DNA of 64,000 nucleotides from a bacterium (GTDB lineage: Bacteria; Pseudomonadota; Alphaproteobacteria; Sphingomonadales; Sphingomonadaceae): NCBI GenBank assembly GCA_030824575.1, contig JAVBXL010000220.1, positions 1 through 64,000 on the forward strand. Direction: 5' to 3'. The notes below the pieces were generated by a model. It did no database searches and was not told the DNA's origin. It saw only the letters and a program-made list of their open reading frames with translations. The first letter of the stretch is position 1. The number at the start of each line of letters is the position of its first letter. Both the position numbers and the translations under genes were made by a program. Shown one piece after another: positions 1 through 64,000 of the stretch.

Positions 1-304
1 ACCCCCGCCCCACGCCAGTTTCCGCGTGACATCACCGCCTCGACTCTGTATGGGCGGCCGCAGCGAACCCTTCGGGGTTCACCGTCCGAGACAGTTGGTG
101 AGGGGAATATGCCCCTCTTAATCTCCAGCCGAGACGGGGAAAAGTTCTTTGCCGAACGGGTCATGTGGCCCGATTCGGGTCTGCCTGTTCCTTGATGGAT
201 GCGGGCCAGTCGATCTCTCCCCTCGGACTTAGTACCCCATGCCTTCGGCGTGGGTTTAGTCGTTCGCCCGTGCAAGCGGCGTGGACATGAAGTGGAGTAA
301 TGGC
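1..304 (+). promoter_or_regulatory. Non-coding leader of rplJ-rplL, probable L10 autoregulatory leader
   Basis: This stretch has no convincing gene. It holds several strong hairpins: positions 65-80 (GAACCC, loop TTCG, GGGTTC), 100-117 (GAGGGG and CCCCTC arms) and 236-254 (CCCATGC and GCGTGGG arms). A long structured 5' leader before rplJ is where bacteria bind the L10-L12 complex to shut down their own translation, so an L10 leader RNA is the natural reading. That role is inferred from position and structure; I could not match the full consensus. The preceding gene, usually rplA, must end before the window starts. Confidence 0.55.
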
Positions 305-820
305 ATGGATCGTAATCAGAAAGCTGAGGTCGTTTCCGCGCTCAACGCAGAGCTGGCAGAAGTTGGCGTGGTCGTCGTGACCCGCAACCTTGGCATGACC
401 GTCGCACAGTCGACTGTCCTGCGCCAGAAGATGCGCGACGCGGGAGCCACCTACAAGGTTACGAAGAACCGCCTCGCCCGTATCGCCCTTGATGGCACGG
501 CCTATGGCCCGCTCAGCGACCTGCTGACCGGTCCCGTTGGCCTCGCCACCTCGGCCGACCCGGTCGCAGCCGCCAAGGTTGCGGTCGAATTCGCGAAGAC
601 CAACGACAAGCTTGAGATCGTTGGCGGCGCGATGGGGCAAATGCTGCTCGATGCGGAGGGCGTCAAGTCCCTGGCATCGATGCCGTCTCTGGATGAACTG
701 CGTGCAAAGCTGATCGGCCTTATCGTCGCCCCGGCTACCAAGCTCGCAACCGTCACCCAGGCACCGGCAGCGCAGCTGGCGCGCGTCTTCAACGCCTATG
801 CGGAGAAGGAAGCGGCGTAA
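305..820 (+). CDS. rplJ: 50S ribosomal protein L10
   Basis: L10 forms the base of the ribosomal stalk: its N-terminal domain sits on 23S rRNA and its C-terminal helix carries the L7/L12 dimers. The 171-residue product has the expected length. It starts MDRNQKAEVV, has the typical segment KVTKNRLARIAL near residue 57, and ends in an alanine-rich helix. The ATG at 305 was preferred over in-frame codons from 281 because L10 proteins begin at this point and a GGAG motif lies just upstream. rplL follows after 72 bases. Identification is secure. Confidence 0.97.
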   Translation: MDRNQKAEVVSALNAELAEVGVVVVTRNLGMTVAQSTVLRQKMRDAGATYKVTKNRLARIALDGTAYGPLSDLLTGPVGLATSADPVAAAKVAVEFAKTNDKLEIVGGAMGQMLLDAEGVKSLASMPSLDELRAKLIGLIVAPATKLATVTQAPAAQLARVFNAYAEKEAA

Positions 821-859
821 GCCGTCCTTCACCCGGATCAACTTTGACCCTCATCTGAC

Positions 860-874
860 GGGGCGCATCGCCCC
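860..874 (+). promoter_or_regulatory. Hairpin in the rplJ-rplL spacer
   Basis: A perfect six-pair hairpin (GGGGCG, loop CAT, CGCCCC) lies just upstream of the rplL ribosome binding site (AAGGAAC). It may tune the high rplL to rplJ translation ratio that the stalk needs, or mark an RNA processing site. The role is inferred. Confidence 0.4.
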
Positions 875-892
875 AATCAAGGAACTAGAAAA

Positions 893-1264
893 ATGGCAGA
901 CATCAACGCTCTGGTCGAACAGCTTTCGGCCCTCACCGTTCTCGAAGCTTCCGAGCTGTCGAAGGCTCTGGAAGAAAAGTGGGGCGTTAGCGCCGCTGCT
1001 GCCGTCGCCGTCGCCGGCCCGGCCGCTGCCGCTGCCCCCGCTGCCGAAGAGCAGACCGAATTTGACGTGATCCTGACCGGCGACGGTGGCAAGAAGATCA
1101 ACGTCATCAAGGAAGTCCGCGCCATCACCGGCCTGGGTCTGACCGAAGCCAAGTCGCTGGTCGAATCCGCGCCCAAGGCCGTCAAGGAAGGCGTGAACAA
1201 GGAAGAAGCCGAGAAGGTCAAGAAGCAGCTTGAAGAAGCTGGCGCGACCGTCGAGCTGAAGTAA
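893..1264 (+). CDS. rplL: 50S ribosomal protein L7/L12
   Basis: This is the stalk protein that recruits translation factors, present as two or three dimers bound to L10. The 123-residue product shows the classic layout: an N-terminal dimerisation helix (residues 1-33), a flexible Ala/Pro/Val-rich hinge (about 37-56), and a C-terminal globular domain with the KINVIKEVR and TGLGLTEAK segments. The ATG at 893 follows an AAGGA motif at suitable distance. Unusually for this locus, rpoB does not follow; a strong terminator comes next and the next gene is on the other strand. Confidence 0.98.
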
Positions 1265-1268
1265 TCGG

Positions 1269-1296
1269 AGCGCCCCGCGGTTCTATGCCGCGGGGC
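1269..1296 (+). terminator. GC-rich hairpin after rplL
   Basis: Arms GCCCCGCGG and CCGCGGGGC surround a short loop immediately after the rplL stop. No T-run follows directly. It probably acts together with the second hairpin at 1321-1353. Confidence 0.5.
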
Positions 1297-1320
1297 AACC
1301 GATCCGGCTCCGGCCGGACG

Positions 1321-1353
1321 AAAAAGGGCGGTGCCTCACGGCGCCGCCCTTTT
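1321..1353. terminator. Bidirectional intrinsic terminator between rplL and the porin gene
   Basis: A long stem (AAAAGGGCGGTGCC paired with GGCGCCGCCCTTTT, with one G-T pair and a four-base loop) has A-tracts on the left and T-tracts on the right. It can therefore stop transcription from both sides, which fits the convergent rplL and porin genes. Confidence 0.85.
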
Positions 1354-1379
1354 CATGTGGGGGGTGTGGCTTCCCGCGA

Positions 1380-2816
1380 TCAGTAATTCCACTGCACCTG
1401 GGTACGGATCAGGTCGCCTTCGGCCCGGCCGGTGCGCCGTTCGTCGGCTTCGGCGCGCTTCATCCGGGCATAGGCGATAGTGACTTCCAGCGCCTTCCAC
1501 GGCTGCCATTCCACGCCCAGTTCGAACTCGTCGGTTTCCAGCCGCGGCGCATTGGTGCTGGCCTTCCACCCGCCGCGATAATGTTGCCAACGGCCATAGG
1601 GCATCAGCGCACCGACCGACTCCGTGGGCAGCCGATACATCATCTGGACATAGCCGCCGCGCAGCTTCTTCGTCTCAATCGACAGGCTGTCGCGGTCATA
1701 TTCCGGTCCCTTGCCCCAATTCCATTCGGCCTGGATGCCGAAAGGCTGCGGATAGAGCATGGCATGGAGGCCGACGCGATTATCGTCATAGGCGATCGTG
1801 CTGACCGCCCCGCTGCGCAATTCGGGCTGCACTTTGTTCAGCATCGCCGACCCGCCGATTTCGAACACCTGCCCTTCAAACGCATCGCCCAGCCCGTCCA
1901 GCGCGAATGGCCATGTCGCAAAGGCGACCTTCATCAGCCCGCGATTCTGCTCGGTCCGATTGGTGCCCTGCCCGTTAAAGACGCCGACACCAAAGGCGCC
2001 ATAATTGCCGAACAACTTCTGCCCGTCATGCCCCAACCGGTCCCAGATCTTCTGCACCGACGGCGGCGTGTAATAGCCCACCACGCCCAGATCGCGCTCG
2101 CTGGGCGCCGCGCTGTTGATCGCGTCGCTGCGGTCCAGCGTCAGCCGGTTGGACGATGATTGCATATTCTCCCAGCCAAAGGGCACTTTGGACTGGCCAA
2201 AGCGCAGGCGCAGGCTCTTCTCTTTGTCGAGGAAGACGTCGGCATAGGCATCGCGCAACTGGGCGAAACCCTCACGCCGCTCCGTGCCCGCCTGATTGTT
2301 GACGGCGGTCGCGAAGTCGGACTGGAGATAGAGCGAGACGCGATCGGAGACATCGCCTTGGAGCACCAGCCGCGCCCGGCGCAGCGAAAAGCCGCCGCGA
2401 TCCGAAATCGAACTGTCGTGGACCGAACGTAGGCGCGACACGCCCGCCGCTGCCGTATCGTCACCGGACAGGAAGCCGTTATAGCGCATCTGGGTATAGC
2501 CGCGCAGCGACAGCTTCTCATACCAGGCCTTGGCCTTTGGCACGGCGGCCGATGCCGGGATGCCCGACGGCGGCGCGCTCGACGCGGCGAGCGCGACCGG
2601 CGCGGAAGCCGATACCGGGGCGGACGCCGGCGCAACGGCGACCGGCTGTGCGCCCTGGCCTGCGGCCAGCGCTGCGGTCAGCGCCTCCACCTGGGCCTTG
2701 AGCGCGTCGATCTGGCGCTGCAAATCGGCGCTGCTCTGCGCCTGCGCGCCCTCCGGCACCGATGTCATCAGCAGCGCCAGCGCGGTGCCGCAAGCCAGTC
2801 GCAGTCGGAGCGTCAT
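1380..2816 (-). CDS. Phosphate-selective porin O/P-like outer membrane protein
   Basis: The 478-residue product has a Sec signal peptide ending near AQAQS. A predicted coiled coil (DLQRQIDALKAQVEALTAAL, residues about 30-49) follows, then a Pro/Ala-rich linker to about 95, then a beta-barrel with alternating aromatic strands that ends in an aromatic residue (QWNY). This order of coiled coil then barrel is typical of the OprO/OprP family, whose members form anion channels, classically for phosphate or polyphosphate. No phosphate genes lie nearby, so the substrate is unproven. It is transcribed divergently from the solute-binding lipoprotein gene across about 140 bases. Confidence 0.8.
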   Translation of the reverse strand: MTLRLRLACGTALALLMTSVPEGAQAQSSADLQRQIDALKAQVEALTAALAAGQGAQPVAVAPASAPVSASAPVALAASSAPPSGIPASAAVPKAKAWYEKLSLRGYTQMRYNGFLSGDDTAAAGVSRLRSVHDSSISDRGGFSLRRARLVLQGDVSDRVSLYLQSDFATAVNNQAGTERREGFAQLRDAYADVFLDKEKSLRLRFGQSKVPFGWENMQSSSNRLTLDRSDAINSAAPSERDLGVVGYYTPPSVQKIWDRLGHDGQKLFGNYGAFGVGVFNGQGTNRTEQNRGLMKVAFATWPFALDGLGDAFEGQVFEIGGSAMLNKVQPELRSGAVSTIAYDDNRVGLHAMLYPQPFGIQAEWNWGKGPEYDRDSLSIETKKLRGGYVQMMYRLPTESVGALMPYGRWQHYRGGWKASTNAPRLETDEFELGVEWQPWKALEVTIAYARMKRAEADERRTGRAEGDLIRTQVQWNY

Positions 2817-2959
2817 ACCTATACCTTCCCTGTTCCGCGACGCCCGTATGAAACTTCCGTTACATCTTGGCGTCTATTGCATGTCTTTTTTGTGACAATC
2901 GCTTTTGACCCGATCCCCGGTTGGCGGCGCGGGCCGGCCGGGCTAAGCCTTTGCGCACC

Positions 2960-4456
2960 ATGTTCGCCGTTCCACCCTTCCCACGCGCCTGCCGACGCGC
3001 CGCCCTGATCGCGGTGGCCGGACTGGCGCTGCTTGCGGGCGGCTGTTCCGACGAAGGCCGCGATCCTGTCGTCGTCAGCGTAATGGGTGATCGCGACGAT
3101 TTTGCGAAACCGCTCGCCCACCTGCCCGATCCTGGCGCAAAGCTCATTCTGGAGGCCACGGCGCAAGGGCTGGTCGCCTTTGATGCGGGTGGCGAGATAT
3201 TGCCGGCACTGGCCCAACGCTGGATCGTCGAGGATGGCGGACGCAGCTATATTTTTCGCCTGCGTCGCGCCTTTTGGGCCAACGGAACGCGGGTCACCGC
3301 GCCCGATGTCGCCCGGATGCTGATGGCGCGGATCGAATCGCTGCGACGGCTCGATCCCGACGGCCCGCTGGACGCGGTGCAGGCGGTGGTGCCCATGACG
3401 GGCGAGGTGATCGAAATTCGCATGGCCGCGCCACGCCCCTATGTGCTGCAAATGCTGGCCCAGCCGCAAATGGCGGTGCTGTCGCGCGATGGCGGCACCG
3501 GTCCCTACCGCCGCCGAACGCAGGGCAATGCCCAGTTCCTGACCCCGATCGACCGCACCAGCGGCGACGACGTGGCGGTGGACGAGCCAGTTCCGCCCTG
3601 GCAGACGCGCGTCCTGCGCGCCGAACGGGCGGCGCTGGCGATCATCCGGTTTCGCGAAGGCGATGCCGCGCTGGTGCTGGGCGGCCGCTTCACCGATCTG
3701 CCGCTGCTGGTGCCGGCGGGCATCGACCGCGACAATGTGCGGGTCGATCCGGTGCGCGGCCTGCTCGGCCTCGCCGTCACCGGCCGGGGCAAGCTGCTGG
3801 ACGATCCGGCGATCCGCGCGGCGATCAACATGACGATCGACCGCAGCCAGTTGCCAGCGCTGTTCCCGCTGGGCGGCTGGGCGACCAGCGAGCGCATCCT
3901 CCCCGACGCGATGGATCTGGGTCGCCGCCCCACCGATCCGTCCTGGTCGGCCCTGTCACTGGCACAACGCCGCGCGCAGGGCGCGGCGAATGTCTCCATC
4001 TGGCGCGCCGCCAATGGCGCACCCTCGCCGCTGCGGATCGCCCTGCCCACCGGTCCGGGCGCCACGCTGCTGTTCGGGCTGCTGCGGCGCGACCTGGCCG
4101 CGATCGGCCTGTCTGCGCAGCGTGTGACGATCAATGCGGACGCGGACTTGCGCCTGATCGACGAAGTCGCCGCCTATGACAGCGCCCTCTGGTATCTCGG
4201 CCGCATCGGCTGCGCCCGCAAAATCCATTGCAGCGACGCGGCAGACGCCCAGCTTCAGGCCGCCAGCCTTGCCAGTTCGCCCGAAGAGCGCACCGCCCGC
4301 ATCGCCGAGGCCGAAGCCCAGATGGTCGCGCATGACGGCTATATCGCGCTTGGTGCGCCGGTGCGCTGGTCGCTGGTGGCCAAGCGGCTGACCGGGTTCC
4401 AGCCCTCCGCCCGCGCGCGTCACCCATTGAACCATCTCTTCCGCACCACCAATTAA
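2960..4456 (+). CDS. Family 5 extracellular solute-binding lipoprotein, orphan
   Basis: The 498-residue product looks like the substrate-binding component of a peptide/nickel-type ABC importer. It has a basic N-terminus, a hydrophobic core and a lipobox LAGGC near residue 28, so it should be a lipoprotein. The body contains segments typical of SBP family 5, such as ILPALAQRWIVEDGG and a long two-lobed fold. The ATG at 2960 gives a normal signal peptide; the in-frame start at 2921 would add an unlikely extension. No permease or ATPase gene lies beside it, so it either works with a distant transporter or has another binding role. Confidence 0.75.
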   Translation: MFAVPPFPRACRRAALIAVAGLALLAGGCSDEGRDPVVVSVMGDRDDFAKPLAHLPDPGAKLILEATAQGLVAFDAGGEILPALAQRWIVEDGGRSYIFRLRRAFWANGTRVTAPDVARMLMARIESLRRLDPDGPLDAVQAVVPMTGEVIEIRMAAPRPYVLQMLAQPQMAVLSRDGGTGPYRRRTQGNAQFLTPIDRTSGDDVAVDEPVPPWQTRVLRAERAALAIIRFREGDAALVLGGRFTDLPLLVPAGIDRDNVRVDPVRGLLGLAVTGRGKLLDDPAIRAAINMTIDRSQLPALFPLGGWATSERILPDAMDLGRRPTDPSWSALSLAQRRAQGAANVSIWRAANGAPSPLRIALPTGPGATLLFGLLRRDLAAIGLSAQRVTINADADLRLIDEVAAYDSALWYLGRIGCARKIHCSDAADAQLQAASLASSPEERTARIAEAEAQMVAHDGYIALGAPVRWSLVAKRLTGFQPSARARHPLNHLFRTTN

Positions 4457-4545
4457 GAGTTTGATCGTGCGCGCAATGAACCCCTGAGCGTCAGGCGCGT
4501 ATGTATACCAGGCGCCCATGCAATAGCGGGCAAGGAGACAGGCAG

Positions 4546-4968
4546 ATGGCGATTTCGCAGAACCAGTTCGACCGCATCGCGCGGGAATTGCCGGGCTTCG
4601 GCCGCGACCCCGCCTCCATCCGCCGCCGGATCGAAGCGATGGAGGCAATGCTGGAAGGGCTGTTTGTCATTCCCGGCACCAATCGCCGCGTCGGCCTGGA
4701 CAGCCTAGTCGGTCTGATCCCCGTTGTCGGCGACCTCGCCACCGCCGCCATGGGGGCGTGGATCGTGTGGGAAGCCCGGAACCTTGGCATGTCGAAATGG
4801 CAGATCACCCGCATGGCTGGCAATGTCGGCTTCGACACGCTGGTCGGCGCCATTCCCTTCGCGGGCGACATCTTCGATTTTCTTTACAAGTCGAACACGA
4901 AGAACCTGCGCATCATCCGCAAGCATCTGGACAAGCACCATCCCTCGACCGTCGTTATCGACGCTTGA
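4546..4968 (+). CDS. DUF4112 domain protein
   Basis: The 140-residue product contains the features I associate with DUF4112: a charged N-terminal helix, then the repeated pattern GLDSLVGLIPVVGD and GFDTLVGAIPFAGDIFD, each a hydrophobic hairpin with a Gly-Asp end, and a basic C-terminus. It is probably a small membrane-associated protein of unknown function. The ATG at 4546 follows AAGGAGA at good spacing, so I reject the upstream in-frame start at 4501. It sits alone, 89 bases after the solute-binding protein and convergent with the RNase T2 gene. Confidence 0.85.
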   Translation: MAISQNQFDRIARELPGFGRDPASIRRRIEAMEAMLEGLFVIPGTNRRVGLDSLVGLIPVVGDLATAAMGAWIVWEARNLGMSKWQITRMAGNVGFDTLVGAIPFAGDIFDFLYKSNTKNLRIIRKHLDKHHPSTVVIDA

Positions 4969-5020
4969 CGGCGATAACCATGGAAACACCGCGACGCCTG
5001 ACGGCGACCAAGCCGATCGT

Positions 5021-5728
5021 TCAGGCGGGCGGTTCTATCCGCACACGCGCCCGGTCCCTGACCCCGCCCTGCTGCGGCGGGCAGGCCATGTAGCGATAGC
5101 GCCGGTCCATGCAGATCCACACCTCGCTCAGCGCGCCGTCGCGGGTCAGGTTGAGGCGTATGCCGTCGGCGACCATCCCCTTATTGTTCTCAGCGAAAGC
5201 CTGCGCGACGTCCTGCGCCGACAGGCTGGGCCGCTGCGCCAGTTGCGTCATGTCCGGGTAGCGCAATGCGCCGTACAGCTTGCGCGACAGGGCAAAGAAT
5301 TTGGTCGGGGTCGTGGGCATACAAGTGCCATGCTTAACCCATTCATGCTGGATTAGCTGGACCGATGGCGTGGCGCACAGATGATCGCGGATCACCTTAC
5401 GCGGCAGGGGGGCGGCGGGCTTGCAATATTGCGGCCACTCCTTGCCATAGCCGTCGGGCCACAGGCCATGCAGGGTGAAGCCGAAAACATTGCCGGACTG
5501 GCACTGGAACGCGTCGCGTGCCCCCCCGCGCGAGGTCTTGCAATATTGCGGCGTCCAACTGACCGCCAACGTATAATAGCCGATCGGCAGGACGCGCTTG
5601 GGATCGTCTGCCGTCGGCCCCTCGACCCGCGGCCGCGCGATCACCTCCGGCAGGCGGCACTGGTTTGCCTGCGCCAGCGCGACGCCTGGCGTCAGCAGCG
5701 CGATCAAGGGCAGGAGCAACTTACGCAT
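5021..5728 (-). CDS. Ribonuclease T2 family protein, exported
   Basis: RNase T2 enzymes cut RNA through a 2',3'-cyclic phosphate and in bacteria usually act in the periplasm. The 235-residue product has a signal peptide ending at ALAQA and both catalytic signatures: FTLHGLWPDG (CAS I) and HEWVKHGTC (CAS II), including both catalytic histidines and the adjacent Glu and Lys. Several cysteines fit the family's disulfides. The ATG at 5728 was chosen; it overlaps the end of nadC by 8 bases, so the gene is probably co-transcribed with nadA and nadC. A role in scavenging RNA or nucleotides is an inference. Confidence 0.9.
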   Translation of the reverse strand: MRKLLLPLIALLTPGVALAQANQCRLPEVIARPRVEGPTADDPKRVLPIGYYTLAVSWTPQYCKTSRGGARDAFQCQSGNVFGFTLHGLWPDGYGKEWPQYCKPAAPLPRKVIRDHLCATPSVQLIQHEWVKHGTCMPTTPTKFFALSRKLYGALRYPDMTQLAQRPSLSAQDVAQAFAENNKGMVADGIRLNLTRDGALSEVWICMDRRYRYMACPPQQGGVRDRARVRIEPPA

Positions 5729-6569
5729 AGGCAAAATCCAGTCCGATGTCCGCGGCCGGGGCCGACTGGGTCAGCCGCCCGACACTGATATAGGTCACGC
5801 CGGTTTGCGCCTTGGCCCGGATCGTTTCCAGCGTCACGCCGCCCGACGCCTCGGTCTGCACACGGCCGTCCACTAAAGCCACCGCCCCGCGCAACGTCGC
5901 CGCGTCCATATTGTCCAGCAGCAAATGGGTCGCGCCCGCCGCCAAGGCCGGTTCGATCTGATCGACCCGATCGACCTCGACAATGATGCTGGCGACTCCG
6001 GCGGCGACGGCGCGGCGCACCGCTTCCTCGACCGATCCGGCGACCGCGACATGATTGTCCTTGATCATCGCGGCGTCCCACAGCCCCATGCGATGATTGG
6101 TCGCGCCGCCCATGCGGGTCGCATATTTCTCCAGCACGCGCAGCCCCGGTATCGTCTTGCGCGTGTCGAGCAGGGTTGCGCCCGTCCCCGCGATCGCATC
6201 GACATAGGCGCGCGTCATCGTCGCGATCCCGGTCAGATGCTGCACCGTATTGAGCGCGGACCGCTCCGCCGTCAGCATCGCCCGTGCCCGCCCGCGGATG
6301 CGCAGGATGTCGGTCCCCGCCGCCACCCGATCGCCATCCTGATGCAGCAGGTCGATCGCCACGTCGGGATCGAGCGCACGGAAGAAAGCGACCGCGATCG
6401 GCAACCCCGCCAGCGTCACATCATCGCGGCTGTCCATCACCCCGTCGAAGATCGCATCGGCCGGAATCACCGCCTCGCTGGTGACGTCACGCGCGTCAGG
6501 ACCAAGGTCTTCGGCCAGGGTGGAAGCGACGAAGGCGGCAAGGTCGAAGCCGGGCAGGGAGAAGGTCAT
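5721..6569 (-). CDS. nadC: Nicotinate-nucleotide pyrophosphorylase (carboxylating)
   Basis: NadC converts quinolinate and PRPP into nicotinate mononucleotide, CO2 and pyrophosphate in de novo NAD synthesis. The 282-residue product is standard length. It contains LNTVQHLTGIATMT, DTRKTIPGLR, the IKDNH motif and the C-terminal EASGGVTLETI segment, all typical of the family. Its ATG overlaps the nadA stop in an ATGA arrangement, which indicates translational coupling. The nadA-nadC pair gives the last two steps of the pathway; no nadB lies next to them in this window. Confidence 0.95.
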   Translation of the reverse strand: MTFSLPGFDLAAFVASTLAEDLGPDARDVTSEAVIPADAIFDGVMDSRDDVTLAGLPIAVAFFRALDPDVAIDLLHQDGDRVAAGTDILRIRGRARAMLTAERSALNTVQHLTGIATMTRAYVDAIAGTGATLLDTRKTIPGLRVLEKYATRMGGATNHRMGLWDAAMIKDNHVAVAGSVEEAVRRAVAAGVASIIVEVDRVDQIEPALAAGATHLLLDNMDAATLRGAVALVDGRVQTEASGGVTLETIRAKAQTGVTYISVGRLTQSAPAADIGLDFAYA

Positions 6570-7555
6570 GGTCGCGCGCCTACATCCCCCTGCCCCACCG
6601 TAGCGCTGGCCATTTCCAGCATCCGGTCCAGGCTCTTCTTCGCCTGCAACCGCAGCGTCTCGTCCATCTCTATGCGCGGCTGCAAGTCACGGAGCGACAG
6701 ATACAGCTTCTCCAGCGTGTTGAGCGCCATATAGGGGCAGATGTTGCAGTTGCAGTTGCCGTCCGCGCCGGGCGCGCCGATGAAATTCTTGTGCGGCACC
6801 GCCTTTTCCATCTGATGGATGATATGCGGTTCGGTCGCCACGATCAGCGTGTCGCCCGGCATCGTCTTGGCGAAATCCAATATGCCGCTGGTCGATCCGA
6901 CATAATCGGCATGGTCGACGATATAGGGGGGACATTCGGGGTGCGCGGCGATCGGCGCGTCGGGGTGCTGGACCTTGAGCTTGAGCAATTCGGTTTCGCT
7001 GAACGCCTCATGCACGATGCACACGCCCGGCCATAACAGCATGTCGCGGCCCAGCTTGCGCTTGAGGTAACCGCCCAGATGCTTGTCGGGACCGAAGATG
7101 ATCTTCTGCTCCTTGGGGATCTGCGCCAGGATCTTCTCGGCGGACGAGGACGTCACGATGATGTCGGACAGCGCCTTCACCTCGGCCGAACAGTTGATGT
7201 AGCTGAGCGCGATATGATCGGGATGCGCTTCACGGAACGCCTTGAACTGGGCGGGTGGGCAACTGTCCTCCAGCGAACAGCCGGCATCCATGTCCGGCAG
7301 GACCACGATCTTCTGGGGCGACAATATCTTGGCCGTTTCGGCCATGAAGCGCACGCCGCAAAAGGCGATCACGTCCGCGTCCGTCTCCGCCGCCTTGCGC
7401 GACAGTTCCAGAGAGTCGCCGACGAAATCCGACAAATCCTGAATTTCGGGCGACTGGTAATAGTGGCCCAGGATGACGGCATTGCGTTCCTTGCGCAGCC
7501 GGTCGATTTCGGCGCGCAGGTCCGTGCCCTGCGGAATTCCGGTGATCGCGTTCAT
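6566..7555 (-). CDS. nadA: Quinolinate synthase
   Basis: NadA condenses iminoaspartate with dihydroxyacetone phosphate to make quinolinate, using a [4Fe-4S] cluster. The 329-residue product contains GHYYQSPEIQDLSDFVGDS near the start, CGVRFMAETAKIL, the HPECPP motif and a Cys-rich end (NCNCNICPYMALNTLEKLY), which together supply the cluster cysteines. The ATG at 7555 has a clear AAGGAG ribosome binding site; longer readings upstream run into unrelated sequence. It forms an operon with nadC and probably the RNase T2 gene. Confidence 0.96.
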   Translation of the reverse strand: MNAITGIPQGTDLRAEIDRLRKERNAVILGHYYQSPEIQDLSDFVGDSLELSRKAAETDADVIAFCGVRFMAETAKILSPQKIVVLPDMDAGCSLEDSCPPAQFKAFREAHPDHIALSYINCSAEVKALSDIIVTSSSAEKILAQIPKEQKIIFGPDKHLGGYLKRKLGRDMLLWPGVCIVHEAFSETELLKLKVQHPDAPIAAHPECPPYIVDHADYVGSTSGILDFAKTMPGDTLIVATEPHIIHQMEKAVPHKNFIGAPGADGNCNCNICPYMALNTLEKLYLSLRDLQPRIEMDETLRLQAKKSLDRMLEMASATVGQGDVGARP

Positions 7556-7599
7556 ACCCTGTAACTCCTTGGTCCCATGGCTGGCCCTTTGCCCGCGCC

Positions 7600-8331
7600 C
7601 TAGCGCTGTGACTGCCGGTTGGCCAGTACATCCTTGATCGGTGTGGTCACGTCCCATTGCTCGCCGCGGCGCGCGGGCCGTTCGGGCGGGAATGTCACGA
7701 TCACCCGCGCGTCGCCAAAGCCCACCGCCCCCAGCGGCGCGCCCATCAGCCGCGACAATGCGGTGCGCCCATAGCCGCGCGCCTGCGCCATCCGTTCGGG
7801 CGACCGGGCAGAGGCTTGCGCCCGCGCCTGCGCATGGGCGGACGCCCGGCGACTCAGTTCCTCGCCCGCCTGCCGTGTGACGAACACGCCATTTGTCCGC
7901 ACCAGCGTGCGCCGGCTTTCGTCGACATTGGGCTTGCCCGGCGCGACATCGGGCGCGTTGACGATCAGCGTGCGGGTCTTGGGATTCCACTCCAGATCGC
8001 TAGCCGACAGGCCTGACAGGTCGATGAAATAATCCACCGAATAGGGCATCTTGACCACCTGATCGGATTTGAGCCAGCCAAAGCCGCGCACATCCTGCGC
8101 CGTGCTCTGGATCGTGCCGTTCAGCCGCGACACGCGCAGATCGCTGGCCCCCGCAATCTTCTCCGCAATGATCTTCGTCACCGCCGACCCGTCATCCTCG
8201 ACCGCGACCACATAGTCGCGATTATAGCGCTGCCAGCCGACCAGCATCGCCGCGCCCACGAACAGGATCAGCAACGCGGCGGCAATCGGCCCGGCATAGC
8301 GAGACAATGGGCGCCTCAGCGCGTCTGCCAT
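7600..8331 (-). CDS. DUF4230 domain protein, membrane anchored
   Basis: The 243-residue product starts with one transmembrane helix (residues about 14-34, rich in Ala/Leu/Ile/Val) followed by an extracytoplasmic domain. The domain resembles the DUF4230 family, with DLRVSRLNGTIQS, VVKMPYSVDYFIDLSGL and a C-terminal LGAVGFGDARVIVTFP stretch. The function of this family is unknown. The ATG at 8331 overlaps the end of the metallo-hydrolase gene by 16 bases, which ties the two genes into one transcript and excludes the longer upstream reading. Confidence 0.8.
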   Translation of the reverse strand: MADALRRPLSRYAGPIAAALLILFVGAAMLVGWQRYNRDYVVAVEDDGSAVTKIIAEKIAGASDLRVSRLNGTIQSTAQDVRGFGWLKSDQVVKMPYSVDYFIDLSGLSASDLEWNPKTRTLIVNAPDVAPGKPNVDESRRTLVRTNGVFVTRQAGEELSRRASAHAQARAQASARSPERMAQARGYGRTALSRLMGAPLGAVGFGDARVIVTFPPERPARRGEQWDVTTPIKDVLANRQSQR

Positions 8332-9203
8332 CGCCCATCCTCCAGCGGCGCGGCCAGCCCCCGCCCGTCCAGATCGATCAGATGCGCCAGCACCGATCGC
8401 CCCGCCGCGCCATAAAGGCGCGGATCGACGCCCTTGTACATCTCCGCCACCATATCGGGGATGGCGCTTTCGCCATTGCGCTCCATAAAGCGCAATATCT
8501 GCCCCTCGCGCTGCTTGCGATGGCCCATCATGCCCCGCACCAGTCGCTGCGGCGTCTCGATCGGTTCGCCATGCGCCGGATAATAGACGATATCGTCCCG
8601 CTCCAGCAGGCGCTGCATCGACCGCATATAGGCGCTCATGTCGCCATCGGGCGGTGAGATCACGCTGGTCGACCAGCCCATCACATGATCGCCGGTGAAC
8701 AGCGCCTTCTCTTCCATCAACGCGAAGCAGAGATGGTTGGACGTATGCCCCGGCGTCGCCACCGCCTCCAGCGTCCACCCCGGCCCGCTCACCTGTTCGC
8801 CATCGCCTAGCACTTGGGTTGGGCGATAATCGGCATCGAAGGCGGCGTCCGATCGCGGCCCGTCATCCTCAAGCGTCAGCGGCGCGCAGCCGATGATCGG
8901 CGCGCCGGTCATCTCGCTCAGCGGCCGCGCGGCCGGGCTATGGTCGCGATGGGTGTGGGTACACATAATGGCCATCACCGGCCGCCCCGCGATCGCCGCA
9001 GTCAGCGCTCCAAGATGATCGGGGTCCGCTGGACCGGGATCGATCACCGCGACCGCATCGATCCCCACGACATAGGTCTGCGTGCCGGTATAGGTGAAAG
9101 GCGAGGGATTGGGCGCCAGCACCCGCGCCACCAGCGGAGAGAGCGCCATCAGGACGCCAGTCGGCAGGTCCGCCGGATCGAAGGGTGTTGCCATACATCC
9201 CAT
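8316..9203 (-). CDS. Metallo-beta-lactamase fold hydrolase, LACTB2-like
   Basis: The 295-residue product carries the metal-binding signature THTHRDHSPA around residue 80, the downstream histidine in TPGHTSNHLCF and the DHVMGW segment, as in metallo-beta-lactamase-fold hydrolases. The C-terminal extension with MMGHRKQRE and a winged-helix-like end resembles the LACTB2 group, whose human member is an endoribonuclease; bacterial members are poorly characterised. Start is either 9203 or 9194, both ATG; the longer is listed. It leads a two-gene unit with the DUF4230 protein. Confidence 0.85.
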   Translation of the reverse strand: MGCMATPFDPADLPTGVLMALSPLVARVLAPNPSPFTYTGTQTYVVGIDAVAVIDPGPADPDHLGALTAAIAGRPVMAIMCTHTHRDHSPAARPLSEMTGAPIIGCAPLTLEDDGPRSDAAFDADYRPTQVLGDGEQVSGPGWTLEAVATPGHTSNHLCFALMEEKALFTGDHVMGWSTSVISPPDGDMSAYMRSMQRLLERDDIVYYPAHGEPIETPQRLVRGMMGHRKQREGQILRFMERNGESAIPDMVAEMYKGVDPRLYGAAGRSVLAHLIDLDGRGLAAPLEDGRWQTR

Positions 9204-9336
9204 GTGCCCATTTATGCTCGGATTTCAAGGGCAGGTGGTGCGCGGCGGGTGAGGCATGCGGGTGGTTTGAAATCGACCAGAAGCGGGCGCTCGGCAGATG
9301 GGCTATATGATCGGCAAGCGGACGCCCCCCCCTACC

Positions 9337-9510
9337 GTCACCCCAGCGAAGGCTGGGGTCTCAGGCGACGACGCGATACGCTTGCGCAAGTGCCAAGCCG
9401 AACCGCCGCGTGCCCCCACACGAGATCCCAGCCTTCGCTGGGGTGACGAGGTTTTTTACGTCGCCATTCGCGTGAAGTCTCGCGCAAAGCGGAATGGCAG
9501 TAATCCACCC
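9337..9510. repeat. Composite palindromic repeat, copy 1
   Basis: A core (9337-9448) is bounded by inverted hairpin units: CACCCCAGC GAAG GCTGGGGT on the left and CCCAGCCTTCGCTGGGGTGAC on the right. A flank (9449-9510) follows. The same core and flank recur at 60180-60351, with the core in the same orientation and the flank on the other side, inverted. It resembles REP/BIME-type elements. The remainder of 9204-9677 shows no gene that I can support. Confidence 0.85.
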
Positions 9511-9677
9511 CTCCTCGCCATCCACCTGTCCTACATGGCGCGCGTCTGATAAGCCCTCCCCATGTTCATCGCCTGCGCCTTCCCTGCCCAAGCCCCCTCG
9601 CAACAATATGTCCAACTCCTGTTCCAAAATGTCGAAACCAGCGGGAAATGTGCGAAGTTAAGCGCGGCCCCTCCAAC

Positions 9678-10568
9678 ATGACTCCCGCCCTCGCCGAACG
9701 CTGGCGCCAGCATCTCGCCCTCGACCGGCGGCGCTCGATCCACACTGTCCGCGCCTATGTCGCCACGGCCGAGCGGCTGATCGCCTTCCTTGAACAGCAT
9801 CGCGGCGAAGCGGTCAGCCCCGCTACGCTCGCGCGGATCGACCAGGCGGACCTGCGCGCCTTCCTCGCCAGCCGGCGGACGGACGGCATCGGCAACCTGT
9901 CGGCGGCCCGTGAACTATCCGCCGTGCGCGGCTTCCTCAAATTCATCGGCGGCGACGATGCCCGCGTCCCGCAGCTTAAAGGCCCACGGGTCAAGCGCGG
10001 CCTGCCCCGCCCGATCTCCCCCGACGAAGCCGTCGCCCTGGCGCAGGACATCGCCGAAACCGCCCGCGAAGGCTGGATCGGCGCGCGCGACTGGGCGGTG
10101 CTGCTGCTGCTCTATGGCGCGGGCTTGCGCATCGGCGAGGCGATGGGCCTGAACGGCGACATATTGCCGCTGGGCGACACGCTGCGCGTCACCGGCAAAC
10201 GGGGCAAGACCCGCATCGTCCCGCTGCTGCCGCAGGTGCGCGCCGCGATCGACGCCTATGTCGAAGCCTGTCCCTATCCGCCCGCCCGCGATCTGCCGCT
10301 GTTCCGCGGCGCGCGCGGCGGCCCGCTCTCGCCCGCGCTCATCCGCCGCGCGGTGCAGGGCGCGCGCGGACGACTGGGCCTGTCGGATCGCACCACGCCC
10401 CACGCGCTGCGCCACAGTTTCGCGACGCATCTGCTGGGCCGGGGCGCGGACCTGCGATCCTTGCAGGAGCTATTGGGCCATGCCAGCCTGTCCTCGACTC
10501 AGGTCTATACCCAGGTCGATGCCGCGCATCTGCTCGACATCTATCGCAACGCCCATCCCAGGGCGTGA
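9678..10568 (+). CDS. xerC: XerC/XerD-type tyrosine recombinase
   Basis: The 296-residue product has an N-terminal core-binding SAM-like domain (residues about 1-90) and a C-terminal catalytic domain. The catalytic residues are visible: Arg in GAGLRIGEA (about residue 150), Lys in GKRGKTRIVPL, HALRHSFATHLL with His and Arg, GHASLSSTQ with His, and the nucleophile in VYTQVD. Length and motifs match XerC/XerD, which resolve chromosome dimers at dif. No att-like sites or mobile-element genes flank it, so a housekeeping role is likelier than phage integration. The ATG at 9678 is preferred over an earlier in-frame start. XerC is likelier than XerD, but I cannot prove it. Confidence 0.88.
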   Translation: MTPALAERWRQHLALDRRRSIHTVRAYVATAERLIAFLEQHRGEAVSPATLARIDQADLRAFLASRRTDGIGNLSAARELSAVRGFLKFIGGDDARVPQLKGPRVKRGLPRPISPDEAVALAQDIAETAREGWIGARDWAVLLLLYGAGLRIGEAMGLNGDILPLGDTLRVTGKRGKTRIVPLLPQVRAAIDAYVEACPYPPARDLPLFRGARGGPLSPALIRRAVQGARGRLGLSDRTTPHALRHSFATHLLGRGADLRSLQELLGHASLSSTQVYTQVDAAHLLDIYRNAHPRA

Positions 10569-10635
10569 AAGCGCCACGATAGCGCCGCATTTCCCGACCA
10601 GCCTGCATCGCATCTCCAAGGAGAGGGAAAATGCG

Positions 10636-10926
10636 ATGATGCTGCATCTGGTCCTGACATTGCAGAGCGTTGGCGCCACCGGCATCCCGCCCGATTTCGA
10701 CCTCAAGAGCGTCAGGCCCTCGCCAGACGCCAATGCCATCATCGTCACCGCCCGCCGGCAGAGCCAGCGTCTCGAGCGCGAACCGCTCAGCACCGAACCG
10801 CCGCTCGGCCGGGCGGAGATGGGCCTATTCGGCGACGTGAAGGCGAACCTCCATGTCGAAAGCCAGAGCTTTGGCAACGGCACCACCTCCCAGCGGGTGA
10901 TGGTAGGCGTCAAAATTCCGTTCTAA
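10636..10926 (+). CDS. Unrecognised 96-aa mini protein
   Basis: This 96-residue frame begins with ATGATG about 12 bases after AAGGAG and ends just before the convergent DedA gene. I do not recognise a family. The N-terminus (MMLHLVLTLQSVGA) is hydrophobic. The middle contains IIVTARRQSQRLE, which resembles the start of the plug in sphingomonad TonB-dependent receptors. The last residues (VMVGVKIPF) resemble a terminal outer-membrane beta strand with a final Phe. It could be a small exported envelope protein; that is inference from composition. Confidence 0.5.
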   Translation: MMLHLVLTLQSVGATGIPPDFDLKSVRPSPDANAIIVTARRQSQRLEREPLSTEPPLGRAEMGLFGDVKANLHVESQSFGNGTTSQRVMVGVKIPF

Positions 10927-10928
10927 GC

Positions 10929-11528
10929 TTAACCCTTCGGCCGCCAGGTCGCGAGCCGCCAGAGATAGAGGATCACCGCCCCTACGACGCAGGCGGTCGC
11001 CACCGGGCCGACATAATGGTCGATCTCCCGAAAATTCTGCCCCAGCACATAACCGGCATAGGCCAGAATCACGTTCCACACCAACGCGCCGGCGCAGGTC
11101 CAGAGCAGGAAGCGGACATGCCCCATGCGAAACAGTCCGGCGGGCAGCGAAATCATCGTGCGCAGCGCAGGCATGAAGCGGAAGACGAAGACGACGATCT
11201 GGCCATATTTGCCGAACAATCGGTCCAGCGCCTCGACATCGCGCCACTCCAGCGTCGCCCAGCGGCCGAAGCGGTCGACCAACGGCTTCAATCGGGAAAA
11301 GCCCAATATATGCCCGACCAGATACCAGAAATAATTGCCGATCGTGGTGCCGATGGTCCCGGCCAGCAACAGCCAGCTCATATCCATCCGCCCCTGCCCG
11401 ACACGGATGCCGCCAATCCCCATGATGAGTTCGGACGGGATTGGCGGAAAGACATTCTCCAATATCATCAGCAGGAAAATGCCCCAATAGCCGCCCGCAT
11501 CGATCAGGCGCAGAACCCAGTCGGTCAT
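10929..11528 (-). CDS. DedA family membrane protein
   Basis: The 199-residue product is a polytopic inner-membrane protein with the DedA/SNARE-associated signature: ENVFPPIPSELIM near residue 25, GTTIGNYFWYLVGH, FGRWATLEWRDVE, and FVFRFMPALRTMISLPAG with the conserved Arg and Pro residues. DedA proteins are linked to lipid carrier or phospholipid flipping and to membrane homeostasis. It ends two bases from the mini protein stop on the opposite strand. Confidence 0.92.
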   Translation of the reverse strand: MTDWVLRLIDAGGYWGIFLLMILENVFPPIPSELIMGIGGIRVGQGRMDMSWLLLAGTIGTTIGNYFWYLVGHILGFSRLKPLVDRFGRWATLEWRDVEALDRLFGKYGQIVVFVFRFMPALRTMISLPAGLFRMGHVRFLLWTCAGALVWNVILAYAGYVLGQNFREIDHYVGPVATACVVGAVILYLWRLATWRPKG

Positions 11529-11590
11529 GAAATGTCACTCACTTGGTTCTTAAAGGGCATAGGGACAGGATAACGCGCCACCCTCTATTC

Positions 11591-11666
11591 CGTTCGCCCT
11601 AAACCTGTCGAAGGGTCTTACTTTGCTTCAAACAGTGCAGCGCTTCGCCAGGCTCAGCCCGGACGG
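11591..11666. repeat. CTTCG-rich dispersed repeat, copy 1
   Basis: This intergenic element between the DedA gene and gshB starts CGTTCGCCCT and ends with GCTCAGCCCGGACGG. It shares its ends (CGTTCGCCC and GCTCAGCCCG) and internal TCGAAGGG motif with the longer copies at 12680-12793 and 35608-35707. Confidence 0.6.
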
Positions 11667-11682
11667 ATCTGTGATGGCACCT

Positions 11683-12657
11683 TCAAGCCGCCGCCCGCGC
11701 CGCCAGCCGGGCGTCGATCGCATCCCAAATCATGCCGCCGGTGTCGATCCCGTCAAATGCGTCGATCGACACGATGCCGGTGGGCGACGTCACGTTGATT
11801 TCGGTCAGCCATTCGCCGCCGATCACGTCGATGCCCACGAACAACAGCCCGCGGGCCTTCAACTCCGGCCCCATCGCGGCGCAGATTTCCCGCTCCTTGT
11901 CGGTGAGCAGCGTCTTCGCCGCCGATCCGCCCACCGCCAGGTTCGACCGGATTTCGCCCGCGCCCGGAATGCGATTGACCGCACCCGCCACCTCGCCATC
12001 GATCAGCACGATGCGCTTGTCGCCCTGCGCCACGCCGGGGATGAAGGCCTGGACCATGAACGGCTCCACCCAAGACGCCTTGAACAGTTCCACCAGCGAC
12101 GACAGATTGGCACCATTTTTGCCGACATGGAACACCGCCACGCCGCCATTGCCATACAGCGGCTTGACCACGATCTCGCCATGCTGCGCCAGGAACGACT
12201 TCACTTCGGTGAGGTCGCGGGTAATCATCGTGGGCGGCATGAAGCGCGCATAATCGAGCACGAACAATTTTTCCGGCGCGTTGCGGACGCTGCCGGGGTC
12301 GTTCACCACCAGCGTCTCTTCCTGCACCCGCTCCAGCAAATGGGTCGCGGTGATGTAGCTGAGGTCAAAGGGCGGGTCTTGCCGCATCCACACGACATCG
12401 ACGTCGCGGCCCAGGTCCAGCACCTCTTCCGGGCCAAAGGCGAAGTGATCGCCTTCGACCTTCTGGACATTGACCGGCCGCGCCTTCGCCAGCACCCGGC
12501 CGTCGCGAAATGTCAGGTCCGGCGCCAGATAATGATAGAGCCTGTGCCCCCGCGCCTGCGCCGCCAGCATGATGTGGAAGGTCGAATCGCCAGCAATCTT
12601 GATGCCCTCCATCGGGTCCATCTGCATGGCGACGGTCAGGGGGTTGAGTTCAGTCAT
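11683..12657 (-). CDS. gshB: Glutathione synthetase
   Basis: GshB joins gamma-glutamylcysteine and glycine with ATP, the last step of glutathione synthesis. The 324-residue product matches the prokaryotic ATP-grasp form: MDPMEGIKIAGDST near the N-terminus, RQDPPFDLSY, VVKPLYGNGG for the ATP-grasp loop, and EINVTSPTG near the C-terminus with metal-binding residues. The ATG at 12657 (MTELNPL) was chosen because the upstream in-frame extension crosses the repeat element. Confidence 0.95.
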   Translation of the reverse strand: MTELNPLTVAMQMDPMEGIKIAGDSTFHIMLAAQARGHRLYHYLAPDLTFRDGRVLAKARPVNVQKVEGDHFAFGPEEVLDLGRDVDVVWMRQDPPFDLSYITATHLLERVQEETLVVNDPGSVRNAPEKLFVLDYARFMPPTMITRDLTEVKSFLAQHGEIVVKPLYGNGGVAVFHVGKNGANLSSLVELFKASWVEPFMVQAFIPGVAQGDKRIVLIDGEVAGAVNRIPGAGEIRSNLAVGGSAAKTLLTDKEREICAAMGPELKARGLLFVGIDVIGGEWLTEINVTSPTGIVSIDAFDGIDTGGMIWDAIDARLAARAAA

Positions 12658-12679
12658 GCGCGCGGCTTCCTTCCATATC

Positions 12680-12793
12680 CGTTCGTGCTGAGTAGGGACT
12701 GAGCGAAGCCGAAGTCCCGTATCGAAGCACATTGCGGCACGCATCCTTCGATACGCCGCTTCGACTTCGCTCAGCGGCTACTCAGGACGAACG
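12680..12793. repeat. CTTCG-rich dispersed repeat, copy 2 (long palindrome)
   Basis: The outer arms CGTTCGTGCTGAGTAG and CTACTCAGGACGAACG pair with one mismatch. The inner arms CGTATCGAAG and CTTCGATACG pair perfectly. The whole forms a long imperfect cruciform between gshB and yraN. It belongs to the same family as the elements at 11591 and 35608. Confidence 0.75.
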
Positions 12794-12807
12794 GGGTGGT
12801 AAGACGC

Positions 12808-13176
12808 CTATCCCCCATGCCAGACATTGGCCAAATGGCGTGGCGCGCGGCCGGGCGCAAGGAGGATGACGTCGATTCGCATGTCGTCCCCCGGTTTCGC
12901 CAGTTCATGCCACAGGATTTCCGCCGCCTTGGCAACCCGCGCGAGCCGTCGCTCGTCGATCGCCAGGTCCAGTTCCCCCGCACTCCCCCGCGCCTTGACC
13001 TCGACAAAGGCCAACATCGCCCCCCGCCGCGCGACCAGGTCGACCTCTCCGGCAGGCGTCCGCATCCGCCGGCCGATAATCTGCCAGCCTTTCAGCCGCA
13101 GCCACCAGGCGGCGATGCGTTCGGCCTGCCGCCCGCGCTTCTCCGCCGCGAATCGTTCGACGGGAGGCCTCTTCAC
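12808..13176 (-). CDS. YraN family (UPF0102) nuclease-fold protein
   Basis: The 122-residue product has the UPF0102 features: GRQAERIAAWWLRLKG, GEVDLVARRG and FVEVKARG, which form the Glu-Asp-Glu-x-Lys core of an endonuclease-like (Holliday junction resolvase-like) fold. Its biochemical role is not established. It begins with GTG at 13176, overlapping the rsmI stop by four bases (GTGA). The rsmI-yraN order is common in proteobacteria, which supports the call. Confidence 0.92.
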   Translation of the reverse strand: MKRPPVERFAAEKRGRQAERIAAWWLRLKGWQIIGRRMRTPAGEVDLVARRGAMLAFVEVKARGSAGELDLAIDERRLARVAKAAEILWHELAKPGDDMRIDVILLAPGRAPRHLANVWHGG

Positions 13177-14015
13177 CCCTTCAATTCCGTAGCCCGATCA
13201 TACAGCGTGCGCCGGTCCAGCCCCAGCTTCTTGGCGACCTCCCCCGCCGCCTTGGACACCGACAGCCGGGTCAGGGCCTCGCGCAGCGCCGCATCGGCAT
13301 CCTCCGCGCTGGCGGGCGGCGCTTCACCCGGCGGCCCTACGGTCACCACGATCTCCCCCTTGGGTGGCGCATCGGCATAGCGGGCGGATAGTTCGGACAA
13401 TGTGCCGCAGGCGGTTTCCTCGAACGTCTTGCTGATTTCCCGGCTGACCGCCGCGTCGCGATCCCCCAGATGCGCCGCCATCGCTGACAGGCTTTCCGAC
13501 AATCGCGGCCCGCTTTCGTAAAAGACCAATGTGGCGCGCAGCCCCGCCACCTCGTCCAGCGTGTCGCCCCGCGCCTTCGCCTTGCTCGGCAGGAAGCCCA
13601 TGAACAGAAACCGGTCGGTCGGCAGCCCCGACAGCGTCAGCGCCGCGATCGCCGCGCTCGGCCCCGGCAGCGTCGTGATCGTCCGCCCCGCCGCCCGCGC
13701 ATCACGCACCAGTTTATAGCCCGGATCGGAAATCAACGGCGTCCCCGCATCCGACAGTAAAGCGACCGATTCGCCCGCCATTCGCTCGACCAGCCGATTG
13801 CGGACATGATCGGCGCTATGGTCATGATAGGGTACCATCGGCCTGTCGGACCCGGCATGGCGCAGCAATCGCGCGCTCACCCGTGTATCTTCCACGGCGA
13901 CCACATCAGCCAGCCGCAGGACTTCGGCCCCGCGCGGCGTAAGGTCACCAAGGTTGCCGATCGGCCCCGCGACGATATAAAGCCCAGGCTCAAGCCCAGA
14001 AGTTCGAGTTTCCAT
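13173..14015 (-). CDS. rsmI: 16S rRNA (cytidine(1402)-2'-O)-methyltransferase
   Basis: RsmI uses S-adenosylmethionine to 2'-O-methylate C1402 in the 16S rRNA decoding centre. The 280-residue product shows the tetrapyrrole-methylase-like fold motifs: GLYIVAGPIGNLGDLTPR, VAVEDTR, LLSDAGTPLISDPGY and LPGPSAAIAALTLSGL. The ATG at 14015 gives the normal start. The start region lies only 11 bases from the divergent lipoprotein gene, so promoter elements of each gene must overlap the coding part of the other. Confidence 0.95.
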   Translation of the reverse strand: METRTSGLEPGLYIVAGPIGNLGDLTPRGAEVLRLADVVAVEDTRVSARLLRHAGSDRPMVPYHDHSADHVRNRLVERMAGESVALLSDAGTPLISDPGYKLVRDARAAGRTITTLPGPSAAIAALTLSGLPTDRFLFMGFLPSKAKARGDTLDEVAGLRATLVFYESGPRLSESLSAMAAHLGDRDAAVSREISKTFEETACGTLSELSARYADAPPKGEIVVTVGPPGEAPPASAEDADAALREALTRLSVSKAAGEVAKKLGLDRRTLYDRATELKG

Positions 14016-14026
14016 AAGGACGCCAG

Positions 14027-15232
14027 ATGACAGAGACGGATGCCCCCCGGCAAGCAAATGTGTTCGCTGCGGTAAAGCGCGGCGCGCGTTGCGCCTTCAT
14101 GGGGGCGGCGCTGTTCCTGGCCGCCTGTCAATCGATCGTGCCAAAGGGGCCGGGGCCGGTCGCGCCCACCGGCCCGACCCGGCCGACCGGCCCGGAAGTC
14201 GTACAGGGCCTGCCGACCGACGCCGCCCGCCATCGCGTCGCGCTGCTGGTGCCGATGAGCGGTCCCAATGCCGGCGTCGGCCAATCGATCGCCAACGCCA
14301 CCACGCTGGCGCTGATGGACACAAAGACCGACCGGGTGCGCATCACCACCTATGACACCGCGCTCGGCGCGGCGGCGGCCGTGACGAAAGCGCTGGCCGA
14401 TGGCAACCGCCTGGTTCTTGGCCCGTTGCTGGCGGAGGACGCCCGCGTAATCGGGCCGATCGCAGCGCGCGCCAATGTGCCGGTCATCAGCTTTTCCAAC
14501 GACGCCAGCATCGCGGGCAGCGGCGTCTATGTGCTGGGCTACAACACCGCCCAGTCGATCGACCGCGTCGTCGATTTCGCCAAGAGCAAGGGCCTGTCCC
14601 GCTTTGGCGCGCTGGTGCCGCGCGGCACCTATGGCGAACGCGCGGGCAATGCGCTGCTGCGCGCGGTCGAGCAGGCCGGCGGCACCGTCGTCTCCATGCA
14701 GACGTTCGACCGGACCCCTGCTTCCATCACCGCGGCGGTCAAGAAATTGCAGGCCTCCTCCAGCTATGACGCGCTGCTGATCGCCGACAGCGGCCGGGTC
14801 GCGTTGCAGGTCGCGCCCATCGTGCGCAAAAATGGCGGCGCGACCGCGCGGCTGCTCGGCACGGAATTGTGGAATACGGAAGGCACGCTGGCCGCCAGCC
14901 CCGTCCTGCGCGGCGCCTGGTTCGCCAGCGTGTCCGACACGCTCTACCGCCAGCTCGCGACCAAATATCGCGCCCGCTACGGCACATCCCCCTTCCGCCT
15001 GTCCTCGCTCGGCTATGATTCGGTGCTGCTGACCGTGCGGATAGCGCAGGACTGGAAACCCGGATCGCCCTTCCCCGCCGCGCGCCTGCGTGACGCGGGC
15101 GGCTTCTCCGGCATCGACGGTGCCTTCCGCTTCAACCGCGCCGGCGTTGCCGAACGCGCGCTGGAAGTGAATGAGGTGGGAGTTGGCGCATCAAGCGTAG
15201 TGGACGCAGCGCCCAGAGGCTTCGGCGAATAA
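14027..15232 (+). CDS. LpoA-like penicillin-binding protein activator lipoprotein
   Basis: The 401-residue product has a lipobox FLAAC around residue 34 and a mature domain with a type 1 periplasmic-binding fold (RVALLVPMSGPNAGVGQSI, GPLLAEDARVIGPIAARANVPVISFSND). This matches the LppC/LpoA family; LpoA of enterobacteria activates PBP1A, but activity in alphaproteobacteria is not well shown. The adjacent rsmI and yraN genes are the usual partners of this family. The exact start is uncertain; the ATG at 14027 gives a slightly long signal region. Confidence 0.85.
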   Translation: MTETDAPRQANVFAAVKRGARCAFMGAALFLAACQSIVPKGPGPVAPTGPTRPTGPEVVQGLPTDAARHRVALLVPMSGPNAGVGQSIANATTLALMDTKTDRVRITTYDTALGAAAAVTKALADGNRLVLGPLLAEDARVIGPIAARANVPVISFSNDASIAGSGVYVLGYNTAQSIDRVVDFAKSKGLSRFGALVPRGTYGERAGNALLRAVEQAGGTVVSMQTFDRTPASITAAVKKLQASSSYDALLIADSGRVALQVAPIVRKNGGATARLLGTELWNTEGTLAASPVLRGAWFASVSDTLYRQLATKYRARYGTSPFRLSSLGYDSVLLTVRIAQDWKPGSPFPAARLRDAGGFSGIDGAFRFNRAGVAERALEVNEVGVGASSVVDAAPRGFGE

Positions 15233-15252
15233 TTCCTCCCCCGCGAGGGGGG

Positions 15253-16029
15253 TCAGGAAACTCGTCCCGTCGGCACAATCAGCGGCACGTCCCCGTCCCG
15301 CTCGATCCGCGCCGTTACGCCATAGACCTTTGCCAGCGCATCCGCCGTCAGCACATCCATCGGCGCGCCATCGGCGACCAGCGCGCCGCCGTCCATCAGC
15401 AGCAGCCGGTCGCAATAGCGCGCCGCCATGCTGAGGTCATGCAGCACCGTGACCACCAGCGCCCCGCCGCGCGCTTCGCTGCGCAACAGGTCCATAACGT
15501 CGATCTGATGCCCCGGATCGAGCGCGGCGAGCGGCTCGTCCGCGATCAGCCCAGGCGCGCCCACCGCCAGCGCCCGCGCCAGCAGCACCCGCGCCCGCTC
15601 GCCCCCCGACAATTCGGTCGCGATCCGACCTTTCAGGTGCAGCACATCGGCCCGCGCCATAGCCGCCTCGACCGCCGCATCATCCGCCGCCGACAGCCGC
15701 GACAATGGCCCCAGATGGGGCAATCGCCCCAGCGCCACCAACCGCTCGACAGACAGCGGCCAGTGCAGGGTCTGCCCCTGCGGCAGATAGGCGATGGCGC
15801 GGGCGATCACCTGCCGGTCCAGCCGGCCCACATTCTGTCCATCGATCGTGATCCGCCCCGACGCTGGCTTCACCAAGCCCAGCAGCGCGCGGATCAGCGT
15901 GGACTTGCCCGCGCCATTGGGACCGATCACGCCCACCAAAGCCCCCGGCTCCAGCGTCACGTCCACATGCTGCACGGCTGCATGGCGGCCCAGCCGCACC
16001 GTCAATCCCTGCGCCGCGATCGTCACCAT
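15253..16029 (-). CDS. btuD: Cobalamin ABC importer, ATP-binding protein
   Basis: The 258-residue ATPase has Walker A GPNGAGKST (residues 36-44), the Q-loop, signature LSGGE and Walker B LIADEPLAALDP followed by the switch His in TVLHDLS. It belongs to the BtuD/FecE/FhuC group that energises uptake of cobalamin, haem or siderophores. Cobalamin is assigned because btuC lies immediately upstream with an overlap, btuF lies divergently next to btuC, and btuB with a cobalamin riboswitch follows. Confidence 0.85.
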   Translation of the reverse strand: MVTIAAQGLTVRLGRHAAVQHVDVTLEPGALVGVIGPNGAGKSTLIRALLGLVKPASGRITIDGQNVGRLDRQVIARAIAYLPQGQTLHWPLSVERLVALGRLPHLGPLSRLSAADDAAVEAAMARADVLHLKGRIATELSGGERARVLLARALAVGAPGLIADEPLAALDPGHQIDVMDLLRSEARGGALVVTVLHDLSMAARYCDRLLLMDGGALVADGAPMDVLTADALAKVYGVTARIERDGDVPLIVPTGRVS

Positions 16030-17021
16030 AGCCGCCGCTCCCGCATCAGATGGACCAGGAACACCGGCACGCCCAGCAAGGCCGTCACCACGCCCAGCTT
16101 CAATTCATTGGTGGTGGGCATCAGCCGCACGCCGATATCCGCCAGCGTCAGCAGCGCCGCGCCGCCCAGCATGGACGGGATCAAGACAGCCGAAGGCGAC
16201 CGGTCGGTCAGCGGCCGCACCAGATGCGGCACGATCAGCCCGACGAAGCCGATCGCCCCCGACACCGCCACCGCGCCGCCCACACCGATCGCCACGCCCA
16301 GCATCATTCGCAATCGCGCGGCCGACAGGTTGACGCCCAGCGCCTGCGCGCCATCCTCGCCCAGGGTCAGCGCGTCGAGCGTCCGCCCGTCCGCGATCAG
16401 CAACGCCGCGCCAACGCCCACGCAGGGCAGCGCGATCCAGACATGGGCGTAACTGCGATTTTCCAGGCTGCCCATCAACCAGCTCATAATCTCCATCGCG
16501 GCAAAGGGATTGGGCGACAGGTTCAGCGCCAGGCTGATCCCCGCCCCCGCCAGCGTGGCGACGGCGATGCCGGCCAGGATCAGCGTCAACGGGCTTTCCG
16601 CCGATCCCGACAGCGCGAACAACGTGCCAATGGCGACCAGCGCGGCGATGATCGCCAGCACGGGCAACGCCAGCGGGTGTAACTGCGCCAATCCGAAATA
16701 CAGCGCACAGACCGCGCCCAGCGCAGCGGCATTGGACGCCCCCAGCACCGATGGTTCGGCCAGCGGATTGCGCAGATAGCCCTGCAACGCCGCCCCCGCC
16801 AGCCCCAGCATCGCGCCGACGATCAGCCCCAGCATCATCCGCGGCAGGCGCAGGTCGATGATGATGGCGCGGGCGATGCCATCGCCGCCGCCCGTCAGCA
16901 CCGCCCAGACCCGCACCGGACTGATCGCCACCGCGCCCAGCAGTACGGAGCCGAAGGCGGCGCCGACGACCAGCAGCAGCAGGCCGGGGATCAACAGGCG
17001 ATGATGGCGCCGCGCGGTCAC
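16023..17021 (-). CDS. btuC: Cobalamin ABC importer, FecCD-type permease
   Basis: The 332-residue product is a polytopic FecCD/BtuC permease with about ten hydrophobic segments. Family motifs include RLPRMMLGLIVGAMLGLAGA, RNPLAEPSVLGASNAA and GFVGLIVPHLVRP, which contains the coupling helix for the ATPase. It overlaps btuD by seven bases. The substrate is inferred from the adjacent btuF and riboswitch-controlled btuB; a haem or siderophore system would be the alternative. Confidence 0.87.
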   Translation of the reverse strand: MTARRHHRLLIPGLLLLVVGAAFGSVLLGAVAISPVRVWAVLTGGGDGIARAIIIDLRLPRMMLGLIVGAMLGLAGAALQGYLRNPLAEPSVLGASNAAALGAVCALYFGLAQLHPLALPVLAIIAALVAIGTLFALSGSAESPLTLILAGIAVATLAGAGISLALNLSPNPFAAMEIMSWLMGSLENRSYAHVWIALPCVGVGAALLIADGRTLDALTLGEDGAQALGVNLSAARLRMMLGVAIGVGGAVAVSGAIGFVGLIVPHLVRPLTDRSPSAVLIPSMLGGAALLTLADIGVRLMPTTNELKLGVVTALLGVPVFLVHLMRERRLW

Positions 17022-17052
17022 TCGCGCGCGCCTTGGCGGTTGGCAATGCCGC

Positions 17053-17076
17053 GTGTTCCTGCGAAGGCAGGAGCAC
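17053..17076. repeat. GTGTTCC hairpin element
   Basis: GTGTTCCTGC and GCAGGAGCAC flank a GAAG loop in the divergent btuC-btuF spacer. A perfect relative lies at 27869-27892 with the complementary loop CTTC. It is a small palindromic element that may affect local transcription. Confidence 0.6.
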
Positions 17077-17104
17077 GTCCCGCTATTGGACTCAGCACGC
17101 TCTC

Positions 17105-17914
17105 ATGATCCGCCCCCTGACAATCGCGGCCACCGCCCTGCTCCTGCTGACCGGCACCGCCGCGCCGGCCGCCCCGCGCCGCATCGTGTCGCTCAACGTC
17201 TGCGCCGACCAATATCTGCTGGCGCTCGCCGATCCCTCGCAGATCGCCGCGCTCAGCAGCAACGCCCGCGATCCTGAACTGTCCGCCGCAGCGACCAAAG
17301 CGGGCGGTTTCCGCACGCTGCGCCGGGCGTCGGAGGAAGTGTTGGCGATCCGCCCCGACCTGATCCTGGGCTTCCCGATCGGCCCCAATCAAGTGGCGGG
17401 TGCGCCGCCGGGCGATTGGCGCACGCTGGGCCTCTCCAGCGCCGACAGCTATGGCGCGATCCTTGATCAAATCCGCCAGGTGGCGCGCGCCATCGGGCAT
17501 GTCGATCGCGGTGAAAGATTGATCACAACCATGAACCGCGATCTCGCCGCCCTCCCACGCCCCAAACGCGGCGGCGTCGCAGCCTATTATCAGCGGCGCG
17601 GCTATATGACCGGCACCGGCACGCTGATCGACGATCTGATGCGCCGCGTGGGCCTCACCAACCTCGCCGCAAAGCTCGGCAAGCCGCCGCTGGCGCAGGT
17701 GCCGCTGGAGGAAATGGTCGCCGCGCGCCCCGACTGGCTGATCGTGGAAAGCGCCACCGACCGCGTGGTCGACCAAGGCACGGAAATGCTGCACCACCCC
17801 GCGCTCGCCGCCATCCCCCGCATCAGCCTGCCACAAAGCTGGACCGTCTGCGGCGGCCCCGCCTATGTGCAGGCCGCGCGCGCCATCACGCAGCGCCTGA
17901 ACGCGCCGCGATAA
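17105..17914 (+). CDS. btuF: Cobalamin-binding periplasmic protein
   Basis: The 269-residue product has a Sec signal peptide (cleavage near TAAPAAP) and a BtuF/helical-backbone binding fold: RIVSLNVCADQYLLALADP, a long central helix and the C-terminal lobe beginning PLEEMVAARPDWLIVE. It would deliver cobalamin to BtuCD. The ATG at 17105 starts the signal peptide; the in-frame TTG at 17033 crosses the hairpin repeat and is rejected. The gene is divergent from btuC and convergent with btuB. Confidence 0.83.
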   Translation: MIRPLTIAATALLLLTGTAAPAAPRRIVSLNVCADQYLLALADPSQIAALSSNARDPELSAAATKAGGFRTLRRASEEVLAIRPDLILGFPIGPNQVAGAPPGDWRTLGLSSADSYGAILDQIRQVARAIGHVDRGERLITTMNRDLAALPRPKRGGVAAYYQRRGYMTGTGTLIDDLMRRVGLTNLAAKLGKPPLAQVPLEEMVAARPDWLIVESATDRVVDQGTEMLHHPALAAIPRISLPQSWTVCGGPAYVQAARAITQRLNAPR

Positions 17915-17950
17915 GGGGGCAGGCGTCACGCCCGCCCCTCCTTGTCATCG

Positions 17951-19789
17951 TCAGAAGCGGACACGCACGCCGCCATAGGCCGACCGGCCGTAGGTTCCAT
18001 AGCCATAGGCTGTGGCGTAGGTCTCATCGAACAGATTGTCGATCCGGCCATAGACTTCCAGATGGTCGCCCAGCGGCAGCGACGCCCGCACCCCGGCCAG
18101 CGCATAGCCGTCCAGACGCCGGCTATTGGCGGCATCGTCGAAACTGTCGTCCACCATCGTCACGGTAGCCCCTGTCGACAAGCCGAAGGACCAGACATAG
18201 TCCGCCGACAGGCTCACCGCATTGGCCGCACGACGGGCCAGGCGATTACCGAAATTCGCCGACCCCGCCGACCGGTCCCGCGCGTCGACATAGGAGTAGC
18301 TGCCCGTCACGGTCAGCGCATCGACCGGTTTCAGCGCGATCGACGCTTCCACGCCCTTGGCGCGGGTGCGGTCCAGATTGCCATAGGTGAAGGTGGCGTT
18401 GTCGTAATTGATCTGATTGCGCGTGTCGCGACGGAAGCCCGTGACCGACAGCATCGCCCGGCCGCCGTCCAGGCTCTGGTCGAACCCGATGTCGTAGCTT
18501 TTCGACCGTTCCGGCCGCAACGCGCTGTTGCCGCTATAGGTGTCGTACAGCTGATAGAGCGAGGGCGCCTTGAACCCCTCGCCATAGCTTAGCCGCACAT
18601 TGGTCGCGCCGCCGTTGGGCGAATAATTGGCGTTCGCGCCAAAGGTCGTCGCGCCGCCGAACTGGCTATGGTCGTCATGGCGGACGCCGCTGGTGACGGC
18701 CAAGCCGACGAAGGGCTTGACGATCGCCAGCGCATAGACGCTGTCGATGTTGATCTTCGCGCTCGCCGTGTCGCCAAAGCCGAAGAAATCATAGTCCGGC
18801 CGTTCATGCTCATAACCGAACAGCAGCTTGGCCTGATCGACCGGCGCATAGACGCCTTCATATTCGAACCGCAAATTGGTGCCCGAATAGCCATAGTCCG
18901 GGTCGGTGCCGCGCACGAAATAATAGTCGCGGTCGTTGCGCAGATAGGTGACGGCGGCGCGATTGGTCAGCGTGCCGTCCAGCAGCGCCAGGTTCAGCCC
19001 TGCATAGCCGACATATTGGTCGAGCTTCGACACATCGCTGCTGTCGGCGGGCGCGCCGAAGAAGCTGTCATAATCCAGGTCCGCGTGGATATAGTAACCG
19101 CGCAGGTCCAGGCTCAGCGCCTCGGTAAAATTCAGCGTCAGCCGCGCGTTGGTCGCGATATTTTCGGTCCCGTCGCGCTCCGTGCCGCCCGCCGCAGACG
19201 AAATGCCGTCGGTGCGGAAATAGGCTGCGCCGATCCCTCCCGCCGCGATGCCGCTGGTGCCCGACACGTCCGCCTTGGCGCTCAGCGTGTCGCTATAGCC
19301 ATAATCGACCGATGCGTTCGCGCCGAACCCCTCGGCCGGAACGCCGGTCATCACATTGACCACGCCGCCGATCGCCTGGCTGCCATGGACAACCGAGTTG
19401 GAGCCGCGCAGTATTTCGATCCGCTTGATATTGCCGGTCAGCAGCGGCCCAAAATCATAGCCATCGCCGATGCCGCTAGGGTCGTTCACCTTCACCCCGT
19501 CGATCAGCACCAATGTCTGCGTCGTTTCCGCGCCGCGCAGCGACACGCCCGTCTGGCCGCCGACGCTGCCGTTGCGGCTGAAGCGCACGCCCGGCGTCGT
19601 CGCCAGCAGGTCCACCACGTCGATCGCCTGCCGCGTCTTGATCGTCTCCGCGTCGATCACGGTGATCGCCTGGCCGACTTCGTCGCGCGACTGCGCGATG
19701 CCCGTGGCGGTGACGACGATCTGGTCATCCTGCGCCCAAACCGGCGTCGCTGCGATCAGCGCCACCAGAGAAATGCCTGTTTTCAACAT
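17951..19789 (-). CDS. btuB: TonB-dependent vitamin B12 receptor
   Basis: The 612-residue product has a signal peptide (cleavage after PVWAQ), a plug domain with QIVVTATGIAQSRDEVGQ, GGQTGVSLRGAETTQTLVLIDGVKVNDPS and GIGDGYD, and a 22-strand-type barrel ending in VRVRF. The motifs match BtuB. A cobalamin riboswitch precedes it on the same strand (19968-20157), which makes the substrate assignment strong. The start MLKTGIS at 19789 follows a G-rich ribosome binding site; longer upstream readings run through the riboswitch and are excluded. Confidence 0.93.
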   Translation of the reverse strand: MLKTGISLVALIAATPVWAQDDQIVVTATGIAQSRDEVGQAITVIDAETIKTRQAIDVVDLLATTPGVRFSRNGSVGGQTGVSLRGAETTQTLVLIDGVKVNDPSGIGDGYDFGPLLTGNIKRIEILRGSNSVVHGSQAIGGVVNVMTGVPAEGFGANASVDYGYSDTLSAKADVSGTSGIAAGGIGAAYFRTDGISSAAGGTERDGTENIATNARLTLNFTEALSLDLRGYYIHADLDYDSFFGAPADSSDVSKLDQYVGYAGLNLALLDGTLTNRAAVTYLRNDRDYYFVRGTDPDYGYSGTNLRFEYEGVYAPVDQAKLLFGYEHERPDYDFFGFGDTASAKINIDSVYALAIVKPFVGLAVTSGVRHDDHSQFGGATTFGANANYSPNGGATNVRLSYGEGFKAPSLYQLYDTYSGNSALRPERSKSYDIGFDQSLDGGRAMLSVTGFRRDTRNQINYDNATFTYGNLDRTRAKGVEASIALKPVDALTVTGSYSYVDARDRSAGSANFGNRLARRAANAVSLSADYVWSFGLSTGATVTMVDDSFDDAANSRRLDGYALAGVRASLPLGDHLEVYGRIDNLFDETYATAYGYGTYGRSAYGGVRVRF

Positions 19790-19885
19790 ATATATACCCC
19801 CGGCGCCGGTGCGACTTGGGCCAGGGCATCCGCTAACGCGGTCAGGCGGAGGCAGGGGATGACGCCATATCCCGTCCACAACCCG

Positions 19886-19903
19886 ATGCGGCCCCGGCCG
19901 CAT
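19886..19903 (-). promoter_or_regulatory. Hairpin in the btuB riboswitch expression platform
   Basis: ATGCGGC and GCCGCAT pair around a four-base loop between the aptamer and the btuB start. No T-run follows, so control is more likely at translation (masking of the GGGGG ribosome binding site near 19795) than by intrinsic termination. The mechanism is inferred. Confidence 0.4.
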
Positions 19904-19967
19904 GGCGTCGCTCGACGGAAAACCACCGTGCCCCGGCCATCCCCTGGACCAAAGCAAGAGCGACCAA

Positions 19968-20157
19968 GCGCCGGCAGGTCTCCTGGCTCGCGGGTCACAG
20001 CAACGATGCAAAGCCTTCCCGGACGTAAGGTCCAGTGGCCGGTCTTTGGACCTTATGCATCGCACTATCCGCTTACAGTTGCAGGGACAGCCACGGAATT
20101 GGGCGCTCGCACGCCCGCACCGCATTCCCGATTAAGCCCCTGACGGGGCACCGGCGC
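19968..20157 (-). promoter_or_regulatory. Cobalamin riboswitch
   Basis: On the minus strand the sequence shows the aptamer landmarks in order: GCGCCGG (5' arm of P1), GGGAATGCGGTGCG, the CTGCAACTGTAAGCGGA segment, GGCCACTGG, and the 3' box GAGCCAGGAGACCTGCC at 19973-19989 followed by CCGGCGC, which closes P1. This is the classic class I cobalamin aptamer. It lies upstream of btuB and should lower BtuB synthesis when cobalamin is plentiful. Confidence 0.95.
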
Positions 20158-20166
20158 GATCATGTT

Positions 20167-20191
20167 GCAGGGGAAGCCAAGCCTCCCCTGC
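20167..20191 (-). terminator. Hairpin downstream of fdhD
   Basis: GCAGGGGA and TCCCCTGC form an eight-pair stem with a nine-base loop between fdhD and the riboswitch. No T-run follows it on the minus strand, so it may be a weak or factor-assisted terminator of the fds operon. Confidence 0.45.
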
Positions 20192-20239
20192 GCCGCGCGC
20201 TGTAGGGGAAAGCGGATGCGATGCCAAGCCGTCGCCGGT

Positions 20240-21106
20240 TTAGGGCAACAGCCTGTGGCCGCGCAGCAACAGCGCATCGCCCCGCGCCAGCACGACCAGC
20301 GGCAACCCGGCCTCTTCCGCGCGGGTCGCGGCCAACCGCGTCGGCGCGGAAATGGTGACGAGCAGCGGGCACTGGCTCAGCACCGCCTTCTCCACCAGTT
20401 CATAGGAACAGCGCGACGATAGCAGCGCAAAACCCCCGTCCCAATCCGCGCCCACATAGGCCATCGCCCCGATCAGCTTGTCGAACGCATTATGCCGCCC
20501 GACATCCTCGCGCACCAGCCGGATCGCGCCATCCGCCCCCACCCAGGCCGCGGCATGGGCCGCCCCGGTCGCGGCGTTCAACGGCTGGTGATCGTACAGA
20601 GCCTTCAGTGCACGAAAGATCGCGGCGCGGTCCGCCCGCGTTTCGCTGGTCACGTGCGGCAGCGGCCGGATCGCCTGCTCCAGATTCTCGATCCCGCAAA
20701 TGCCGCAAGAGGATTCGGACGCGCGATGCCGCACCCGCTCCAGCAAGGCGTCGGTCCGATCAGGCGGCAATGTCGCGCGCGCCACGATCCCTTGTTCGGT
20801 ACGATGGGTATCGACGTCCAACACCGCATCGTCCGGCCCGATCAGCCGCTCGGCCAGCGCAAAACCCAGCACCAGATCGCCGATGTCGCCCGGCGTCGCC
20901 ATCAGCACCGCATAGCCGATGCCGTTAAATTCGATCGCCACCGGCACTTCCTCTGCCAGCGCGCGGTCGATCGCCTGCGTCCCGCCGTCCGGGGTCAGGC
21001 GATCGAATGTCAGCGAGCTGGCGGCGGCGTCTTCCATCGTCATGGCGTAGCGGTGGACGGCGCGTCGCTCAACCGGCGTCGCAATGGCCCGTCTCGTCCA
21101 CGGCAT
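20240..21106 (-). CDS. fdhD: Formate dehydrogenase accessory sulfurtransferase FdhD
   Basis: FdhD passes sulfur from IscS to the molybdenum cofactor, which activates formate dehydrogenase. The product (about 288 residues) has the sulfur-relay motif ESSCGICG near residue 137, EEVPVAIEFNG, LVREDVGRHNAFDKLIG and SSRCSYELVEKA, all diagnostic. The start is uncertain: the ATG at 21106 overlaps the preceding fdsD by 38 bases, while the ATG at 21043 leaves a 25-base gap. Neither has a clear ribosome binding site. It is the last gene of the fds operon. Confidence 0.93.
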   Translation of the reverse strand: MPWTRRAIATPVERRAVHRYAMTMEDAAASSLTFDRLTPDGGTQAIDRALAEEVPVAIEFNGIGYAVLMATPGDIGDLVLGFALAERLIGPDDAVLDVDTHRTEQGIVARATLPPDRTDALLERVRHRASESSCGICGIENLEQAIRPLPHVTSETRADRAAIFRALKALYDHQPLNAATGAAHAAAWVGADGAIRLVREDVGRHNAFDKLIGAMAYVGADWDGGFALLSSRCSYELVEKAVLSQCPLLVTISAPTRLAATRAEEAGLPLVVLARGDALLLRGHRLLP

Positions 21107-21374
21107 TGAACTGCGCCGTATCGACATCCGGTGCCGGCCTGCCCTGCTTCATCCGCGCCACGGCCGCGGCGACCATCGGCGAAAGCCGTTCGGGCTGATC
21201 CTGCGCGATCGCCACGATCTGTGCCTTCATGCGCGGGTCCCAGAAACGGGTCAGATGCTCGGCCAGCGCTTCCGTCGCCTTTGCTTCCCCCATGGTCGCG
21301 ATATTGCGGGCGATCTGATGCGCCATATAGACCAGCCGGTCGGTGGTGGACATGACATGGGTGTCGTCGCTCAT
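21069..21374 (-). CDS. fdsD: Formate dehydrogenase delta subunit
   Basis: The 101-residue product starts MSDDTHVMSTTDRLVYMAHQ and contains RFWDPRMKAQIVAI, typical of the small FdsD subunit of soluble NAD-dependent formate dehydrogenases. The family is needed for cofactor insertion or assembly of the enzyme. It begins 10 bases after the fdsA stop and overlaps fdhD. The ATG at 21374 was chosen; in-frame sequence upstream lies inside fdsA. Confidence 0.9.
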   Translation of the reverse strand: MSDDTHVMSTTDRLVYMAHQIARNIATMGEAKATEALAEHLTRFWDPRMKAQIVAIAQDQPERLSPMVAAAVARMKQGRPAPDVDTAQFNAVDETGHCDAG

Positions 21375-21384
21375 ATCCGCCACC

Positions 21385-24246
21385 CTATTCCGCCGCTTCC
21401 AACGGCGCGATGCGGCGACTGGTGCGCGCCTGTCGCGCATAATCCTGCTGCCAGTCGCTCGGCCCGTTGGACGCCATCACCTGCACCGCCGTCACCTTAT
21501 ATTCCGGGCAATTGGTGGCCCAGTCGCTATAGTCGGTGGTGATGACATTTGCCTGCGTCTCCGGGTGATGGAAGGTCGTATAGACCACACCCGGCGCAAC
21601 CCGCTCGGTCACCAGCGCGCGCAGCGTCGTCTCCCCCGCCCGGCTGCGCAGCGTCACCCAGTCGCCATCCTTCAGGCCCCGATTGTCCGCATCACTCGGA
21701 TGCATCTCCAACCGATCCTCCGGGTGCCAGGCGGTATTGGCGGTCCGCCGCGTCTGCGCGCCGACATTATAATGGCTCAATATCCGCCCGGTCGTCAGCA
21801 GCAGCGGGAAGCGCGGCCCGGTCTTCTCGTCGGTCGGCACATAGTCGGTGACGACGAACTTGCCCTTCCCCCGCACGAAGCCGTCCCGGTGCATCGTCGG
21901 CGTGCCCGTGGGCGCGCTGTCATTCGCCGGCCATTGCAGCGACCCTTCCGCCTCCAGCCGGTCATAGTTCACGCCAGCAAAGGTCGGGGTCAGCGCCGCA
22001 ATCTCGTCCATGATCTGCGATGGGTGCTCATAGCTCCACGCCAAGCCCATGGCGTTGGCCACCAGTTGCACGATCTCCCAATCCGCAAACCCATTGAGCG
22101 GCGCCATCACCTTGCGCACGCGCTGGATGCGTCGTTCGGCGTTGGTAAAGGTGCCGTCCTTTTCCAGAAAGGTCGATCCCGGCAGGAAGACATGCGCATA
22201 ATTGGCGGTTTCGTTAAGGAACAGATCCTGCACCACCACGCACTCCATCGCCGCCAGCCCCGCCGCGACATGCTTGGTATTGGGATCGGACTGGAGGATA
22301 TCCTCCCCCTGCACGAACAGCCCCTTGAACGTCCCGTCGGTCGCCGCGTCCAGCATATTGGGAATACGCAACCCCGGCTCGGCATCCAGCGCCACGCCCC
22401 AGGCCGCCTCGAACAACTGGCGCGTCGCGGTGTCGGACACATGACGATAACCGGAAAATTCATGCGGGAAGCTGCCCATGTCGCACGCCCCCTGCACATT
22501 ATTCTGCCCCCGCAGCGGGTTTACCCCCACGCCTTCCCGCCCGACATTGCCCGTCGCCATGGCAAGGTTCGCGATCGCCATGACGGTGGACGATCCTTGG
22601 CTATGCTCGGTCACGCCCAGTCCATAATAGATCGCGCCATTGCCGCCGGTGGCATAGAGCCGCGCCGCCGCCCGCACCTCCTCCGCCTTCACGCCCGTCA
22701 GCGGTTCGATCGCCTCAGGCGAGCGCGCCGCTTCCGACACGAACTCCGCCCAATCGGCAAATTCGTCCCAGTCGCACCGTGCGCGAATGAACGCCTCGTC
22801 ATAGAGTTTCTCGGTCACGATCACATGTGCCATCGCCGTCAGCATGGCGACATTGGTGCCGGGCCGTAAGGGCAGATGATGCTCCGCCTCGACATGGGGC
22901 GATTTAACCAGATCGGTGCGGCGCGGGTCCATCACGATCAGCTTGGCCCCCGGTTTCCCATCTTTGGGCCGCAACCGCCGCTTCATGCGTGACGCAAAAA
23001 CTGGATGCCCGTCGGTCGGATTGGCGCCGATGACCAGGATCACGTCGGCCTTCATCACGCTGTCGAAATCCTGCGTCCCCGCCGACGTGCCGAACGTCTG
23101 GCTCAGTCCATAGCCGGTCGGCGAGTGGCAGACGCGCGCGCAGGTATCGACATTATTATTGCCGAACCCCTGCCGGATCAGCTTTTGAACCAGAAAGGTT
23201 TCTTCGTTGGTGCAACGGCTGGACGTAATCCCGCCGATGCTGCGCGTCCCATATTGGCCCTGGATGCGCCGAAACTCGCTCGCGGTATAAGCGATCGCCT
23301 CGTCCCACGATACTTCGCGCCACGGCTCGCTCACCGACGCGCGGATCATGGGATTGAGGATACGGTCCTGATGCTGGGCATAGCCCCAGGCGAAGCGCCC
23401 CTTGACGCAGCTATGCCCGCGATTGGCCTTGCCGTCCTTCCACGGCACCATGCGCACCAGTTCCTCGCCCCGCATTTCCGCGCGAAACGTGCAGCCCACG
23501 CCGCAGTAGGCGCAGGTGGTGACGACCGCCCGGTCGGGTGTACCGATCTCCACCACCGCCTTCTCGATCAGCGATGCGGTGGGACAAGCCTGCACGCACG
23601 CGCCGCAGGACACGCATTCGGACCCCAGAAAATCCTCGCCCTGCGACGCCGACACTTTGGAATCGAACCCCATATTTTCGATCGTCAGCGCGAACGTCCC
23701 CTGCACCTCGTCGCAGGCGCGGACGCAGCGCGAACAAACGATGCACTTGCTGGGATCGAAATCGAAATAGGGGTTCGACTGGTCCTTCGCCTGCCCCATA
23801 TTCGTCGCGCCATCATAGCCATAGCGCACATCGCGCAGCCCCACCGCGCCCGCCTGATCCTGCAATTCGCAGTCCCCGTTCGCGCCGCAGGTCAGGCAAT
23901 CGAGCGGATGGTCGGAGATATAAAGCTCCATCACCCCGCGCCGCAGCTTTTTCAGCCGCTCCGTCTGCGTCCGCACCACCATGCCGTCCGCCACCGGCGT
24001 GGTGCAGGACGCCGGATAGCCATTGCGCCCCTCCACCTCGACCAGGCACAGGCGGCACGATCCGAAACTCTCCACATTGTCGGTCGCGCACAGCTTGGGG
24101 ATCGACCCGCCGGTCAGCGACGCGGCGCGCATGATGCTGGTCCCTTCGGGCAGGGTCACGCTCTGCCCGTCGATAATCAGGGTCACGGATTTGCCGGTGA
24201 CGATCGCGGGCGGAGTGCCATGATCGGTTTCGCGGGTGAAGCTCAT
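21385..24246 (-). CDS. fdsA: NAD-dependent formate dehydrogenase alpha subunit
   Basis: FdsA oxidises formate to CO2 at a bis-MGD molybdenum centre. The 953-residue product begins with a [2Fe-2S] domain (about residues 15-95), then a His-Cys cluster region, two [4Fe-4S] ferredoxin motifs (CIVCSRCVRAC and CVSCGACVQAC), and another cluster at CAYCGVGC. The molybdopterin oxidoreductase body follows. The likely Mo-ligand Cys lies in RVCHSPTGYG (codon near 23130, residue about 373), so this is a cysteine enzyme and no selenocysteine is needed. It overlaps fdsB by four bases. Confidence 0.95.
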   Translation of the reverse strand: MSFTRETDHGTPPAIVTGKSVTLIIDGQSVTLPEGTSIMRAASLTGGSIPKLCATDNVESFGSCRLCLVEVEGRNGYPASCTTPVADGMVVRTQTERLKKLRRGVMELYISDHPLDCLTCGANGDCELQDQAGAVGLRDVRYGYDGATNMGQAKDQSNPYFDFDPSKCIVCSRCVRACDEVQGTFALTIENMGFDSKVSASQGEDFLGSECVSCGACVQACPTASLIEKAVVEIGTPDRAVVTTCAYCGVGCTFRAEMRGEELVRMVPWKDGKANRGHSCVKGRFAWGYAQHQDRILNPMIRASVSEPWREVSWDEAIAYTASEFRRIQGQYGTRSIGGITSSRCTNEETFLVQKLIRQGFGNNNVDTCARVCHSPTGYGLSQTFGTSAGTQDFDSVMKADVILVIGANPTDGHPVFASRMKRRLRPKDGKPGAKLIVMDPRRTDLVKSPHVEAEHHLPLRPGTNVAMLTAMAHVIVTEKLYDEAFIRARCDWDEFADWAEFVSEAARSPEAIEPLTGVKAEEVRAAARLYATGGNGAIYYGLGVTEHSQGSSTVMAIANLAMATGNVGREGVGVNPLRGQNNVQGACDMGSFPHEFSGYRHVSDTATRQLFEAAWGVALDAEPGLRIPNMLDAATDGTFKGLFVQGEDILQSDPNTKHVAAGLAAMECVVVQDLFLNETANYAHVFLPGSTFLEKDGTFTNAERRIQRVRKVMAPLNGFADWEIVQLVANAMGLAWSYEHPSQIMDEIAALTPTFAGVNYDRLEAEGSLQWPANDSAPTGTPTMHRDGFVRGKGKFVVTDYVPTDEKTGPRFPLLLTTGRILSHYNVGAQTRRTANTAWHPEDRLEMHPSDADNRGLKDGDWVTLRSRAGETTLRALVTERVAPGVVYTTFHHPETQANVITTDYSDWATNCPEYKVTAVQVMASNGPSDWQQDYARQARTSRRIAPLEAAE

Positions 24247-25847
24247 TCCGCAGCCTCCTTCAAAGGTGCAGGCGCACCGAAATCCTCAGGGAAATAATCG
24301 AGCGCGCTCAACACCGGATAAGGCGTGAAGCCCCCCAGCGCGCACAGCGACCCATATTTCATCGTATCGGCCAGATCGCGCAGCAGATTGGTCTGCGCCG
24401 CGATCGACACATCGATCCGGTCGGGCGCGCGGGAGTATAGGGCTCTATCCAAATAGCCCTCCCCCCCTGTCGAAGCCTTCCCCTTATCTTCAAACTCACG
24501 GCGAACGGAGACAGAAGCATCCCGTGCCCCGATAATCCGGTCCATAATCTCCACCCCGCGCGTCGATCCGATCCGGCAAGGCGTACATTTGCCGCAGCTT
24601 TCTGCCGCGCAGAACTCCATCGCAAAGCGCGCCATATGCGCCATGTCCACGCTGTCGTCGAACACCGTGATCCCGGCATGGCCGATCAGCCCGCCCGCTT
24701 GCGCAAACGCTTCATAATCGAACGGCAGATGGAACATGGACGGCGGGAAATAGGCACCCAATGGCCCGCCCACCTGCACCGCGCGCACCGGCTGGCCACT
24801 CGCCGTCCCGCCGCCGATGTCGTTCACCAACTCGCCCAGCGTGATGCCGAAACCGACCTCATACAGTCCGCCATGCCGCACATTGCCCGCCAGTTGCACC
24901 GGCATCGTGCCGCGCGATCGCCCGAACCCAACCGCCGCATAGGCCTCCGCCCCCTGCGCCAATATGAACGGCACCGCCGCGAGGCTCAGCACATTGTTGA
25001 TCACCGTCGGCTGCCCGAACAGCCCCTTGAGCGCGGGCAAAGGCGGCTTCGCGCGCACCTGTCCCCGCTTGCCCTCGATCGAATCGAGCAGCGCCGTCTC
25101 CTCGCCGCAGACATAGGCACCCGCCCCCTCGCGCACCTCCAGCGTGAAGGGCGCGACGATGTGCGTCGACGCCGCGATCGCGGCCCGCATCGTCGCAATC
25201 GCGAACGGATATTCTGATCGAATATAGATATAACCATGGCCCGCGCCGACCGCATGGGCGGCGATCGCCATCCCCTCGATCAGGCAAAAGGGATCGCCCT
25301 CCATCAGCATCCGGTCGGCAAAGGTGCCGCTGTCGCCCTCATCCGCGTTGCAGACGATATATTTGTCTCCGGCGGGCGCATCCAGCACCGTCTGCCACTT
25401 GATGCCGGTGGGGAAGCCCGCCCCGCCACGCCCGCGCAGGCCCGACGCCTTGACCGTATCGACCACCTGTTGCGCAGCCTGCGCCCGCGCCGCGTCCAGC
25501 CCTTGCCAGCCGCCAGTGGCCGCATAATCGTCCAGGCTCAGCGGATCGATGACCCCACAGCGCGCAAAGGTGAACCGTTGCTGCCCGGCAAAGAAAGGCA
25601 GATCCTCCACCGTCCCCAACCGCGCCGCGTGCGTGCCGTCCAGCACCGCCGCCACATCGCCCGGCCCCACAGGACCAAAGCCGATCCGCCCCGCTTCCGT
25701 CTCCACTTCGACCAGAGGCTCGATGCTGAACAGCCCGCGCGATCCGGTCCGCACGACCTCGCACCCGGCTTCGCCAAAGGCGCGCGCCACATCGTCCGCG
25801 CCCAACGCCACCGACGCCATATCGCGGCTCACAAACACGCGCGTCAT
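24243..25847 (-). CDS. fdsB: Formate dehydrogenase beta subunit (NADH- and FMN-binding)
   Basis: The 534-residue product resembles NuoF/HoxF. It has a thioredoxin-like N-terminal region, then the FMN/NAD-binding segments LRGRGGAGFPTG and CNADEGDSG, the second glycine-rich region GAGAYVCGEETALLDS, and the [4Fe-4S] motif CGKCTPCRIG near the C-terminus. It passes electrons from FdsA to NAD. The ATG at 25847 overlaps the fdsG stop (ATGA); the longer upstream frame runs into fdsG and is excluded. Confidence 0.95.
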   Translation of the reverse strand: MTRVFVSRDMASVALGADDVARAFGEAGCEVVRTGSRGLFSIEPLVEVETEAGRIGFGPVGPGDVAAVLDGTHAARLGTVEDLPFFAGQQRFTFARCGVIDPLSLDDYAATGGWQGLDAARAQAAQQVVDTVKASGLRGRGGAGFPTGIKWQTVLDAPAGDKYIVCNADEGDSGTFADRMLMEGDPFCLIEGMAIAAHAVGAGHGYIYIRSEYPFAIATMRAAIAASTHIVAPFTLEVREGAGAYVCGEETALLDSIEGKRGQVRAKPPLPALKGLFGQPTVINNVLSLAAVPFILAQGAEAYAAVGFGRSRGTMPVQLAGNVRHGGLYEVGFGITLGELVNDIGGGTASGQPVRAVQVGGPLGAYFPPSMFHLPFDYEAFAQAGGLIGHAGITVFDDSVDMAHMARFAMEFCAAESCGKCTPCRIGSTRGVEIMDRIIGARDASVSVRREFEDKGKASTGGEGYLDRALYSRAPDRIDVSIAAQTNLLRDLADTMKYGSLCALGGFTPYPVLSALDYFPEDFGAPAPLKEAAE

Positions 25848-26296
25848 GCCGCCACCTCCAGCGCGATCCGCTCCAGAGCGGCCGCGTCGATCCGCGCCAC
25901 CGGCCGCCCGTCGACCAGCGCATTGGGGCCGATCGCGCATAGGCCCATGCAATAGACCGGCTCCAGCGCGACTTGCCCATCGGCCCGCGTATCGCCCATC
26001 GCCACGCCCAGTAGCTTGGCTGCCGCCGCCTCGATCGCCGCGCCGCCGCGCGCCTGGCAGCTTTCCGCCCGGCACAGCTTCACCACATGCCGCCCCGGCG
26101 CGACGCGGCGAAAATCATGGTAGAAGGTGACGACGCCATGCACATCCGCCCGGCTCAGGTTCAGCGCCTTGGCGATCACCGGCACCCACGCATCGTCGAT
26201 ATAGCCGACATCTTCCTGCATCGCGTGCAGCAGCGGCAACAGCCGGTCGCGCGTCGCGCCGTGGCGCGCGGTCCATGCGCCGATAAACTTTTCCAT
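25844..26296 (-). CDS. fdsG: Formate dehydrogenase gamma subunit
   Basis: The 150-residue product is a NuoE-like [2Fe-2S] subunit. The four ligand cysteines appear in the pattern CRAESCQ followed by CMGLCAIGP. The N-terminus contains LLPLLHAMQEDVGYID and HGVVTFYHDFR, also typical of NuoE/FdsG. It is first in the operon, with an AAGG-type ribosome binding site before the ATG at 26296. The LysR gene lies about 100 bases upstream on the same strand. Confidence 0.94.
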   Translation of the reverse strand: MEKFIGAWTARHGATRDRLLPLLHAMQEDVGYIDDAWVPVIAKALNLSRADVHGVVTFYHDFRRVAPGRHVVKLCRAESCQARGGAAIEAAAAKLLGVAMGDTRADGQVALEPVYCMGLCAIGPNALVDGRPVARIDAAALERIALEVAA

Positions 26297-26394
26297 CTTT
26301 ACCCTGCCTTTTTGGCCCGATTTTGCGCTCAATGCTGCGCCCGCGCGATCGGCGGGTCAAATCGAAGTCGGATATCTTTGATAGAGTTTTCCTA

Positions 26395-27297
26395 TCACGC
26401 TGCCCGAAAGCCCGGCGGCAGGCGCAACTCGCGCGCGACCCCCAGCACCGCCTGCGCCAGCGGCCCCATCGGCGCACTGTCGGACACGATCACCCCGACC
26501 CGGCTGCCCTCGTCCGTCTGGGGCATGGCGTGGGTCCGCGCCCAACTCAGCCCGTCCAGCAAGGTCGCATGGCTGTCGGGAATGATCGAACAGAGGCGCC
26601 CCTGTTGCACCAGCCCCAGCAGCGCCACATAGCTGTCCGCCGTCACCAATGGCCGCAGCGCCAGCCCCCGCTCGGCCAGCCGCGCGTCGAGAATCCGCCG
26701 ATTCTGCATCCCCTGATGCAGCAGGCACAAAGGCAGCATGGCCAACCCCGCCCAGTCCAGCGGGTCGGGCACCGCCACGCCGCCCACCGCACTCACCAGC
26801 ATCGTCCGCTCGACATAGAGCGGCACCGACAGCGCATGGGCGGGCGGTTCGAAATCCAGATAGGTCAGCCCCGCATCCAGCTCGAACGCGGCCAGATCGC
26901 GCTCGATCTGCCGCGACGTCAGCGCCCGGATGGAGACGTTGAGGCCAGAGTGCCGGGCCTGCATCGCCGCGACCAGGCATCCGATGGCGGGCATCGCGGC
27001 GGGGATCGCGCCCAGCCGCAATTCCCCCTTCAGCGGCCCGCGCGCTGTCTCGGCCGCCTGCCCCAGCGCCTCGGCTGCCGCCACCAATTGCCGCGCCCAG
27101 GGCAATATCGCCTCCCCCTCCGCGGTCAGCCCGGCATATTTGCGATCACGCCGGATCAACCGCTTGCCCAATTGCGTCTCCAACGTGACGATCCCCGCAG
27201 ACAAGGTGGGTTGCGACACATTGCAATGCGCGGCGGCGCGGGCAAAATGGCCTTCGCGCTCCAGCGCCAGGAAATATTCGACAAGGCGGGTCTGCAT
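26395..27297 (-). CDS. LysR family regulator, probable activator of the fds operon
   Basis: The 300-residue product has an N-terminal winged helix-turn-helix (residues about 1-60, with LALEREGHFARAAAHCNVSQPTLSAGI as the recognition region) and a C-terminal effector-binding domain. It lies directly upstream of fdsG on the same strand and is divergent from mobA, which suggests control of formate dehydrogenase and cofactor maturation (FdsR-like). The short 46-base divergent spacer contains the dyad ATAGAGCATAGCTAT, a plausible operator. Confidence 0.85.
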   Translation of the reverse strand: MQTRLVEYFLALEREGHFARAAAHCNVSQPTLSAGIVTLETQLGKRLIRRDRKYAGLTAEGEAILPWARQLVAAAEALGQAAETARGPLKGELRLGAIPAAMPAIGCLVAAMQARHSGLNVSIRALTSRQIERDLAAFELDAGLTYLDFEPPAHALSVPLYVERTMLVSAVGGVAVPDPLDWAGLAMLPLCLLHQGMQNRRILDARLAERGLALRPLVTADSYVALLGLVQQGRLCSIIPDSHATLLDGLSWARTHAMPQTDEGSRVGVIVSDSAPMGPLAQAVLGVARELRLPPGFRAA

Positions 27298-27343
27298 ATC
27301 GCCACCTTATGCCTTATAGAGCATAGCTATCAAGGGAGCGGCT

Positions 27344-27865
27344 ATGGACGAAACAAGGATATTGGGAGCCGTGCTGGCCGGCGGCCGCGCCACGCGCTTT
27401 GGCAGCGATAAGGCGCTGGCCCGCATGGCCGACGGCCGCACCCTGATCGACCAAGCGATGACCGGCCTCGCCCCCCATGTGGCGGCGGTCGTCATCTGCG
27501 GGCGGGAAGGCGGACTATCCGATCGCCCGGCACCCCATATGGGACCACTGGGCGGATTGAACGCCGCGCTGCATCATGCGCTCTACCATGGCTTTGCCGG
27601 TGTGCTAACCACCGGTTGCGACATACCCTTCTACCCCGCCGCCCTGCCCGCCGCCCTGATCGGCGAAGGCGCGGCGATCCTCAAAGGCCAGCAACTGCTC
27701 GGCTGGTGGCCTGCCACGCTCGCATCCGAACTGGACGCCCATCTGGCGGAGGAGAATAGTCGGTCAATCTATGGCTGGATCGACCGCGTGCACGCGCGCG
27801 TGGTGGAGATGCCGGACCTGGTCCTCCCCAACATCAACCGGCCGGAGGATCTGGCGAGCCTATGA
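27344..27865 (+). CDS. mobA: Molybdenum cofactor guanylyltransferase
   Basis: MobA attaches GMP to molybdopterin to form the MGD cofactor used by FdsA and NasA. The 173-residue product has the nucleotide-binding start GAVLAGGRATRFGSDKAL, MGPLGGLNAAL, TTGCDIPFYP and NINRPEDL at the C-terminus. It is a little shorter than E. coli MobA but keeps the core motifs. It is divergent from the LysR regulator of the fds operon, which fits co-regulation. Confidence 0.93.
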   Translation: MDETRILGAVLAGGRATRFGSDKALARMADGRTLIDQAMTGLAPHVAAVVICGREGGLSDRPAPHMGPLGGLNAALHHALYHGFAGVLTTGCDIPFYPAALPAALIGEGAAILKGQQLLGWWPATLASELDAHLAEENSRSIYGWIDRVHARVVEMPDLVLPNINRPEDLASL

Positions 27866-27868
27866 CCC

Positions 27869-27892
27869 GTGTTCCCGCCTTCGCGGGAACAC
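27869..27892. terminator. Bidirectional hairpin between mobA and cobA
   Basis: A perfect ten-pair stem GTGTTCCCGC/GCGGGAACAC with the tetraloop CTTC lies right after the mobA stop and before the convergent cobA stop. It is related to the hairpin at 17053-17076. It probably serves as a two-sided terminator, although no long T-run is present. Confidence 0.6.
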
Positions 27893-27903
27893 CCACCATT
27901 ATT

Positions 27904-28686
27904 TCAGACCGTCAGCGCCTCACCCACCGCCATAGCCACACCCACCGGCGTCCCCGCCACCGCCTCGCCGATCAGCAGCAACGTCGGATCGTCATCGCTG
28001 ATGGTCTGCACCAGAAACGCCAGCGCCGACAACTTCCCCCTGATCAGCCGCTCGCTGGGCAGCGACACATTGACCGCCACCATCACCTGCGTTTCCGGGT
28101 CGCGCCCCGCCGCGATCAGCGACCGACCAATTTCGCCCGCCGCTGCACGCCCCATATAGATGCCCAGCGTCCCGCCCGGCCGCGCCAGCGCTTCCCAGTC
28201 CAGCTTCAATGGCTCGCCTGCCTTCAAATGCGCCGTCACCAAAGTCAGCCCTCGTGCCACCCCCCGCAGCGTCAGCGACGCGCTGCCGCTCGCCGCCGCC
28301 GCGCTGGCGGTGGTGATGCCGGGGCAAATATGGAAACGCACGCCTGCCGCGCCCAGATGCGCCATCTCCTCCGCCGACCGCCCGAACACCGACGGATCGC
28401 CGCCCTTCAACCGCACCACCCGCTGGCCCGTTTGCGCCGCCGCCAGTAACAGGTCGTTGATGCTGCCCTGCTGCCTGCTATGCTGGCCGGACCGCTTGCC
28501 CACGCTCACCCGTTCGATGCCATCGGGGATCAGGTCCAGCACCCCCGGTCCCACCAGCGCATCGTAAAACACGATGTCGGCCGCCGCGATCAGCTTCTCC
28601 GCCTTGCGGGTCAGCAGGTCGGGGTCGCCCGGCCCCGCACCGACCAGCCATACCTCGCCGGGCGAAATCATCTCATTCGGCTGCAT
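27904..28686 (-). CDS. cobA: Uroporphyrinogen-III C-methyltransferase
   Basis: The enzyme methylates uroporphyrinogen III twice to give precorrin-2, the branch point to siroheme. The 260-residue product carries EVWLVGAGPGDPDLLTRKAE, VGKRSGQHS, VRLKGGDPSVFGR and ICPGITTASAAAA, all diagnostic of SUMT. It overlaps the end of nasA by 14 bases and is the last gene of the nirBD-nasA operon. Siroheme for NirB is therefore its likely main purpose. The Met8-like gene at 47444 would finish the pathway. Confidence 0.94.
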   Translation of the reverse strand: MQPNEMISPGEVWLVGAGPGDPDLLTRKAEKLIAAADIVFYDALVGPGVLDLIPDGIERVSVGKRSGQHSRQQGSINDLLLAAAQTGQRVVRLKGGDPSVFGRSAEEMAHLGAAGVRFHICPGITTASAAAASGSASLTLRGVARGLTLVTAHLKAGEPLKLDWEALARPGGTLGIYMGRAAAGEIGRSLIAAGRDPETQVMVAVNVSLPSERLIRGKLSALAFLVQTISDDDPTLLLIGEAVAGTPVGVAMAVGEALTV

Positions 28687-31282
28687 GAAGCGTCTCCTGA
28701 CGAGTCTCTTTCAAAAGATTGGCGAGCGCGGGCCGGCACGATCCGCAATTGGTCCCCGCGCCGATCGCCTTGCCGATGGCCGGCACATCGACCAACTGCT
28801 GCTGGCGGATCGCCGCGACGATCTGGTTCAGGCCGATGTCGAAACAGACGCACACCACCGCCCCCTTGTCCGGCTGGCTGCCCGGTCCGCGCGCGGCCAA
28901 CACCGATGCGCCCACCCCCTCGACCGACAACTGGGCGATCAGCCAGTCGCGCGACGGCAGCAGGCCAGTGCGGGTGACGAACAACACGCCCGCCAGCTTG
29001 CCCTCGCGGATGATCGCCACCCGCCGCGTGCCGCGCGTCTGGTCGATCGCCTCGACCCGCTCGCCCCTGGGCAGGCACGCTTCCAGCCGCGCGGCATCGC
29101 CAGTGCCCGCCACTTCATACAGCGCGCCGCCTGGTACGCTGATCTTCGTCGCCCAAAGGCAAGGCAGGTTCATCGGCTCCTGCCCCCGCAGGATCAGGAA
29201 ACCTTTCCATTCGGTCGCGACCCGCTCGACGCTGGCCGGGGTCGATTTGAAGCCCGGCTGGCCCGAATGGGGATCGACCAGCGGCCGGGGCAGCAGGCCA
29301 GTGCGCCCGCCGCTCGATACCTGATCGGTCCAATGGATCGGCGTAAAAATCTCGCCGACCCGCTGCCCGTCGCTCAGCATCACGCGGAACAGGCTGCTCC
29401 CCTGTGCCGTCTGCACCCGCGCCAGATCGCGATCGCGTATGCCCAGCGACGCCGAGTCGCGCGGATGGATCTCGACCAGCGGCTCCTCGCGATGCCGCGC
29501 CAGCTTGGGCGACAGGCCGGTGCGCGTCATCGTATGCCACTGGTCGCGATAACGGCCGGTGTTGAGCGTCATCGGCCAGTCCTTGAGGGGCGCCTGCACC
29601 TCCATCTGTTTCGTCAGCACCAGCCGCGCCTTGCCGTCGGGTGTCGGGAAACGCCCGTCGGCAAAGGGCGTGTCGCCCCAGCGGAACGGCGCCATCGCCT
29701 CATAGGCGTCATTGCCGATCGTCGCATGGCGACGCAGGTTCAGCAGCCGCGCGCCGTCATTCTGGTAAGCGGTCAACCGCGCATGTTCGCGCCAGATGTC
29801 GGCGGACCGGTCATAGGCGAAGGCATTGCGCCACCCCATGCGCCGGGCGACTTCGGTAATGATCCACCAGTCCGGCTTCGCCTCGCCCGGCAGCGCCAGG
29901 AAAGGCCGCTGGCGGCTGATCGTGCGGTCGCTGTTGGTGACGGTCCCGTCCTTTTCGCCCCATCCGGCGGCGGGCAGGCGGACGTCGGCATGGACGCTGG
30001 TGTCGGTGTCGGCGATCACGTCCGACACCACGACGAAGGGGCAGGCCTCCAGCGCATCGCGCACGCGCCCCGCATCGGGCAGCGACACGGCGGGATTGGT
30101 CGCCATCACCCACAGCGCCTTGATCCGGCCTTCGCCGATGGCGCGGAACAGGTCCACGGCTTTCAGCCCCGGCTTCGTCGCCATCGTCGGCGCGGCCCAG
30201 AATCGGCCAACGCGCGCGACATTTTCGGGCGCGAAATCCATATGCGCAGCCAGCGTCGACGCCAGCCCGCCGACCTCGCGCCCGCCCATGGCGTTGGGCT
30301 GGCCGGTGATCGAAAAGGGCGCCGCACCCGGCTTGCCAATGCGGCCGGTGGCCAGATGGACGTTGATGATCGCATTGACCTGATCGGTCCCGCGGATCGA
30401 CTGGTTGATGCCCTGGCTGAACAGCGTGACGGTGCGCGGCGTCGCGGCGAACAGCCGGAAGAACTGCTCCAGCAGCGCGGGCGCAATGTCGCAGGTCTTG
30501 GCCGTCGTCCACAAGTCATGGCCAGTGCCGATATGTGCCCAAAAGCCGTCCGGCGCGCGCACGCTGTCGCCCAGAAACGCCGGATCGGTCATCCCCTCGG
30601 CCGCACACCAGGCGAGCAGGCCGTTCATCAGGGCGACGTCCGTGCCGGGCTTCACCGCCAGATGCAGGTCCGCGTCCTCGCAGGTTTCGGTACGCCGCGG
30701 GTCGATGACGACCAGCTTCGTGCCGCGCGCGGCGCGCGCTGCCTGGATGCGCTGATAGACGATCGGGTGGCACCAGGCGGTGTTGGACCCGACCAGCACG
30801 ACCAGATCGGCCTCGTCCAGATCGTCATAGCTTGCCGGCACGATGTCTTCGCCAAAAGCGCGCATATGTCCCGCCACCGCGCTCGACATGCACAGGCGGC
30901 TATTGGTGTCGATATTGGCCGAACCGATGAAGCCCTTCATCAGCTTGTTGGCGACATAATAATCCTCGGTCAGCAACTGGCCGGAGACATAGAAGGCCAC
31001 GCTGTCCGGCCCATGCCGCTCGATCGTCTCGCGAAACTTCTTCGCGACCAGGTCCAGCGCCTTGTCCCAACTCGCCCGCTTGCTGCCCACCATCGGATGC
31101 AGCAGGCGCCCGGTCAGCCCCACCGTCTCGCCCAGATGCGTGCCCTTGGAACAGAGCCGCCCGGCATTGGCCGGATGCGCCTCATCCCCCTTGATGACGA
31201 CCGATCGCGGCCCGGTCGGCGTGGCCGATATGCCGCAGCCGACACCGCAATAGGCGCAGGTGGTGCGGATCGGCTCCGCCAT
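28673..31282 (-). CDS. nasA: Assimilatory nitrate reductase, molybdenum catalytic subunit
   Basis: NasA reduces nitrate to nitrite in the cytoplasm. The 869-residue product starts with a [4Fe-4S] motif (CAYCGVGC) and contains the molybdopterin oxidoreductase and dinucleotide-binding domains. The probable Mo-ligand Cys lies in SRLCMSSAVAGH (codon near 30892, residue about 131). A C-terminal BFD-like [2Fe-2S] domain (CVCFDIGLNQ and CGSCRPAL) should receive electrons. It overlaps the nirD stop by one base (TGATG). The start MAEPIRTTC is the family norm. Confidence 0.95.
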   Translation of the reverse strand: MAEPIRTTCAYCGVGCGISATPTGPRSVVIKGDEAHPANAGRLCSKGTHLGETVGLTGRLLHPMVGSKRASWDKALDLVAKKFRETIERHGPDSVAFYVSGQLLTEDYYVANKLMKGFIGSANIDTNSRLCMSSAVAGHMRAFGEDIVPASYDDLDEADLVVLVGSNTAWCHPIVYQRIQAARAARGTKLVVIDPRRTETCEDADLHLAVKPGTDVALMNGLLAWCAAEGMTDPAFLGDSVRAPDGFWAHIGTGHDLWTTAKTCDIAPALLEQFFRLFAATPRTVTLFSQGINQSIRGTDQVNAIINVHLATGRIGKPGAAPFSITGQPNAMGGREVGGLASTLAAHMDFAPENVARVGRFWAAPTMATKPGLKAVDLFRAIGEGRIKALWVMATNPAVSLPDAGRVRDALEACPFVVVSDVIADTDTSVHADVRLPAAGWGEKDGTVTNSDRTISRQRPFLALPGEAKPDWWIITEVARRMGWRNAFAYDRSADIWREHARLTAYQNDGARLLNLRRHATIGNDAYEAMAPFRWGDTPFADGRFPTPDGKARLVLTKQMEVQAPLKDWPMTLNTGRYRDQWHTMTRTGLSPKLARHREEPLVEIHPRDSASLGIRDRDLARVQTAQGSSLFRVMLSDGQRVGEIFTPIHWTDQVSSGGRTGLLPRPLVDPHSGQPGFKSTPASVERVATEWKGFLILRGQEPMNLPCLWATKISVPGGALYEVAGTGDAARLEACLPRGERVEAIDQTRGTRRVAIIREGKLAGVLFVTRTGLLPSRDWLIAQLSVEGVGASVLAARGPGSQPDKGAVVCVCFDIGLNQIVAAIRQQQLVDVPAIGKAIGAGTNCGSCRPALANLLKETRQETLHAAE

Positions 31283-31617
31283 CAGGCCGCCGCCTGCATC
31301 GCGACCGGCCGCGCGATCCAAATCCGTCCGCTTTCATGCCTGACCGCGATTGTCGGCGTGCACCCCTCGTCCGCGCCCTGCGCCGCGCCGGTCTTCAGCG
31401 CGATGTTCCAGTTATGCAGCGGACAGGCGACGCTATGGCCATGCACGATACCCTGGCTCAGCGGGCCTTTCTTGTGCGGACATTCATTGACCAGCGCAAA
31501 GACCTGATCGTCGCCGGTGCGGAACACCGCGATTTCCTTCTCACCGCCGATCCGTACCGTCCGCGCGCCGCGCTGGGGAATGTCGGCCAGCGTGCCGATG
31601 TCGATCCAATCCGTCAT
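31282..31617 (-). CDS. nirD: Nitrite reductase small subunit
   Basis: The 111-residue product is a Rieske-like NirD protein, with FALVNECPHKKGPLSQGIVHG and CPLHNWNIALKTG. NirD supports the NADH-dependent nitrite reductase NirB. It starts with ATG at 31617 after a GGAG motif; an in-frame GTG at 31626 would overlap nirB but places the ribosome binding site badly. It sits between nirB and nasA with spacings of five bases and minus one base. Confidence 0.93.
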   Translation of the reverse strand: MTDWIDIGTLADIPQRGARTVRIGGEKEIAVFRTGDDQVFALVNECPHKKGPLSQGIVHGHSVACPLHNWNIALKTGAAQGADEGCTPTIAVRHESGRIWIARPVAMQAAA

Positions 31618-31622
31618 ATGAT

Positions 31623-34142
31623 TCACTCCGCCGCGATGGAGATGGGGTCGAGATGCTGGTGCAGGTCGCTATTGGCGCCCGCGGCGCGCTGCGCCCACGG
31701 GTCGTCCTGCATGAACTGCTGCGAAAACAGGAACCGCGCCCGCAGCGCCTCGCGCCCGGCATCATCCTCCACGATGCGCTTCTTCACATACTCCACGCCG
31801 ACCCGCTCGATCCACGGCGCGGTCCGCTCCAGATAGCGGGCCTCCTCGCGGTAAAGCTGGGTGAAGGCGGCGCAGTAATCCAGCGCCTCCTGCTCTGTTC
31901 CGACCTTGCACAAGAAGTCGGTGACGCGCACATGGATACCGCCATTGCCGCCCACATGCAGCTCATAGCCGCTGTCCACGCACACGATCCCAAAATCCTT
32001 GATCGTCGCCTCCGCGCAATTGCGGGGGCAACCTGACACCGCGATCTTGAACTTGTGCGGCATCCACGACCCCCAGGTCATCCGCTCGGTCTTGACGCCA
32101 AGGCCGGTCGAATCCTGCGTGCCAAAGCGGCACCATTCGCTCCCGACGCAGGTCTTCACCGTCCGCAGCGACTTGCCATAGGCATGGCCCGACACCATCC
32201 CCGCCGCGTTCAGGTCCGCCCATACGGCGGGCAAATCTTCCTTCTTGATCCCGAATATGTCGAGCCGCTGCCCGCCGGTGACCTTCACCATCGGGGCGTC
32301 ATATTTCTCGACCACGTCGGCGATCGCACGCAATTCGCGGGGGTTGGTCAGGCCACCCCACATGCGCGGCACCACCGAATAGGTGCCATCCTTCTGGATA
32401 TTGGCGTGCATCCGCTCATTGACGAAGCGGCTCTGCTGATCATCGACATAAACGCCCGGCAGCGCGCAGAGCAGATAATAGTTGAGCGCAGGACGGCACG
32501 AAGAACAGCCGTCGGGCGTCGACCAGTGCAGCTTCTGCATCACTTCGGGGATCGACCGCATATCCTGCGCCACGATCTCGCGTCGCACATCGTCATGGCC
32601 GAAACTGGTGCATTTGCACATCGTCTTGGGACCGGACTGGACCTCGTCACCCAGCACCACGGCCAGAAGATTTTCCACCAGCCCGGTGCAGGACCCGCAG
32701 CTCGCCGACGCCTTGCACCCCGTCCGCACCGCGTCCAGGCTGCACGCGCCCTTTTCAATGCAGGCGACGACCTGGCCCTTGGAAACGCCGTTGCAGCCGC
32801 AAATCTCGGCATCGTCCGAGAGCGCCGCAACGGCCGACTTAGGGTCCAGCGCGCCCCCTCCCTGGGCGAAAGCCTGGCCGAAGATCAGCAGGTCGCGCAT
32901 CTCGGCGACATTTTCGCCGCGCTTCAGCAGGTCGAAATACCAGCCGCCATCGGCGGTATCGCCATAAAGGACCGCGCCGATGACGCGATCATCCTTCACC
33001 ACGACCCGCTTGTATACGCCGCGCGATGCATCGCGCAGGACGATATCCTCGCACCCCTCGCCGCCCGAAAAATCACCGGCGGAGAAGACGTCCAGCCCCG
33101 CGACCTTCAGCTTGGTGGAGGTCACCGACCCCTTATAGCCTGTATGCTGGTCGGTCAGCCCGTCGGCCAGGCTACGGCACATGTCCCACAGCGGCGCGAC
33201 CAGGCCATAGACATTGCCGTCATGTTCGACACATTCGCCGACCGCCAGCACGTCCGCGTCGCTGGTGACCATATGGTCGTCCACCTGTATCCCGCGATTG
33301 ACCGCCAGCCCCGCTTCGCGCGCCAGTGCGGTCGAAGGACGGATGCCCACCGCCATGACGACCAGGCTGGCCGGAATGTGGCGACCATCCTTCAACCGGA
33401 CGCCCTCGACCTTGCCCTCGCCGTATATTTCGGCTGTGTTCGCCCCGGTCAGTATCGTCTGGCCCCGCCCTTCCAGCGCGCTCTTGAGCAGCCAGCCGGC
33501 CGCTTCATCGAGCTGCCGCTCCATCAGCGTGTCCATCAGGTGGATGACCGTCACCTTCATGCCGCGCAGCGTCAGGCCATGCGCCGCCTCCAGCCCCAGC
33601 AGCCCGCCGCCGATCACGACTGCATCGCCACCCTTCCCGGCGGCTTCGACCATCGTGTCGACATCCTTCATGTCGCGGAAGCTGATGACGCCCGGCAGAT
33701 CCTTGCCCGGCACCGGAATGATGAACGGATCGGAACCGGTCGCGATCAGCAGCTTGTCATAATGGACCGTCCGGCCGCTCTGCGCGGTCACGCTCTTGGC
33801 CGCCCGGTCGATCGCCGTCACCGGATCGCCCGCGATCAGCGCGATGCCATTATCATCATACCAGGCCCGGTCGTTGATGACGATCTGCTCGAACGTCTTT
33901 TCGCCCGCCAGCACCGGCGAGAGCATGATCCGGTTATAATTCACATAAGGCTCTGCGCCGAAGATGGTGACACGGTAGCGCGTCCCGTCCCGCGCCAGCA
34001 GTTCCTCGACCGCGCGGCACCCGGCCATGCCGTTGCCCACCACGACCAGATGTTCGCGCACATCGTCCATCGGCACGAGCAACTGGTCCTCGCTGCCCGC
34101 CACCGGCCCCGTTCCGGCCTGCGTCTCGATCTGAAATTCCAT
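31623..34142 (-). CDS. nirB: NADH-dependent assimilatory nitrite reductase large subunit
   Basis: NirB reduces nitrite to ammonium with NADH. The 839-residue product has an N-terminal FAD/NAD domain (VVVGNGMAGCR near residue 33), a BFD-like [2Fe-2S] domain (CGCNGVSKGQ and CGSCTGLVENLL), and a C-terminal siroheme/[4Fe-4S] domain with CVGSEWC and CPRNC. The ATG at 34142 follows GGAG. The in-frame ATG at 34175 lies inside the leader terminator hairpin and is rejected. Expression should depend on read-through of that terminator. Confidence 0.95.
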   Translation of the reverse strand: MEFQIETQAGTGPVAGSEDQLLVPMDDVREHLVVVGNGMAGCRAVEELLARDGTRYRVTIFGAEPYVNYNRIMLSPVLAGEKTFEQIVINDRAWYDDNGIALIAGDPVTAIDRAAKSVTAQSGRTVHYDKLLIATGSDPFIIPVPGKDLPGVISFRDMKDVDTMVEAAGKGGDAVVIGGGLLGLEAAHGLTLRGMKVTVIHLMDTLMERQLDEAAGWLLKSALEGRGQTILTGANTAEIYGEGKVEGVRLKDGRHIPASLVVMAVGIRPSTALAREAGLAVNRGIQVDDHMVTSDADVLAVGECVEHDGNVYGLVAPLWDMCRSLADGLTDQHTGYKGSVTSTKLKVAGLDVFSAGDFSGGEGCEDIVLRDASRGVYKRVVVKDDRVIGAVLYGDTADGGWYFDLLKRGENVAEMRDLLIFGQAFAQGGGALDPKSAVAALSDDAEICGCNGVSKGQVVACIEKGACSLDAVRTGCKASASCGSCTGLVENLLAVVLGDEVQSGPKTMCKCTSFGHDDVRREIVAQDMRSIPEVMQKLHWSTPDGCSSCRPALNYYLLCALPGVYVDDQQSRFVNERMHANIQKDGTYSVVPRMWGGLTNPRELRAIADVVEKYDAPMVKVTGGQRLDIFGIKKEDLPAVWADLNAAGMVSGHAYGKSLRTVKTCVGSEWCRFGTQDSTGLGVKTERMTWGSWMPHKFKIAVSGCPRNCAEATIKDFGIVCVDSGYELHVGGNGGIHVRVTDFLCKVGTEQEALDYCAAFTQLYREEARYLERTAPWIERVGVEYVKKRIVEDDAGREALRARFLFSQQFMQDDPWAQRAAGANSDLHQHLDPISIAAE

Positions 34143-34161
34143 CCCCGTCGCTCCAGAAACC

Positions 34162-34216
34162 AAAAAAGCCGCCATCCTGACCTCCGGTGAGAACCGAAAG
34201 TCAGGATGGCGGCTTT
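34162..34216 (-). terminator. Attenuator in the nirB leader
   Basis: On the minus strand a 17-pair perfect stem (arms at 34200-34216 and 34165-34181) ends in a run of T just before the nirB ribosome binding site. It is a textbook intrinsic terminator. Its loop contains CGGTTC, the same sequence as the 5' arm of the upstream hexaloop hairpin, so alternative pairing is possible. Confidence 0.9.
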
Positions 34217-34235
34217 GCCATCATATGCGCCTTGC

Positions 34236-34286
34236 CGGTTCTACCCTGAACCGCCGCGGCTATGTGAGAAGGACATCCTTGTCCCT
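34236..34286 (-). promoter_or_regulatory. Tandem hexaloop hairpins (ANTAR target) upstream of nirB
   Basis: Two hairpins with six-base loops lie before the terminator on the minus strand: the first at 34269-34286 (AGGGAC, loop AAGGAT, GTCCTT) and the second at 34236-34253 (CGGTTC, loop AGGGTA, GAACCG). Both loops have A at position 1 and G at position 4, as described for RNA targets of ANTAR antiterminators. NasT, encoded at 38505-39086, is the likely partner. Confidence 0.88.
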
Positions 34287-34347
34287 TGCAGTGCAGCATA
34301 TGGGGAATCGCTCGACCACTCAAGCGATTCCTCTCATGCGATTTCAA

Positions 34348-35568
34348 TCAGATGGCCCAATCGGCCTGCAACCACAGCTTGTCAGTGTCCGTCGCCATCG
34401 CCTTGGCCTCATAATGGGCATAGCGCACCGACAGGGCGGTCTTCTTCACCTTGGCAGATGCAATGAGGTTCCACTCATTGCCATAATGCAGGTTCAGCCG
34501 GTCGCTATCGAACCGGTGCCACGTCGCCGCCAGCGCCACGCCCGTCATCGGCCCCAGTTGCTTCCAGCCATAGCCACCCCCGACATACAGGTCGCGCACG
34601 CCATTGGCCGGCGTGACCAGAAACTTGTCGGCCCAGCCCTGAAACTTGAAGTTGGTGCCCAGCGGCGTCTGGAAACTGGTCAAAGCCGCCCCGCTGCTGG
34701 CGCCCAGCACTTCATAGCCCGCGTTCAGCTTCCACCCCCGCACGTCCAGTGTGGCATCCGCCAGCCAGTAATCCGCGCTGTAATTATTGGGATTGCGATG
34801 ATGGTCGGACTGCCGCGCATAGCTGAACTGGTAGCTGATCTTGGCGACCTTGGAGAGCGGCCGCCCTCCCGCCAGCCGCACGCCATAGGTCTGGCTGGAC
34901 ATGCGAAACCCCTGCATCGCCGCCTCGTCCTGATCCACCATATAGCCAAAGCCGGTCAGCGTGCCGACGGGCGTAACATAGGACAGGTTGGCCAGGATAT
35001 TGTCGCCGCTCACCGCCTGCTGCCGCGCGCCCTTGCCCTGGAAACCCCAGATCGTCCGCACGCTCCAGGCGTAGCTTACGTCCAGCTTCAGCCCCTTGGC
35101 CGGCGTCACTTCGGCCCGCACAGCGTCGAACGTCTGCGCGTTGTCGCGAAAGGCGACATTGCCCACAAACCGTTCGTCATCCAGCACGATCTTCTGCCGC
35201 CCGCCGGTCAGCGTCACCGCCTTGGTCTTATATTGCAGCTGCGCGATATAGAGCGCGATATTCTCTGGATCAGCCACGATCGGCCGGGTCGCCGCGCCAT
35301 TCACCCCGTCATAATAGCGGTCGATGACGGCCAGCGTCCCCTGGCCCACCACGCTCGCTGACAGCGCGCCGCTGGTGGCCACCAGCCCGGCGCGGGCGCG
35401 AACGGTCAGGGCGTCGGCTTGCTTGGCGAGGCCGTCCTGATCGACATGCTCATAACGCAACCGCGCTTCGGCGACGGGCTTGAGCGTAAATTCCTGGGCA
35501 CGGACCGGCGCGGACATGGCCGTCCCTGCGACGGCCAGTACGGCCGCCGATATGATAATATTTTTCAT
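34348..35568 (-). CDS. Outer membrane porin, alginate-export/channel type
   Basis: The 406-residue product has a signal peptide (cleavage near PVRAQE) and a barrel that ends QADWAI. Segments such as FTLKPVAEARLRYEHVDQDGLAKQ and YDGVNGA resemble the alginate-export-like porin family that is common in sphingomonads. It lies between narK and nirB on the same strand, so a role in letting nitrate or nitrite cross the outer membrane is plausible. The name reflects fold similarity only; alginate export is unlikely here. Confidence 0.75.
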   Translation of the reverse strand: MKNIIISAAVLAVAGTAMSAPVRAQEFTLKPVAEARLRYEHVDQDGLAKQADALTVRARAGLVATSGALSASVVGQGTLAVIDRYYDGVNGAATRPIVADPENIALYIAQLQYKTKAVTLTGGRQKIVLDDERFVGNVAFRDNAQTFDAVRAEVTPAKGLKLDVSYAWSVRTIWGFQGKGARQQAVSGDNILANLSYVTPVGTLTGFGYMVDQDEAAMQGFRMSSQTYGVRLAGGRPLSKVAKISYQFSYARQSDHHRNPNNYSADYWLADATLDVRGWKLNAGYEVLGASSGAALTSFQTPLGTNFKFQGWADKFLVTPANGVRDLYVGGGYGWKQLGPMTGVALAATWHRFDSDRLNLHYGNEWNLIASAKVKKTALSVRYAHYEAKAMATDTDKLWLQADWAI

Positions 35569-35607
35569 GGGAAATCGTCCCCCCTCGGACGAAGATTCGG
35601 ATACAAT

Positions 35608-35707
35608 CCCGTTCGCCCTTAGCGAAGTCGAAGGGCTCTGCTGAGCGGAGGCGAAGCATCTTCGCTGCGCTCAGTGAGGGGCTTCGACTTCGCTCAGCCC
35701 GAACGGT
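35608..35707. repeat. CTTCG-rich dispersed repeat, copy 3
   Basis: This long imperfect palindrome starts CCCGTTCGCCCTTAGCGAAG and ends CTTCGCTCAGCCCGAACG. It lies between narK and the porin gene. It shares its arms with the elements at 11591-11666 and 12680-12793. Confidence 0.75.
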
Positions 35708-35792
35708 GTTAAATTTGGGGCGGCAGCCTTTCATTGTGTCGCATCGCTGGTGCGATGCTTGACGATGGGCCGCCGCCTCCTCTCCTACCCTG

Positions 35793-37037
35793 TTAGATGC
35801 GCGCGCCCGTGGTCCAGGTCGCGCGCCACTTGCCCTTGACCAGCAGCAGGCCCAGCAGGGCGACCACCGCCAGCCCGGCAAAGATCAGGAAGCCCGATGC
35901 GAAGCTGCCAGTAAACTGCTTGGCGATCCCCAGCGAACTGGCGAGGTAGAAGCCGCCGATACCGCCGGCCATGCCGACCAGGCCGGTCATCACGCCGATT
36001 TCCGCCTGGAACCGCTGCGGCACCAACTGGAAGACCGATCCGTTGCCGGTGCCCAGCGCCAGCATGGCAAGGACGAACAGACCCAATGCGCCAACCAATG
36101 TGGTGGCAAAGGCTACCCCGGCCAGCGCCAGCGCCGCGACGATCAACACCATGGTCAGCGTCTTGACGCCGCCGATCTTGTCGGCCAGCGCGCCACCCAT
36201 CGGCCGCACCAGCGACCCGGCAAAGACGCAGCCCGCAGTGCAATAACCCGCCACGATCGGGGTCAGCCCGAACTGGTCGGTGAAGTAGATCGGCAGGCTG
36301 GCGGCCAGGCCGACGAAACCGCCGAACGTCACCGCATAAAAGCCCATGAGCCACCAGGCGTCAGCCTGTTTGAGCGGTTCGAAATAATCGACCAGCTTCT
36401 TGGCCGGGGGCGCATTGGGCGCATCCTTCGCCATAATCATATAGACGAAGAACACGATGGTCAGGGGCAAGCAGGCCAGGCCCAGCACCGCGTTCCAGCC
36501 GAAAATCTTGGCCAGCATCGGCGCGAACAGCGACGCCAGCACCGTGCCCGAATTGCCCATGCCAGCCAGGCCCATGGCCTTGCCCTGATGCTCTGGCGGA
36601 TACCAGCGGCTCGCCAACGGCAGCGCGATCGCGAAACTCGCGCCTGCAAAGCCCAATATGACGCCCAGCGCCAATGTGCCGCCAAAGCTGTTCACGCCCA
36701 TCATCCAGGCGGTGAACAAGCCAATGATCACAATGACCTGGCTGATCGCACCCGACAGTTTCGGTCCGATCCGATCGACCAGCAAACCGTTGACCACGCG
36801 CAGCAGCGCGCCCGCCAGCGTCGGCACCGCGACCATCAGCCCCTTTTCGGCCGGGGTCAGCATTAGCGTCTTGGAAATCATGGGCGCAAGCGGCCCCAGC
36901 AGCACCCACACCATGAACGCGAGGTCGAAATACAGGAATGCGGCGATCAAGGTCGGCGTGTGGCCGGCCTTCCAAAAACTTGTCGCGGGTACAGGCGCTG
37001 CGCCCTCCCCTTCACGATCCCAATAAGCGGTTGCCAT
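35793..37037 (-). CDS. narK: Nitrate/nitrite MFS transporter
   Basis: The 414-residue product is a 12-helix major facilitator with both nitrate-porter signatures: GFAGASFAIALPLASRWYP with GMGNSGTVLA, and the later GMAGGIGGFYL. It should import nitrate for NasA, possibly with nitrite exchange. A GGGGGAC ribosome binding site precedes the ATG at 37037. The leader holds its own terminator and hexaloop hairpins, which indicates that NasT controls uptake as well as reduction. Confidence 0.93.
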   Translation of the reverse strand: MATAYWDREGEGAAPVPATSFWKAGHTPTLIAAFLYFDLAFMVWVLLGPLAPMISKTLMLTPAEKGLMVAVPTLAGALLRVVNGLLVDRIGPKLSGAISQVIVIIGLFTAWMMGVNSFGGTLALGVILGFAGASFAIALPLASRWYPPEHQGKAMGLAGMGNSGTVLASLFAPMLAKIFGWNAVLGLACLPLTIVFFVYMIMAKDAPNAPPAKKLVDYFEPLKQADAWWLMGFYAVTFGGFVGLAASLPIYFTDQFGLTPIVAGYCTAGCVFAGSLVRPMGGALADKIGGVKTLTMVLIVAALALAGVAFATTLVGALGLFVLAMLALGTGNGSVFQLVPQRFQAEIGVMTGLVGMAGGIGGFYLASSLGIAKQFTGSFASGFLIFAGLAVVALLGLLLVKGKWRATWTTGARI

Positions 37038-37067
37038 GCTACGTCCCCCAATAAACGGAAATGGACA

Positions 37068-37122
37068 CGAAAAAAAGCCGCAGGCCGGACGTTACCTATC
37101 GGTAAATCCGGTCAGCGGCTTT
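37068..37122 (-). terminator. Attenuator in the narK leader
   Basis: On the minus strand the arms AAAGCCGC (37115-37122) and GCGGCTTT (37074-37081), with inner arms CCGGA/TCCGG, are followed by seven T. This intrinsic terminator lies about 30 bases before the narK start codon and parallels the nirB attenuator. Confidence 0.88.
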
Positions 37123-37147
37123 GCTGCGAATGTCGGTGAGGATGCTG

Positions 37148-37194
37148 GTCCCCACATTGGGACGGCACATCCGAAACGCGCGCTTCATCGCGCG
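37148..37194 (-). promoter_or_regulatory. Tandem hexaloop hairpins upstream of narK
   Basis: The second hairpin (37148-37163) has stem GTCCC/GGGAC and loop AATGTG, with A at position 1 and G at position 4. The first (37177-37194) has a six-pair CGCGCG stem and loop ATGAAG, with A at position 1 but A instead of G at position 4. The 13-base linker resembles the 15-base linker in the nirB leader. NasT is the likely binder; the first loop may bind weakly. Confidence 0.75.
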
Positions 37195-37293
37195 ACACCT
37201 ATGTTATCTCGCGATTCGCATCATGTTGCAAGGCACAAAATTGCGTGGCTTTTCAGTCCGGCAGCTGTCGATCCGTCATTGTCGGCGAATCCA

Positions 37294-38508
37294 TCACCGC
37301 CCAGCGACGAAGCCCGCCAGATAATCCTCGATCCGTTCGGGGTCGAACACCCGCCCGTCGAAGAAGCGGTCCGGCCCCAGCGTCAATTCGCCCCGGCGCG
37401 ATCCCACCGCCAGCGGCAGGTCGACCGCCCCTTCCAGCTTCATGCTCGCCCCCGGCATGGCGACATCGCTATTCGCCAGCGCCCGGCGATAGACGTCCGG
37501 CCGGAACACCGCGCCCGCCTTGGCCGCCGTGGCGGCGTCATGCTCAACCATGTTCCACCGCACCAGCTGCGAATAAATCCACAGCGCCTGGCTGCGCCAG
37601 GGAAAGGGCGTCGCTTCCCGGCTGAACAGCATGAAATCGGGATGGGGCAGCGGCGCTTCCCCCGCCCGCGCCACAATCCGTCCGGTCAGCGCGCGGGCGA
37701 TCAGGTCGGCAGGCTGGTCGACATAGCGCGGGTCAGCCAGCAACCGCGACAGGTCGCCATGATTGGCCGGATCGTCGCACCACGCCGCCGCCCGCGCCAG
37801 CGCCCGCAGCAGCCGATCGACGATAGCGGGATTTTCTTCCAGCCACACCTCGCGGAAGGCCAGCACCTTCTCCACGCCCCGCCGCCAGATGCGCTCGCCG
37901 ATCGCGACCGCCTCCGCCAGCCCCGCCTCCACCGCCGCGCTGCCCCATGGTTCACCTGCGATGAAGCCGTCAATCTCGCCCGCGCGCATCGCCTCCACCG
38001 TCAACGACGGCGGCAGCACGCGCAACACCACGTCCCGGTCTGGGTCGATCCCCGCGCTCGCCAACCAATAGCGCAGCATCATCGCATGACTGGAAAAGCG
38101 ATGGACCACGCCGATCACCGGCTTACGCCGCCACAGGCCGATCGCCGCGGCGAAATCATGCGCGGTGCCCAGCGGATCGGCGATCCGCCGCGCCACATCG
38201 GGATCCAGCGCAGCGGCAAAATCGCTGGTCATCACCAGCATGTTGCCGTTGACGTTCAGCTTGTAGGGTGCGGCCAGCGCGGCGGGCTGCTGGCTCAGGC
38301 CCAGCGTCACCGCCACGGCCAGCGGCGCCAGCATCTGCGCGGCATGGACCTGGCCATAGACCAACCGGTCGCGCAGCGTCGCCCAACTGGTCGATCGCAC
38401 CAGCTCCAGCGCGATCCCCTCCTCCTGCGCAAAACCCCGTTCGCGCGCGGCCACCAGCACCGCAGCGTCCGTCAGCGGCAGGAAGGCGATACGCAGGTTC
38501 GTCGTCAT
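37294..38508 (-). CDS. nasS: Nitrate sensor NasS (CmpA/NrtA family)
   Basis: The 404-residue product belongs to the NrtA/CmpA nitrate-binding fold, with the start RIAFLPLTDAAVLVAARERGFAQ, but has no signal peptide. That is the hallmark of NasS, a cytoplasmic protein that holds NasT inactive until it binds nitrate or nitrite. Its ATG overlaps the nasT stop (ATGA). A transporter subunit is unlikely because no nrtBC genes are present. Confidence 0.92.
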   Translation of the reverse strand: MTTNLRIAFLPLTDAAVLVAARERGFAQEEGIALELVRSTSWATLRDRLVYGQVHAAQMLAPLAVAVTLGLSQQPAALAAPYKLNVNGNMLVMTSDFAAALDPDVARRIADPLGTAHDFAAAIGLWRRKPVIGVVHRFSSHAMMLRYWLASAGIDPDRDVVLRVLPPSLTVEAMRAGEIDGFIAGEPWGSAAVEAGLAEAVAIGERIWRRGVEKVLAFREVWLEENPAIVDRLLRALARAAAWCDDPANHGDLSRLLADPRYVDQPADLIARALTGRIVARAGEAPLPHPDFMLFSREATPFPWRSQALWIYSQLVRWNMVEHDAATAAKAGAVFRPDVYRRALANSDVAMPGASMKLEGAVDLPLAVGSRRGELTLGPDRFFDGRVFDPERIEDYLAGFVAGR

Positions 38509-39086
38509 AGTCCCCCTCCCAACAGCTCGCTCGCGGTGATCAGCGCCTGGGCCACCTCGACGATCTTCTTGCCCTGGTTCATCGCCGCAGACCGCAGCAG
38601 CGCATAGGCATCCTGCTCGCTCAGCGACCGCTGGTTCATCAGGATCGACTTGGCCCGGTCGATGATCTTGCGGTCGGACAGCGCGGTGCGCGCCTCGTCC
38701 AGTTCGCCCTGGATCTTGGCAAAGGCATTGAACCGCCGCACCGCCAGTTCCAGCACCGGCTTCACCCGCTCCTTGCGCAGGCCATCCACGACATAGGCGG
38801 ACACGCCCGCGTCGATCGCCGCGCCGATCATGGCTTCGTCCGACTGGTCCACGAACATCGCGATCGGCCGGGCGAGCGCGCGGCTGACGGTCAGCATTTC
38901 CTCCAGCGTGTCGCGGCTCGGACTGCCCAGGTCCATCAGCACGACATCGGGCGCCATCCGCTCCAGCCGCGCAACGAACGCACCACGCGGGGGGACGATA
39001 TGGATATCGTCATAGCCCGCCTCGCGCAGTCCCTCCTCCAGAACCGTCGCGCGCAGCCCGCTGTCATCAATGATGACGATTCGCAT
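38505..39086 (-). CDS. nasT: ANTAR transcription antiterminator NasT
   Basis: The 193-residue product has an N-terminal receiver-like domain (RIVIIDDSGLRATVLEEGL, VVLMDLGSPSRD) and a C-terminal ANTAR domain (IDRAKSILMNQRSLSEQDAYALLR and onward). NasT binds paired hexaloop RNA hairpins and prevents formation of a downstream terminator. Two matching leaders lie in this window, before narK and nirB. It is the first gene of the nasT-nasS pair. Confidence 0.95.
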   Translation of the reverse strand: MRIVIIDDSGLRATVLEEGLREAGYDDIHIVPPRGAFVARLERMAPDVVLMDLGSPSRDTLEEMLTVSRALARPIAMFVDQSDEAMIGAAIDAGVSAYVVDGLRKERVKPVLELAVRRFNAFAKIQGELDEARTALSDRKIIDRAKSILMNQRSLSEQDAYALLRSAAMNQGKKIVEVAQALITASELLGGGL

Positions 39087-39174
39087 CTACCTTGGCCTCT
39101 TTTCGCCCCTTCACTGACCGCGATGCTGCGCCGCGTCAATTGGGCGGCGGATCGCCCTGCGGCCATCCTGACGC

Positions 39175-40704
39175 TTAGTGCGCGGCGGAGGTGTCGACAT
39201 CGCTACGCGGCTTGGGCGCGATCCACACGATCACCGCCGCCGCGAACAGGATCATCGCCGACAGGAAGAAGACATGGTCGACCGCCATGACAATCGCCTC
39301 CTGCTCGACCAGGTTGGAAATGGTCTGCCGCGCCTGTTCGGGGGAAAAGCCCAGGCTCGACAGCAGCGATTGCGTCTGCTCGGGTTGCAAAACACCCGCC
39401 ATGTCGTTGCGCGATACGCGCTGGGCATCGCCCCAACTGGTCAGCACCAGCGACGTCGCGATCGCCGTCGCCATGGTCCGCACGAAATTCTGCAGGCCCG
39501 CGGCCGACGCGGTTTCGCTGGGCAGCACCGATCCCAGCGTCAGCGTGGTCAACGGAATGAAGAAGAAGGGCAAGGCAAAGCCCTGTACGAATTGCGGAAT
39601 GATCATCGTGTCGAAATCGACGCCGCTGGTCCAATGGGCGCGCACCAGGGACATGATGCCGATCCAGGCGACGGCGCCGGAAATCATCAATCGCACATCG
39701 ACCCGCGACAGCAGGTAACCCGCGATGGGGGCCGTGAACAATGCCGCCATCGCCGTCAACGCGGTGACGATGCCCGCCAATGTCGCGGTATAGCCCATCG
39801 ACATCTGCAACCATTGCGGAATCACCACGATGCTGGCGAAATAGGCGCCAAAGCACAGCGACATGGTAAACAGGCCGGAACTGAAACCGACATGGCGGAA
39901 CACCCGCAGGTCGACCACCGGATGCTCCTCGGTCAATTCCCATATGACGAAAGCGATGAAGCCGATGACCGCCAGTAGCGCCAGCGCCACGATCAACGGA
40001 TCGGCGAACCAGTCATGGTCACGGCCGATATCCAGCATGATCTGCAAACAGCCGATCCAGAAAACCAGCAGGAACAGTCCCATCTTGTCGATTGGCACAC
40101 GGGCCGTCTCCGTCTCCACCGGCTTCAGCAGCGCCTGCGCCGCCAATATGCACATCACCGCGATCGGCAGGTTGATGAAGAAGATCCAGTGCCAGCTCCA
40201 ATTGTCGCTGATATAACCACCCACGATCGGTCCCAAAGCCGGCCCCATCAGCGTGGTCATCGCCCACAACCCCATGGCCCGACCCCGCATTTCGGGTGGA
40301 AAGACGCGCATCATCAACGTCTGCGACATGGGCATGATCGGCCCACCGCAAATGCCCTGCCCGATGCGGCAGGCGACCAGCATGGTCAGCGTCGAGGACA
40401 GGCCGCACAGGACGGAAAACAGGCCAAAGCCGATCATTGCCCAAGTAAACATGCGCACCACGCCGAAACGCTGCGCCAGCCATCCGGTCAACGGCACGCA
40501 GATCGCCTCCGCCACCGCATAGGATGTGATGATCCAGGTGCCCTGGTCCGGCGAAATGCCCAGGTTGCCGGCGATATGGGGCACCGACACATTGGCGATG
40601 GTCAGGTCGAGCACGACCATCAGATTGCTCATCGCCAGCACCAGCCCCGCCAGAGTCCGGGCGCGCGGGGAGAGTCGCGAAAAGATATCGTCGTCGCTGC
40701 TCAT
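39175..40704 (-). CDS. DHA2-family multidrug efflux MFS transporter
   Basis: The 509-residue product is a 14-helix drug:H+ antiporter of the EmrB type. It has DLTIANVSVPHIAGNLGISPDQGTWIITSYAVAEAI (motif D region) and GWLAQRFGVVRMF (motif A region). It works with the membrane-fusion and outer-membrane proteins encoded just upstream to span both membranes. The ATG at 40704 is preceded by a GGAAAG motif; an in-frame GTG three codons earlier is possible. It is the last gene in the efflux operon. Confidence 0.92.
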   Translation of the reverse strand: MSSDDDIFSRLSPRARTLAGLVLAMSNLMVVLDLTIANVSVPHIAGNLGISPDQGTWIITSYAVAEAICVPLTGWLAQRFGVVRMFTWAMIGFGLFSVLCGLSSTLTMLVACRIGQGICGGPIMPMSQTLMMRVFPPEMRGRAMGLWAMTTLMGPALGPIVGGYISDNWSWHWIFFINLPIAVMCILAAQALLKPVETETARVPIDKMGLFLLVFWIGCLQIMLDIGRDHDWFADPLIVALALLAVIGFIAFVIWELTEEHPVVDLRVFRHVGFSSGLFTMSLCFGAYFASIVVIPQWLQMSMGYTATLAGIVTALTAMAALFTAPIAGYLLSRVDVRLMISGAVAWIGIMSLVRAHWTSGVDFDTMIIPQFVQGFALPFFFIPLTTLTLGSVLPSETASAAGLQNFVRTMATAIATSLVLTSWGDAQRVSRNDMAGVLQPEQTQSLLSSLGFSPEQARQTISNLVEQEAIVMAVDHVFFLSAMILFAAAVIVWIAPKPRSDVDTSAAH

Positions 40705-40727
40705 CGCCCGCACTTTCCTTTTTGGTC

Positions 40728-41879
40728 TTACTTCTCGGACAGGTCAATCTCGACATCCATGGACAGGCCGACGCGCAACGGATGCGCCGCCAGTTCCTTG
40801 GGGTCGAGCGCGATGCGCAGCGGCAGGCGCTGCACAACCTTGATCCAGTTGCCGGTCGCGTTCTGCGCCGGGATCAGCGACATGGACGAACCGGTCCCGC
40901 CCGAAAAACCGACAACCTTGCCATGATAGACGACATCGCCGCCATACAGGTCGGACGTCACCTTGGCGGGCATGCCGACGGTCACGCCGCGCAGCTGCTT
41001 TTCCTTGAAATTGGCGTCGACATAGACCTGGGCGAGCGGCACGATGCTCATGATCGGGCTACCCTGCGCCACGCGCTGGCCAACCTGCACCTGCCGCTTG
41101 GTGACGACGCCGTCGATCGGCGCGCGAATGATGGCCCGGTCCAGGTTCAGCCGCGCCGAATCCAGCTTGGCCTGCGCCGCCATCACCGCCGGGTCGGTAT
41201 CGACCGTCGATCCGCGCACCAGCGCATCATTGGCCGCCAATTGCCCGCTCGCCGCGCCGCGCGTCGCCTGCGCGGTCTGCACGCCGGCGCGGGCCAGTTC
41301 CAGCGCCGCGCGCGCGGCGGCATAGTCCTTGCGCGCGCTGGTCACTTCATCGCCCGACACCGCGCCATCGCCAACCAACGCCTCGCGCCGTTGCAGGTCG
41401 ATCCGCGCCTTTTCAAAGTCTGCCTGCGCCGTCGCCAGCTGCGCGCGCGCCTGCACGATGTCGGCGCCGCGCGCATCCACCTGCGCGGCCAGCGACGTGC
41501 TGGTCGCGCTCGTCTGGCGGAACTTGCGCTTGGCTTCGGCAAGGTCCGCCTCCGCCTGCGCCACTGCGATCTGCGCGTCGGTGGGGTCCAGCTTCACCAA
41601 TATGTCGCCGCGCTTGACCTGCTGGGTATCGCTAACCAGCACCTCGATCGCCTGCGCCGCCATCAGCGGCGTCACCTGCGCCATTTCGGCGTTCACATAG
41701 GCATTGTCGGTGGCGACGTGCGTCCGCCCCACCAGCATATACCAGGCACCCCACAACAGTCCGCCGACAATGACGACCAGGCCAAGCCGGGTCAGCCATG
41801 TCTTGCGCGCCGACTGGCGGCCTTCCTGCTGCATGTCGTCGCTATCAGGCGCGGGGGTTTGCGGATTGGCGTCAGCCAT
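40728..41879 (-). CDS. HlyD/EmrA-type membrane fusion protein
   Basis: The 383-residue adaptor has one N-terminal transmembrane helix (WLTRLGLVVIVGGLLWGAWYML, about residues 28-49), then a split biotinyl-lipoyl domain (VSDTQQVKRGDILVKLDPTDAQ), a long coiled coil rich in Ala/Arg/Gln, and a beta-barrel C-terminus (IPAQNATGNWIKVVQRLPLRI). That is the EmrA layout. The ATG at 41879 overlaps the outer-membrane factor gene by eight bases. The 429-residue alternative start is inside that gene. Confidence 0.93.
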   Translation of the reverse strand: MADANPQTPAPDSDDMQQEGRQSARKTWLTRLGLVVIVGGLLWGAWYMLVGRTHVATDNAYVNAEMAQVTPLMAAQAIEVLVSDTQQVKRGDILVKLDPTDAQIAVAQAEADLAEAKRKFRQTSATSTSLAAQVDARGADIVQARAQLATAQADFEKARIDLQRREALVGDGAVSGDEVTSARKDYAAARAALELARAGVQTAQATRGAASGQLAANDALVRGSTVDTDPAVMAAQAKLDSARLNLDRAIIRAPIDGVVTKRQVQVGQRVAQGSPIMSIVPLAQVYVDANFKEKQLRGVTVGMPAKVTSDLYGGDVVYHGKVVGFSGGTGSSMSLIPAQNATGNWIKVVQRLPLRIALDPKELAAHPLRVGLSMDVEIDLSEK

Positions 41880-43386
41880 GGGGTCGATCCTTGGACTGGA
41901 AGTCGCTGGCGGCAAAACCGCCGCCCAGCGCACGGATAAGGGCAATATCGGTGGAGAAGGCGCTCGCCTCCAACCCCGCAAGGGACTGGCGCGCGCCCAG
42001 CAACTGGTCCTCGACATTCAGTACGTCGAGATAGGTGGACAGCCCGCCTTTGTAGCGCTTCTGCGCGATGCCATAGGCATCCTGCGACGCGGCGACCGCC
42101 GCGCGCGCATCCACCAGCCGCTGGTCCAGCGTCTTGCGCGTGGTCACGGCGTCGGCAACCTCCTGATAGGCGGCCAGCACGGTCTTGTCATAGGACGCGA
42201 CCGCCTCGTCATAAGTGGCGCGCGCGCCGCGATACTGGCCCTGCAACGCCCCGCCATGGAAGATCGGCAGGCTGAACGCCGGGCCGACCGTGCCGAACAG
42301 CGATCCCTTGTCGAACAGGCTGTTGATGAACGGCTTGGGCGTGCCGGTCGCCGACGTGCCGGTGAACACCGTGTCATAGCCCAGCGACTGCACGCCGATC
42401 AGCGCGCTCAGCCGCAGCGCCGGGAAGAAGTCGGCATGGGCCACCTTGATCCGCTTGGCCGCCGCTTCCGCGCGGGCCAGCGCGGCGGCGATGTCGGGAC
42501 GGCGGGCGACCAGATTGGTGGTGACGTCGGCGGGCAGGCCCAGCGGCGCCAGCGCGCCGATCTTTGGCCGACCGATCGACAGACCGCGGTCCGGCCCCGC
42601 CCCGATCAGCGCCGCAATCTGATGCTGGCGCAGTTCGATCGCCATCGTCGCGGCGCTCAATTGCGCGCGCGCTGACGATACGGTGGCGTCCGCCTGCCGC
42701 ACGCTGCCGCGCGTGTCCAGCCCATTGCGCTGCCGGTCTGCGGCCAGCTTCTGGCTCGCCATGCGGATGTCCAGCGTCTGCCGGGCGATGTCCGCCTCGT
42801 CATGCAGCCGCGCCAGGTCGGCATAGGCGTCGGCTATTCCCGTCGTCAGCGCCAGCCGCGCCTGCTGCGCGTCGATCTGCGCCGCGCGCGTTTCGGAAGT
42901 GGCGGCCGCCAGCGCCGCCTTGTTCCGGCCCCACAGGTCGAGGTCGAACCCCATGTCCAGCGCCACGCGGCCGGTGCCCAGCCAGCCTTTCGGCACGAAA
43001 TTCTGGGGCATGCCCATATTATAGCTTTGCTTGGTCGCAGCCCCGCTCGCTTCCAGGTCGACCGACGGCAACAACGCCGCACCCGCCTGCTGCGCCATGC
43101 CTGCCGCCTTGCGGAAACGGGCGCTGGCGACGGCGACGTCGGGCGACGCGCGCAGTCCTTCGGCGATCAGCGCATCCAGTTGCGGATCGCCATAGGCGCT
43201 CCACCAGCCATCCCCCGGCCAGGCCACAGGCGCAGCCGCCAGGCTGCGTTCCGCCGCCACGCTGGCGGCGGTGCGCATCTCGGGCTTGGCGCCCAGATTG
43301 GGGACTGCGGCGCAGGCGGCCAGCAGCAGGATGGAAGACGCCATGCCGCCCGTGCGGGCGGCCAGGGCAATGCGACTCACGGACAT
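41872..43386 (-). CDS. NodT/OprM-type outer membrane efflux lipoprotein
   Basis: The 504-residue product has a lipobox LLAAC (around residue 24) and two TolC-like repeats: WWSAYGDPQLDALIAEGLRASPDVAVA and the later FHGGALQGQYRGARATYDEAVASY. It forms the outer-membrane channel of the tripartite pump. The ATG at 43386 is preferred to a GTG at 43401. It is first in the operon and lies eight bases from a TetR-type operator. Confidence 0.93.
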   Translation of the reverse strand: MSVSRIALAARTGGMASSILLLAACAAVPNLGAKPEMRTAASVAAERSLAAAPVAWPGDGWWSAYGDPQLDALIAEGLRASPDVAVASARFRKAAGMAQQAGAALLPSVDLEASGAATKQSYNMGMPQNFVPKGWLGTGRVALDMGFDLDLWGRNKAALAAATSETRAAQIDAQQARLALTTGIADAYADLARLHDEADIARQTLDIRMASQKLAADRQRNGLDTRGSVRQADATVSSARAQLSAATMAIELRQHQIAALIGAGPDRGLSIGRPKIGALAPLGLPADVTTNLVARRPDIAAALARAEAAAKRIKVAHADFFPALRLSALIGVQSLGYDTVFTGTSATGTPKPFINSLFDKGSLFGTVGPAFSLPIFHGGALQGQYRGARATYDEAVASYDKTVLAAYQEVADAVTTRKTLDQRLVDARAAVAASQDAYGIAQKRYKGGLSTYLDVLNVEDQLLGARQSLAGLEASAFSTDIALIRALGGGFAASDFQSKDRPHG

Positions 43387-43393
43387 ATCAAAC

Positions 43394-43409
43394 CGTACCA
43401 CCTAGTATG
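43394..43409. promoter_or_regulatory. Candidate TetR operator 2 (efflux operon side)
   Basis: CGTAC, six bases, GTATG. It matches the perfect dyad at 43455-43470 with one arm mismatch and lies just upstream of the efflux operon start codon. Confidence 0.6.
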
Positions 43410-43454
43410 AAAATTGCACTTGCCGCCCCCGCCTGACCTTGTCAACCGAAATAG

Positions 43455-43470
43455 CGTACTCTATGGTACG
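43455..43470. promoter_or_regulatory. Candidate TetR operator 1 (regulator side)
   Basis: A perfect inverted repeat CGTAC, six bases, GTACG lies five bases before the TetR start codon. The site is well placed for autoregulation by the adjacent repressor. Confidence 0.65.
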
Positions 43471-43475
43471 ATTTT

Positions 43476-44147
43476 ATGACACCGCTCGACACACCCCTGA
43501 TTCCCAGCAGAAGGGAGGCCCGCCGCCAGGATCGGCGCGACGCGATCCTGACCGTGGCGCAGGTTTATTTCCTCGAACATGGCTTCGCCGACACGACCAT
43601 GTCGGGCATTGCGGCGGAACTGGGCGGGTCCAAGGGCACCTTATGGAAATATTTTCCATCGAAGGAAGCCCTGTTCGCCGCCGTGGTCGAGCGGGCGGCC
43701 AAAGCCTATCAGGGCCGACTCTCGCAAATCCTCGATCCCCATGGTTCGCTGGAGCCTACTTTGCAAAGCGCGTGCCGTAGCCTGATTGAGAAGGTTACTT
43801 CGCCCGACGCCAGCGCCCTGCATCGCCTGATCGTCGCCCAAGGACGCCGCTTTCCTGAACTCAGCAAGATTTTCTTCGACCTGGCACCACAGAACACCCG
43901 GCTGTTGCTGGCCGACTTCCTGCACGGCGCAATGATGCGCGGGCAATTGCGGTCGGCCGACCCGATCGACGCCGCACGCGCACTATTGTCGCTGTCGCTG
44001 TCCGGTTGCCACCAACAGATGCTGATCGGCCGGATCGATCGTCCCGCGCCCAATGAAATCGCCGCTGACGCCGCCTTCGCCGTCGATATCTTCTTGCGCG
44101 CCTATGCGCCCCAATCCCAGCCCCAGCCGGACGCCGTAATCGTCTGA
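43476..44147 (+). CDS. TetR/AcrR family repressor
   Basis: The 223-residue product has an N-terminal helix-turn-helix (RRDAILTVAQVYFLEHGFADTTMSGIAAELGGSKGTLWKYFPSKEALF, about residues 18-65) and a C-terminal ligand-binding region that resembles TetR_C families. It is divergent from the efflux operon across 89 bases that contain two similar dyads, so repression of itself and of the pump is likely. The inducer is unknown. Confidence 0.92.
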   Translation: MTPLDTPLIPSRREARRQDRRDAILTVAQVYFLEHGFADTTMSGIAAELGGSKGTLWKYFPSKEALFAAVVERAAKAYQGRLSQILDPHGSLEPTLQSACRSLIEKVTSPDASALHRLIVAQGRRFPELSKIFFDLAPQNTRLLLADFLHGAMMRGQLRSADPIDAARALLSLSLSGCHQQMLIGRIDRPAPNEIAADAAFAVDIFLRAYAPQSQPQPDAVIV

Positions 44148-44157
44148 AACCCCCGCA

Positions 44158-44763
44158 CTATCCCTCATGATCAGCCGGGGTCTGGCCAATATCGTCCGGG
44201 CACAGCGCATAGCCCCGCCCCTTGATCGTATGCAGCATCGCCACGGCAAAGCCACGATCCAGCTTGCCGCGCAGGCGCGACATATGCACCTCGACACTAT
44301 TGGTGCCGGGATCGAAATCCAGCCGCCAGACTGCGCGCAGCAATTCCGTCCGGCTCACCGCCTGCCCCGGCCGCCGCGCGAGATGGAGCAGCAGCGCATA
44401 TTCCCGCGCGAGCAGCGGGATCGGCCGCCCGTTCCGCTCCACCCGCCGATCCACCAGCTTGATCGTCAACGCGCCCAGCCGAAGCCGCGGCTGTTCCACA
44501 TCGGCCAGGCGGATGATCCGCGCCACCGTCTCGGCCTCATGCATCCAGGGACCGACCACCTCCTGGACCCCCGCCTCCAGCGCGCGGGCGCGGGCGGCCG
44601 GATCGTCTATGCCCTGCCATAATATGGTCGCGTCGCCGACCCGCACCAGCGGCCACTTGTCCCGACCCGGCTGGATCGCCAGTTCCACTCCGCGCGCGCT
44701 CAGCGCCCGCGCGACCGGCGCGAAATCCGCCCCCATGCCATGGCATTCCACCCTTCTGCCCAC
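44158..44763 (-). CDS. Winged-helix regulator with degenerate receiver domain
   Basis: The 201-residue product ends in an OmpR-type DNA-binding domain (LRLGALTIKLVDRRVERNGRPIPL, REYALLLHLARRPGQAVSR, GTNSVEVHMSRLRGKL, IKGRGYAL). The first 95 residues look like a shortened receiver: the acidic pair is missing, the phospho-acceptor position reads ILWQGID, and the usual Lys-Pro is replaced by GPW. It may act without phosphorylation. The start is a GTG at 44763; an ATG at 44736 would cut the first strand. It is downstream of the cassette that ends with the cupin-like gene, on the same strand. Confidence 0.7.
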   Translation of the reverse strand: MGRRVECHGMGADFAPVARALSARGVELAIQPGRDKWPLVRVGDATILWQGIDDPAARARALEAGVQEVVGPWMHEAETVARIIRLADVEQPRLRLGALTIKLVDRRVERNGRPIPLLAREYALLLHLARRPGQAVSRTELLRAVWRLDFDPGTNSVEVHMSRLRGKLDRGFAVAMLHTIKGRGYALCPDDIGQTPADHEG

Positions 44764-44811
44764 AATCGGCCCGCCATGTTTTCGTCCCCTACATCCGACG
44801 CGTGGGGAGGG

Positions 44812-45735
44812 TTAAAAACAAGCCATTTCATGTCCGTTATGGATGTTTCGCAGCGCCGTCTCGCCCCCGTGGCGGATCAGCGGACTGCTGCTGCCCGCGC
44901 CCTGTTCGGCATGGCTGAGCCGCGCGGCGTCATCTTCCAGCGCTGCGGCGATGGCGCGCCAGGCGGTCCAGCGCATCGCGTCAACGGGATGCCCTGCCGC
45001 AAATTCATGCGCCAGGTCGATCGCATTGCCGCCGCCGCACCCGACCGCCAGTTCCAGCAGCAGTTGCGCGCTCGCCACCGTCATACATTGGGCGATCGCG
45101 CCGCGCGCCGTATCGAACCGATATTGCCGCCGCCACCCCTGATCGGGCGCACTGGCCAATATGTTGAGCGACACCGACAGCGACTCCGCCGGCAATTGCG
45201 CGTGCACGTCGCGATTGGCGCGGTAGAGCAGCATCTTGCCTTCCGACAGGCAACTGCGCTCGACGAAGCGCAACGCCACCGCCTCCCCGTCCGCACCGGT
45301 CACCCCGTCGGAATCATACTCATAATAGTCCGACCCATAGCCCGGCCCCAGATAGCCAACAGTCAGAAAGTCGAAACTATGGTCATGCGGCACATGATAG
45401 AGGAACGCCGACGCCCCGCTCATCCGCACCACATGATCGCGCTCCGCGGGCCAAAAAGCGGCGCGCAGCACATAGCGGTCGGTCGGAGGATGGAGCAGCA
45501 GCACTTGCGCCGAATAGGGATTGACCCGCCTCTGCCCGACGCAGCGATCCTTCAACTCCGCCACCGCCAGGTCCGACAGGAAATCACGGTTGCGCGACAG
45601 CGCGCGCAGCATGGGCGCCGCCGCCGTTAGCCCCTCTTCGCATGTCGGGTCGAACGCCGCGCTCTCGCACCAGTCGATCAGCGCCTCCAGGTCGATGACC
45701 GCCTCGTCCTCCAGCGGCTCGATCAGGCGGGGCAT
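44812..45735 (-). CDS. Unrecognised protein with a cupin-like core
   Basis: I do not recognise this 307-residue family with certainty. After a helical N-terminus (EALIDWCESAAF, PMLRALSRNRDFLSDLAVAELKDRC), residues about 90-205 resemble a cupin: FLYHVPHDHSFDFLTVGYLGPGYG supplies His and Asp residues in the first motif position, and GKMLLYRANRDVHAQLPAE resembles the second motif with another His. A metal-dependent oxygenase or sensor role is an inference. It overlaps the preceding gene by 13 bases, so the two are translated together with the 46-aa peptide gene upstream. Confidence 0.55.
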   Translation of the reverse strand: MPRLIEPLEDEAVIDLEALIDWCESAAFDPTCEEGLTAAAPMLRALSRNRDFLSDLAVAELKDRCVGQRRVNPYSAQVLLLHPPTDRYVLRAAFWPAERDHVVRMSGASAFLYHVPHDHSFDFLTVGYLGPGYGSDYYEYDSDGVTGADGEAVALRFVERSCLSEGKMLLYRANRDVHAQLPAESLSVSLNILASAPDQGWRRQYRFDTARGAIAQCMTVASAQLLLELAVGCGGGNAIDLAHEFAAGHPVDAMRWTAWRAIAAALEDDAARLSHAEQGAGSSSPLIRHGGETALRNIHNGHEMACF

Positions 45736-46535
45736 GGCATGCCCTCCACCTGCCGCAACGTCCGCGTCGCCAGTCCGCGCACGACCGCATCGATCTCCCG
45801 CCCCGCCATCGCCCGCAGCGCCGGCAAGGCGCGCGCCGTGTCGAGCGCCAGATATTCCCGCATCACCGCCCAGCGCTGGCCCGGCAGCGGCGCGTCCAGC
45901 GCCTGTGCAAACTGGTCGGCGGCGTCGCGCCGCCCTTGCAGCCGCAGCAGCGACAACAGCATCAGCGCGCGGGCATGGCCTTCATCCGCCTGCGCGCTGG
46001 CGACCGTCCGTCCGTCGCTGCGATCATGGATGCGCGCCTGCACCGGCCCGGTAGGCGCAACTTGCGCGCGCAGCAGCATCAGCGGCGCGTCGGTCGGCCG
46101 CACCCACAGCGCCTCCCGCCGCTCGTCCAGTTCGATCGTTGCCCCCGTCGCGCAGATCCGCGCACCGACCATCAGTGCCCGCGCGCCCTCCAGCCGCCAG
46201 GCGTCGCCCGCCAACGGCCCGTTCAAAGGACGGCACAGGCTTACCCGCCCGGAAAAATGCACCCGTTCAGACGGTGCCTGCCCGCCATCCAGCAGGCTCG
46301 CGGTCAGCCATATTCGCTCAGTCCGCGCCAGCACCAGATGGCGCACTCCCCCCTGCCGACTGGCGCGAAAGCCCGGCAAATGGCGGGGGTCGCCCGCCAT
46401 CGCCTGTATTTCCTCGGCCAGCAGCGCGTCGAACCAGCCAATGTCCGACAGGAAAGGCCGGATCAGCGCCACCGCCCGGTCGATCGGCGCGGCCTCGGCC
46501 GCATCGACCGCCTCGGCCAGCGCCGCCGGGATCAC
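45723..46535 (-). CDS. Unrecognised 270-aa protein of the small-peptide cassette
   Basis: I cannot assign a family. The product is soluble, with no signal peptide or membrane segment. The first 60 residues are acidic and helical, the middle (about 65-165) is rich in beta strands with many Arg residues, and the last third is helical and Ala/Leu-rich, as in HEAT-like or TPR-like repeats. It starts with GTG at 46535, overlapping the stop of the 46-aa peptide by four bases (GTGA), and its end overlaps the cupin-like gene. This tight coupling suggests a joint task. Confidence 0.55.
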   Translation of the reverse strand: MIPAALAEAVDAAEAAPIDRAVALIRPFLSDIGWFDALLAEEIQAMAGDPRHLPGFRASRQGGVRHLVLARTERIWLTASLLDGGQAPSERVHFSGRVSLCRPLNGPLAGDAWRLEGARALMVGARICATGATIELDERREALWVRPTDAPLMLLRAQVAPTGPVQARIHDRSDGRTVASAQADEGHARALMLLSLLRLQGRRDAADQFAQALDAPLPGQRWAVMREYLALDTARALPALRAMAGREIDAVVRGLATRTLRQVEGMPCPA

Positions 46536-46672
46536 GGCCGCACGATCACAGCGATCACCACGTCCATCACGCTGATTTCCAGCGCGTCGCGATCCTCCAG
46601 GCCGAACAGGCTGGCGCCGTCGTGCAGGTCTGCAATATCGTCGATGGCAAGCTGTGTGATCTGTTCAGGCAT
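46532..46672 (-). CDS. 46-aa peptide with leader/core-like layout
   Basis: This 46-residue frame has the best ribosome binding site in its neighbourhood (AGGAGGT four bases before the ATG). The first 33 residues are acidic and helical (MPEQITQLAIDDIADL and then DGASLFGLEDRDALE). The last 14 are hydrophobic (ISVMDVVIAVIVRP). It is translationally coupled to the 270-aa gene. The layout resembles a precursor peptide with leader and core, but a small regulatory or membrane peptide is equally possible. No Cys is present, and Ser and Thr are few. Confidence 0.6.
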   Translation of the reverse strand: MPEQITQLAIDDIADLHDGASLFGLEDRDALEISVMDVVIAVIVRP

Positions 46673-46829
46673 AATGACCTCCTCTTTCGCTGTCGGATGG
46701 AGGCTATGGCCCGCGCCGCGCCTGGACCAATTAAATCAAATTAATCGCTGATCCCCGCGTTAACCATTTCTTCGGGCGCGCTTCCTATCCTTTTCCTGGT
46801 CAGGCCAAAATCGGAAAAAGTGGGACGAC

Positions 46830-47453
46830 ATGCCGATCTTCAAGCGCAATCGCATCCGCCATGGCGAACAGGACGGCGCAGCCGACACGTCGCGATCCCC
46901 GCGCCGCCTGCGCCTGCTGCTGGTCGATGAAAATCCGACTGCGCGCGCCGTCGTCGCCCGCCGCCTGTCGCATCTCAATTATGATGTGGTGCTGGCCGAA
47001 AACGGCTTCATAGCGCTCAATCTGCTCGTCACCCGCCCGGTCGACATCATCCTGATCGACATGGGCCTGACGATGCTGCCGGCGGTCGCCACGATGCAGA
47101 AGATCCGCGCCGCCAACCTGGGCGGCAACGCCTGTTTCGTCATGATTGCCGGACGGCTCGACAGCCAGTCCACGGTAGAGGCGCTCGCCGCCGGGGCCGA
47201 CGACCATGTCGTGAAACCCTTTGATTTCGACGTGCTCGACGCCCGCCTGCGCCATCTGTGCCAGCGCGCCGAACAGGTCGGCACCCTCACCCGCCACAAT
47301 GCCGAACTCGACGCCCGCATCGCCCGCCGCGCGGTGGAACTGGGCGAAACCCGCGAAGCGCTGCGCGAAATGCAGCTCGATCGCGCCCGCCTCGTCTCCT
47401 CGATCCAGGCGCTGCATGACGAAGTCGAACGCCTCCACGCCGCTCAGGGCTGA
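46830..47453 (+). CDS. Receiver-domain protein with C-terminal coiled coil
   Basis: The 207-residue product has a receiver domain (residues about 26-145) with LRLLLVDENPTAR at the first strand, the phospho-acceptor Asp in IILIDMG, and the KPF motif. The remaining 60 residues form a predicted coiled coil (ARIARRAVELGETREALREMQLDRA and on). It has no DNA-binding or enzymatic output, so it may act through protein contacts. It is divergent from the peptide cassette across about 160 bases. Confidence 0.8.
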   Translation: MPIFKRNRIRHGEQDGAADTSRSPRRLRLLLVDENPTARAVVARRLSHLNYDVVLAENGFIALNLLVTRPVDIILIDMGLTMLPAVATMQKIRAANLGGNACFVMIAGRLDSQSTVEALAAGADDHVVKPFDFDVLDARLRHLCQRAEQVGTLTRHNAELDARIARRAVELGETREALREMQLDRARLVSSIQALHDEVERLHAAQG

Positions 47454-48208
47454 TCCATCTCCATCCATAGCGACAAGCCTTCACCCGGCATTTCGGGCGG
47501 CCCATCGGCCATGATCCGCGCCGCATCCGCCCGCGCCCGGTCCAATATCGCCGCCGCCACCCCCGGGTGATGATAGACGCGGTCCGCTTCCCCCAGCAGC
47601 CGGGCCGCCCGCAATGTCAGGTCGTCGGGATCGCCCGACCGCAACCGGATCACCTCCAGCCGCGACTGCGTCACTACGCCCTCCGCCGCCAGCCAGCGCG
47701 GCACGCCATCGACCGCCCCGTCGCGCAGCGGATCGATCGACCCACCCGGGGTCAGCCCCGCATCGATCGCCCGCCGCCGCTCAGCCGCATCCGGCCAGCG
47801 CGCCCGGATCGCCGCCCGCCCCGCAAACAGCGCCGTCGCCAGGTTGCCCAACCGAGCCGGCAGCATCGCCTCCAGCCGCTGCCGCAACGCCTTCGCCAGT
47901 CCCGCCGAAGCGCCACCGGTGCCGATCGCGATTAGCACCGGATCACGGTCCACGATCGCGGGCAGGGTGAAGTCGCACAGGTCCGGCACATCGGTCGCAT
48001 TGACCAGCACGCCCCGCGCCCGCAGCCGCGCTACCGTCGCCGGGTCGCCGTCCGCCACGATCGCGATCCGCGCATCGGTATCGCCCTCGCCTACGACGAT
48101 CGCGCCCGCCCGCTCCAGCAGCCGGCGCTTGGCGTCGGTCGCCTCGCCCTCCCCCGTCAGGATCACCGGCCGACCCATCAGCCGCAGAAAGACGGGCAGG
48201 CTCTGCAT
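47444..48208 (-). CDS. Precorrin-2 dehydrogenase/siroheme synthase (Met8-like)
   Basis: The 254-residue product resembles the N-terminal half of CysG and yeast Met8, which oxidise precorrin-2 with NAD and insert iron to make siroheme. It shows GRPVILTGEGEATDAKRRLLERAGA, VLVNATDVPDLCDFTLPAIVDRDPVLIAIGTGGASAGLAKALRQRLE, all family features. The ATG at 48208 overlaps the lysA stop by one base. It ends within the convergent receiver gene by 10 bases. CobA at 27904 supplies the substrate. Confidence 0.88.
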   Translation of the reverse strand: MQSLPVFLRLMGRPVILTGEGEATDAKRRLLERAGAIVVGEGDTDARIAIVADGDPATVARLRARGVLVNATDVPDLCDFTLPAIVDRDPVLIAIGTGGASAGLAKALRQRLEAMLPARLGNLATALFAGRAAIRARWPDAAERRRAIDAGLTPGGSIDPLRDGAVDGVPRWLAAEGVVTQSRLEVIRLRSGDPDDLTLRAARLLGEADRVYHHPGVAAAILDRARADAARIMADGPPEMPGEGLSLWMEMDQP

Positions 48209-49473
48209 CAGCGGCCGACCCAGTCGGGGATGATGTCGCCCTCGATCAGCGCCTCGATCGGCGGCCGTGCGCGCACCACCGCCCATTTGTCGCCCGACAC
48301 CAGCACTTCGGGCGTCAGCGGCCGGCTGTTATACGTCCCCGCCATCGTCGCGCCATAAGCGCCAGCGGTCATGAATGCGACCAGGTCGCCCGCCTGCACC
48401 ACATCCATGTCGCGATGCATGGCGAAGGTATCGCCCGTCTCGCACACCGGCCCCACCACGTTGGCGGTTTCGCGCGCACCCACCGGCTTCACCGCGCGGA
48501 TATCATGCCAGGCGTCATAGAGGCTCGGCCGCATCAGATCGTTCATCGCCGCGTCGACGATCACGAACGGCGCCTGCGCGCCCTGCTTCACCCGCACCAC
48601 GCGCGACAGCAAAGCGCCGGCATTGCCCACGATCACCCGCCCCGGCTCGAACATCAGCCGCACCGGCCAGCCCTGCGTCACCCGGCACACCATCGCGCCA
48701 TAATCGGCGGGGCTGGGCGGCAAAGGCTGCGATGGATCATAGGGTACGCCGAGGCCGCCGCCCAGATCGGCGGTGCGAATGTCATGCCCCGCCGCCCGCA
48801 GCTGCTCGATCAGCGCGCCGACCTTGGTGAAGGCCGCCTCCAGCGGGGCCAGGTCGGTCAGCTGGCTGCCGATATGCACGGCCACGCCCTGCACATCCAG
48901 ACCCGGCAGATCACGCGCCGCGGCATAGCTTTCCAGCGCATGGATGTAGGGGATGCCGAACTTATTCTCGGACTTGCCGGTCGAAATCTTGGCATGCGTG
49001 CCGGCATCGACATCGGGATTGATGCGATAGGCTACGGCCGCGCGCTTCCCCATCGACAGCGCGACCGCCGACAGCATTTCGGCTTCCGGCTCGCTCTCCA
49101 GATTGAACTGGTAGATGCCCTTTTCCAGCGCCAGCCGCATTTCCTGCGCGGTCTTGCCGACGCCGGAAAAGACGATGCGGCTCGCCGGGATGCCCGCCGC
49201 GATCGCGCGCAGCAATTCGCCGCCCGACACCACATCCGCGCCCAGGCCCAGTTTCGCCAGCGTCGCCAGCACGGCGGCATTGGGATTGGCCTTGACCGCA
49301 AAGGCGATCAGCGGATTTTCCAGCGCGCTCAGCCCCTCGCGGAACACGCTGACATGGCGTTCCAGCGTCGCGGTGGAATAGACATAGACGGGCGTGCCGA
49401 CCGCATCGGCGATGACGTCCAGCGGCACCTGCTCCACCTGCATCGCGCCGTTCACATAGTCAAAATGGTCCAA
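48208..49473 (-). CDS. lysA: Diaminopimelate decarboxylase
   Basis: LysA makes L-lysine from meso-diaminopimelate with PLP. The 421-residue product has the family features: FAVKANPNAAVL (PLP Lys near residue 50), GSQLTDLAPLEAA, DLGGGLGVPY, EPGRVIVGNAG and CETGDTFAMHRDM. The start is a TTG at 49473 preceded by AAGGAC at ideal spacing; this gives LDHFDYVNG, while the 495-residue alternative reads into the lipoprotein gene. It lies 17 bases after the small lipoprotein gene, a common arrangement in proteobacteria. Confidence 0.95.
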   Translation of the reverse strand: MDHFDYVNGAMQVEQVPLDVIADAVGTPVYVYSTATLERHVSVFREGLSALENPLIAFAVKANPNAAVLATLAKLGLGADVVSGGELLRAIAAGIPASRIVFSGVGKTAQEMRLALEKGIYQFNLESEPEAEMLSAVALSMGKRAAVAYRINPDVDAGTHAKISTGKSENKFGIPYIHALESYAAARDLPGLDVQGVAVHIGSQLTDLAPLEAAFTKVGALIEQLRAAGHDIRTADLGGGLGVPYDPSQPLPPSPADYGAMVCRVTQGWPVRLMFEPGRVIVGNAGALLSRVVRVKQGAQAPFVIVDAAMNDLMRPSLYDAWHDIRAVKPVGARETANVVGPVCETGDTFAMHRDMDVVQAGDLVAFMTAGAYGATMAGTYNSRPLTPEVLVSGDKWAVVRARPPIEALIEGDIIPDWVGR

Positions 49474-49490
49474 CTTTGCGTCCTTAAAAC

Positions 49491-49748
49491 TTATTGCGGC
49501 CGCTTTTCGGGCGGCAGGTCGAACGGGTCGTCGGCCCTTTGCCGCGATTGCGTCAGCAATTCCACATTGCGCTGTGGTCGCGCCTGAATGGACGGCGTCA
49601 TCAACTCCGTCGATGTCGGCGCCGTCGCCGCCCCCACCGGCACGGCGGCCACATTCTGCCCCGTCACGGGTTTGAGCGGCTGCCGTCCCCCGCATCCGGC
49701 CAGCGCCATCGCGATCAGAGACAGGCTAGCCAGCGTCCGTGTCTTCAT
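49491..49748 (-). CDS. Small LptM-like lipoprotein
   Basis: The 85-residue product has a clear lipoprotein signal ([19 protein letters not shown]) and a short Pro/Gln-rich mature part. A small lipoprotein of this type between argH and lysA matches the LptM (YifL) family, which in enterobacteria stabilises the LptDE lipopolysaccharide translocon. Only the N-terminal pattern is similar, so the functional transfer is cautious. It overlaps the argH stop by four bases. Confidence 0.8.
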
Positions 49749-51115
49749 GATTCCAATTCCTCTTTCGCCTGCGCTATCCGCGCCCTTACCTGCGACGGCG
49801 CCGTACCGCCATGGCTCTGGCGGCTGGCGACCGACGCATCGACCGTCAACACCGCATAGACCCGCTCGTCGATCCGCGCGTCGATGTCCCTGAGCGTCGC
49901 GATCGGCAACTGGTCGAGCGGCACCGCCGCAGCCTCCGCCGCCGCCACCGCGCGTCCGGTGATATGATGCGCCTCGCGGAACGGGATGCCCCCTTCCCGC
50001 ACCAGCCAATCGGCCAGGTCGGTTGCGGTCGCAAAGCCGCTCTCGGCCAGGCCGCGCATCCGGTCGGTGCGGAACGTCACCGTCTCGACCATCCCGGTCA
50101 TCGCCGCGATCGACAGCGCCAGCAGGTCGTGCGCCTCGAACACCGGCGGCTTGTCGTCCTGCATATCCTTGGAATAGGCGAGCGGCAGACCCTTCATCGT
50201 CACGCACAGCGCCGTCATGCAGCCCATGATCCGCCCGGCATGGCCGCGCACCAGTTCGGCCGCGTCGGGATTGCGCTTCTGCGGCATGATGGAGCTGCCG
50301 GTCGAATAGGCGTCGGGCAGCTTGACGAAGCCGAAGGGTTGGCTCGCCCAGATGATGAACTCCTCGGCCAGCCGCGACAGATGCAGCGACGCCTGCGTCG
50401 CCGCCATCAGATAATCGAGCGCGAAGTCGCGGTCGGACACGCTGTCCAGGCTATTGTCGGTCGGCTTGGCAAAGCCCAGCGCCGCCGCCGTCGCATGGCG
50501 ATCGGTCGGAAAGCCGGTCCCGGCCAGCGCCGCCGCGCCCAGCGGACATTCGTTCAGCCGCGCGCGCGCATCGGCAAATCGGCTGCGGTCGCGCCGCACC
50601 ATTTCATAATAGGCCATCAGATGATGCCCCAGCGTCACCGGCTGCGCCGACTGCAAATGGGTAAAGCCCGGCATCACCGCATCGGCATTCTCCTCCGCCC
50701 GCGCCACCAGCGCGCGTTGCAGCCCCAGCAGCCCCGCCTCGACCTCGTCGATCGCGTCGCGCACCCACAGGCGGAAATCGGTCGTCACCTGATCGTTGCG
50801 GCTACGCGCGGTGTGCAGCCGCCCTGCGACTGGCCCGATCAGCTCGGCGAGCCGCGACTCGGTGACCATATGGATGTCTTCCAGGTCCAGATTGACCGGC
50901 ACGCCATTGGCTTCATATTCCGCCGCGATCCGGTTCAACCCCTCGGTGATCGCCTGCGCATCCTCGCCCTCAACGATGCCTTGCTGGGCCAGCATCGCGA
51001 CATGCGCCTTGGACCCGGCGATGTCCTGCTTCCACAATCGCTTGTCGAAGGGGATGGAGGCATTTATCTCACGCATGATCGATGCCGGGCCGGCGGCGAA
51101 CCGGCCGCCCCACAT
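49745..51115 (-). CDS. argH: Argininosuccinate lyase
   Basis: ArgH splits argininosuccinate into arginine and fumarate. The 456-residue product starts [11 protein letters not shown], the usual start, and has the fumarase/lyase signature [16 protein letters not shown] around residue 277. TARSRNDQV and TAAALGF segments support it. It overlaps the small lipoprotein gene by four bases, giving the argH-lptM-like-lysA-siroheme operon. Its start is 19 bases from the divergent thioredoxin gene. Confidence 0.96.
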
Positions 51116-51134
51116 GCTGTTGGAGCCTGCTTCC

Positions 51135-51755
51135 GTGATATCGTCATTCCGCGCGCTAATGATACTGCTCCTGCCTGCCGCTCTGGCGGCTTGCGATAGG
51201 CAATCGCCGCCGAAGGAGCAAGCCAATGCCGCCCTCCCCGGCGAGGTTCCGGCGACGACGGGCGAAGCCACCGGTGGTGCCACGAAGAAGGATGGCGCCT
51301 TCGACTATCGGCTCGACCGCAGCAAGGCAGGTACGCCTGCCCCCGACTTCGCCTTCCAAGACCCGCAAGGCGGCGAAAAGACGTTGCAGGATTTCGCGGG
51401 CAAGCCACTGCTGGTCAATCTCTGGGCGACCTGGTGCGCGCCCTGCATCGCGGAAATGCCGACGCTGGACCGGATCGCGGCGACCTACGGTCCCAAGGGG
51501 CTGGCCGTCCTCACCATCTCGCAGGACAATCAGGGACTGAAAGCCGCCATGCCCTTCTTCGCCAAACATGACCTGCCCCACTTGAAGGGCTGGGCCGACC
51601 CGGAAAACCAGTTCGGCTTCCACTATGCCACCGGCCTGCTGCCCACCACCGTCATCTATGATGCACAGGGCAAGGAAATGGTGCGGGTGATCGGCGCGAT
51701 GGATTGGGAAGGGCCAGAGGCGAAGGCGTTGATCGACGCGGCCATGGCGGTCTGA
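51135..51755 (+). CDS. TlpA-like thioredoxin lipoprotein
   Basis: The 206-residue product has a lipobox LAAC near residue 20 and a thioredoxin domain with the active site WATWCAPC around residue 105. TlpA/ResA-like proteins act outside the cytoplasm, often in cytochrome c assembly or disulfide reduction. The GTG at 51135 follows a GGAG motif; an ATG at 51159 would also leave a signal peptide. It is divergent from argH with a very short spacer, the usual neighbour order in alphaproteobacteria. Confidence 0.9.
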
Positions 51756-51765
51756 CCGGCTGAAA

Positions 51766-51830
51766 GTCTGTCTCGAAATGCGCCTTTGGCGCATCCGCAC
51801 CGGCGCTCTTTCGCGCATTTCGAGATAGAA
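51766..51830. repeat. GTCTGTCTCG hairpin repeat, copy 1
   Basis: This element holds a 13-base inverted repeat (TCTCGAAATGCGC at 51771-51783 and GCGCATTTCGAGA at 51813-51825). Its left half matches the element at 62309-62353. It lies just after the thioredoxin gene and may stop transcription. Confidence 0.7.
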
Positions 51831-51868
51831 TCTGAATCGAAGCCTTAACGAAGCAGAGTCAAAAACCC

Positions 51869-51899
51869 GCCATGCCAGTTGATTGCAAAATGGCATGGC
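51869..51899. promoter_or_regulatory. Candidate operator upstream of the TonB receptor
   Basis: A perfect nine-base inverted repeat (GCCATGCCA, 13 bases, TGGCATGGC) lies about 180 bases before the receptor start. The surrounding 51831-52079 is unusually A/T-rich for this genome and holds a TACAAT hexamer at 52009-52014 that could be a -10 box. No gene is visible in this stretch. Confidence 0.4.
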
Positions 51900-52079
51900 A
51901 GTGATGCACAGTTGTCACTTGCCCGCCTACCGATCCCGATAATATTCTCAAACGCTTTTGTCATGGAAACAATTGAGAAATATTGCGTTTTAGTGCATTT
52001 TTTTGCGCTACAATAGAGGATTGCCACAGCCCGTCCGTCATCCCCCTTGTCATCATAAATGCAAAAACAGGGGGCATGA

Positions 52080-54716
52080 ATGACGCGACTGTCCGCGCTC
52101 AAACTTTCACTTATTCTCGCTTCGTCCTGGTCCGCCTGCGCCATCGCGCAGGATGCGCCGCAGGAACCACAGACCGATGAAGGCGCCGCCATCATCGTCA
52201 CCGGCACCCGCGCCGTCGGCATTTCAGCCGCCGAATCCGCCGCGCCGGTTCAGGTGTTGAGCGAAGAAGCCATCAGCCATGTCGGCCAGCCGAACCTCAA
52301 CCAGGTTCTGACGCAGATGGTGCCGGGCTTCACCGCCCAGACCCAGGGCACCGACCTGTCCAGCTTCTCGCTGTCGGCCCGCCTGCGCGGCCTCAGCCCC
52401 AACCACACGCTGATCCTGGTCAATGGCAAGCGCCGCCACGGCAACGCCATTCTTCAGGTCATCTCCGGCGCGTTCCAGGGGTCTGCCGCGCCCAGTATCG
52501 ACGTCATCCCCCCCGACGCCATTTCGCGCGTCGAAGTGTTGCAGGAAGGCGCGGCGGCCGTTTACGGCACAGACGCGATCGCAGGCGTCTTGAACTTCAT
52601 CCTCAAGGACCAGACCGACGGCGGCACGTTCAAGGTCACCGGCGGCCAATATTATGACAGCGAGGGCGAACTTTTCTCCGCCTCCGGCAATGTCGGCTTC
52701 AAACTGGGCGAGGACGGCTTCTTCAACCTGACCCTGTTCCATCGTCGTCAGGATTATACCACCGTCGGCAAGGGCCAGGTTCTGGTGACCAAGCAGGACG
52801 GCACGCTGCAGCCCAACGCCCCTGCCCAATGGTCGAACCTGACCGGCGACGCGCTGTCGGGCATCAACGGCGGCCAGCCCAAGACCAACCTCAACGTCGC
52901 CTTCTACAATATGGGCTATGATTTCGGCGGCGTCGAACTCTACAGCTTCGGCGACTATAGCCGCCGCGAAGGCTGGGCCAAGCAGGGCTACCGCCATCCC
53001 AAGCGCATCTGCTACGAAGCCGGCAACACGGGCGGCAACGTCACCTCGGCCGCCTATGATCCCAGCATCTGCTATGGCGACACCGGCGTCGTCGGCATGG
53101 TCCCGCTCCAGCATGTGATCGAAAACGAATATAGCTTCACCGTTGGTGTCAAAGGCGAATTTGGCGGCGGCTGGAACTATGACGTGTCCGGCACCTATGG
53201 GTCGCAAAAGGACGATATCTGGACCGAAGCGTCGGCCCATCGCGAAATCTGGCAGGAAAGCTACCAGAACCAGCTACGCGGCATCGGCGTCGCCAACACG
53301 CCGGACAGCGCCTATGATGGCGGTTTCAAGCTCGCCCAGACCACGCTGACCACCGATATCCGCAAGGAGTTTGACGTCGGCATGGCGACGCCGATCACTA
53401 TGGCGTTCGGTGGCGAATATCGCAAGGATGAGTATGAAATCATCGCCGGTGATTCCATCTCGACCTACAAGACCGGTGTCCAGTCCTTCCCCGGCTATAA
53501 GGCGAGCGACGCCGGCGAATTCCAGCGCAGTTCGAAGGCAGGCTACATCAATTTCATCGTCAAGCCGACCGATGCCTGGAGCGTCGATCTTGCGGGCCGT
53601 TACGAAGACTATACCGATTTCGGCGACACGCTGATCGGCAAGGTCACGACCCGCTACGACTTCTCCGACGCCTTCGCCATCCGCGGCACCGCCAGCACGG
53701 GCTTCCGTGCGCCGACGTTGCAGGAACAGAAATATTCGACCATCAACGTCGGCCCGACCAGCGCCGTCGCACAGCTTCCCGCCGGCTCGCCTGCCGCCGC
53801 GTTGCTGGGCTTCGATTCGCTGAAGCCTGAAAAGTCGAAGAATTTCTCGGCCGGTTTCGTGGTTCGTCCAACCAACAAGCTGACCGTCACCGTCGATGGC
53901 TATCTGATCAAGATCAAGGATCGGATCACCGGCACCGCGGCCCGCAACGCCGTCCTCAACGGCGTGGCGCAGCCGGGCGGCGCGGACATTCTGACCGCCC
54001 TCAACGCCGCGGGCATCGTCCTCGACAGCGCCCTGTTCACCAGCGGCACGATCGGCGTGCAAAGCTTCACCAACGCCGTCGATACCCGCACCTGGGGCAT
54101 CGACTTCTCGGCCAGCTATCCCGTCGCGCTGGACTTCGGCCAGCTCAACCTGTCGCTGACCGCCAACTATAACAAGACGAAAATCACCAACAACAAGCTG
54201 GGCTATCCGCTGTTCAACGCCGCATCGGAAAGCAATATCGAACGCGCCAGCCCGGACTATAAGGTCGTCGCCAACGCCCTGTTCAAAAGCGGCCGTTTCG
54301 CCGTCAACCTGCGCGAAACCTTCTACGGCAAGACCAGCGTCCTGGTGCGTCCGGCCTTCACCACGTCGGCCAATGGATCGATCGTAATCCCCGAAGGCGG
54401 TTTCCTGATCGCCGACGGCTCTCTGGTGAACGGGGTGAACGCCAACCAACTCTACTTCAACGGCGTGGCCAAGGCAGCGGCCATCACCGACCTGGAAGTG
54501 AATTACGACTTCACCGACAATGTCACCTTCTCGCTGGGCGCCAACAACCTGTTCAACAAGAAGCCGGAAATCCCCAAGCTTCTGAAGGGCGTGGTCGTGC
54601 CGACCGGCGTGTCGCCCTATGAAAACGGCTCCGGCTCCTACAGCGCCTCCTACGGCCACAGCGCCTACAGCACGTCGGGCGGCTATTATTACGCCCGCAT
54701 CGACTTCAAATTCTGA
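52080..54716 (+). CDS. TonB-dependent receptor of the amine oxidation cluster
   Basis: The 878-residue product has a signal peptide ending near CAIAQ, a plug domain (AAIIVTGTRAVGISAAESAAPVQVLSEE region, then LRGLSPNHTLILVNGKRRHG and RVEVLQEGAAAVYGTDAIAGVLNFI) and a barrel ending ARIDFKF. It should import a scarce or large solute across the outer membrane using TonB. The genes downstream encode exported nitrogen-metabolising enzymes, so an amino acid, peptide or amine-containing solute is the likely substrate. Substrate class is an inference. Confidence 0.9.
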   Translation: MTRLSALKLSLILASSWSACAIAQDAPQEPQTDEGAAIIVTGTRAVGISAAESAAPVQVLSEEAISHVGQPNLNQVLTQMVPGFTAQTQGTDLSSFSLSARLRGLSPNHTLILVNGKRRHGNAILQVISGAFQGSAAPSIDVIPPDAISRVEVLQEGAAAVYGTDAIAGVLNFILKDQTDGGTFKVTGGQYYDSEGELFSASGNVGFKLGEDGFFNLTLFHRRQDYTTVGKGQVLVTKQDGTLQPNAPAQWSNLTGDALSGINGGQPKTNLNVAFYNMGYDFGGVELYSFGDYSRREGWAKQGYRHPKRICYEAGNTGGNVTSAAYDPSICYGDTGVVGMVPLQHVIENEYSFTVGVKGEFGGGWNYDVSGTYGSQKDDIWTEASAHREIWQESYQNQLRGIGVANTPDSAYDGGFKLAQTTLTTDIRKEFDVGMATPITMAFGGEYRKDEYEIIAGDSISTYKTGVQSFPGYKASDAGEFQRSSKAGYINFIVKPTDAWSVDLAGRYEDYTDFGDTLIGKVTTRYDFSDAFAIRGTASTGFRAPTLQEQKYSTINVGPTSAVAQLPAGSPAAALLGFDSLKPEKSKNFSAGFVVRPTNKLTVTVDGYLIKIKDRITGTAARNAVLNGVAQPGGADILTALNAAGIVLDSALFTSGTIGVQSFTNAVDTRTWGIDFSASYPVALDFGQLNLSLTANYNKTKITNNKLGYPLFNAASESNIERASPDYKVVANALFKSGRFAVNLRETFYGKTSVLVRPAFTTSANGSIVIPEGGFLIADGSLVNGVNANQLYFNGVAKAAAITDLEVNYDFTDNVTFSLGANNLFNKKPEIPKLLKGVVVPTGVSPYENGSGSYSASYGHSAYSTSGGYYYARIDFKF

Positions 54717-54731
54717 TCGAAGTCACGAGGG

Positions 54732-54764
54732 AAGGGCCGGTCCGGCAAGGACCGGCCCTTTTTC
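54732..54764 (+). terminator. Intrinsic terminator after the TonB receptor gene
   Basis: AAGGGCCGGTCC and GGACCGGCCCTT pair perfectly around a five-base loop and are followed by T residues. It separates the receptor from the enzyme genes, so the enzymes either depend on read-through or have their own promoter in 54765-54792. Confidence 0.88.
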
Positions 54765-54792
54765 TTACCACTGTTCCTATGGGGAATTGTCC

Positions 54793-55275
54793 ATGACCGC
54801 GCGTTTCGCCTTCCTGCTGGCCGCCATGGCCGTACCTTCCGCCCAGGCCGCCACCGTCGAACATAAGCAGGCGCCCGGCGCCATGATCGCCAGCGCGGCG
54901 ATCATCCCGCCCGGCAGCACCCTCTATTATCTCTCCGGCGCGACCGGCGCACCGATCGACCCCAAGGATGTCGAAAGCCCCGACGCCTTCGGCGATACCG
55001 AGGCACAGACCCTGTCCATCTTCACCAAGATGAAGGCGCAGCTAGCCGAACTCGGCCTCACCATGGGCGACGTCGTGAAACTCACCGTCTTCCTGGTCGG
55101 CGATCCCAAGCTGGGCGGCAAGATGGACCGAGACGGCATGACCAAATCCTACAAGAAATTCTTCGGCACCGCCGACCAGCCCAACCTGCCGACCCGCTCC
55201 GCCTTCCAGATTGCGGGCCTGGCCCGGCCGCAGCAACTGGTCGAGATCGAGGCGATCGCCGCCAAGGCGCCCTAA
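54793..55275 (+). CDS. Exported RidA/YjgF family protein 1
   Basis: RidA proteins hydrolyse reactive enamine/imine intermediates to keto acids and ammonium. The 160-residue product has a Sec signal peptide (MTARFAFLLAAMAVPSAQAA) before the RidA domain. The domain keeps the catalytic Arg in PTRSAFQIAGLA and the Glu in VEIEAIAAKA. Export is unusual because well-studied RidA proteins are cytoplasmic. It precedes a flavin amine oxidase, a natural source of imines. Confidence 0.85.
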   Translation: MTARFAFLLAAMAVPSAQAATVEHKQAPGAMIASAAIIPPGSTLYYLSGATGAPIDPKDVESPDAFGDTEAQTLSIFTKMKAQLAELGLTMGDVVKLTVFLVGDPKLGGKMDRDGMTKSYKKFFGTADQPNLPTRSAFQIAGLARPQQLVEIEAIAAKAP

Positions 55276-55311
55276 GCGCCATTCAATGCGCGTTCCAATA
55301 GGGGGGATATC

Positions 55312-56898
55312 ATGACCGACAGCACTGCACCCAGCCGCCGCGACCTCCTGACCATGATCGGCAAGGTCGGTGGCGCGGCCGCCATGTATCAGGCGATGAC
55401 CGCGCTCGGCCACGCCGCCGAAACCCAGTTCACCGGCCCGCCCGTCCTGTCGGGCGCCAAGCCCGGTGCCTCGGTCGTCATCCTGGGCGCTGGCCTGGCC
55501 GGCATGGCCGCCGCCTATGAGCTGCAAAAGGCGGGCTATGCGGTCAAGATACTGGAATTTCAGGATCGCCCCGGCGGCCGCAACTATACGTTGCGCGGCG
55601 GAGATACCTTCACCGAAAGCGACGGCACGGTGCAGAAGGTGCAGTTCGCGGCGGGCAATTACCTCAACCCCGGCCCCTGGCGCATCCCGCACCACCATAA
55701 GGCGCTGCTCCATTATTGCCGCGAATTCGGCGTCGCGCTGGAACCCTTCATCCAGCTGAACCACAACGGCTTCATCCATTCGTCCGAAGCCTTCGGCGGC
55801 AAGCCGATGCGCTACAAGGAAGTCGCGACCGACTTCAAAGGGCACACGTCCGAACTGCTGGCCAAGGCGATCAGCTCCAAGGCGCTGGACGACAAGCTGT
55901 CGGCGCAAGATCAGGAAAAGCTGATGGAGGCGCTGCGCGGCTGGGGCGTGCTGGACAAGAATATGGCCTATACCAGCAGCCTCAAGGTGTCGGCCCAGCG
56001 CGGCTACGAACAGGCGCCCGGCGGCGGCTGCAACGGCGCGCCCACCCCGTCGCAGATCGCCAAATTGCAGGACGTGCTCGACCCGCAGGTCTGGACCGCC
56101 ATGTCCTTCTATTTCAGCTATGTGATGCAAACGACGATGTTCCAGCCGACAGGCGGCATGGACATGATCGGCAAGGCGTTCGCCAGGAAGATCGGCAAGA
56201 TCGTCACCTACAACGCTAAGGCCACGAAGGTCGCCCAATCGGATAAGGGCGTCACCGTCAGCTACAAGGATGTCGCGACCGGCCAGATGCACGATGTCAG
56301 CGCCGACTATTGCGTTTGCACCATCCCGCTCTCGATCATCAGCCAGGTCGATATGCAGGTGTCTCCGGCACTCAAAGCCGCGATGAAGGCGGTGCCGTAT
56401 GGCGGTCACGTCAAGATCGGCCTCGAATTCAAGCGCCGCTTCTGGGAGGAAGACGACAATATCTATGGCGGCCACAGCTTCACCGACCAGTCGATCACCC
56501 AGCTATCCTATCCCAATGACAAGATGTTCGGGCGCGGCCCCGCCGTCCTGCTGGGTGCCTTCGCCCGCGACCTCGCCGGCTTCCAGCTTGCGGGCATGAC
56601 GCCGCAACAACGCATCGAAACGGCCCTCACCCAGGGGGAAGTCTTCCACCCGCAATATCGCAAGGAGTATCTGAACGGCGTATCCGTGCCCTGGAGCCGG
56701 GTGCCCTGGATATTGGGCTGCACCTCCGCCTGGAGCGAGGACAATCGCAAGGCGCATTACAAAAATCTCGTCACGCTCGACAACCGCGTGGTGATGGCGG
56801 GCGAACATGCCAGCTACTATGGCGGCTGGATGGAAGGCTCCATCCTTTCGGGCATGGACGCGATCACCCAGATCCACCAACATGCGCAGGCGGCCTGA
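55312..56898 (+). CDS. Tat-exported flavin amine oxidase
   Basis: The 528-residue product has a twin-arginine signal (SRRDLL at residues 8-13), an FAD Rossmann fold (VVILGAGLAGMAAAYEL near residue 55), the RPGGR motif and the C-terminal GEHASYYGGWMEGSILSGMDA typical of monoamine and L-amino-acid oxidases. It should oxidise an amine or amino acid to an imine outside the cytoplasm. Electrons may go to oxygen or to the cytochrome encoded next; this is undetermined. Confidence 0.87.
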   Translation: MTDSTAPSRRDLLTMIGKVGGAAAMYQAMTALGHAAETQFTGPPVLSGAKPGASVVILGAGLAGMAAAYELQKAGYAVKILEFQDRPGGRNYTLRGGDTFTESDGTVQKVQFAAGNYLNPGPWRIPHHHKALLHYCREFGVALEPFIQLNHNGFIHSSEAFGGKPMRYKEVATDFKGHTSELLAKAISSKALDDKLSAQDQEKLMEALRGWGVLDKNMAYTSSLKVSAQRGYEQAPGGGCNGAPTPSQIAKLQDVLDPQVWTAMSFYFSYVMQTTMFQPTGGMDMIGKAFARKIGKIVTYNAKATKVAQSDKGVTVSYKDVATGQMHDVSADYCVCTIPLSIISQVDMQVSPALKAAMKAVPYGGHVKIGLEFKRRFWEEDDNIYGGHSFTDQSITQLSYPNDKMFGRGPAVLLGAFARDLAGFQLAGMTPQQRIETALTQGEVFHPQYRKEYLNGVSVPWSRVPWILGCTSAWSEDNRKAHYKNLVTLDNRVVMAGEHASYYGGWMEGSILSGMDAITQIHQHAQAA

Positions 56899-56899
56899 G

Positions 56900-57304
56900 A
56901 TGCGGCGCGGACTCCTGCGTCTCGCCGCGCTGGCCGTGCTCGCCGCCGCGCCCGCGCTGGCGGATTCCCCTGGCGGCCGCCCGGTCAAGCTGGCGCTGCC
57001 CGATGGCGAGCAGGTCTATAAGCAGGTCTGCGCCGCCTGCCACCTGGCGCAGGCGCAGGGGTCGCCCGACGGCACCGTCCCGGCGCTGGCCCATAATGCG
57101 AAACTGGCGACGGCGGACTATCCCATCACCGTCGTCATGAAGGGCCAGGGCGGCATGCCCTGGTTCTCCGAAATGCTCACCCCAGGTCAGGTCGCCGCCG
57201 TGGTCGGCTATGTCCGCACCCATTTCGACAATGATTATGCCGATCCGGTCGCCGAAGCGGATGTGAAGCGCATCGCCGCCGCTATCAAGGGCAGCGAAGA
57301 ATGA
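56900..57304 (+). CDS. Class I c-type cytochrome
   Basis: The 134-residue product has a signal peptide (cleavage near PALADS) and one haem-attachment motif CAACH (Cys44 to His48 from the ATG at 56900). A Met in GGMPWF near residue 89 is the likely second iron ligand. An alternative in-frame ATG at 56882 overlaps the oxidase end. It follows the oxidase by one base and overlaps the next gene by four, so it is a candidate electron acceptor for that oxidase. Confidence 0.88.
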   Translation: MRRGLLRLAALAVLAAAPALADSPGGRPVKLALPDGEQVYKQVCAACHLAQAQGSPDGTVPALAHNAKLATADYPITVVMKGQGGMPWFSEMLTPGQVAAVVGYVRTHFDNDYADPVAEADVKRIAAAIKGSEE

Positions 57305-58434
57305 CCGACACCGCCCTCTCCCGCCGAATGTTGATGCACGGCGCGATCGGCGTCGCCGCCGTCGCGGGCACCGCCGCCCCCGTCCTCGCCCAGCGCGGGC
57401 GCAAGGTAGACCTGCCCGACGATCCCGCCGCCATGGCCGCCACGCTGACCGACGCTGTCTATATCAACAGCAACGAACATCCGGTCGGCCCCTGCCCCGC
57501 CGCGCTCGCCGCACTGGCGAAGCTCCCGCCGCTCTCCGGCCGCTACGGCATGGCCTTTGCGGGCAAGCTTGAAAGCCTGTTCGCGCGCCAGAACGGCCTG
57601 TCCCCCGACCAGGTGCAGGTCCACCCCGGCTCCTTCATGCCGCTCCGCTCCGTGGCGCTCAGCTACTCCAGCGCCGACCGTCCGATCGCCTATTTCGAAC
57701 CGACCTTCGACCAGGGGTTTCTCGGCCTCGACAATGCCAGCATCACCCGATCGGTCGCGGTCCCGCTGTCGGGCGATTTCGCCGCCGACCCGCGCAAGCT
57801 GCTGGCCGCTGCGCCGGACGCCGGCGTCTATTACCTCTGCAATCCCAACAACCCGACCGGCCTCACCACCGCACGCGCCGACATCGACTGGCTGCTGGCG
57901 AACAAGCCCAAGGGCAGCATCCTGCTGGTGGACGAAGCCTATATCCATTTCAGCGACGCACAAAGCTGCCTCGATCTGGTCGCCCAAGGCGCTGACCTGC
58001 TGGTCACCCGCACCTTCTCGAAAATCTACGGCCTTGCCGGCCTGCGCTGCGGCCTGATCGCCGGGCGCAAGGATTTGCTCGACGGCATGGCCCGCTACGG
58101 CACCAACATCACGCCGATGCCAGCCGTGCTGGCGGCGGAAGCAAGCCTGCTCGACCCTACCCTGCTCCCGGCCCGCAAGGCGGAAAATAAGGCGGTGCGC
58201 GACGATCTGTTTGCCTGGCTCGATGCCAGGGGGCTGCGCTACCTGCCCAGCCAGGCCAGCTTCGCGATGATCCATGTCGGCCGCCCAGGTGCCGCCGTCA
58301 CCGCCGCGCTGGCGCAGGCGGGCGTCTTCATCGGCGGCCCGCGCAAACATATGGACGACTGGGTCCGCGTCTCCTTTGGCAGCCCGGCCGAAATGCAGGC
58401 GTTCAAGGCGGCCTTCCTCAAGGTCATGGCATGA
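57301..58434 (+). CDS. Exported class I/II aminotransferase (HisC-like)
   Basis: The 377-residue product has a Tat-type signal (LSRRMLMHGAIGVAAVAG) and a fold type I PLP domain: CNPNNPTGLTTARAD and the PLP Lys in TFSKIYGLAGLRCG (around residue 242). It resembles histidinol-phosphate aminotransferases, but no histidine genes are near and the protein appears exported. A periplasmic PLP enzyme is rare. It overlaps the cytochrome gene by four bases. Confidence 0.85.
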   Translation: MTDTALSRRMLMHGAIGVAAVAGTAAPVLAQRGRKVDLPDDPAAMAATLTDAVYINSNEHPVGPCPAALAALAKLPPLSGRYGMAFAGKLESLFARQNGLSPDQVQVHPGSFMPLRSVALSYSSADRPIAYFEPTFDQGFLGLDNASITRSVAVPLSGDFAADPRKLLAAAPDAGVYYLCNPNNPTGLTTARADIDWLLANKPKGSILLVDEAYIHFSDAQSCLDLVAQGADLLVTRTFSKIYGLAGLRCGLIAGRKDLLDGMARYGTNITPMPAVLAAEASLLDPTLLPARKAENKAVRDDLFAWLDARGLRYLPSQASFAMIHVGRPGAAVTAALAQAGVFIGGPRKHMDDWVRVSFGSPAEMQAFKAAFLKVMA

Positions 58435-59690
58435 CCCTCAGCCGCCGTCAGGCGTTGGGCGCGGCGATCGCCGTCCCGCTGGCGGCGCAGGCGGCCCGCG
58501 CCAGCGCAGCGTCGCCCATCCTACCGGACAAATCCAGCTTCGCGCCCACCCCCATCGCCTATCTCGACAGCGCCTCGACCCACCCGATCAGCCTGGGCGC
58601 GCGCGCCGCGATGGACGCCTATGTCGCCGCCCGCACGCTCGATCCCGCCGCTGCTGCCCGAAAGCCCGTGGACCGCGCCGCCACCATCGCCAAATTCGCC
58701 CGGCTGGTGAACGCGGACCCGGACGAACTCTGCTGGGTCCAATCCACCACCATGGGCGAACAGGCGGTGCTGCGCGCGCTGGGCTTTCCGCACGATAAAG
58801 GCCGCATCGTCACCGACACGCTGCATTTCTACGCTGGCTTCCCCATGTATCAGGAATTGGCCAAACAGGGCGTCGATGTCGCCTGGGTCCAGGCGCGCGA
58901 CGGCCGCATCGACATGGACGACATGGCCAAAGCCATCACCCCCGGCACGAATTTGGTCAGCCTGTCGCTCGTCTCCACCTATAATGGCTTCCACCACGAC
59001 CTGAAGGCGGTGTGCGACCTGGCCCATGCCGCAGGCGCGCTGGTCTATGCCGACATCATTCATGCCGCGGGCGCAATTCCTGTCGATCTCCACGCCAGCA
59101 GCGTCGATTTCGCCGCCTGCGCCACCTATAAATGGCTGATGGGCGATTTTGGCCTCGGTTTCCTCTATGCCCGGCGCGGCGTATTGGATGCCTCGCCGCT
59201 CGCCGATTTCGGCTATTATGGCTTCGCCGCGCCGGGCGCCCCGTCCGGCATCAGCCTGTCGCCGCCGCAAACCCATGTCTATCCGATGGACCCACCGGGC
59301 AGTGAACCCACCAGCTACGCCATCCGTCCCGGCGCGCTCGGCCATTTCGGCACCGGCACCTATGCGCAGGCGGTGGTCGCGGCGATCGACCATGGACTCG
59401 ATCATATCGCCGTGCTCACCGTCCCCGCGATCCAGGCCCATGCCCAAAGCCTGATCGCCCCGCTGCGCGAGGGCCTCACCGCCAAGGGCTACCGCCTCAT
59501 CACCCCGCCCGGCACAACTACGCCGCTGCTGACCGCCCTGCTGCCCGATGCGAAGACCCGCCTCGCCGACGCACTGGCCAAGGCGCAGGTGCGCATTTCC
59601 CTGCACGACCATCATTTTCGCATCGCGCCGTCGATCTTCAACGATAGGACGGACATAGACCGCCTGCTGGCCGCCCTGCCCCGCGCCTGA
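58431..59690 (+). CDS. Exported class V aminotransferase-like PLP enzyme
   Basis: The 419-residue product has a twin-arginine signal (LSRRQALGAAIAVPLAAQA) and a class V PLP fold: STTMGEQAVLRAL, VSTYNGFHHDL, DIIHAAGAIPVDL and the PLP Lys in CATYKWLMGDFGLGF (around residue 235). This group includes cysteine desulfurases and isopenicillin N epimerase. The class cannot be narrowed from sequence alone. It overlaps the preceding aminotransferase gene by four bases. Confidence 0.83.
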   Translation: MTLSRRQALGAAIAVPLAAQAARASAASPILPDKSSFAPTPIAYLDSASTHPISLGARAAMDAYVAARTLDPAAAARKPVDRAATIAKFARLVNADPDELCWVQSTTMGEQAVLRALGFPHDKGRIVTDTLHFYAGFPMYQELAKQGVDVAWVQARDGRIDMDDMAKAITPGTNLVSLSLVSTYNGFHHDLKAVCDLAHAAGALVYADIIHAAGAIPVDLHASSVDFAACATYKWLMGDFGLGFLYARRGVLDASPLADFGYYGFAAPGAPSGISLSPPQTHVYPMDPPGSEPTSYAIRPGALGHFGTGTYAQAVVAAIDHGLDHIAVLTVPAIQAHAQSLIAPLREGLTAKGYRLITPPGTTTPLLTALLPDAKTRLADALAKAQVRISLHDHHFRIAPSIFNDRTDIDRLLAALPRA

Positions 59691-59708
59691 TTTTTTTGGG
59701 AGATACTC

Positions 59709-60155
59709 ATGAAGCATCTGATCGCCACCGCCCTGCTGCTCGCCGCCACCCCCGCTCCCCTTCAAACCGCTCTGGCCCAACCCGCCGCCGCGCCGCAGGC
59801 CCTGCCCGCCAAGCTCCCCTTCTCGCCCTCGATCCGGGTCGGCGACATCCTCTTCATGTCCGGCCAGATCGGCCAGGCACCCGAAGGCATGGACAAGCAT
59901 AAGGAAGGCTTCGATGCCGCGGTAAAAAGCGCGATGGACTCGATCGGCAAGATATTGGCGACCAAAGGCCTCGACTTCGGCCACGTCGTCAAATGCACCG
60001 TGATGCTGGACGACATGGCCGACTGGCCCCGCTTCAACGCCGCCTACCTCCCCTATTTCGAAGGCAAACGCCTCCCCACCCGCAGCGCCTTCGGTGCGGA
60101 CGGGCTGGCGCTGGGCGCGCCGCTGGAAGTAGAATGCATAGCCGCGTTCAAATGA
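59709..60155 (+). CDS. Exported RidA/YjgF family protein 2
   Basis: The 148-residue product has a signal peptide (MKHLIATALLLAATPAPLQ, cleavage near ALAQ) and a RidA domain with FMSGQIGQAPEG, VVKCTVMLDDMADWPRFNAAY, the catalytic Arg in PTRSAFGADGL and Glu in LEVECIAAF. It is closer to classic RidA than the first copy. It ends the cluster, 18 bases after the class V enzyme, and a composite repeat follows it. Confidence 0.87.
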   Translation: MKHLIATALLLAATPAPLQTALAQPAAAPQALPAKLPFSPSIRVGDILFMSGQIGQAPEGMDKHKEGFDAAVKSAMDSIGKILATKGLDFGHVVKCTVMLDDMADWPRFNAAYLPYFEGKRLPTRSAFGADGLALGAPLEVECIAAFK

Positions 60156-60179
60156 AAGCGGCAGGAATAGGCTGACTTG

Positions 60180-60351
60180 GGTGGATTACTGCCATTCCGC
60201 TTTGCGCGAGACTTCACGCGAAAGGCGACGTAAAAATCCCGTCACCCCAGCGGAGGCTGGGGTCTCAGGCGACGATGTAATGCGGTTGAGTAGTGCCCAG
60301 CCGAACCGCCGCGCGCCTCCGCACAAGACCCCAGCCTTCGCTGGGGTGACG
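60180..60351. repeat. Composite palindromic repeat, copy 2
   Basis: The flank (60180-60240) is the near-exact reverse complement of 9449-9510. The core (60241-60351), bounded by GTCACCCCAGC hairpin units, matches 9337-9448 in the same orientation. The flank and core are therefore in opposite relative arrangement in the two copies. The stretch 60352-60424 shows no gene. Confidence 0.88.
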
Positions 60352-60424
60352 GTAATAGGGCATCAGCTTGCCGGTTATACAACCCGCCTGCTGAACGTCC
60401 GCTTCTGCTCAACACCCGCCGCCT

Positions 60425-60622
60425 TCAGATCGCCACAGCTTCCCGCACCACCAGCACCGGCACGCCATCACGCACGGGAAAGGCCAGCCCCGCCGCCTCC
60501 GAAACAAGCGCACCACGCGCCGCGTCCCAGCTTAGCGGCGTCCGCGTCACTGGACATACCAGCTTCTCCAGCAACCACGGATCGATCGGCGCAACCTCGC
60601 CACTCGTTGCCCCGCCATTCAC
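60425..60622 (-). CDS. Trm112 family protein
   Basis: The 65-residue product contains [16 protein letters not shown] and the C-terminal [17 protein letters not shown] pattern of Trm112/YcaR proteins. Trm112 activates methyltransferases in eukaryotes and archaea; the bacterial role is unclear. The GTG at 60622 overlaps the preceding Lon-N gene stop by four bases. Only one of the usual zinc-type cysteines remains. Confidence 0.88.
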
Positions 60623-61233
60623 TGCATCGTCGCCCCGCCATCGCGCTCGATCCGGCCGACAATCTGCATCAACTGGATGATCCGCTCACATCGTTCGGAC
60701 AGCGTATCGGCCTCCAGCAAAGTCTGCTTGGCCGCCGGGTCGAACGGCACGATCTGGGCAATGCCGTTGACCAGCGCGGTATCGTCCAGCTGCGACACCG
60801 CGGTCCAGTCCACCACATAACCCAAGGAATCCGCAAAGCGCCGCGATTCCTGCTCCAACGCCGCGCGTTCGACCATGTGCAGCACCTCATCCTCCTGCGG
60901 CGCTTGCTCGACATCGGCCTCGATCTGGCGAAATTGCGTCGGCACCTGCAATTCGCGCACCAGCCGAAACCGCGCCAGGCCGGTCAGCACGATATTGAAC
61001 CGCCCGTCGTCCAGCGCCTCGATCTGGCTGACATGGCCCAGGCAGCCCATATCGAACAGCGGCGGCACCGCCCCCGCCCCGCGCGGCTGGATCATGCCGA
61101 TCCGCCGGTCGCGCGCCATCGCATCATGGATCAGCGCGCGGTATCGCGGCTCGAAAATATGCAGCGGCAGGTCCATCCCCGGCAGCAGCAGCGCGCCGGG
61201 CAAGGGAAAGATGGAGACGCGCGCGCGGTTCAT
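60619..61233 (-). CDS. Lon N-terminal substrate-binding domain protein
   Basis: The 204-residue product consists of a LON substrate-binding domain without ATPase or protease parts: [25 protein letters not shown] near the start and IGMIQPRG, then a helical C-terminus. Such stand-alone domains are common next to YbbN-like and Trm112 genes in alphaproteobacteria. The ATG at 61233 is preferred over upstream codons. A role in protein quality control is an inference from fold and neighbours. Confidence 0.9.
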
Positions 61234-61252
61234 AGCTTGGGGGCCATGCCGG

Positions 61253-62164
61253 TCACGAAAACAGGATCTGGGACAGCTTGCGCCGCTGCCCCGACACCCA
61301 CGGATCTTCCAGGCCCACAGCCTCGAATATGGTGAGCAGTTGCGCCCGCGCCGCGCCGTCCTTCCACGCCCGATCGCGCCGCACGATCTCCAGCAGCGCG
61401 TCCGCCGCGCCATCGCGGTCGCCATTGGCCATCAACCCGCCGGCCAGTTCGAACCGCGCTTCATGATCGTCGGGATCGGCGTCCACCTTCGCCTGCACGC
61501 TCGACAGGTCGGCCACCGGCTTCACGTCCCGCGCCAGCGCGATCGCCGCGCGCGCCTGGTCGATCGCGACATTCTTGGCGACATCGGCGGGCAGCGCATC
61601 CAGCACCGCTTCGGCCTCGTCCAGCCGCCCCAGCGCCACCAGCGCCCGCGCCAGGCCGGACACCACCTCGACATTGTCCGGCACCATCTCGGCGATCTGG
61701 CCGAACACCGACAGCGCGCGCTCGGCGTCGCCCGCCGCCAGCACCTCTTCGCCCATGGCGATCAGCGGCGCAATTTCCTGCAACTGCGCCTTTTCGTCGG
61801 ATTCGATCGGCAATTGCGCCAGCAACTGATCGAGATATTGTTTAAGCTGCCCCTCGGTCCGCGCTTGGGTCAAGTCCGCGACCGGCTGCCCCTGGAATAC
61901 CGCATAGACGGTCGGGATCGATTGCACCCGGAACTGGCTGGCGATGAAGCCATTCTCATCGACATTGACCTTGACCAGCTTGACGCCCTTGGCCGCATAT
62001 TCGGCGCACACCTTCTCGATCACCGGGGCCAACTGCTTGCACGGGCCGCACCATTCGGCCCAGAAATCGACGATCACCAACTGCGTGCGCGAAGGCTCCA
62101 CCACATCCTGGCGAAACGCCTCTACCGCCGCCTTGTCGGCCTCGCTCAATCCCAGGGTCGCCAC
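61253..62164 (-). CDS. Thioredoxin/TPR co-chaperone (YbbN/CnoX-like)
   Basis: The 303-residue product has an N-terminal thioredoxin domain (about residues 10-115) with the active site WAEWCGPCKQL, then TPR-like helical repeats to the end. That is the layout of YbbN/CnoX, which protects proteins from oxidation and hands them to chaperones. Both active-site Cys residues are kept, unlike E. coli CnoX, which has lost the redox pair. It is first in the unit with the Lon-N and Trm112 genes. Confidence 0.9.
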   Translation of the reverse strand: MATLGLSEADKAAVEAFRQDVVEPSRTQLVIVDFWAEWCGPCKQLAPVIEKVCAEYAAKGVKLVKVNVDENGFIASQFRVQSIPTVYAVFQGQPVADLTQARTEGQLKQYLDQLLAQLPIESDEKAQLQEIAPLIAMGEEVLAAGDAERALSVFGQIAEMVPDNVEVVSGLARALVALGRLDEAEAVLDALPADVAKNVAIDQARAAIALARDVKPVADLSSVQAKVDADPDDHEARFELAGGLMANGDRDGAADALLEIVRRDRAWKDGAARAQLLTIFEAVGLEDPWVSGQRRKLSQILFS

Positions 62165-62308
62165 GCTTCATTCTCCTGTCCATGCGGTCATCCGCCGCCG
62201 TCATACCGCGCCTTATGTGGGGCGTCACCCCTCACGGACAAGGCGGCCGGACTTTAAGACAGCCGAACCCGCCCGGACGGCGGAAAGGATAAGCGATGGC
62301 GCTGCTCG

Positions 62309-62353
62309 GAGTCTGTCTCGAAACGCGCCTTTGGCGCATTCCGAGACAGACTC
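62309..62353. terminator. GTCTGTCTCG hairpin repeat, copy 2
   Basis: GAGTCTGTCTCG and CGAGACAGACTC pair perfectly, with inner GCGCC/GGCGC pairing around TTT. The element touches the stop codon of the DUF2141 gene and probably ends its transcript. It is related to the element at 51766-51830. Confidence 0.7.
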
Positions 62354-62791
62354 TCAGAGAAAATATTTGAGCCTGATCGTCTGCTCCACCGGCGCGCCCG
62401 CCACCGTAAAGCGTGCCGACCCGAAACTCGGCGCACCGAAGCGCAACACCGGATTGCGCGAAAAACCTACCCCCTCGCGCGGGATGCCCATGAACGTGTC
62501 CAGCTTGCCATTGCCATTTTCGTCATGGACGATGGCGATCGCATAATCGCCCGGCGCGACCGTGCCCAGCGGGATCGGCCCGTTCTTGACCGGCACCGCG
62601 AGATGCCGCTTGTCAGGGTCTTTGGTGCAATCGGGAAAATGATCGGCCGACCGGGTGACGCACACCAATATCTGCCCCTTTTGGGACCGCAACCCCTCCA
62701 GAACGACCGTCAGCATCTGTGGCTGGCCAGCCGGAGCCGCCGCCGTCAATCCCGCCATGGCCAGTAACAGCACCCGTCGTCCAAGGCTCAC
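62354..62791 (-). CDS. DUF2141 domain protein, exported
   Basis: The 145-residue product has a signal peptide (MSLGRRVLLLAMAGLTAAAPA) and a domain matching DUF2141: a beta-sandwich-like fold with GQILVCVTRSADHFPDC, GDYAIAIVHDENGNGKLDTFMGIPREGVGFSRN. Function is unknown; the DENGNGKLD stretch resembles a calcium-binding loop. The GTG at 62791 overlaps the preceding membrane protein gene by four bases. Confidence 0.87.
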   Translation of the reverse strand: MSLGRRVLLLAMAGLTAAAPAGQPQMLTVVLEGLRSQKGQILVCVTRSADHFPDCTKDPDKRHLAVPVKNGPIPLGTVAPGDYAIAIVHDENGNGKLDTFMGIPREGVGFSRNPVLRFGAPSFGSARFTVAGAPVEQTIRLKYFL

Positions 62792-63516
62792 GCACCCACC
62801 TTCTTGAAATCGCCCAATCCCTTATCGGTGCCGCACAGACGGTCCCAGACACGGAAGTACAGCCCATAATTACAGTTATACTGGTCATGATGCCGCTGAT
62901 GATGGGTCGCGGTGATCAACCACCCGCCCATCGGCCCGCGCACCATCCATCGGGGAAACATCTCCCACCCCATATGGTTGCTCACGCCCATGACGGTCAT
63001 GATCGTCAGCACGCACCCCAGCGCGCCGACATGAATGGGGATCAGGAACACCAAAGCCGGGATCACCACCGCCCCGGTCAGCGCCTCCCAGGGATGAAAA
63101 CTCATCGCCGCCCAGGCGGTCGGCGGTCGGCTGGCATGATGCACCGCATGGGCGATGCGGAACAGCTTGGGCCGGTGCATCCAGCGATGCGTCCAGTAAA
63201 ACCACGTATCGTGCGCGGCGAGATACAGCAGCACCGACACCGGCAGCCACCACAGCGGAAAGGCGTGCACGTCGCTATAGATGCGCGTCCAGCCCCGTTC
63301 CTGCCAGCCCCATGCGACCACGCCCGCGGGCACTCCATAGATCAGCGCGGACGCCAGCGACCAGCCAATCTCGCGCCCCATCTGCTTTTCCAGGCCGCGA
63401 TACAGCCCCGGCTGGCGAATCCGCGTCGCCAGCGCAAACCCGCCGCTCGCCAGCAGATAACGCACGCCAACAATGGCGCTCATCGCCAGAGCGGACAGGA
63501 GGATGGCTGCGACCAT
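62788..63516 (-). CDS. Sterol desaturase/fatty acid hydroxylase family protein
   Basis: The 242-residue product is a membrane protein with the eight-His di-iron pattern: HDTWFYWTHRWMH, HAVHHASR and HHQRHHDQYN. This family uses iron and O2 to hydroxylate or desaturate lipids; in sphingomonads candidates include carotenoid, hopanoid or sphingolipid substrates. The substrate cannot be told here. The ATG at 63516 was chosen from the hydrophobic N-terminus; the 277-residue alternative adds an uncharacteristic polar stretch. Confidence 0.88.
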   Translation of the reverse strand: MVAAILLSALAMSAIVGVRYLLASGGFALATRIRQPGLYRGLEKQMGREIGWSLASALIYGVPAGVVAWGWQERGWTRIYSDVHAFPLWWLPVSVLLYLAAHDTWFYWTHRWMHRPKLFRIAHAVHHASRPPTAWAAMSFHPWEALTGAVVIPALVFLIPIHVGALGCVLTIMTVMGVSNHMGWEMFPRWMVRGPMGGWLITATHHQRHHDQYNCNYGLYFRVWDRLCGTDKGLGDFKKVGA

Positions 63517-63717
63517 GGGGGGTCTATACAGACTTCTTGATAGGTGACGAATAGGGTTGGTCGAGATTTCGTCCAGATGGAGCCGAAAAGTGTGATTTTC
63601 GAGCACCTCGGAACGAGTCACGCGCCTCGGTCCGACGCAGCCTACTCAAAGTAGGTGAGCACCGAAACGCAGAAAAGTGCGCTTTGCAGGCCCATATTGG
63701 CGGAATATCGGCCGACC

Positions 63718-64000
63718 CTATGTCCGCGGCCGCGCCTGGCGATAGCTCCCCAACTGCCGCACCCATTTGGTATGGAACTCCAACTCCGCCAGCGCCCGGT
63801 CCACCGCCGGGTCGCCCGGCATCCCCTCGATGTCGCAGAAAAACTCGGTCGCGGCGAAACTCGCGCCGCGCTGATAGCTTTCCAGCTTGGTCATATTGAC
63901 CCCGTTGGTCGCAAAGCCGCCCATCGCCTTATAAAGCGCGGCGGGCACGTTCTTCACCTCGAACAGGAATGTCGTCATCACCGGCCCGACATTGGCGACC
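63718..64000 (-). CDS. pheA: Prephenate dehydratase, C-terminal part (runs off the window)
   Basis: Only the last 94 codons are present; the 5' part lies beyond 64000. The sequence is an ACT regulatory domain with ALYKAMGGFATNGVNMTKLESYQRG, where the ESYQRG-like motif is the hallmark of Phe-binding in prephenate dehydratase, followed by FFCDIEGMPGDPAVDRALAEL. The enzyme converts prephenate to phenylpyruvate in phenylalanine synthesis. The 200 bases between it and the membrane protein gene (63517-63717) show no gene. Confidence 0.92.
   Translation of the reverse strand, partial: VANVGPVMTTFLFEVKNVPAALYKAMGGFATNGVNMTKLESYQRGASFAATEFFCDIEGMPGDPAVDRALAELEFHTKWVRQLGSYRQARPRT

Follow-up and report, generated by a model that had tools for sequence, protein, structure and literature searches.

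A modular Sphingobium locus whose exported enzymes may remove amino groups from amino acids in the periplasm

Seven adjacent genes in the window, the 64,000-nucleotide stretch of DNA that was analysed, belong to a modular chromosomal slot in Sphingobium and not to one fixed pathway, as comparison with relatives shows. The locus is proposed, with a probability of about 0.55, to strip amino groups in the periplasm from amino acids or from the amino-acid parts of peptides or conjugates. If so, interchangeable enzymes would be exported and free amino-acid nitrogen before it reaches the cytoplasm; the cell could then take up the carbon as oxo acids, while the electrons would pass to the periplasmic cytochrome pool.

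Gene array, export motifs and flanking RNA elements

Seven open reading frames were verified between positions 52080 and 60155, all on the + strand, each scoring above the Pfam gathering score for its expected family. The first (52080–54716) encodes a TonB-dependent outer-membrane receptor of 878 residues (PF00593 and PF07715). It is followed by RidA1, the putatively exported Rid-family member within the oxidase block (54793–55275; PF01042, 49.6 bits with a cut-off of 27.3), a putatively Tat-type flavin amine oxidoreductase that is probably an L-amino-acid dehydrogenase (55312–56898; PF01593, 179 bits), and a putatively exported c-type cytochrome with a CAACH haem motif (about 56900–57304; PF13442). 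A Tat-type HisC-like (PtaA-like) class I/II aminotransferase (57301–58434; PF00155, 110 bits) and a Tat-type class-V PLP enzyme that lacks the cysteine of desulfurases (58431–59690; PF00266, 105 bits) precede RidA2, a putatively exported Rid-family protein resembling imine deaminases (59709–60155; PF01042, 82 bits). The spacings from the oxidase to RidA2 are 1 base, two overlaps of 4 bases, and 18 bases. The dN/dS ratios of 0.05–0.41 (49 pairwise values for the seven genes in seven loci) indicate purifying selection on the seven genes.

All seven N-termini are of export type, as judged by inspection of motifs and hydrophobicity. Among slot-locus orthologues, an RRx motif followed by a hydrophobic residue is present near the N-terminus of 13/13 oxidases, 26/26 HisC-like and 31/31 class-V proteins; the same pattern occurs in 1/13 RidA1, 5/13 cytochromes and 6/50 RidA2, and its background is 145 of the 555 called ORFs in 29 slot loci, a count that takes in the operon genes. 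A run of 11 or more uncharged residues occurs in every RidA1 (13/13), cytochrome (13/13), HisC-like (26/26), class-V (31/31) and RidA2 (50/50) sequence, so that motif and run coincide in all 26 HisC-like orthologues. The oxidase carries the motif in 13/13 orthologues, yet the run in 0/13; its presumed Tat signal is therefore supported by the motif, by the cytochrome next to it and by relatives described in the literature. An earlier note, made from the DNA sequence, had described the array with its five tightly packed last genes, which the frames, family matches and spacings confirm, and had read export signals in the products, a reading that the motifs conserved in orthologues support.

A conserved leader (52018–52082, + strand) with a C-rich stretch and a Shine-Dalgarno-like ACAGGGGGCA precedes the receptor gene, and 8-mers from it such as CAGGGGGC are present in 53 of 58 receptor upstream regions. 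A leader hairpin covering the Shine-Dalgarno sequence was considered. Its sequence is conserved in the leader alignment (A2, 42 sequences), but paired changes on both sides occur in 0/4 consensus pairs, and the hairpin is not claimed because covariation supports none of the four. No known RNA or riboswitch was found in Rfam at gathering score between 51000 and 61000.

The 76-base gap between the receptor and RidA1 folds with a z-score of −3.70, none of 200 shuffles being equally stable, and contains a terminator-like hairpin with a T tail (54729–54768, + strand). A perfect stem of at least 10 pairs with a T-rich tail lies 3' of the receptor in 32/58 loci versus 9/2440 random 110-base windows; since perfect stems are demanded by the search, complementarity among its matches is by construction and only this frequency relative to random windows counts. 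The hairpin 3' of the receptor, found by folding and by the perfect-stem search, was not listed by a separate consensus terminator scan. Its presence implies that the receptor gene does not merely open a single operon, and weakens the claim of a transcript shared with the receptor.

A chromosomal slot with optional enzymes

The receptor was found at E ≤ 1e-150 in 68/94 genomes of the genus. Seven of these 68 were left out (G253, G256, G257, G259, G267, G270 and G273), and 61 loci were examined at a threshold of at least 45% identity, at which a diverged gene could be missed. L202 and L203 were set aside; L203 was restored (receptor 42%, RidA2 81%), giving 60 slot loci from 59 genomes, as G232 contributes two. 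No slot was obtained from G205 (L202), and G076 enters the analysis solely through its oxidase locus (L039). The slot is adjoined by argH in 58/60 loci; one or more of three flank genes are present in 59.

Within the slot the receptor and usually RidA2 are constant, whereas the RidA1-oxidase-cytochrome block (13/60 loci), the HisC-like gene and the class-V gene can each be present or missing separately. All seven genes are present in 11/60 loci and also in L204, labelled Sphingobium psychrophilum; when oxidase loci of the family and the best 80 of 269 class-V relatives were compared, no genus but Sphingobium showed the full set. The gene order that the earlier note expected to be conserved is thus kept in these loci and not outside the Sphingobium sample. 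Its single concerted pathway does not survive the separate optionality of the enzymes; its joint periplasmic action retains the support of the imine and RidA chemistry expected of the families and of the export-type N-termini.

RidA2 is the most constant companion of the receptor. Of the 33 loci with enzymes, 32 also carry RidA2, the sole exception being a cut contig. RidA2 and the receptor occur without any of the three enzymes in 18 loci (17 plus L203), whose genomes have a class-V match anywhere in 0/18 cases and a close oxidase elsewhere in 5/18, and the receptor is alone in 9 loci. Neither RidA2 nor the receptor thus strictly depends on the enzymes.

These patterns raise the rather unlikely alternative that the slot is a mere insertion hot spot, at which enzymes without a common substrate arrive independently and RidA2 acts as a general periplasmic protectant. 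The enzyme-free RidA2 loci would fit, as would the separate gains and losses on the argH tree, where the fewest changes are 5 for RidA2, 7 for the oxidase, 10 for the HisC-like gene and 11 for class V, counts that are soft because 24 of 49 inner branches are open. RidA-like proteins with an export-type start also occur elsewhere in the family without an adjoining receptor: beside 21 RidA2-like loci outside the window (1.5-kb flanks, some cut), a receptor match was found once (L303, 31%) and an S10 match once (L285), and a family-wide receptor-RidA pairing was rejected. A hot spot would leave unexplained the tight packing with overlaps, the constant gene order, the export-type starts and amino-group chemistry common to all, and the near-constant company of RidA2 and the enzymes.

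The gene patterns at the slot show the enzymes of the proposed deamination locus to be plug-ins around the receptor and RidA2, alternative or additive, and not steps that must follow one another. A more specific version can be put forward tentatively, in which exported RidA and the TonB receptor form a constant core and three imine- or oxo-acid-forming enzymes are plugged in or out at a fixed position. These would be a flavin dehydrogenase with its cytochrome, a class I/II transaminase and a class-V PLP enzyme that represents a new subfamily of exported proteins. The natural presence or absence of each enzyme at the same slot allows the contribution of each component to be tested directly.

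Enzyme families and predicted chemistry

The best solved relative of the flavoenzyme is the L-amino acid oxidase 2jae (283 bits; next 142), and Arg124, the arginine of the RIP motif, is kept in 44/44 aligned homologues. The gene of the CAACH cytochrome starts 1 base 3' of the oxidase gene, and the cytochrome is the probable electron acceptor of the oxidase. According to a published rule, a Tat signal and a neighbouring cytochrome c mark a flavoenzyme as a dehydrogenase. This rule and the homology to L-amino-acid oxidases suggest a dehydrogenase role, in which the alpha-amino group of an amino-acid-like compound, which the receptor would bring across the outer membrane, would be oxidised to an imine and the electrons passed to cytochrome c.

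Oxidase matches were found at 54 places in 35/199 family genomes; besides the window, 45 places are covered by 40 loci, and 8 were left out (G001, G011, G023, G036, G120, G150, G186 and G197). A cytochrome match lies near the oxidase in 26/40 of these family loci and a RidA in 21 of the 39 that span at least 12 kb; HisC-like, class-V or RidA2 matches occur in 0/40. In six genomes (L196–L201) the oxidase block is away from the slot, with no close receptor relative within 11–14 kb, which counts against the deamination proposal.

Both RidA proteins pass the gathering score of PF01042 and miss the TIGR00004 cut-off of 106.25 (RidA1 46.6 bits, RidA2 84.1 bits). An arginine of RidA2 aligns with an arginine of 5hp7 and is presumably catalytic; that of RidA1 was placed by eye only. 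The exported RidA proteins would hydrolyse imines, yielding oxo acids along with ammonia, and would shield the exported PLP enzymes, by analogy with RidA in vitro, which is reported to hydrolyse imines made by L-amino-acid oxidase (PMC4433059). RidA imine damage control would then extend to the periplasm.

The models closest to the HisC-like protein are PRK09105 of NCBIfam (424.7 bits, cut-off 444) and PtaA (NF051461); at 327.5 bits, below the cut-off of 500, PtaA membership was rejected. It may nevertheless transaminate alpha-amino acids as PtaA does, which would require an amino acceptor in the periplasm, a point that weighs against deamination by periplasmic transaminases.

The class-V protein was rejected as a PvdN (NF051467, 24.3 bits, cut-off 650). 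Its predicted model (pLDDT 81.9) matches class-V PLP enzymes in Foldseek with a TM-score of about 0.7, and K234, D208, H132 and R397 are invariant in 23/23 aligned sequences. The first three we take to be the PLP lysine, the aspartate and the stacking histidine; fold and residues, as modelled, are those of a class-V PLP enzyme. In cysteine desulfurases (SufS/IscS) a catalytic cysteine stands about 15 residues before the carboxylate-binding arginine. No cysteine lies within 15 residues before Arg397 in 23/23 sequences (one has a cysteine at −17 and eight at −28), and a cysteine desulfurase, the top match by sequence and fold, was ruled out by the missing nucleophile. The enzyme may instead convert an alpha-amino acid to an enamine or imine, or to an oxo product, and its subfamily would join the PLP enzymes known as exported. 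The gene is thinly spread (3/398 phylum genomes at E ≤ 1e-50, that of the window included); this, with the confinement of the full set to the Sphingobium samples, is a counterpoint to the deamination proposal. Three loci that are not slot loci (L157–L159) carry class V at 36–49%.

More distant class-V relatives were compared among the best 80 of 269 loci, where 19 match at 70% or more; among the other 61, 56 span at least 12 kb, and these 56 come from outside Sphingobium. The neighbour Pfam scan covered chosen genes, 10 in each of two rounds, and the query genes were picked from class-V loci themselves. Within these 56 loci an S10 carboxypeptidase-like gene is present in 54, an amino-acid permease in 43, a class I/II aminotransferase in 39, Lrp in 38, an ornithine cyclodeaminase (OCD) family gene in 37, an amidohydrolase in 35, an M61 peptidase in 30 and RidA in 20; the TonB receptor count, 37, was obtained with two receptors as queries and is possibly an underestimate. 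This oxidase or this HisC-like gene occurs in 0/56. Among 39 oxidase loci that served as a control, none matched S10, permease, OCD, amidohydrolase or M61. In a second control set of 11 HisC-like loci there were three matches to the receptor, one each to Lrp, OCD and class V, and none to S10. The S10, receptor, Lrp and permease neighbours point to peptides or amino acids.

This context fits catabolism better than a periplasmic route that tailors or takes apart a siderophore-like or peptide natural product after import, in the manner of PtaA and PvdN on the glutamate of pyoverdine, an explanation considered unlikely. It would account for one receptor accompanied by exported PLP enzymes of both PtaA/PvdN fold classes, for the proximity of the HisC-like protein to the PRK09105 and PtaA models, and for the first ~210 residues of the receptor, where a PDB search shows similarity to receptors for siderophores and colicin I. 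The scores against the PtaA and PvdN models stand against it. Deamination is held to be most likely in view of the enzyme families, the likeness to 2jae, the kept arginine, the export motifs and the purifying selection; the swappable architecture of the slot, the constancy of RidA2 beside the enzymes (32/33), the peptidase and permease context, and the lao and FAO-CytC precedents add to this.

Comparison with known systems

In Gluconacetobacter diazotrophicus, mutants without auxin formation from tryptophan led to the lao-cccA-ridA cluster (PMC5053998). It clusters an L-amino-acid-oxidase-like Tat flavoenzyme, a cytochrome c and RidA, and an L-amino-acid-oxidase-like flavoenzyme, putatively Tat-exported, an adjoining c-type cytochrome and RidA are all found here; it differs in its link to auxin and in that HisC-like and class-V enzymes and a TonB receptor are not mentioned in the passages compared (PMC5053998). 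The same gene types and the auxin phenotype would suit a pathway that makes oxo acids from amino acids in order to release them, for instance indole-3-pyruvate from tryptophan for auxin, and does not serve nutrition. This is judged improbable, as it leaves the PLP enzymes and the receptor unexplained and the oxidase block is present in only 13/60 slot loci.

Periplasmic deamination is also consistent with the cytochrome-c-using dehydrogenases NicA2, Pnao and CycN, which combine a Tat flavoenzyme with an adjoining exported cytochrome c, an arrangement predicted here as well; they were gathered by a nicotine oxidoreductase query (PMC12224317), whereas the enzyme of the window is nearest to an L-amino-acid oxidase. 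The operon-encoded cytochrome c with a hydrophobic N-terminus (13/13) matches the cytochrome-c-using FAO dehydrogenase type. In Pseudoalteromonas, the ong cluster, which deals with oxidised chitin, also contains a TonB receptor, a PLP deaminase and a RidA-family protein, but its deaminase is of fold type III, cytoplasmic by the paper's prediction, and its substrate is a sugar acid (PMC9537276).

PtaA and PvdN are described as Tat-exported periplasmic PLP enzymes acting on pyoverdine glutamate (PMC6206403). They share with the window a Tat-type PLP pair, one aminotransferase-like and one class-V-like; the window proteins fall below both NCBIfam cut-offs, and RidA and the oxidase are additional here. 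The earlier note knew of no described pathway with exported PLP enzymes plus exported RidA; these precedents answer the part on exported PLP enzymes, and that part of the novelty claim falls. A limited literature search yielded no published description of exported PLP enzymes together with exported RidA at a receptor locus. Half of the seven-gene set matches known systems, and the interchangeable assembly around a receptor and an exported imine hydrolase seems to be new.

A modular chromosomal slot in Sphingobium

The seven open reading frames claimed by the earlier note at 52080–60155 are present: a TonB receptor, RidA1, a flavin amine oxidoreductase (the oxidase), a cytochrome c, a HisC-like aminotransferase, a class-V PLP enzyme (class V) and RidA2. 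Their family assignments were borne out by family-model searches, and the last five are tightly packed, with successive spacings of 1 base, a 4-base overlap, a second 4-base overlap and 18 bases. The contig that carries them is 101 kb long and belongs to a 4.94-Mb genome assembled in 223 contigs. Its closest named relatives at the locus are Sphingobium species such as Sphingobium psychrophilum (L204); from these locus matches, the genus of the sampled close genomes is inferred to be Sphingobium. The genes evolve under purifying selection, as dN/dS ranged from 0.05 to 0.41 (seven comparisons for each of the seven genes).

Among 94 genomes of the genus, the receptor was found in 68 (E ≤ 1e-150), class V in 31 (E ≤ 1e-20, 30 of them with at least 71% identity) and the oxidase in 29 (E ≤ 1e-60). 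Sixty loci from 59 genomes were read. Since argH adjoins 58 of them, and 59 have either argH or the trx/lon genes of the downstream side next to them (the exception being L156), they represent a single chromosomal slot. The gene set proposed earlier recurs complete at 11 of the 60 loci and in part at the remaining ones: receptor–RidA2 at 18, receptor–HisC–class V–RidA2 at 13, the receptor alone at 9 and receptor–class V–RidA2 at 4. Single loci carry receptor–RidA1–oxidase–cytochrome–class V–RidA2 (L135), receptor–RidA1–oxidase–cytochrome–HisC–RidA2 (L186), receptor–HisC–RidA2 (L187), receptor–class V at a contig end (L190), and class V–RidA2 apart from the receptor (L156). RidA2 accompanies the enzymes in 32 of the 33 enzyme-bearing loci, the exception being the cut contig L190. 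An argH tree of 54 loci, in which 24 of the 49 inner branches are open, requires a minimum of 5 changes for RidA2, 7 for the oxidase, 10 for HisC-like and 11 for class V. The RidA1–oxidase–cytochrome block lies elsewhere in six genomes (L196–L201), with RidA2 in one. None of the 18 receptor–RidA2 genomes has a class-V match anywhere, and five have a close oxidase elsewhere.

In the simplest reading, amino groups would be removed in the periplasm and RidA would clear the resulting imines, the enzymes being alternatives arranged around the receptor and RidA2. What speaks most strongly against a tight pathway is that the receptor and RidA2 often occur without the enzymes.

The receptor of one locus (L131, 11796–14363) has diverged to 68% identity while its six neighbours still show 93–96%; that of another (L203, 2326–4956) has fallen to 42% while RidA2 keeps 81%. 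Both suggest receptor swapping in a fixed slot.

Export signals and the receptor gene boundaries

A twin-arginine-like motif is present in all slot-locus orthologues of the oxidase (13/13), HisC-like (26/26) and class V (31/31), compared with 1/13 for RidA1, 5/13 for the cytochrome, 6/50 for RidA2 and a background of 145/555 called ORFs from 29 slot loci. An uncharged run of 11 or more residues occurs in all HisC-like and class-V orthologues, RidA1 (13/13), cytochrome (13/13) and RidA2 (50/50), but in none of the 13 oxidases. For the oxidase, which has the motif without the run, export is therefore predicted from the motif together with the adjacent cytochrome and published relatives. RidA2-like proteins from other genera of this family appear, by eye, to have a Sec signal peptide at 13 of 21 loci (L285–L305), and a TonB receptor match adjoins 1 of the 21; exported RidA seems common in this family.

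Directly 3' of the receptor stop, the 76-base gap before RidA1 (54717–54792) contains a strong T-tailed hairpin and folds at −35.2 kcal/mol (z −3.70). A perfect stem of 10 or more pairs, followed by a T-rich tail, is present after the receptor at 32 of 58 loci versus 9 of 2440 random windows, and near-perfect versions were seen by eye in 13 inspected loci that lack a perfect stem. The hairpin keeps its place though the genes after it differ; a consensus terminator scan did not list the site. Such a terminator-like element suggests that the enzymes are probably expressed by read-through, at a lower level than the receptor. Upstream, the conserved receptor leader (52018–52082) contains a C-rich stretch, TGTCAT and ACAGGGGGCATGAATG. 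Possible roles are pairing across the ribosome-binding site or serving as a small-RNA target; the aligned leaders gave no covariation support for pairing.

Enzyme chemistry and candidate substrates

Among solved structures, the oxidase is closest to 2jae (283 bits; next, 142 bits), an L-amino acid oxidase that we take to be the Rhodococcus opacus enzyme, its RIP-motif arginine presumably binding the substrate carboxylate. Arg124 aligns with this arginine and is kept in 44/44 aligned homologues. The HisC-like protein falls near the PRK09105 and PtaA models, under the cut-off of both. Its genome contains four HisC-like matches (E ≤ 1e-30, the one in the window counted) and a tandem pair of HisC-like aminotransferases (L109, 9374–11651), with a clear twin-arginine motif in the second. 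The fold of the class-V model (pLDDT 81.9) resembles that of cysteine desulfurases and kynureninase (TM about 0.7). All 23 aligned sequences keep lysine 234, aspartate 208, histidine 132 and arginine 397, taken as the PLP lysine and aspartate, the stacking histidine and the carboxylate-binding arginine, but lack the desulfurase cysteine.

The oxidase was found in 35 of 199 sampled family genomes. A cytochrome match lies near it in 26 of 40 family oxidase loci, none of which has a HisC-like, class-V or RidA2 match. Class V was found in 16 of the 199 (E ≤ 1e-20) and in 3 of 398 phylum genomes (E ≤ 1e-50), the window's own counted in both. Among the best 80 of 269 class-V relatives, those at 46–56% identity belong to Novosphingobium, Sphingomonas, Nitrospirillum, Hyphomonas, Henriciella, Asticcacaulis, Duganella, Roseateles, Dyella and others. 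At 56 of these loci of at least 12 kb, with neighbour queries picked from class-V loci themselves, the neighbours were an S10 carboxypeptidase-like gene (54), an amino-acid permease (43), a class I/II aminotransferase (39), an Lrp regulator (38), a TonB receptor (37), an ornithine-cyclodeaminase-family gene (37), an amidohydrolase (35), an M61 peptidase (30) and RidA (20); no oxidase or window-type HisC-like gene was found at the 56. In 39 control oxidase loci the counts were S10 0, Lrp 1, receptor 22 and RidA 21. These neighbourhoods are the best clue to the substrate, pointing to peptides or amino acids. Among the same best 80, a cluster of class V, TonB receptor, S10 carboxypeptidases, M61 peptidase, Lrp, ornithine-cyclodeaminase family and amino-acid permease (L223–L283) recurs across several proteobacterial groups.

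Comparison with known systems

A Tat signal with an operon-encoded cytochrome c reportedly predicts cytochrome-using dehydrogenases well (PMC12224317). RidA hydrolyses imines made by amino-acid oxidase, and genes of the Rid family are found clustered with those for FAD amine oxidases and for cysteine desulfurases (both PMC4433059, whose main text lacks the words 'periplasm' and 'signal peptide'). According to the earlier note, no described pathway was known to combine exported PLP enzymes with exported RidA. Searches of open-licence PMC papers found no description of the modular set in which these genes occur together with an exported RidA; exported PLP enzymes are already known (PMC6206403), and the oxidase block corresponds to a published cluster (PMC5053998).
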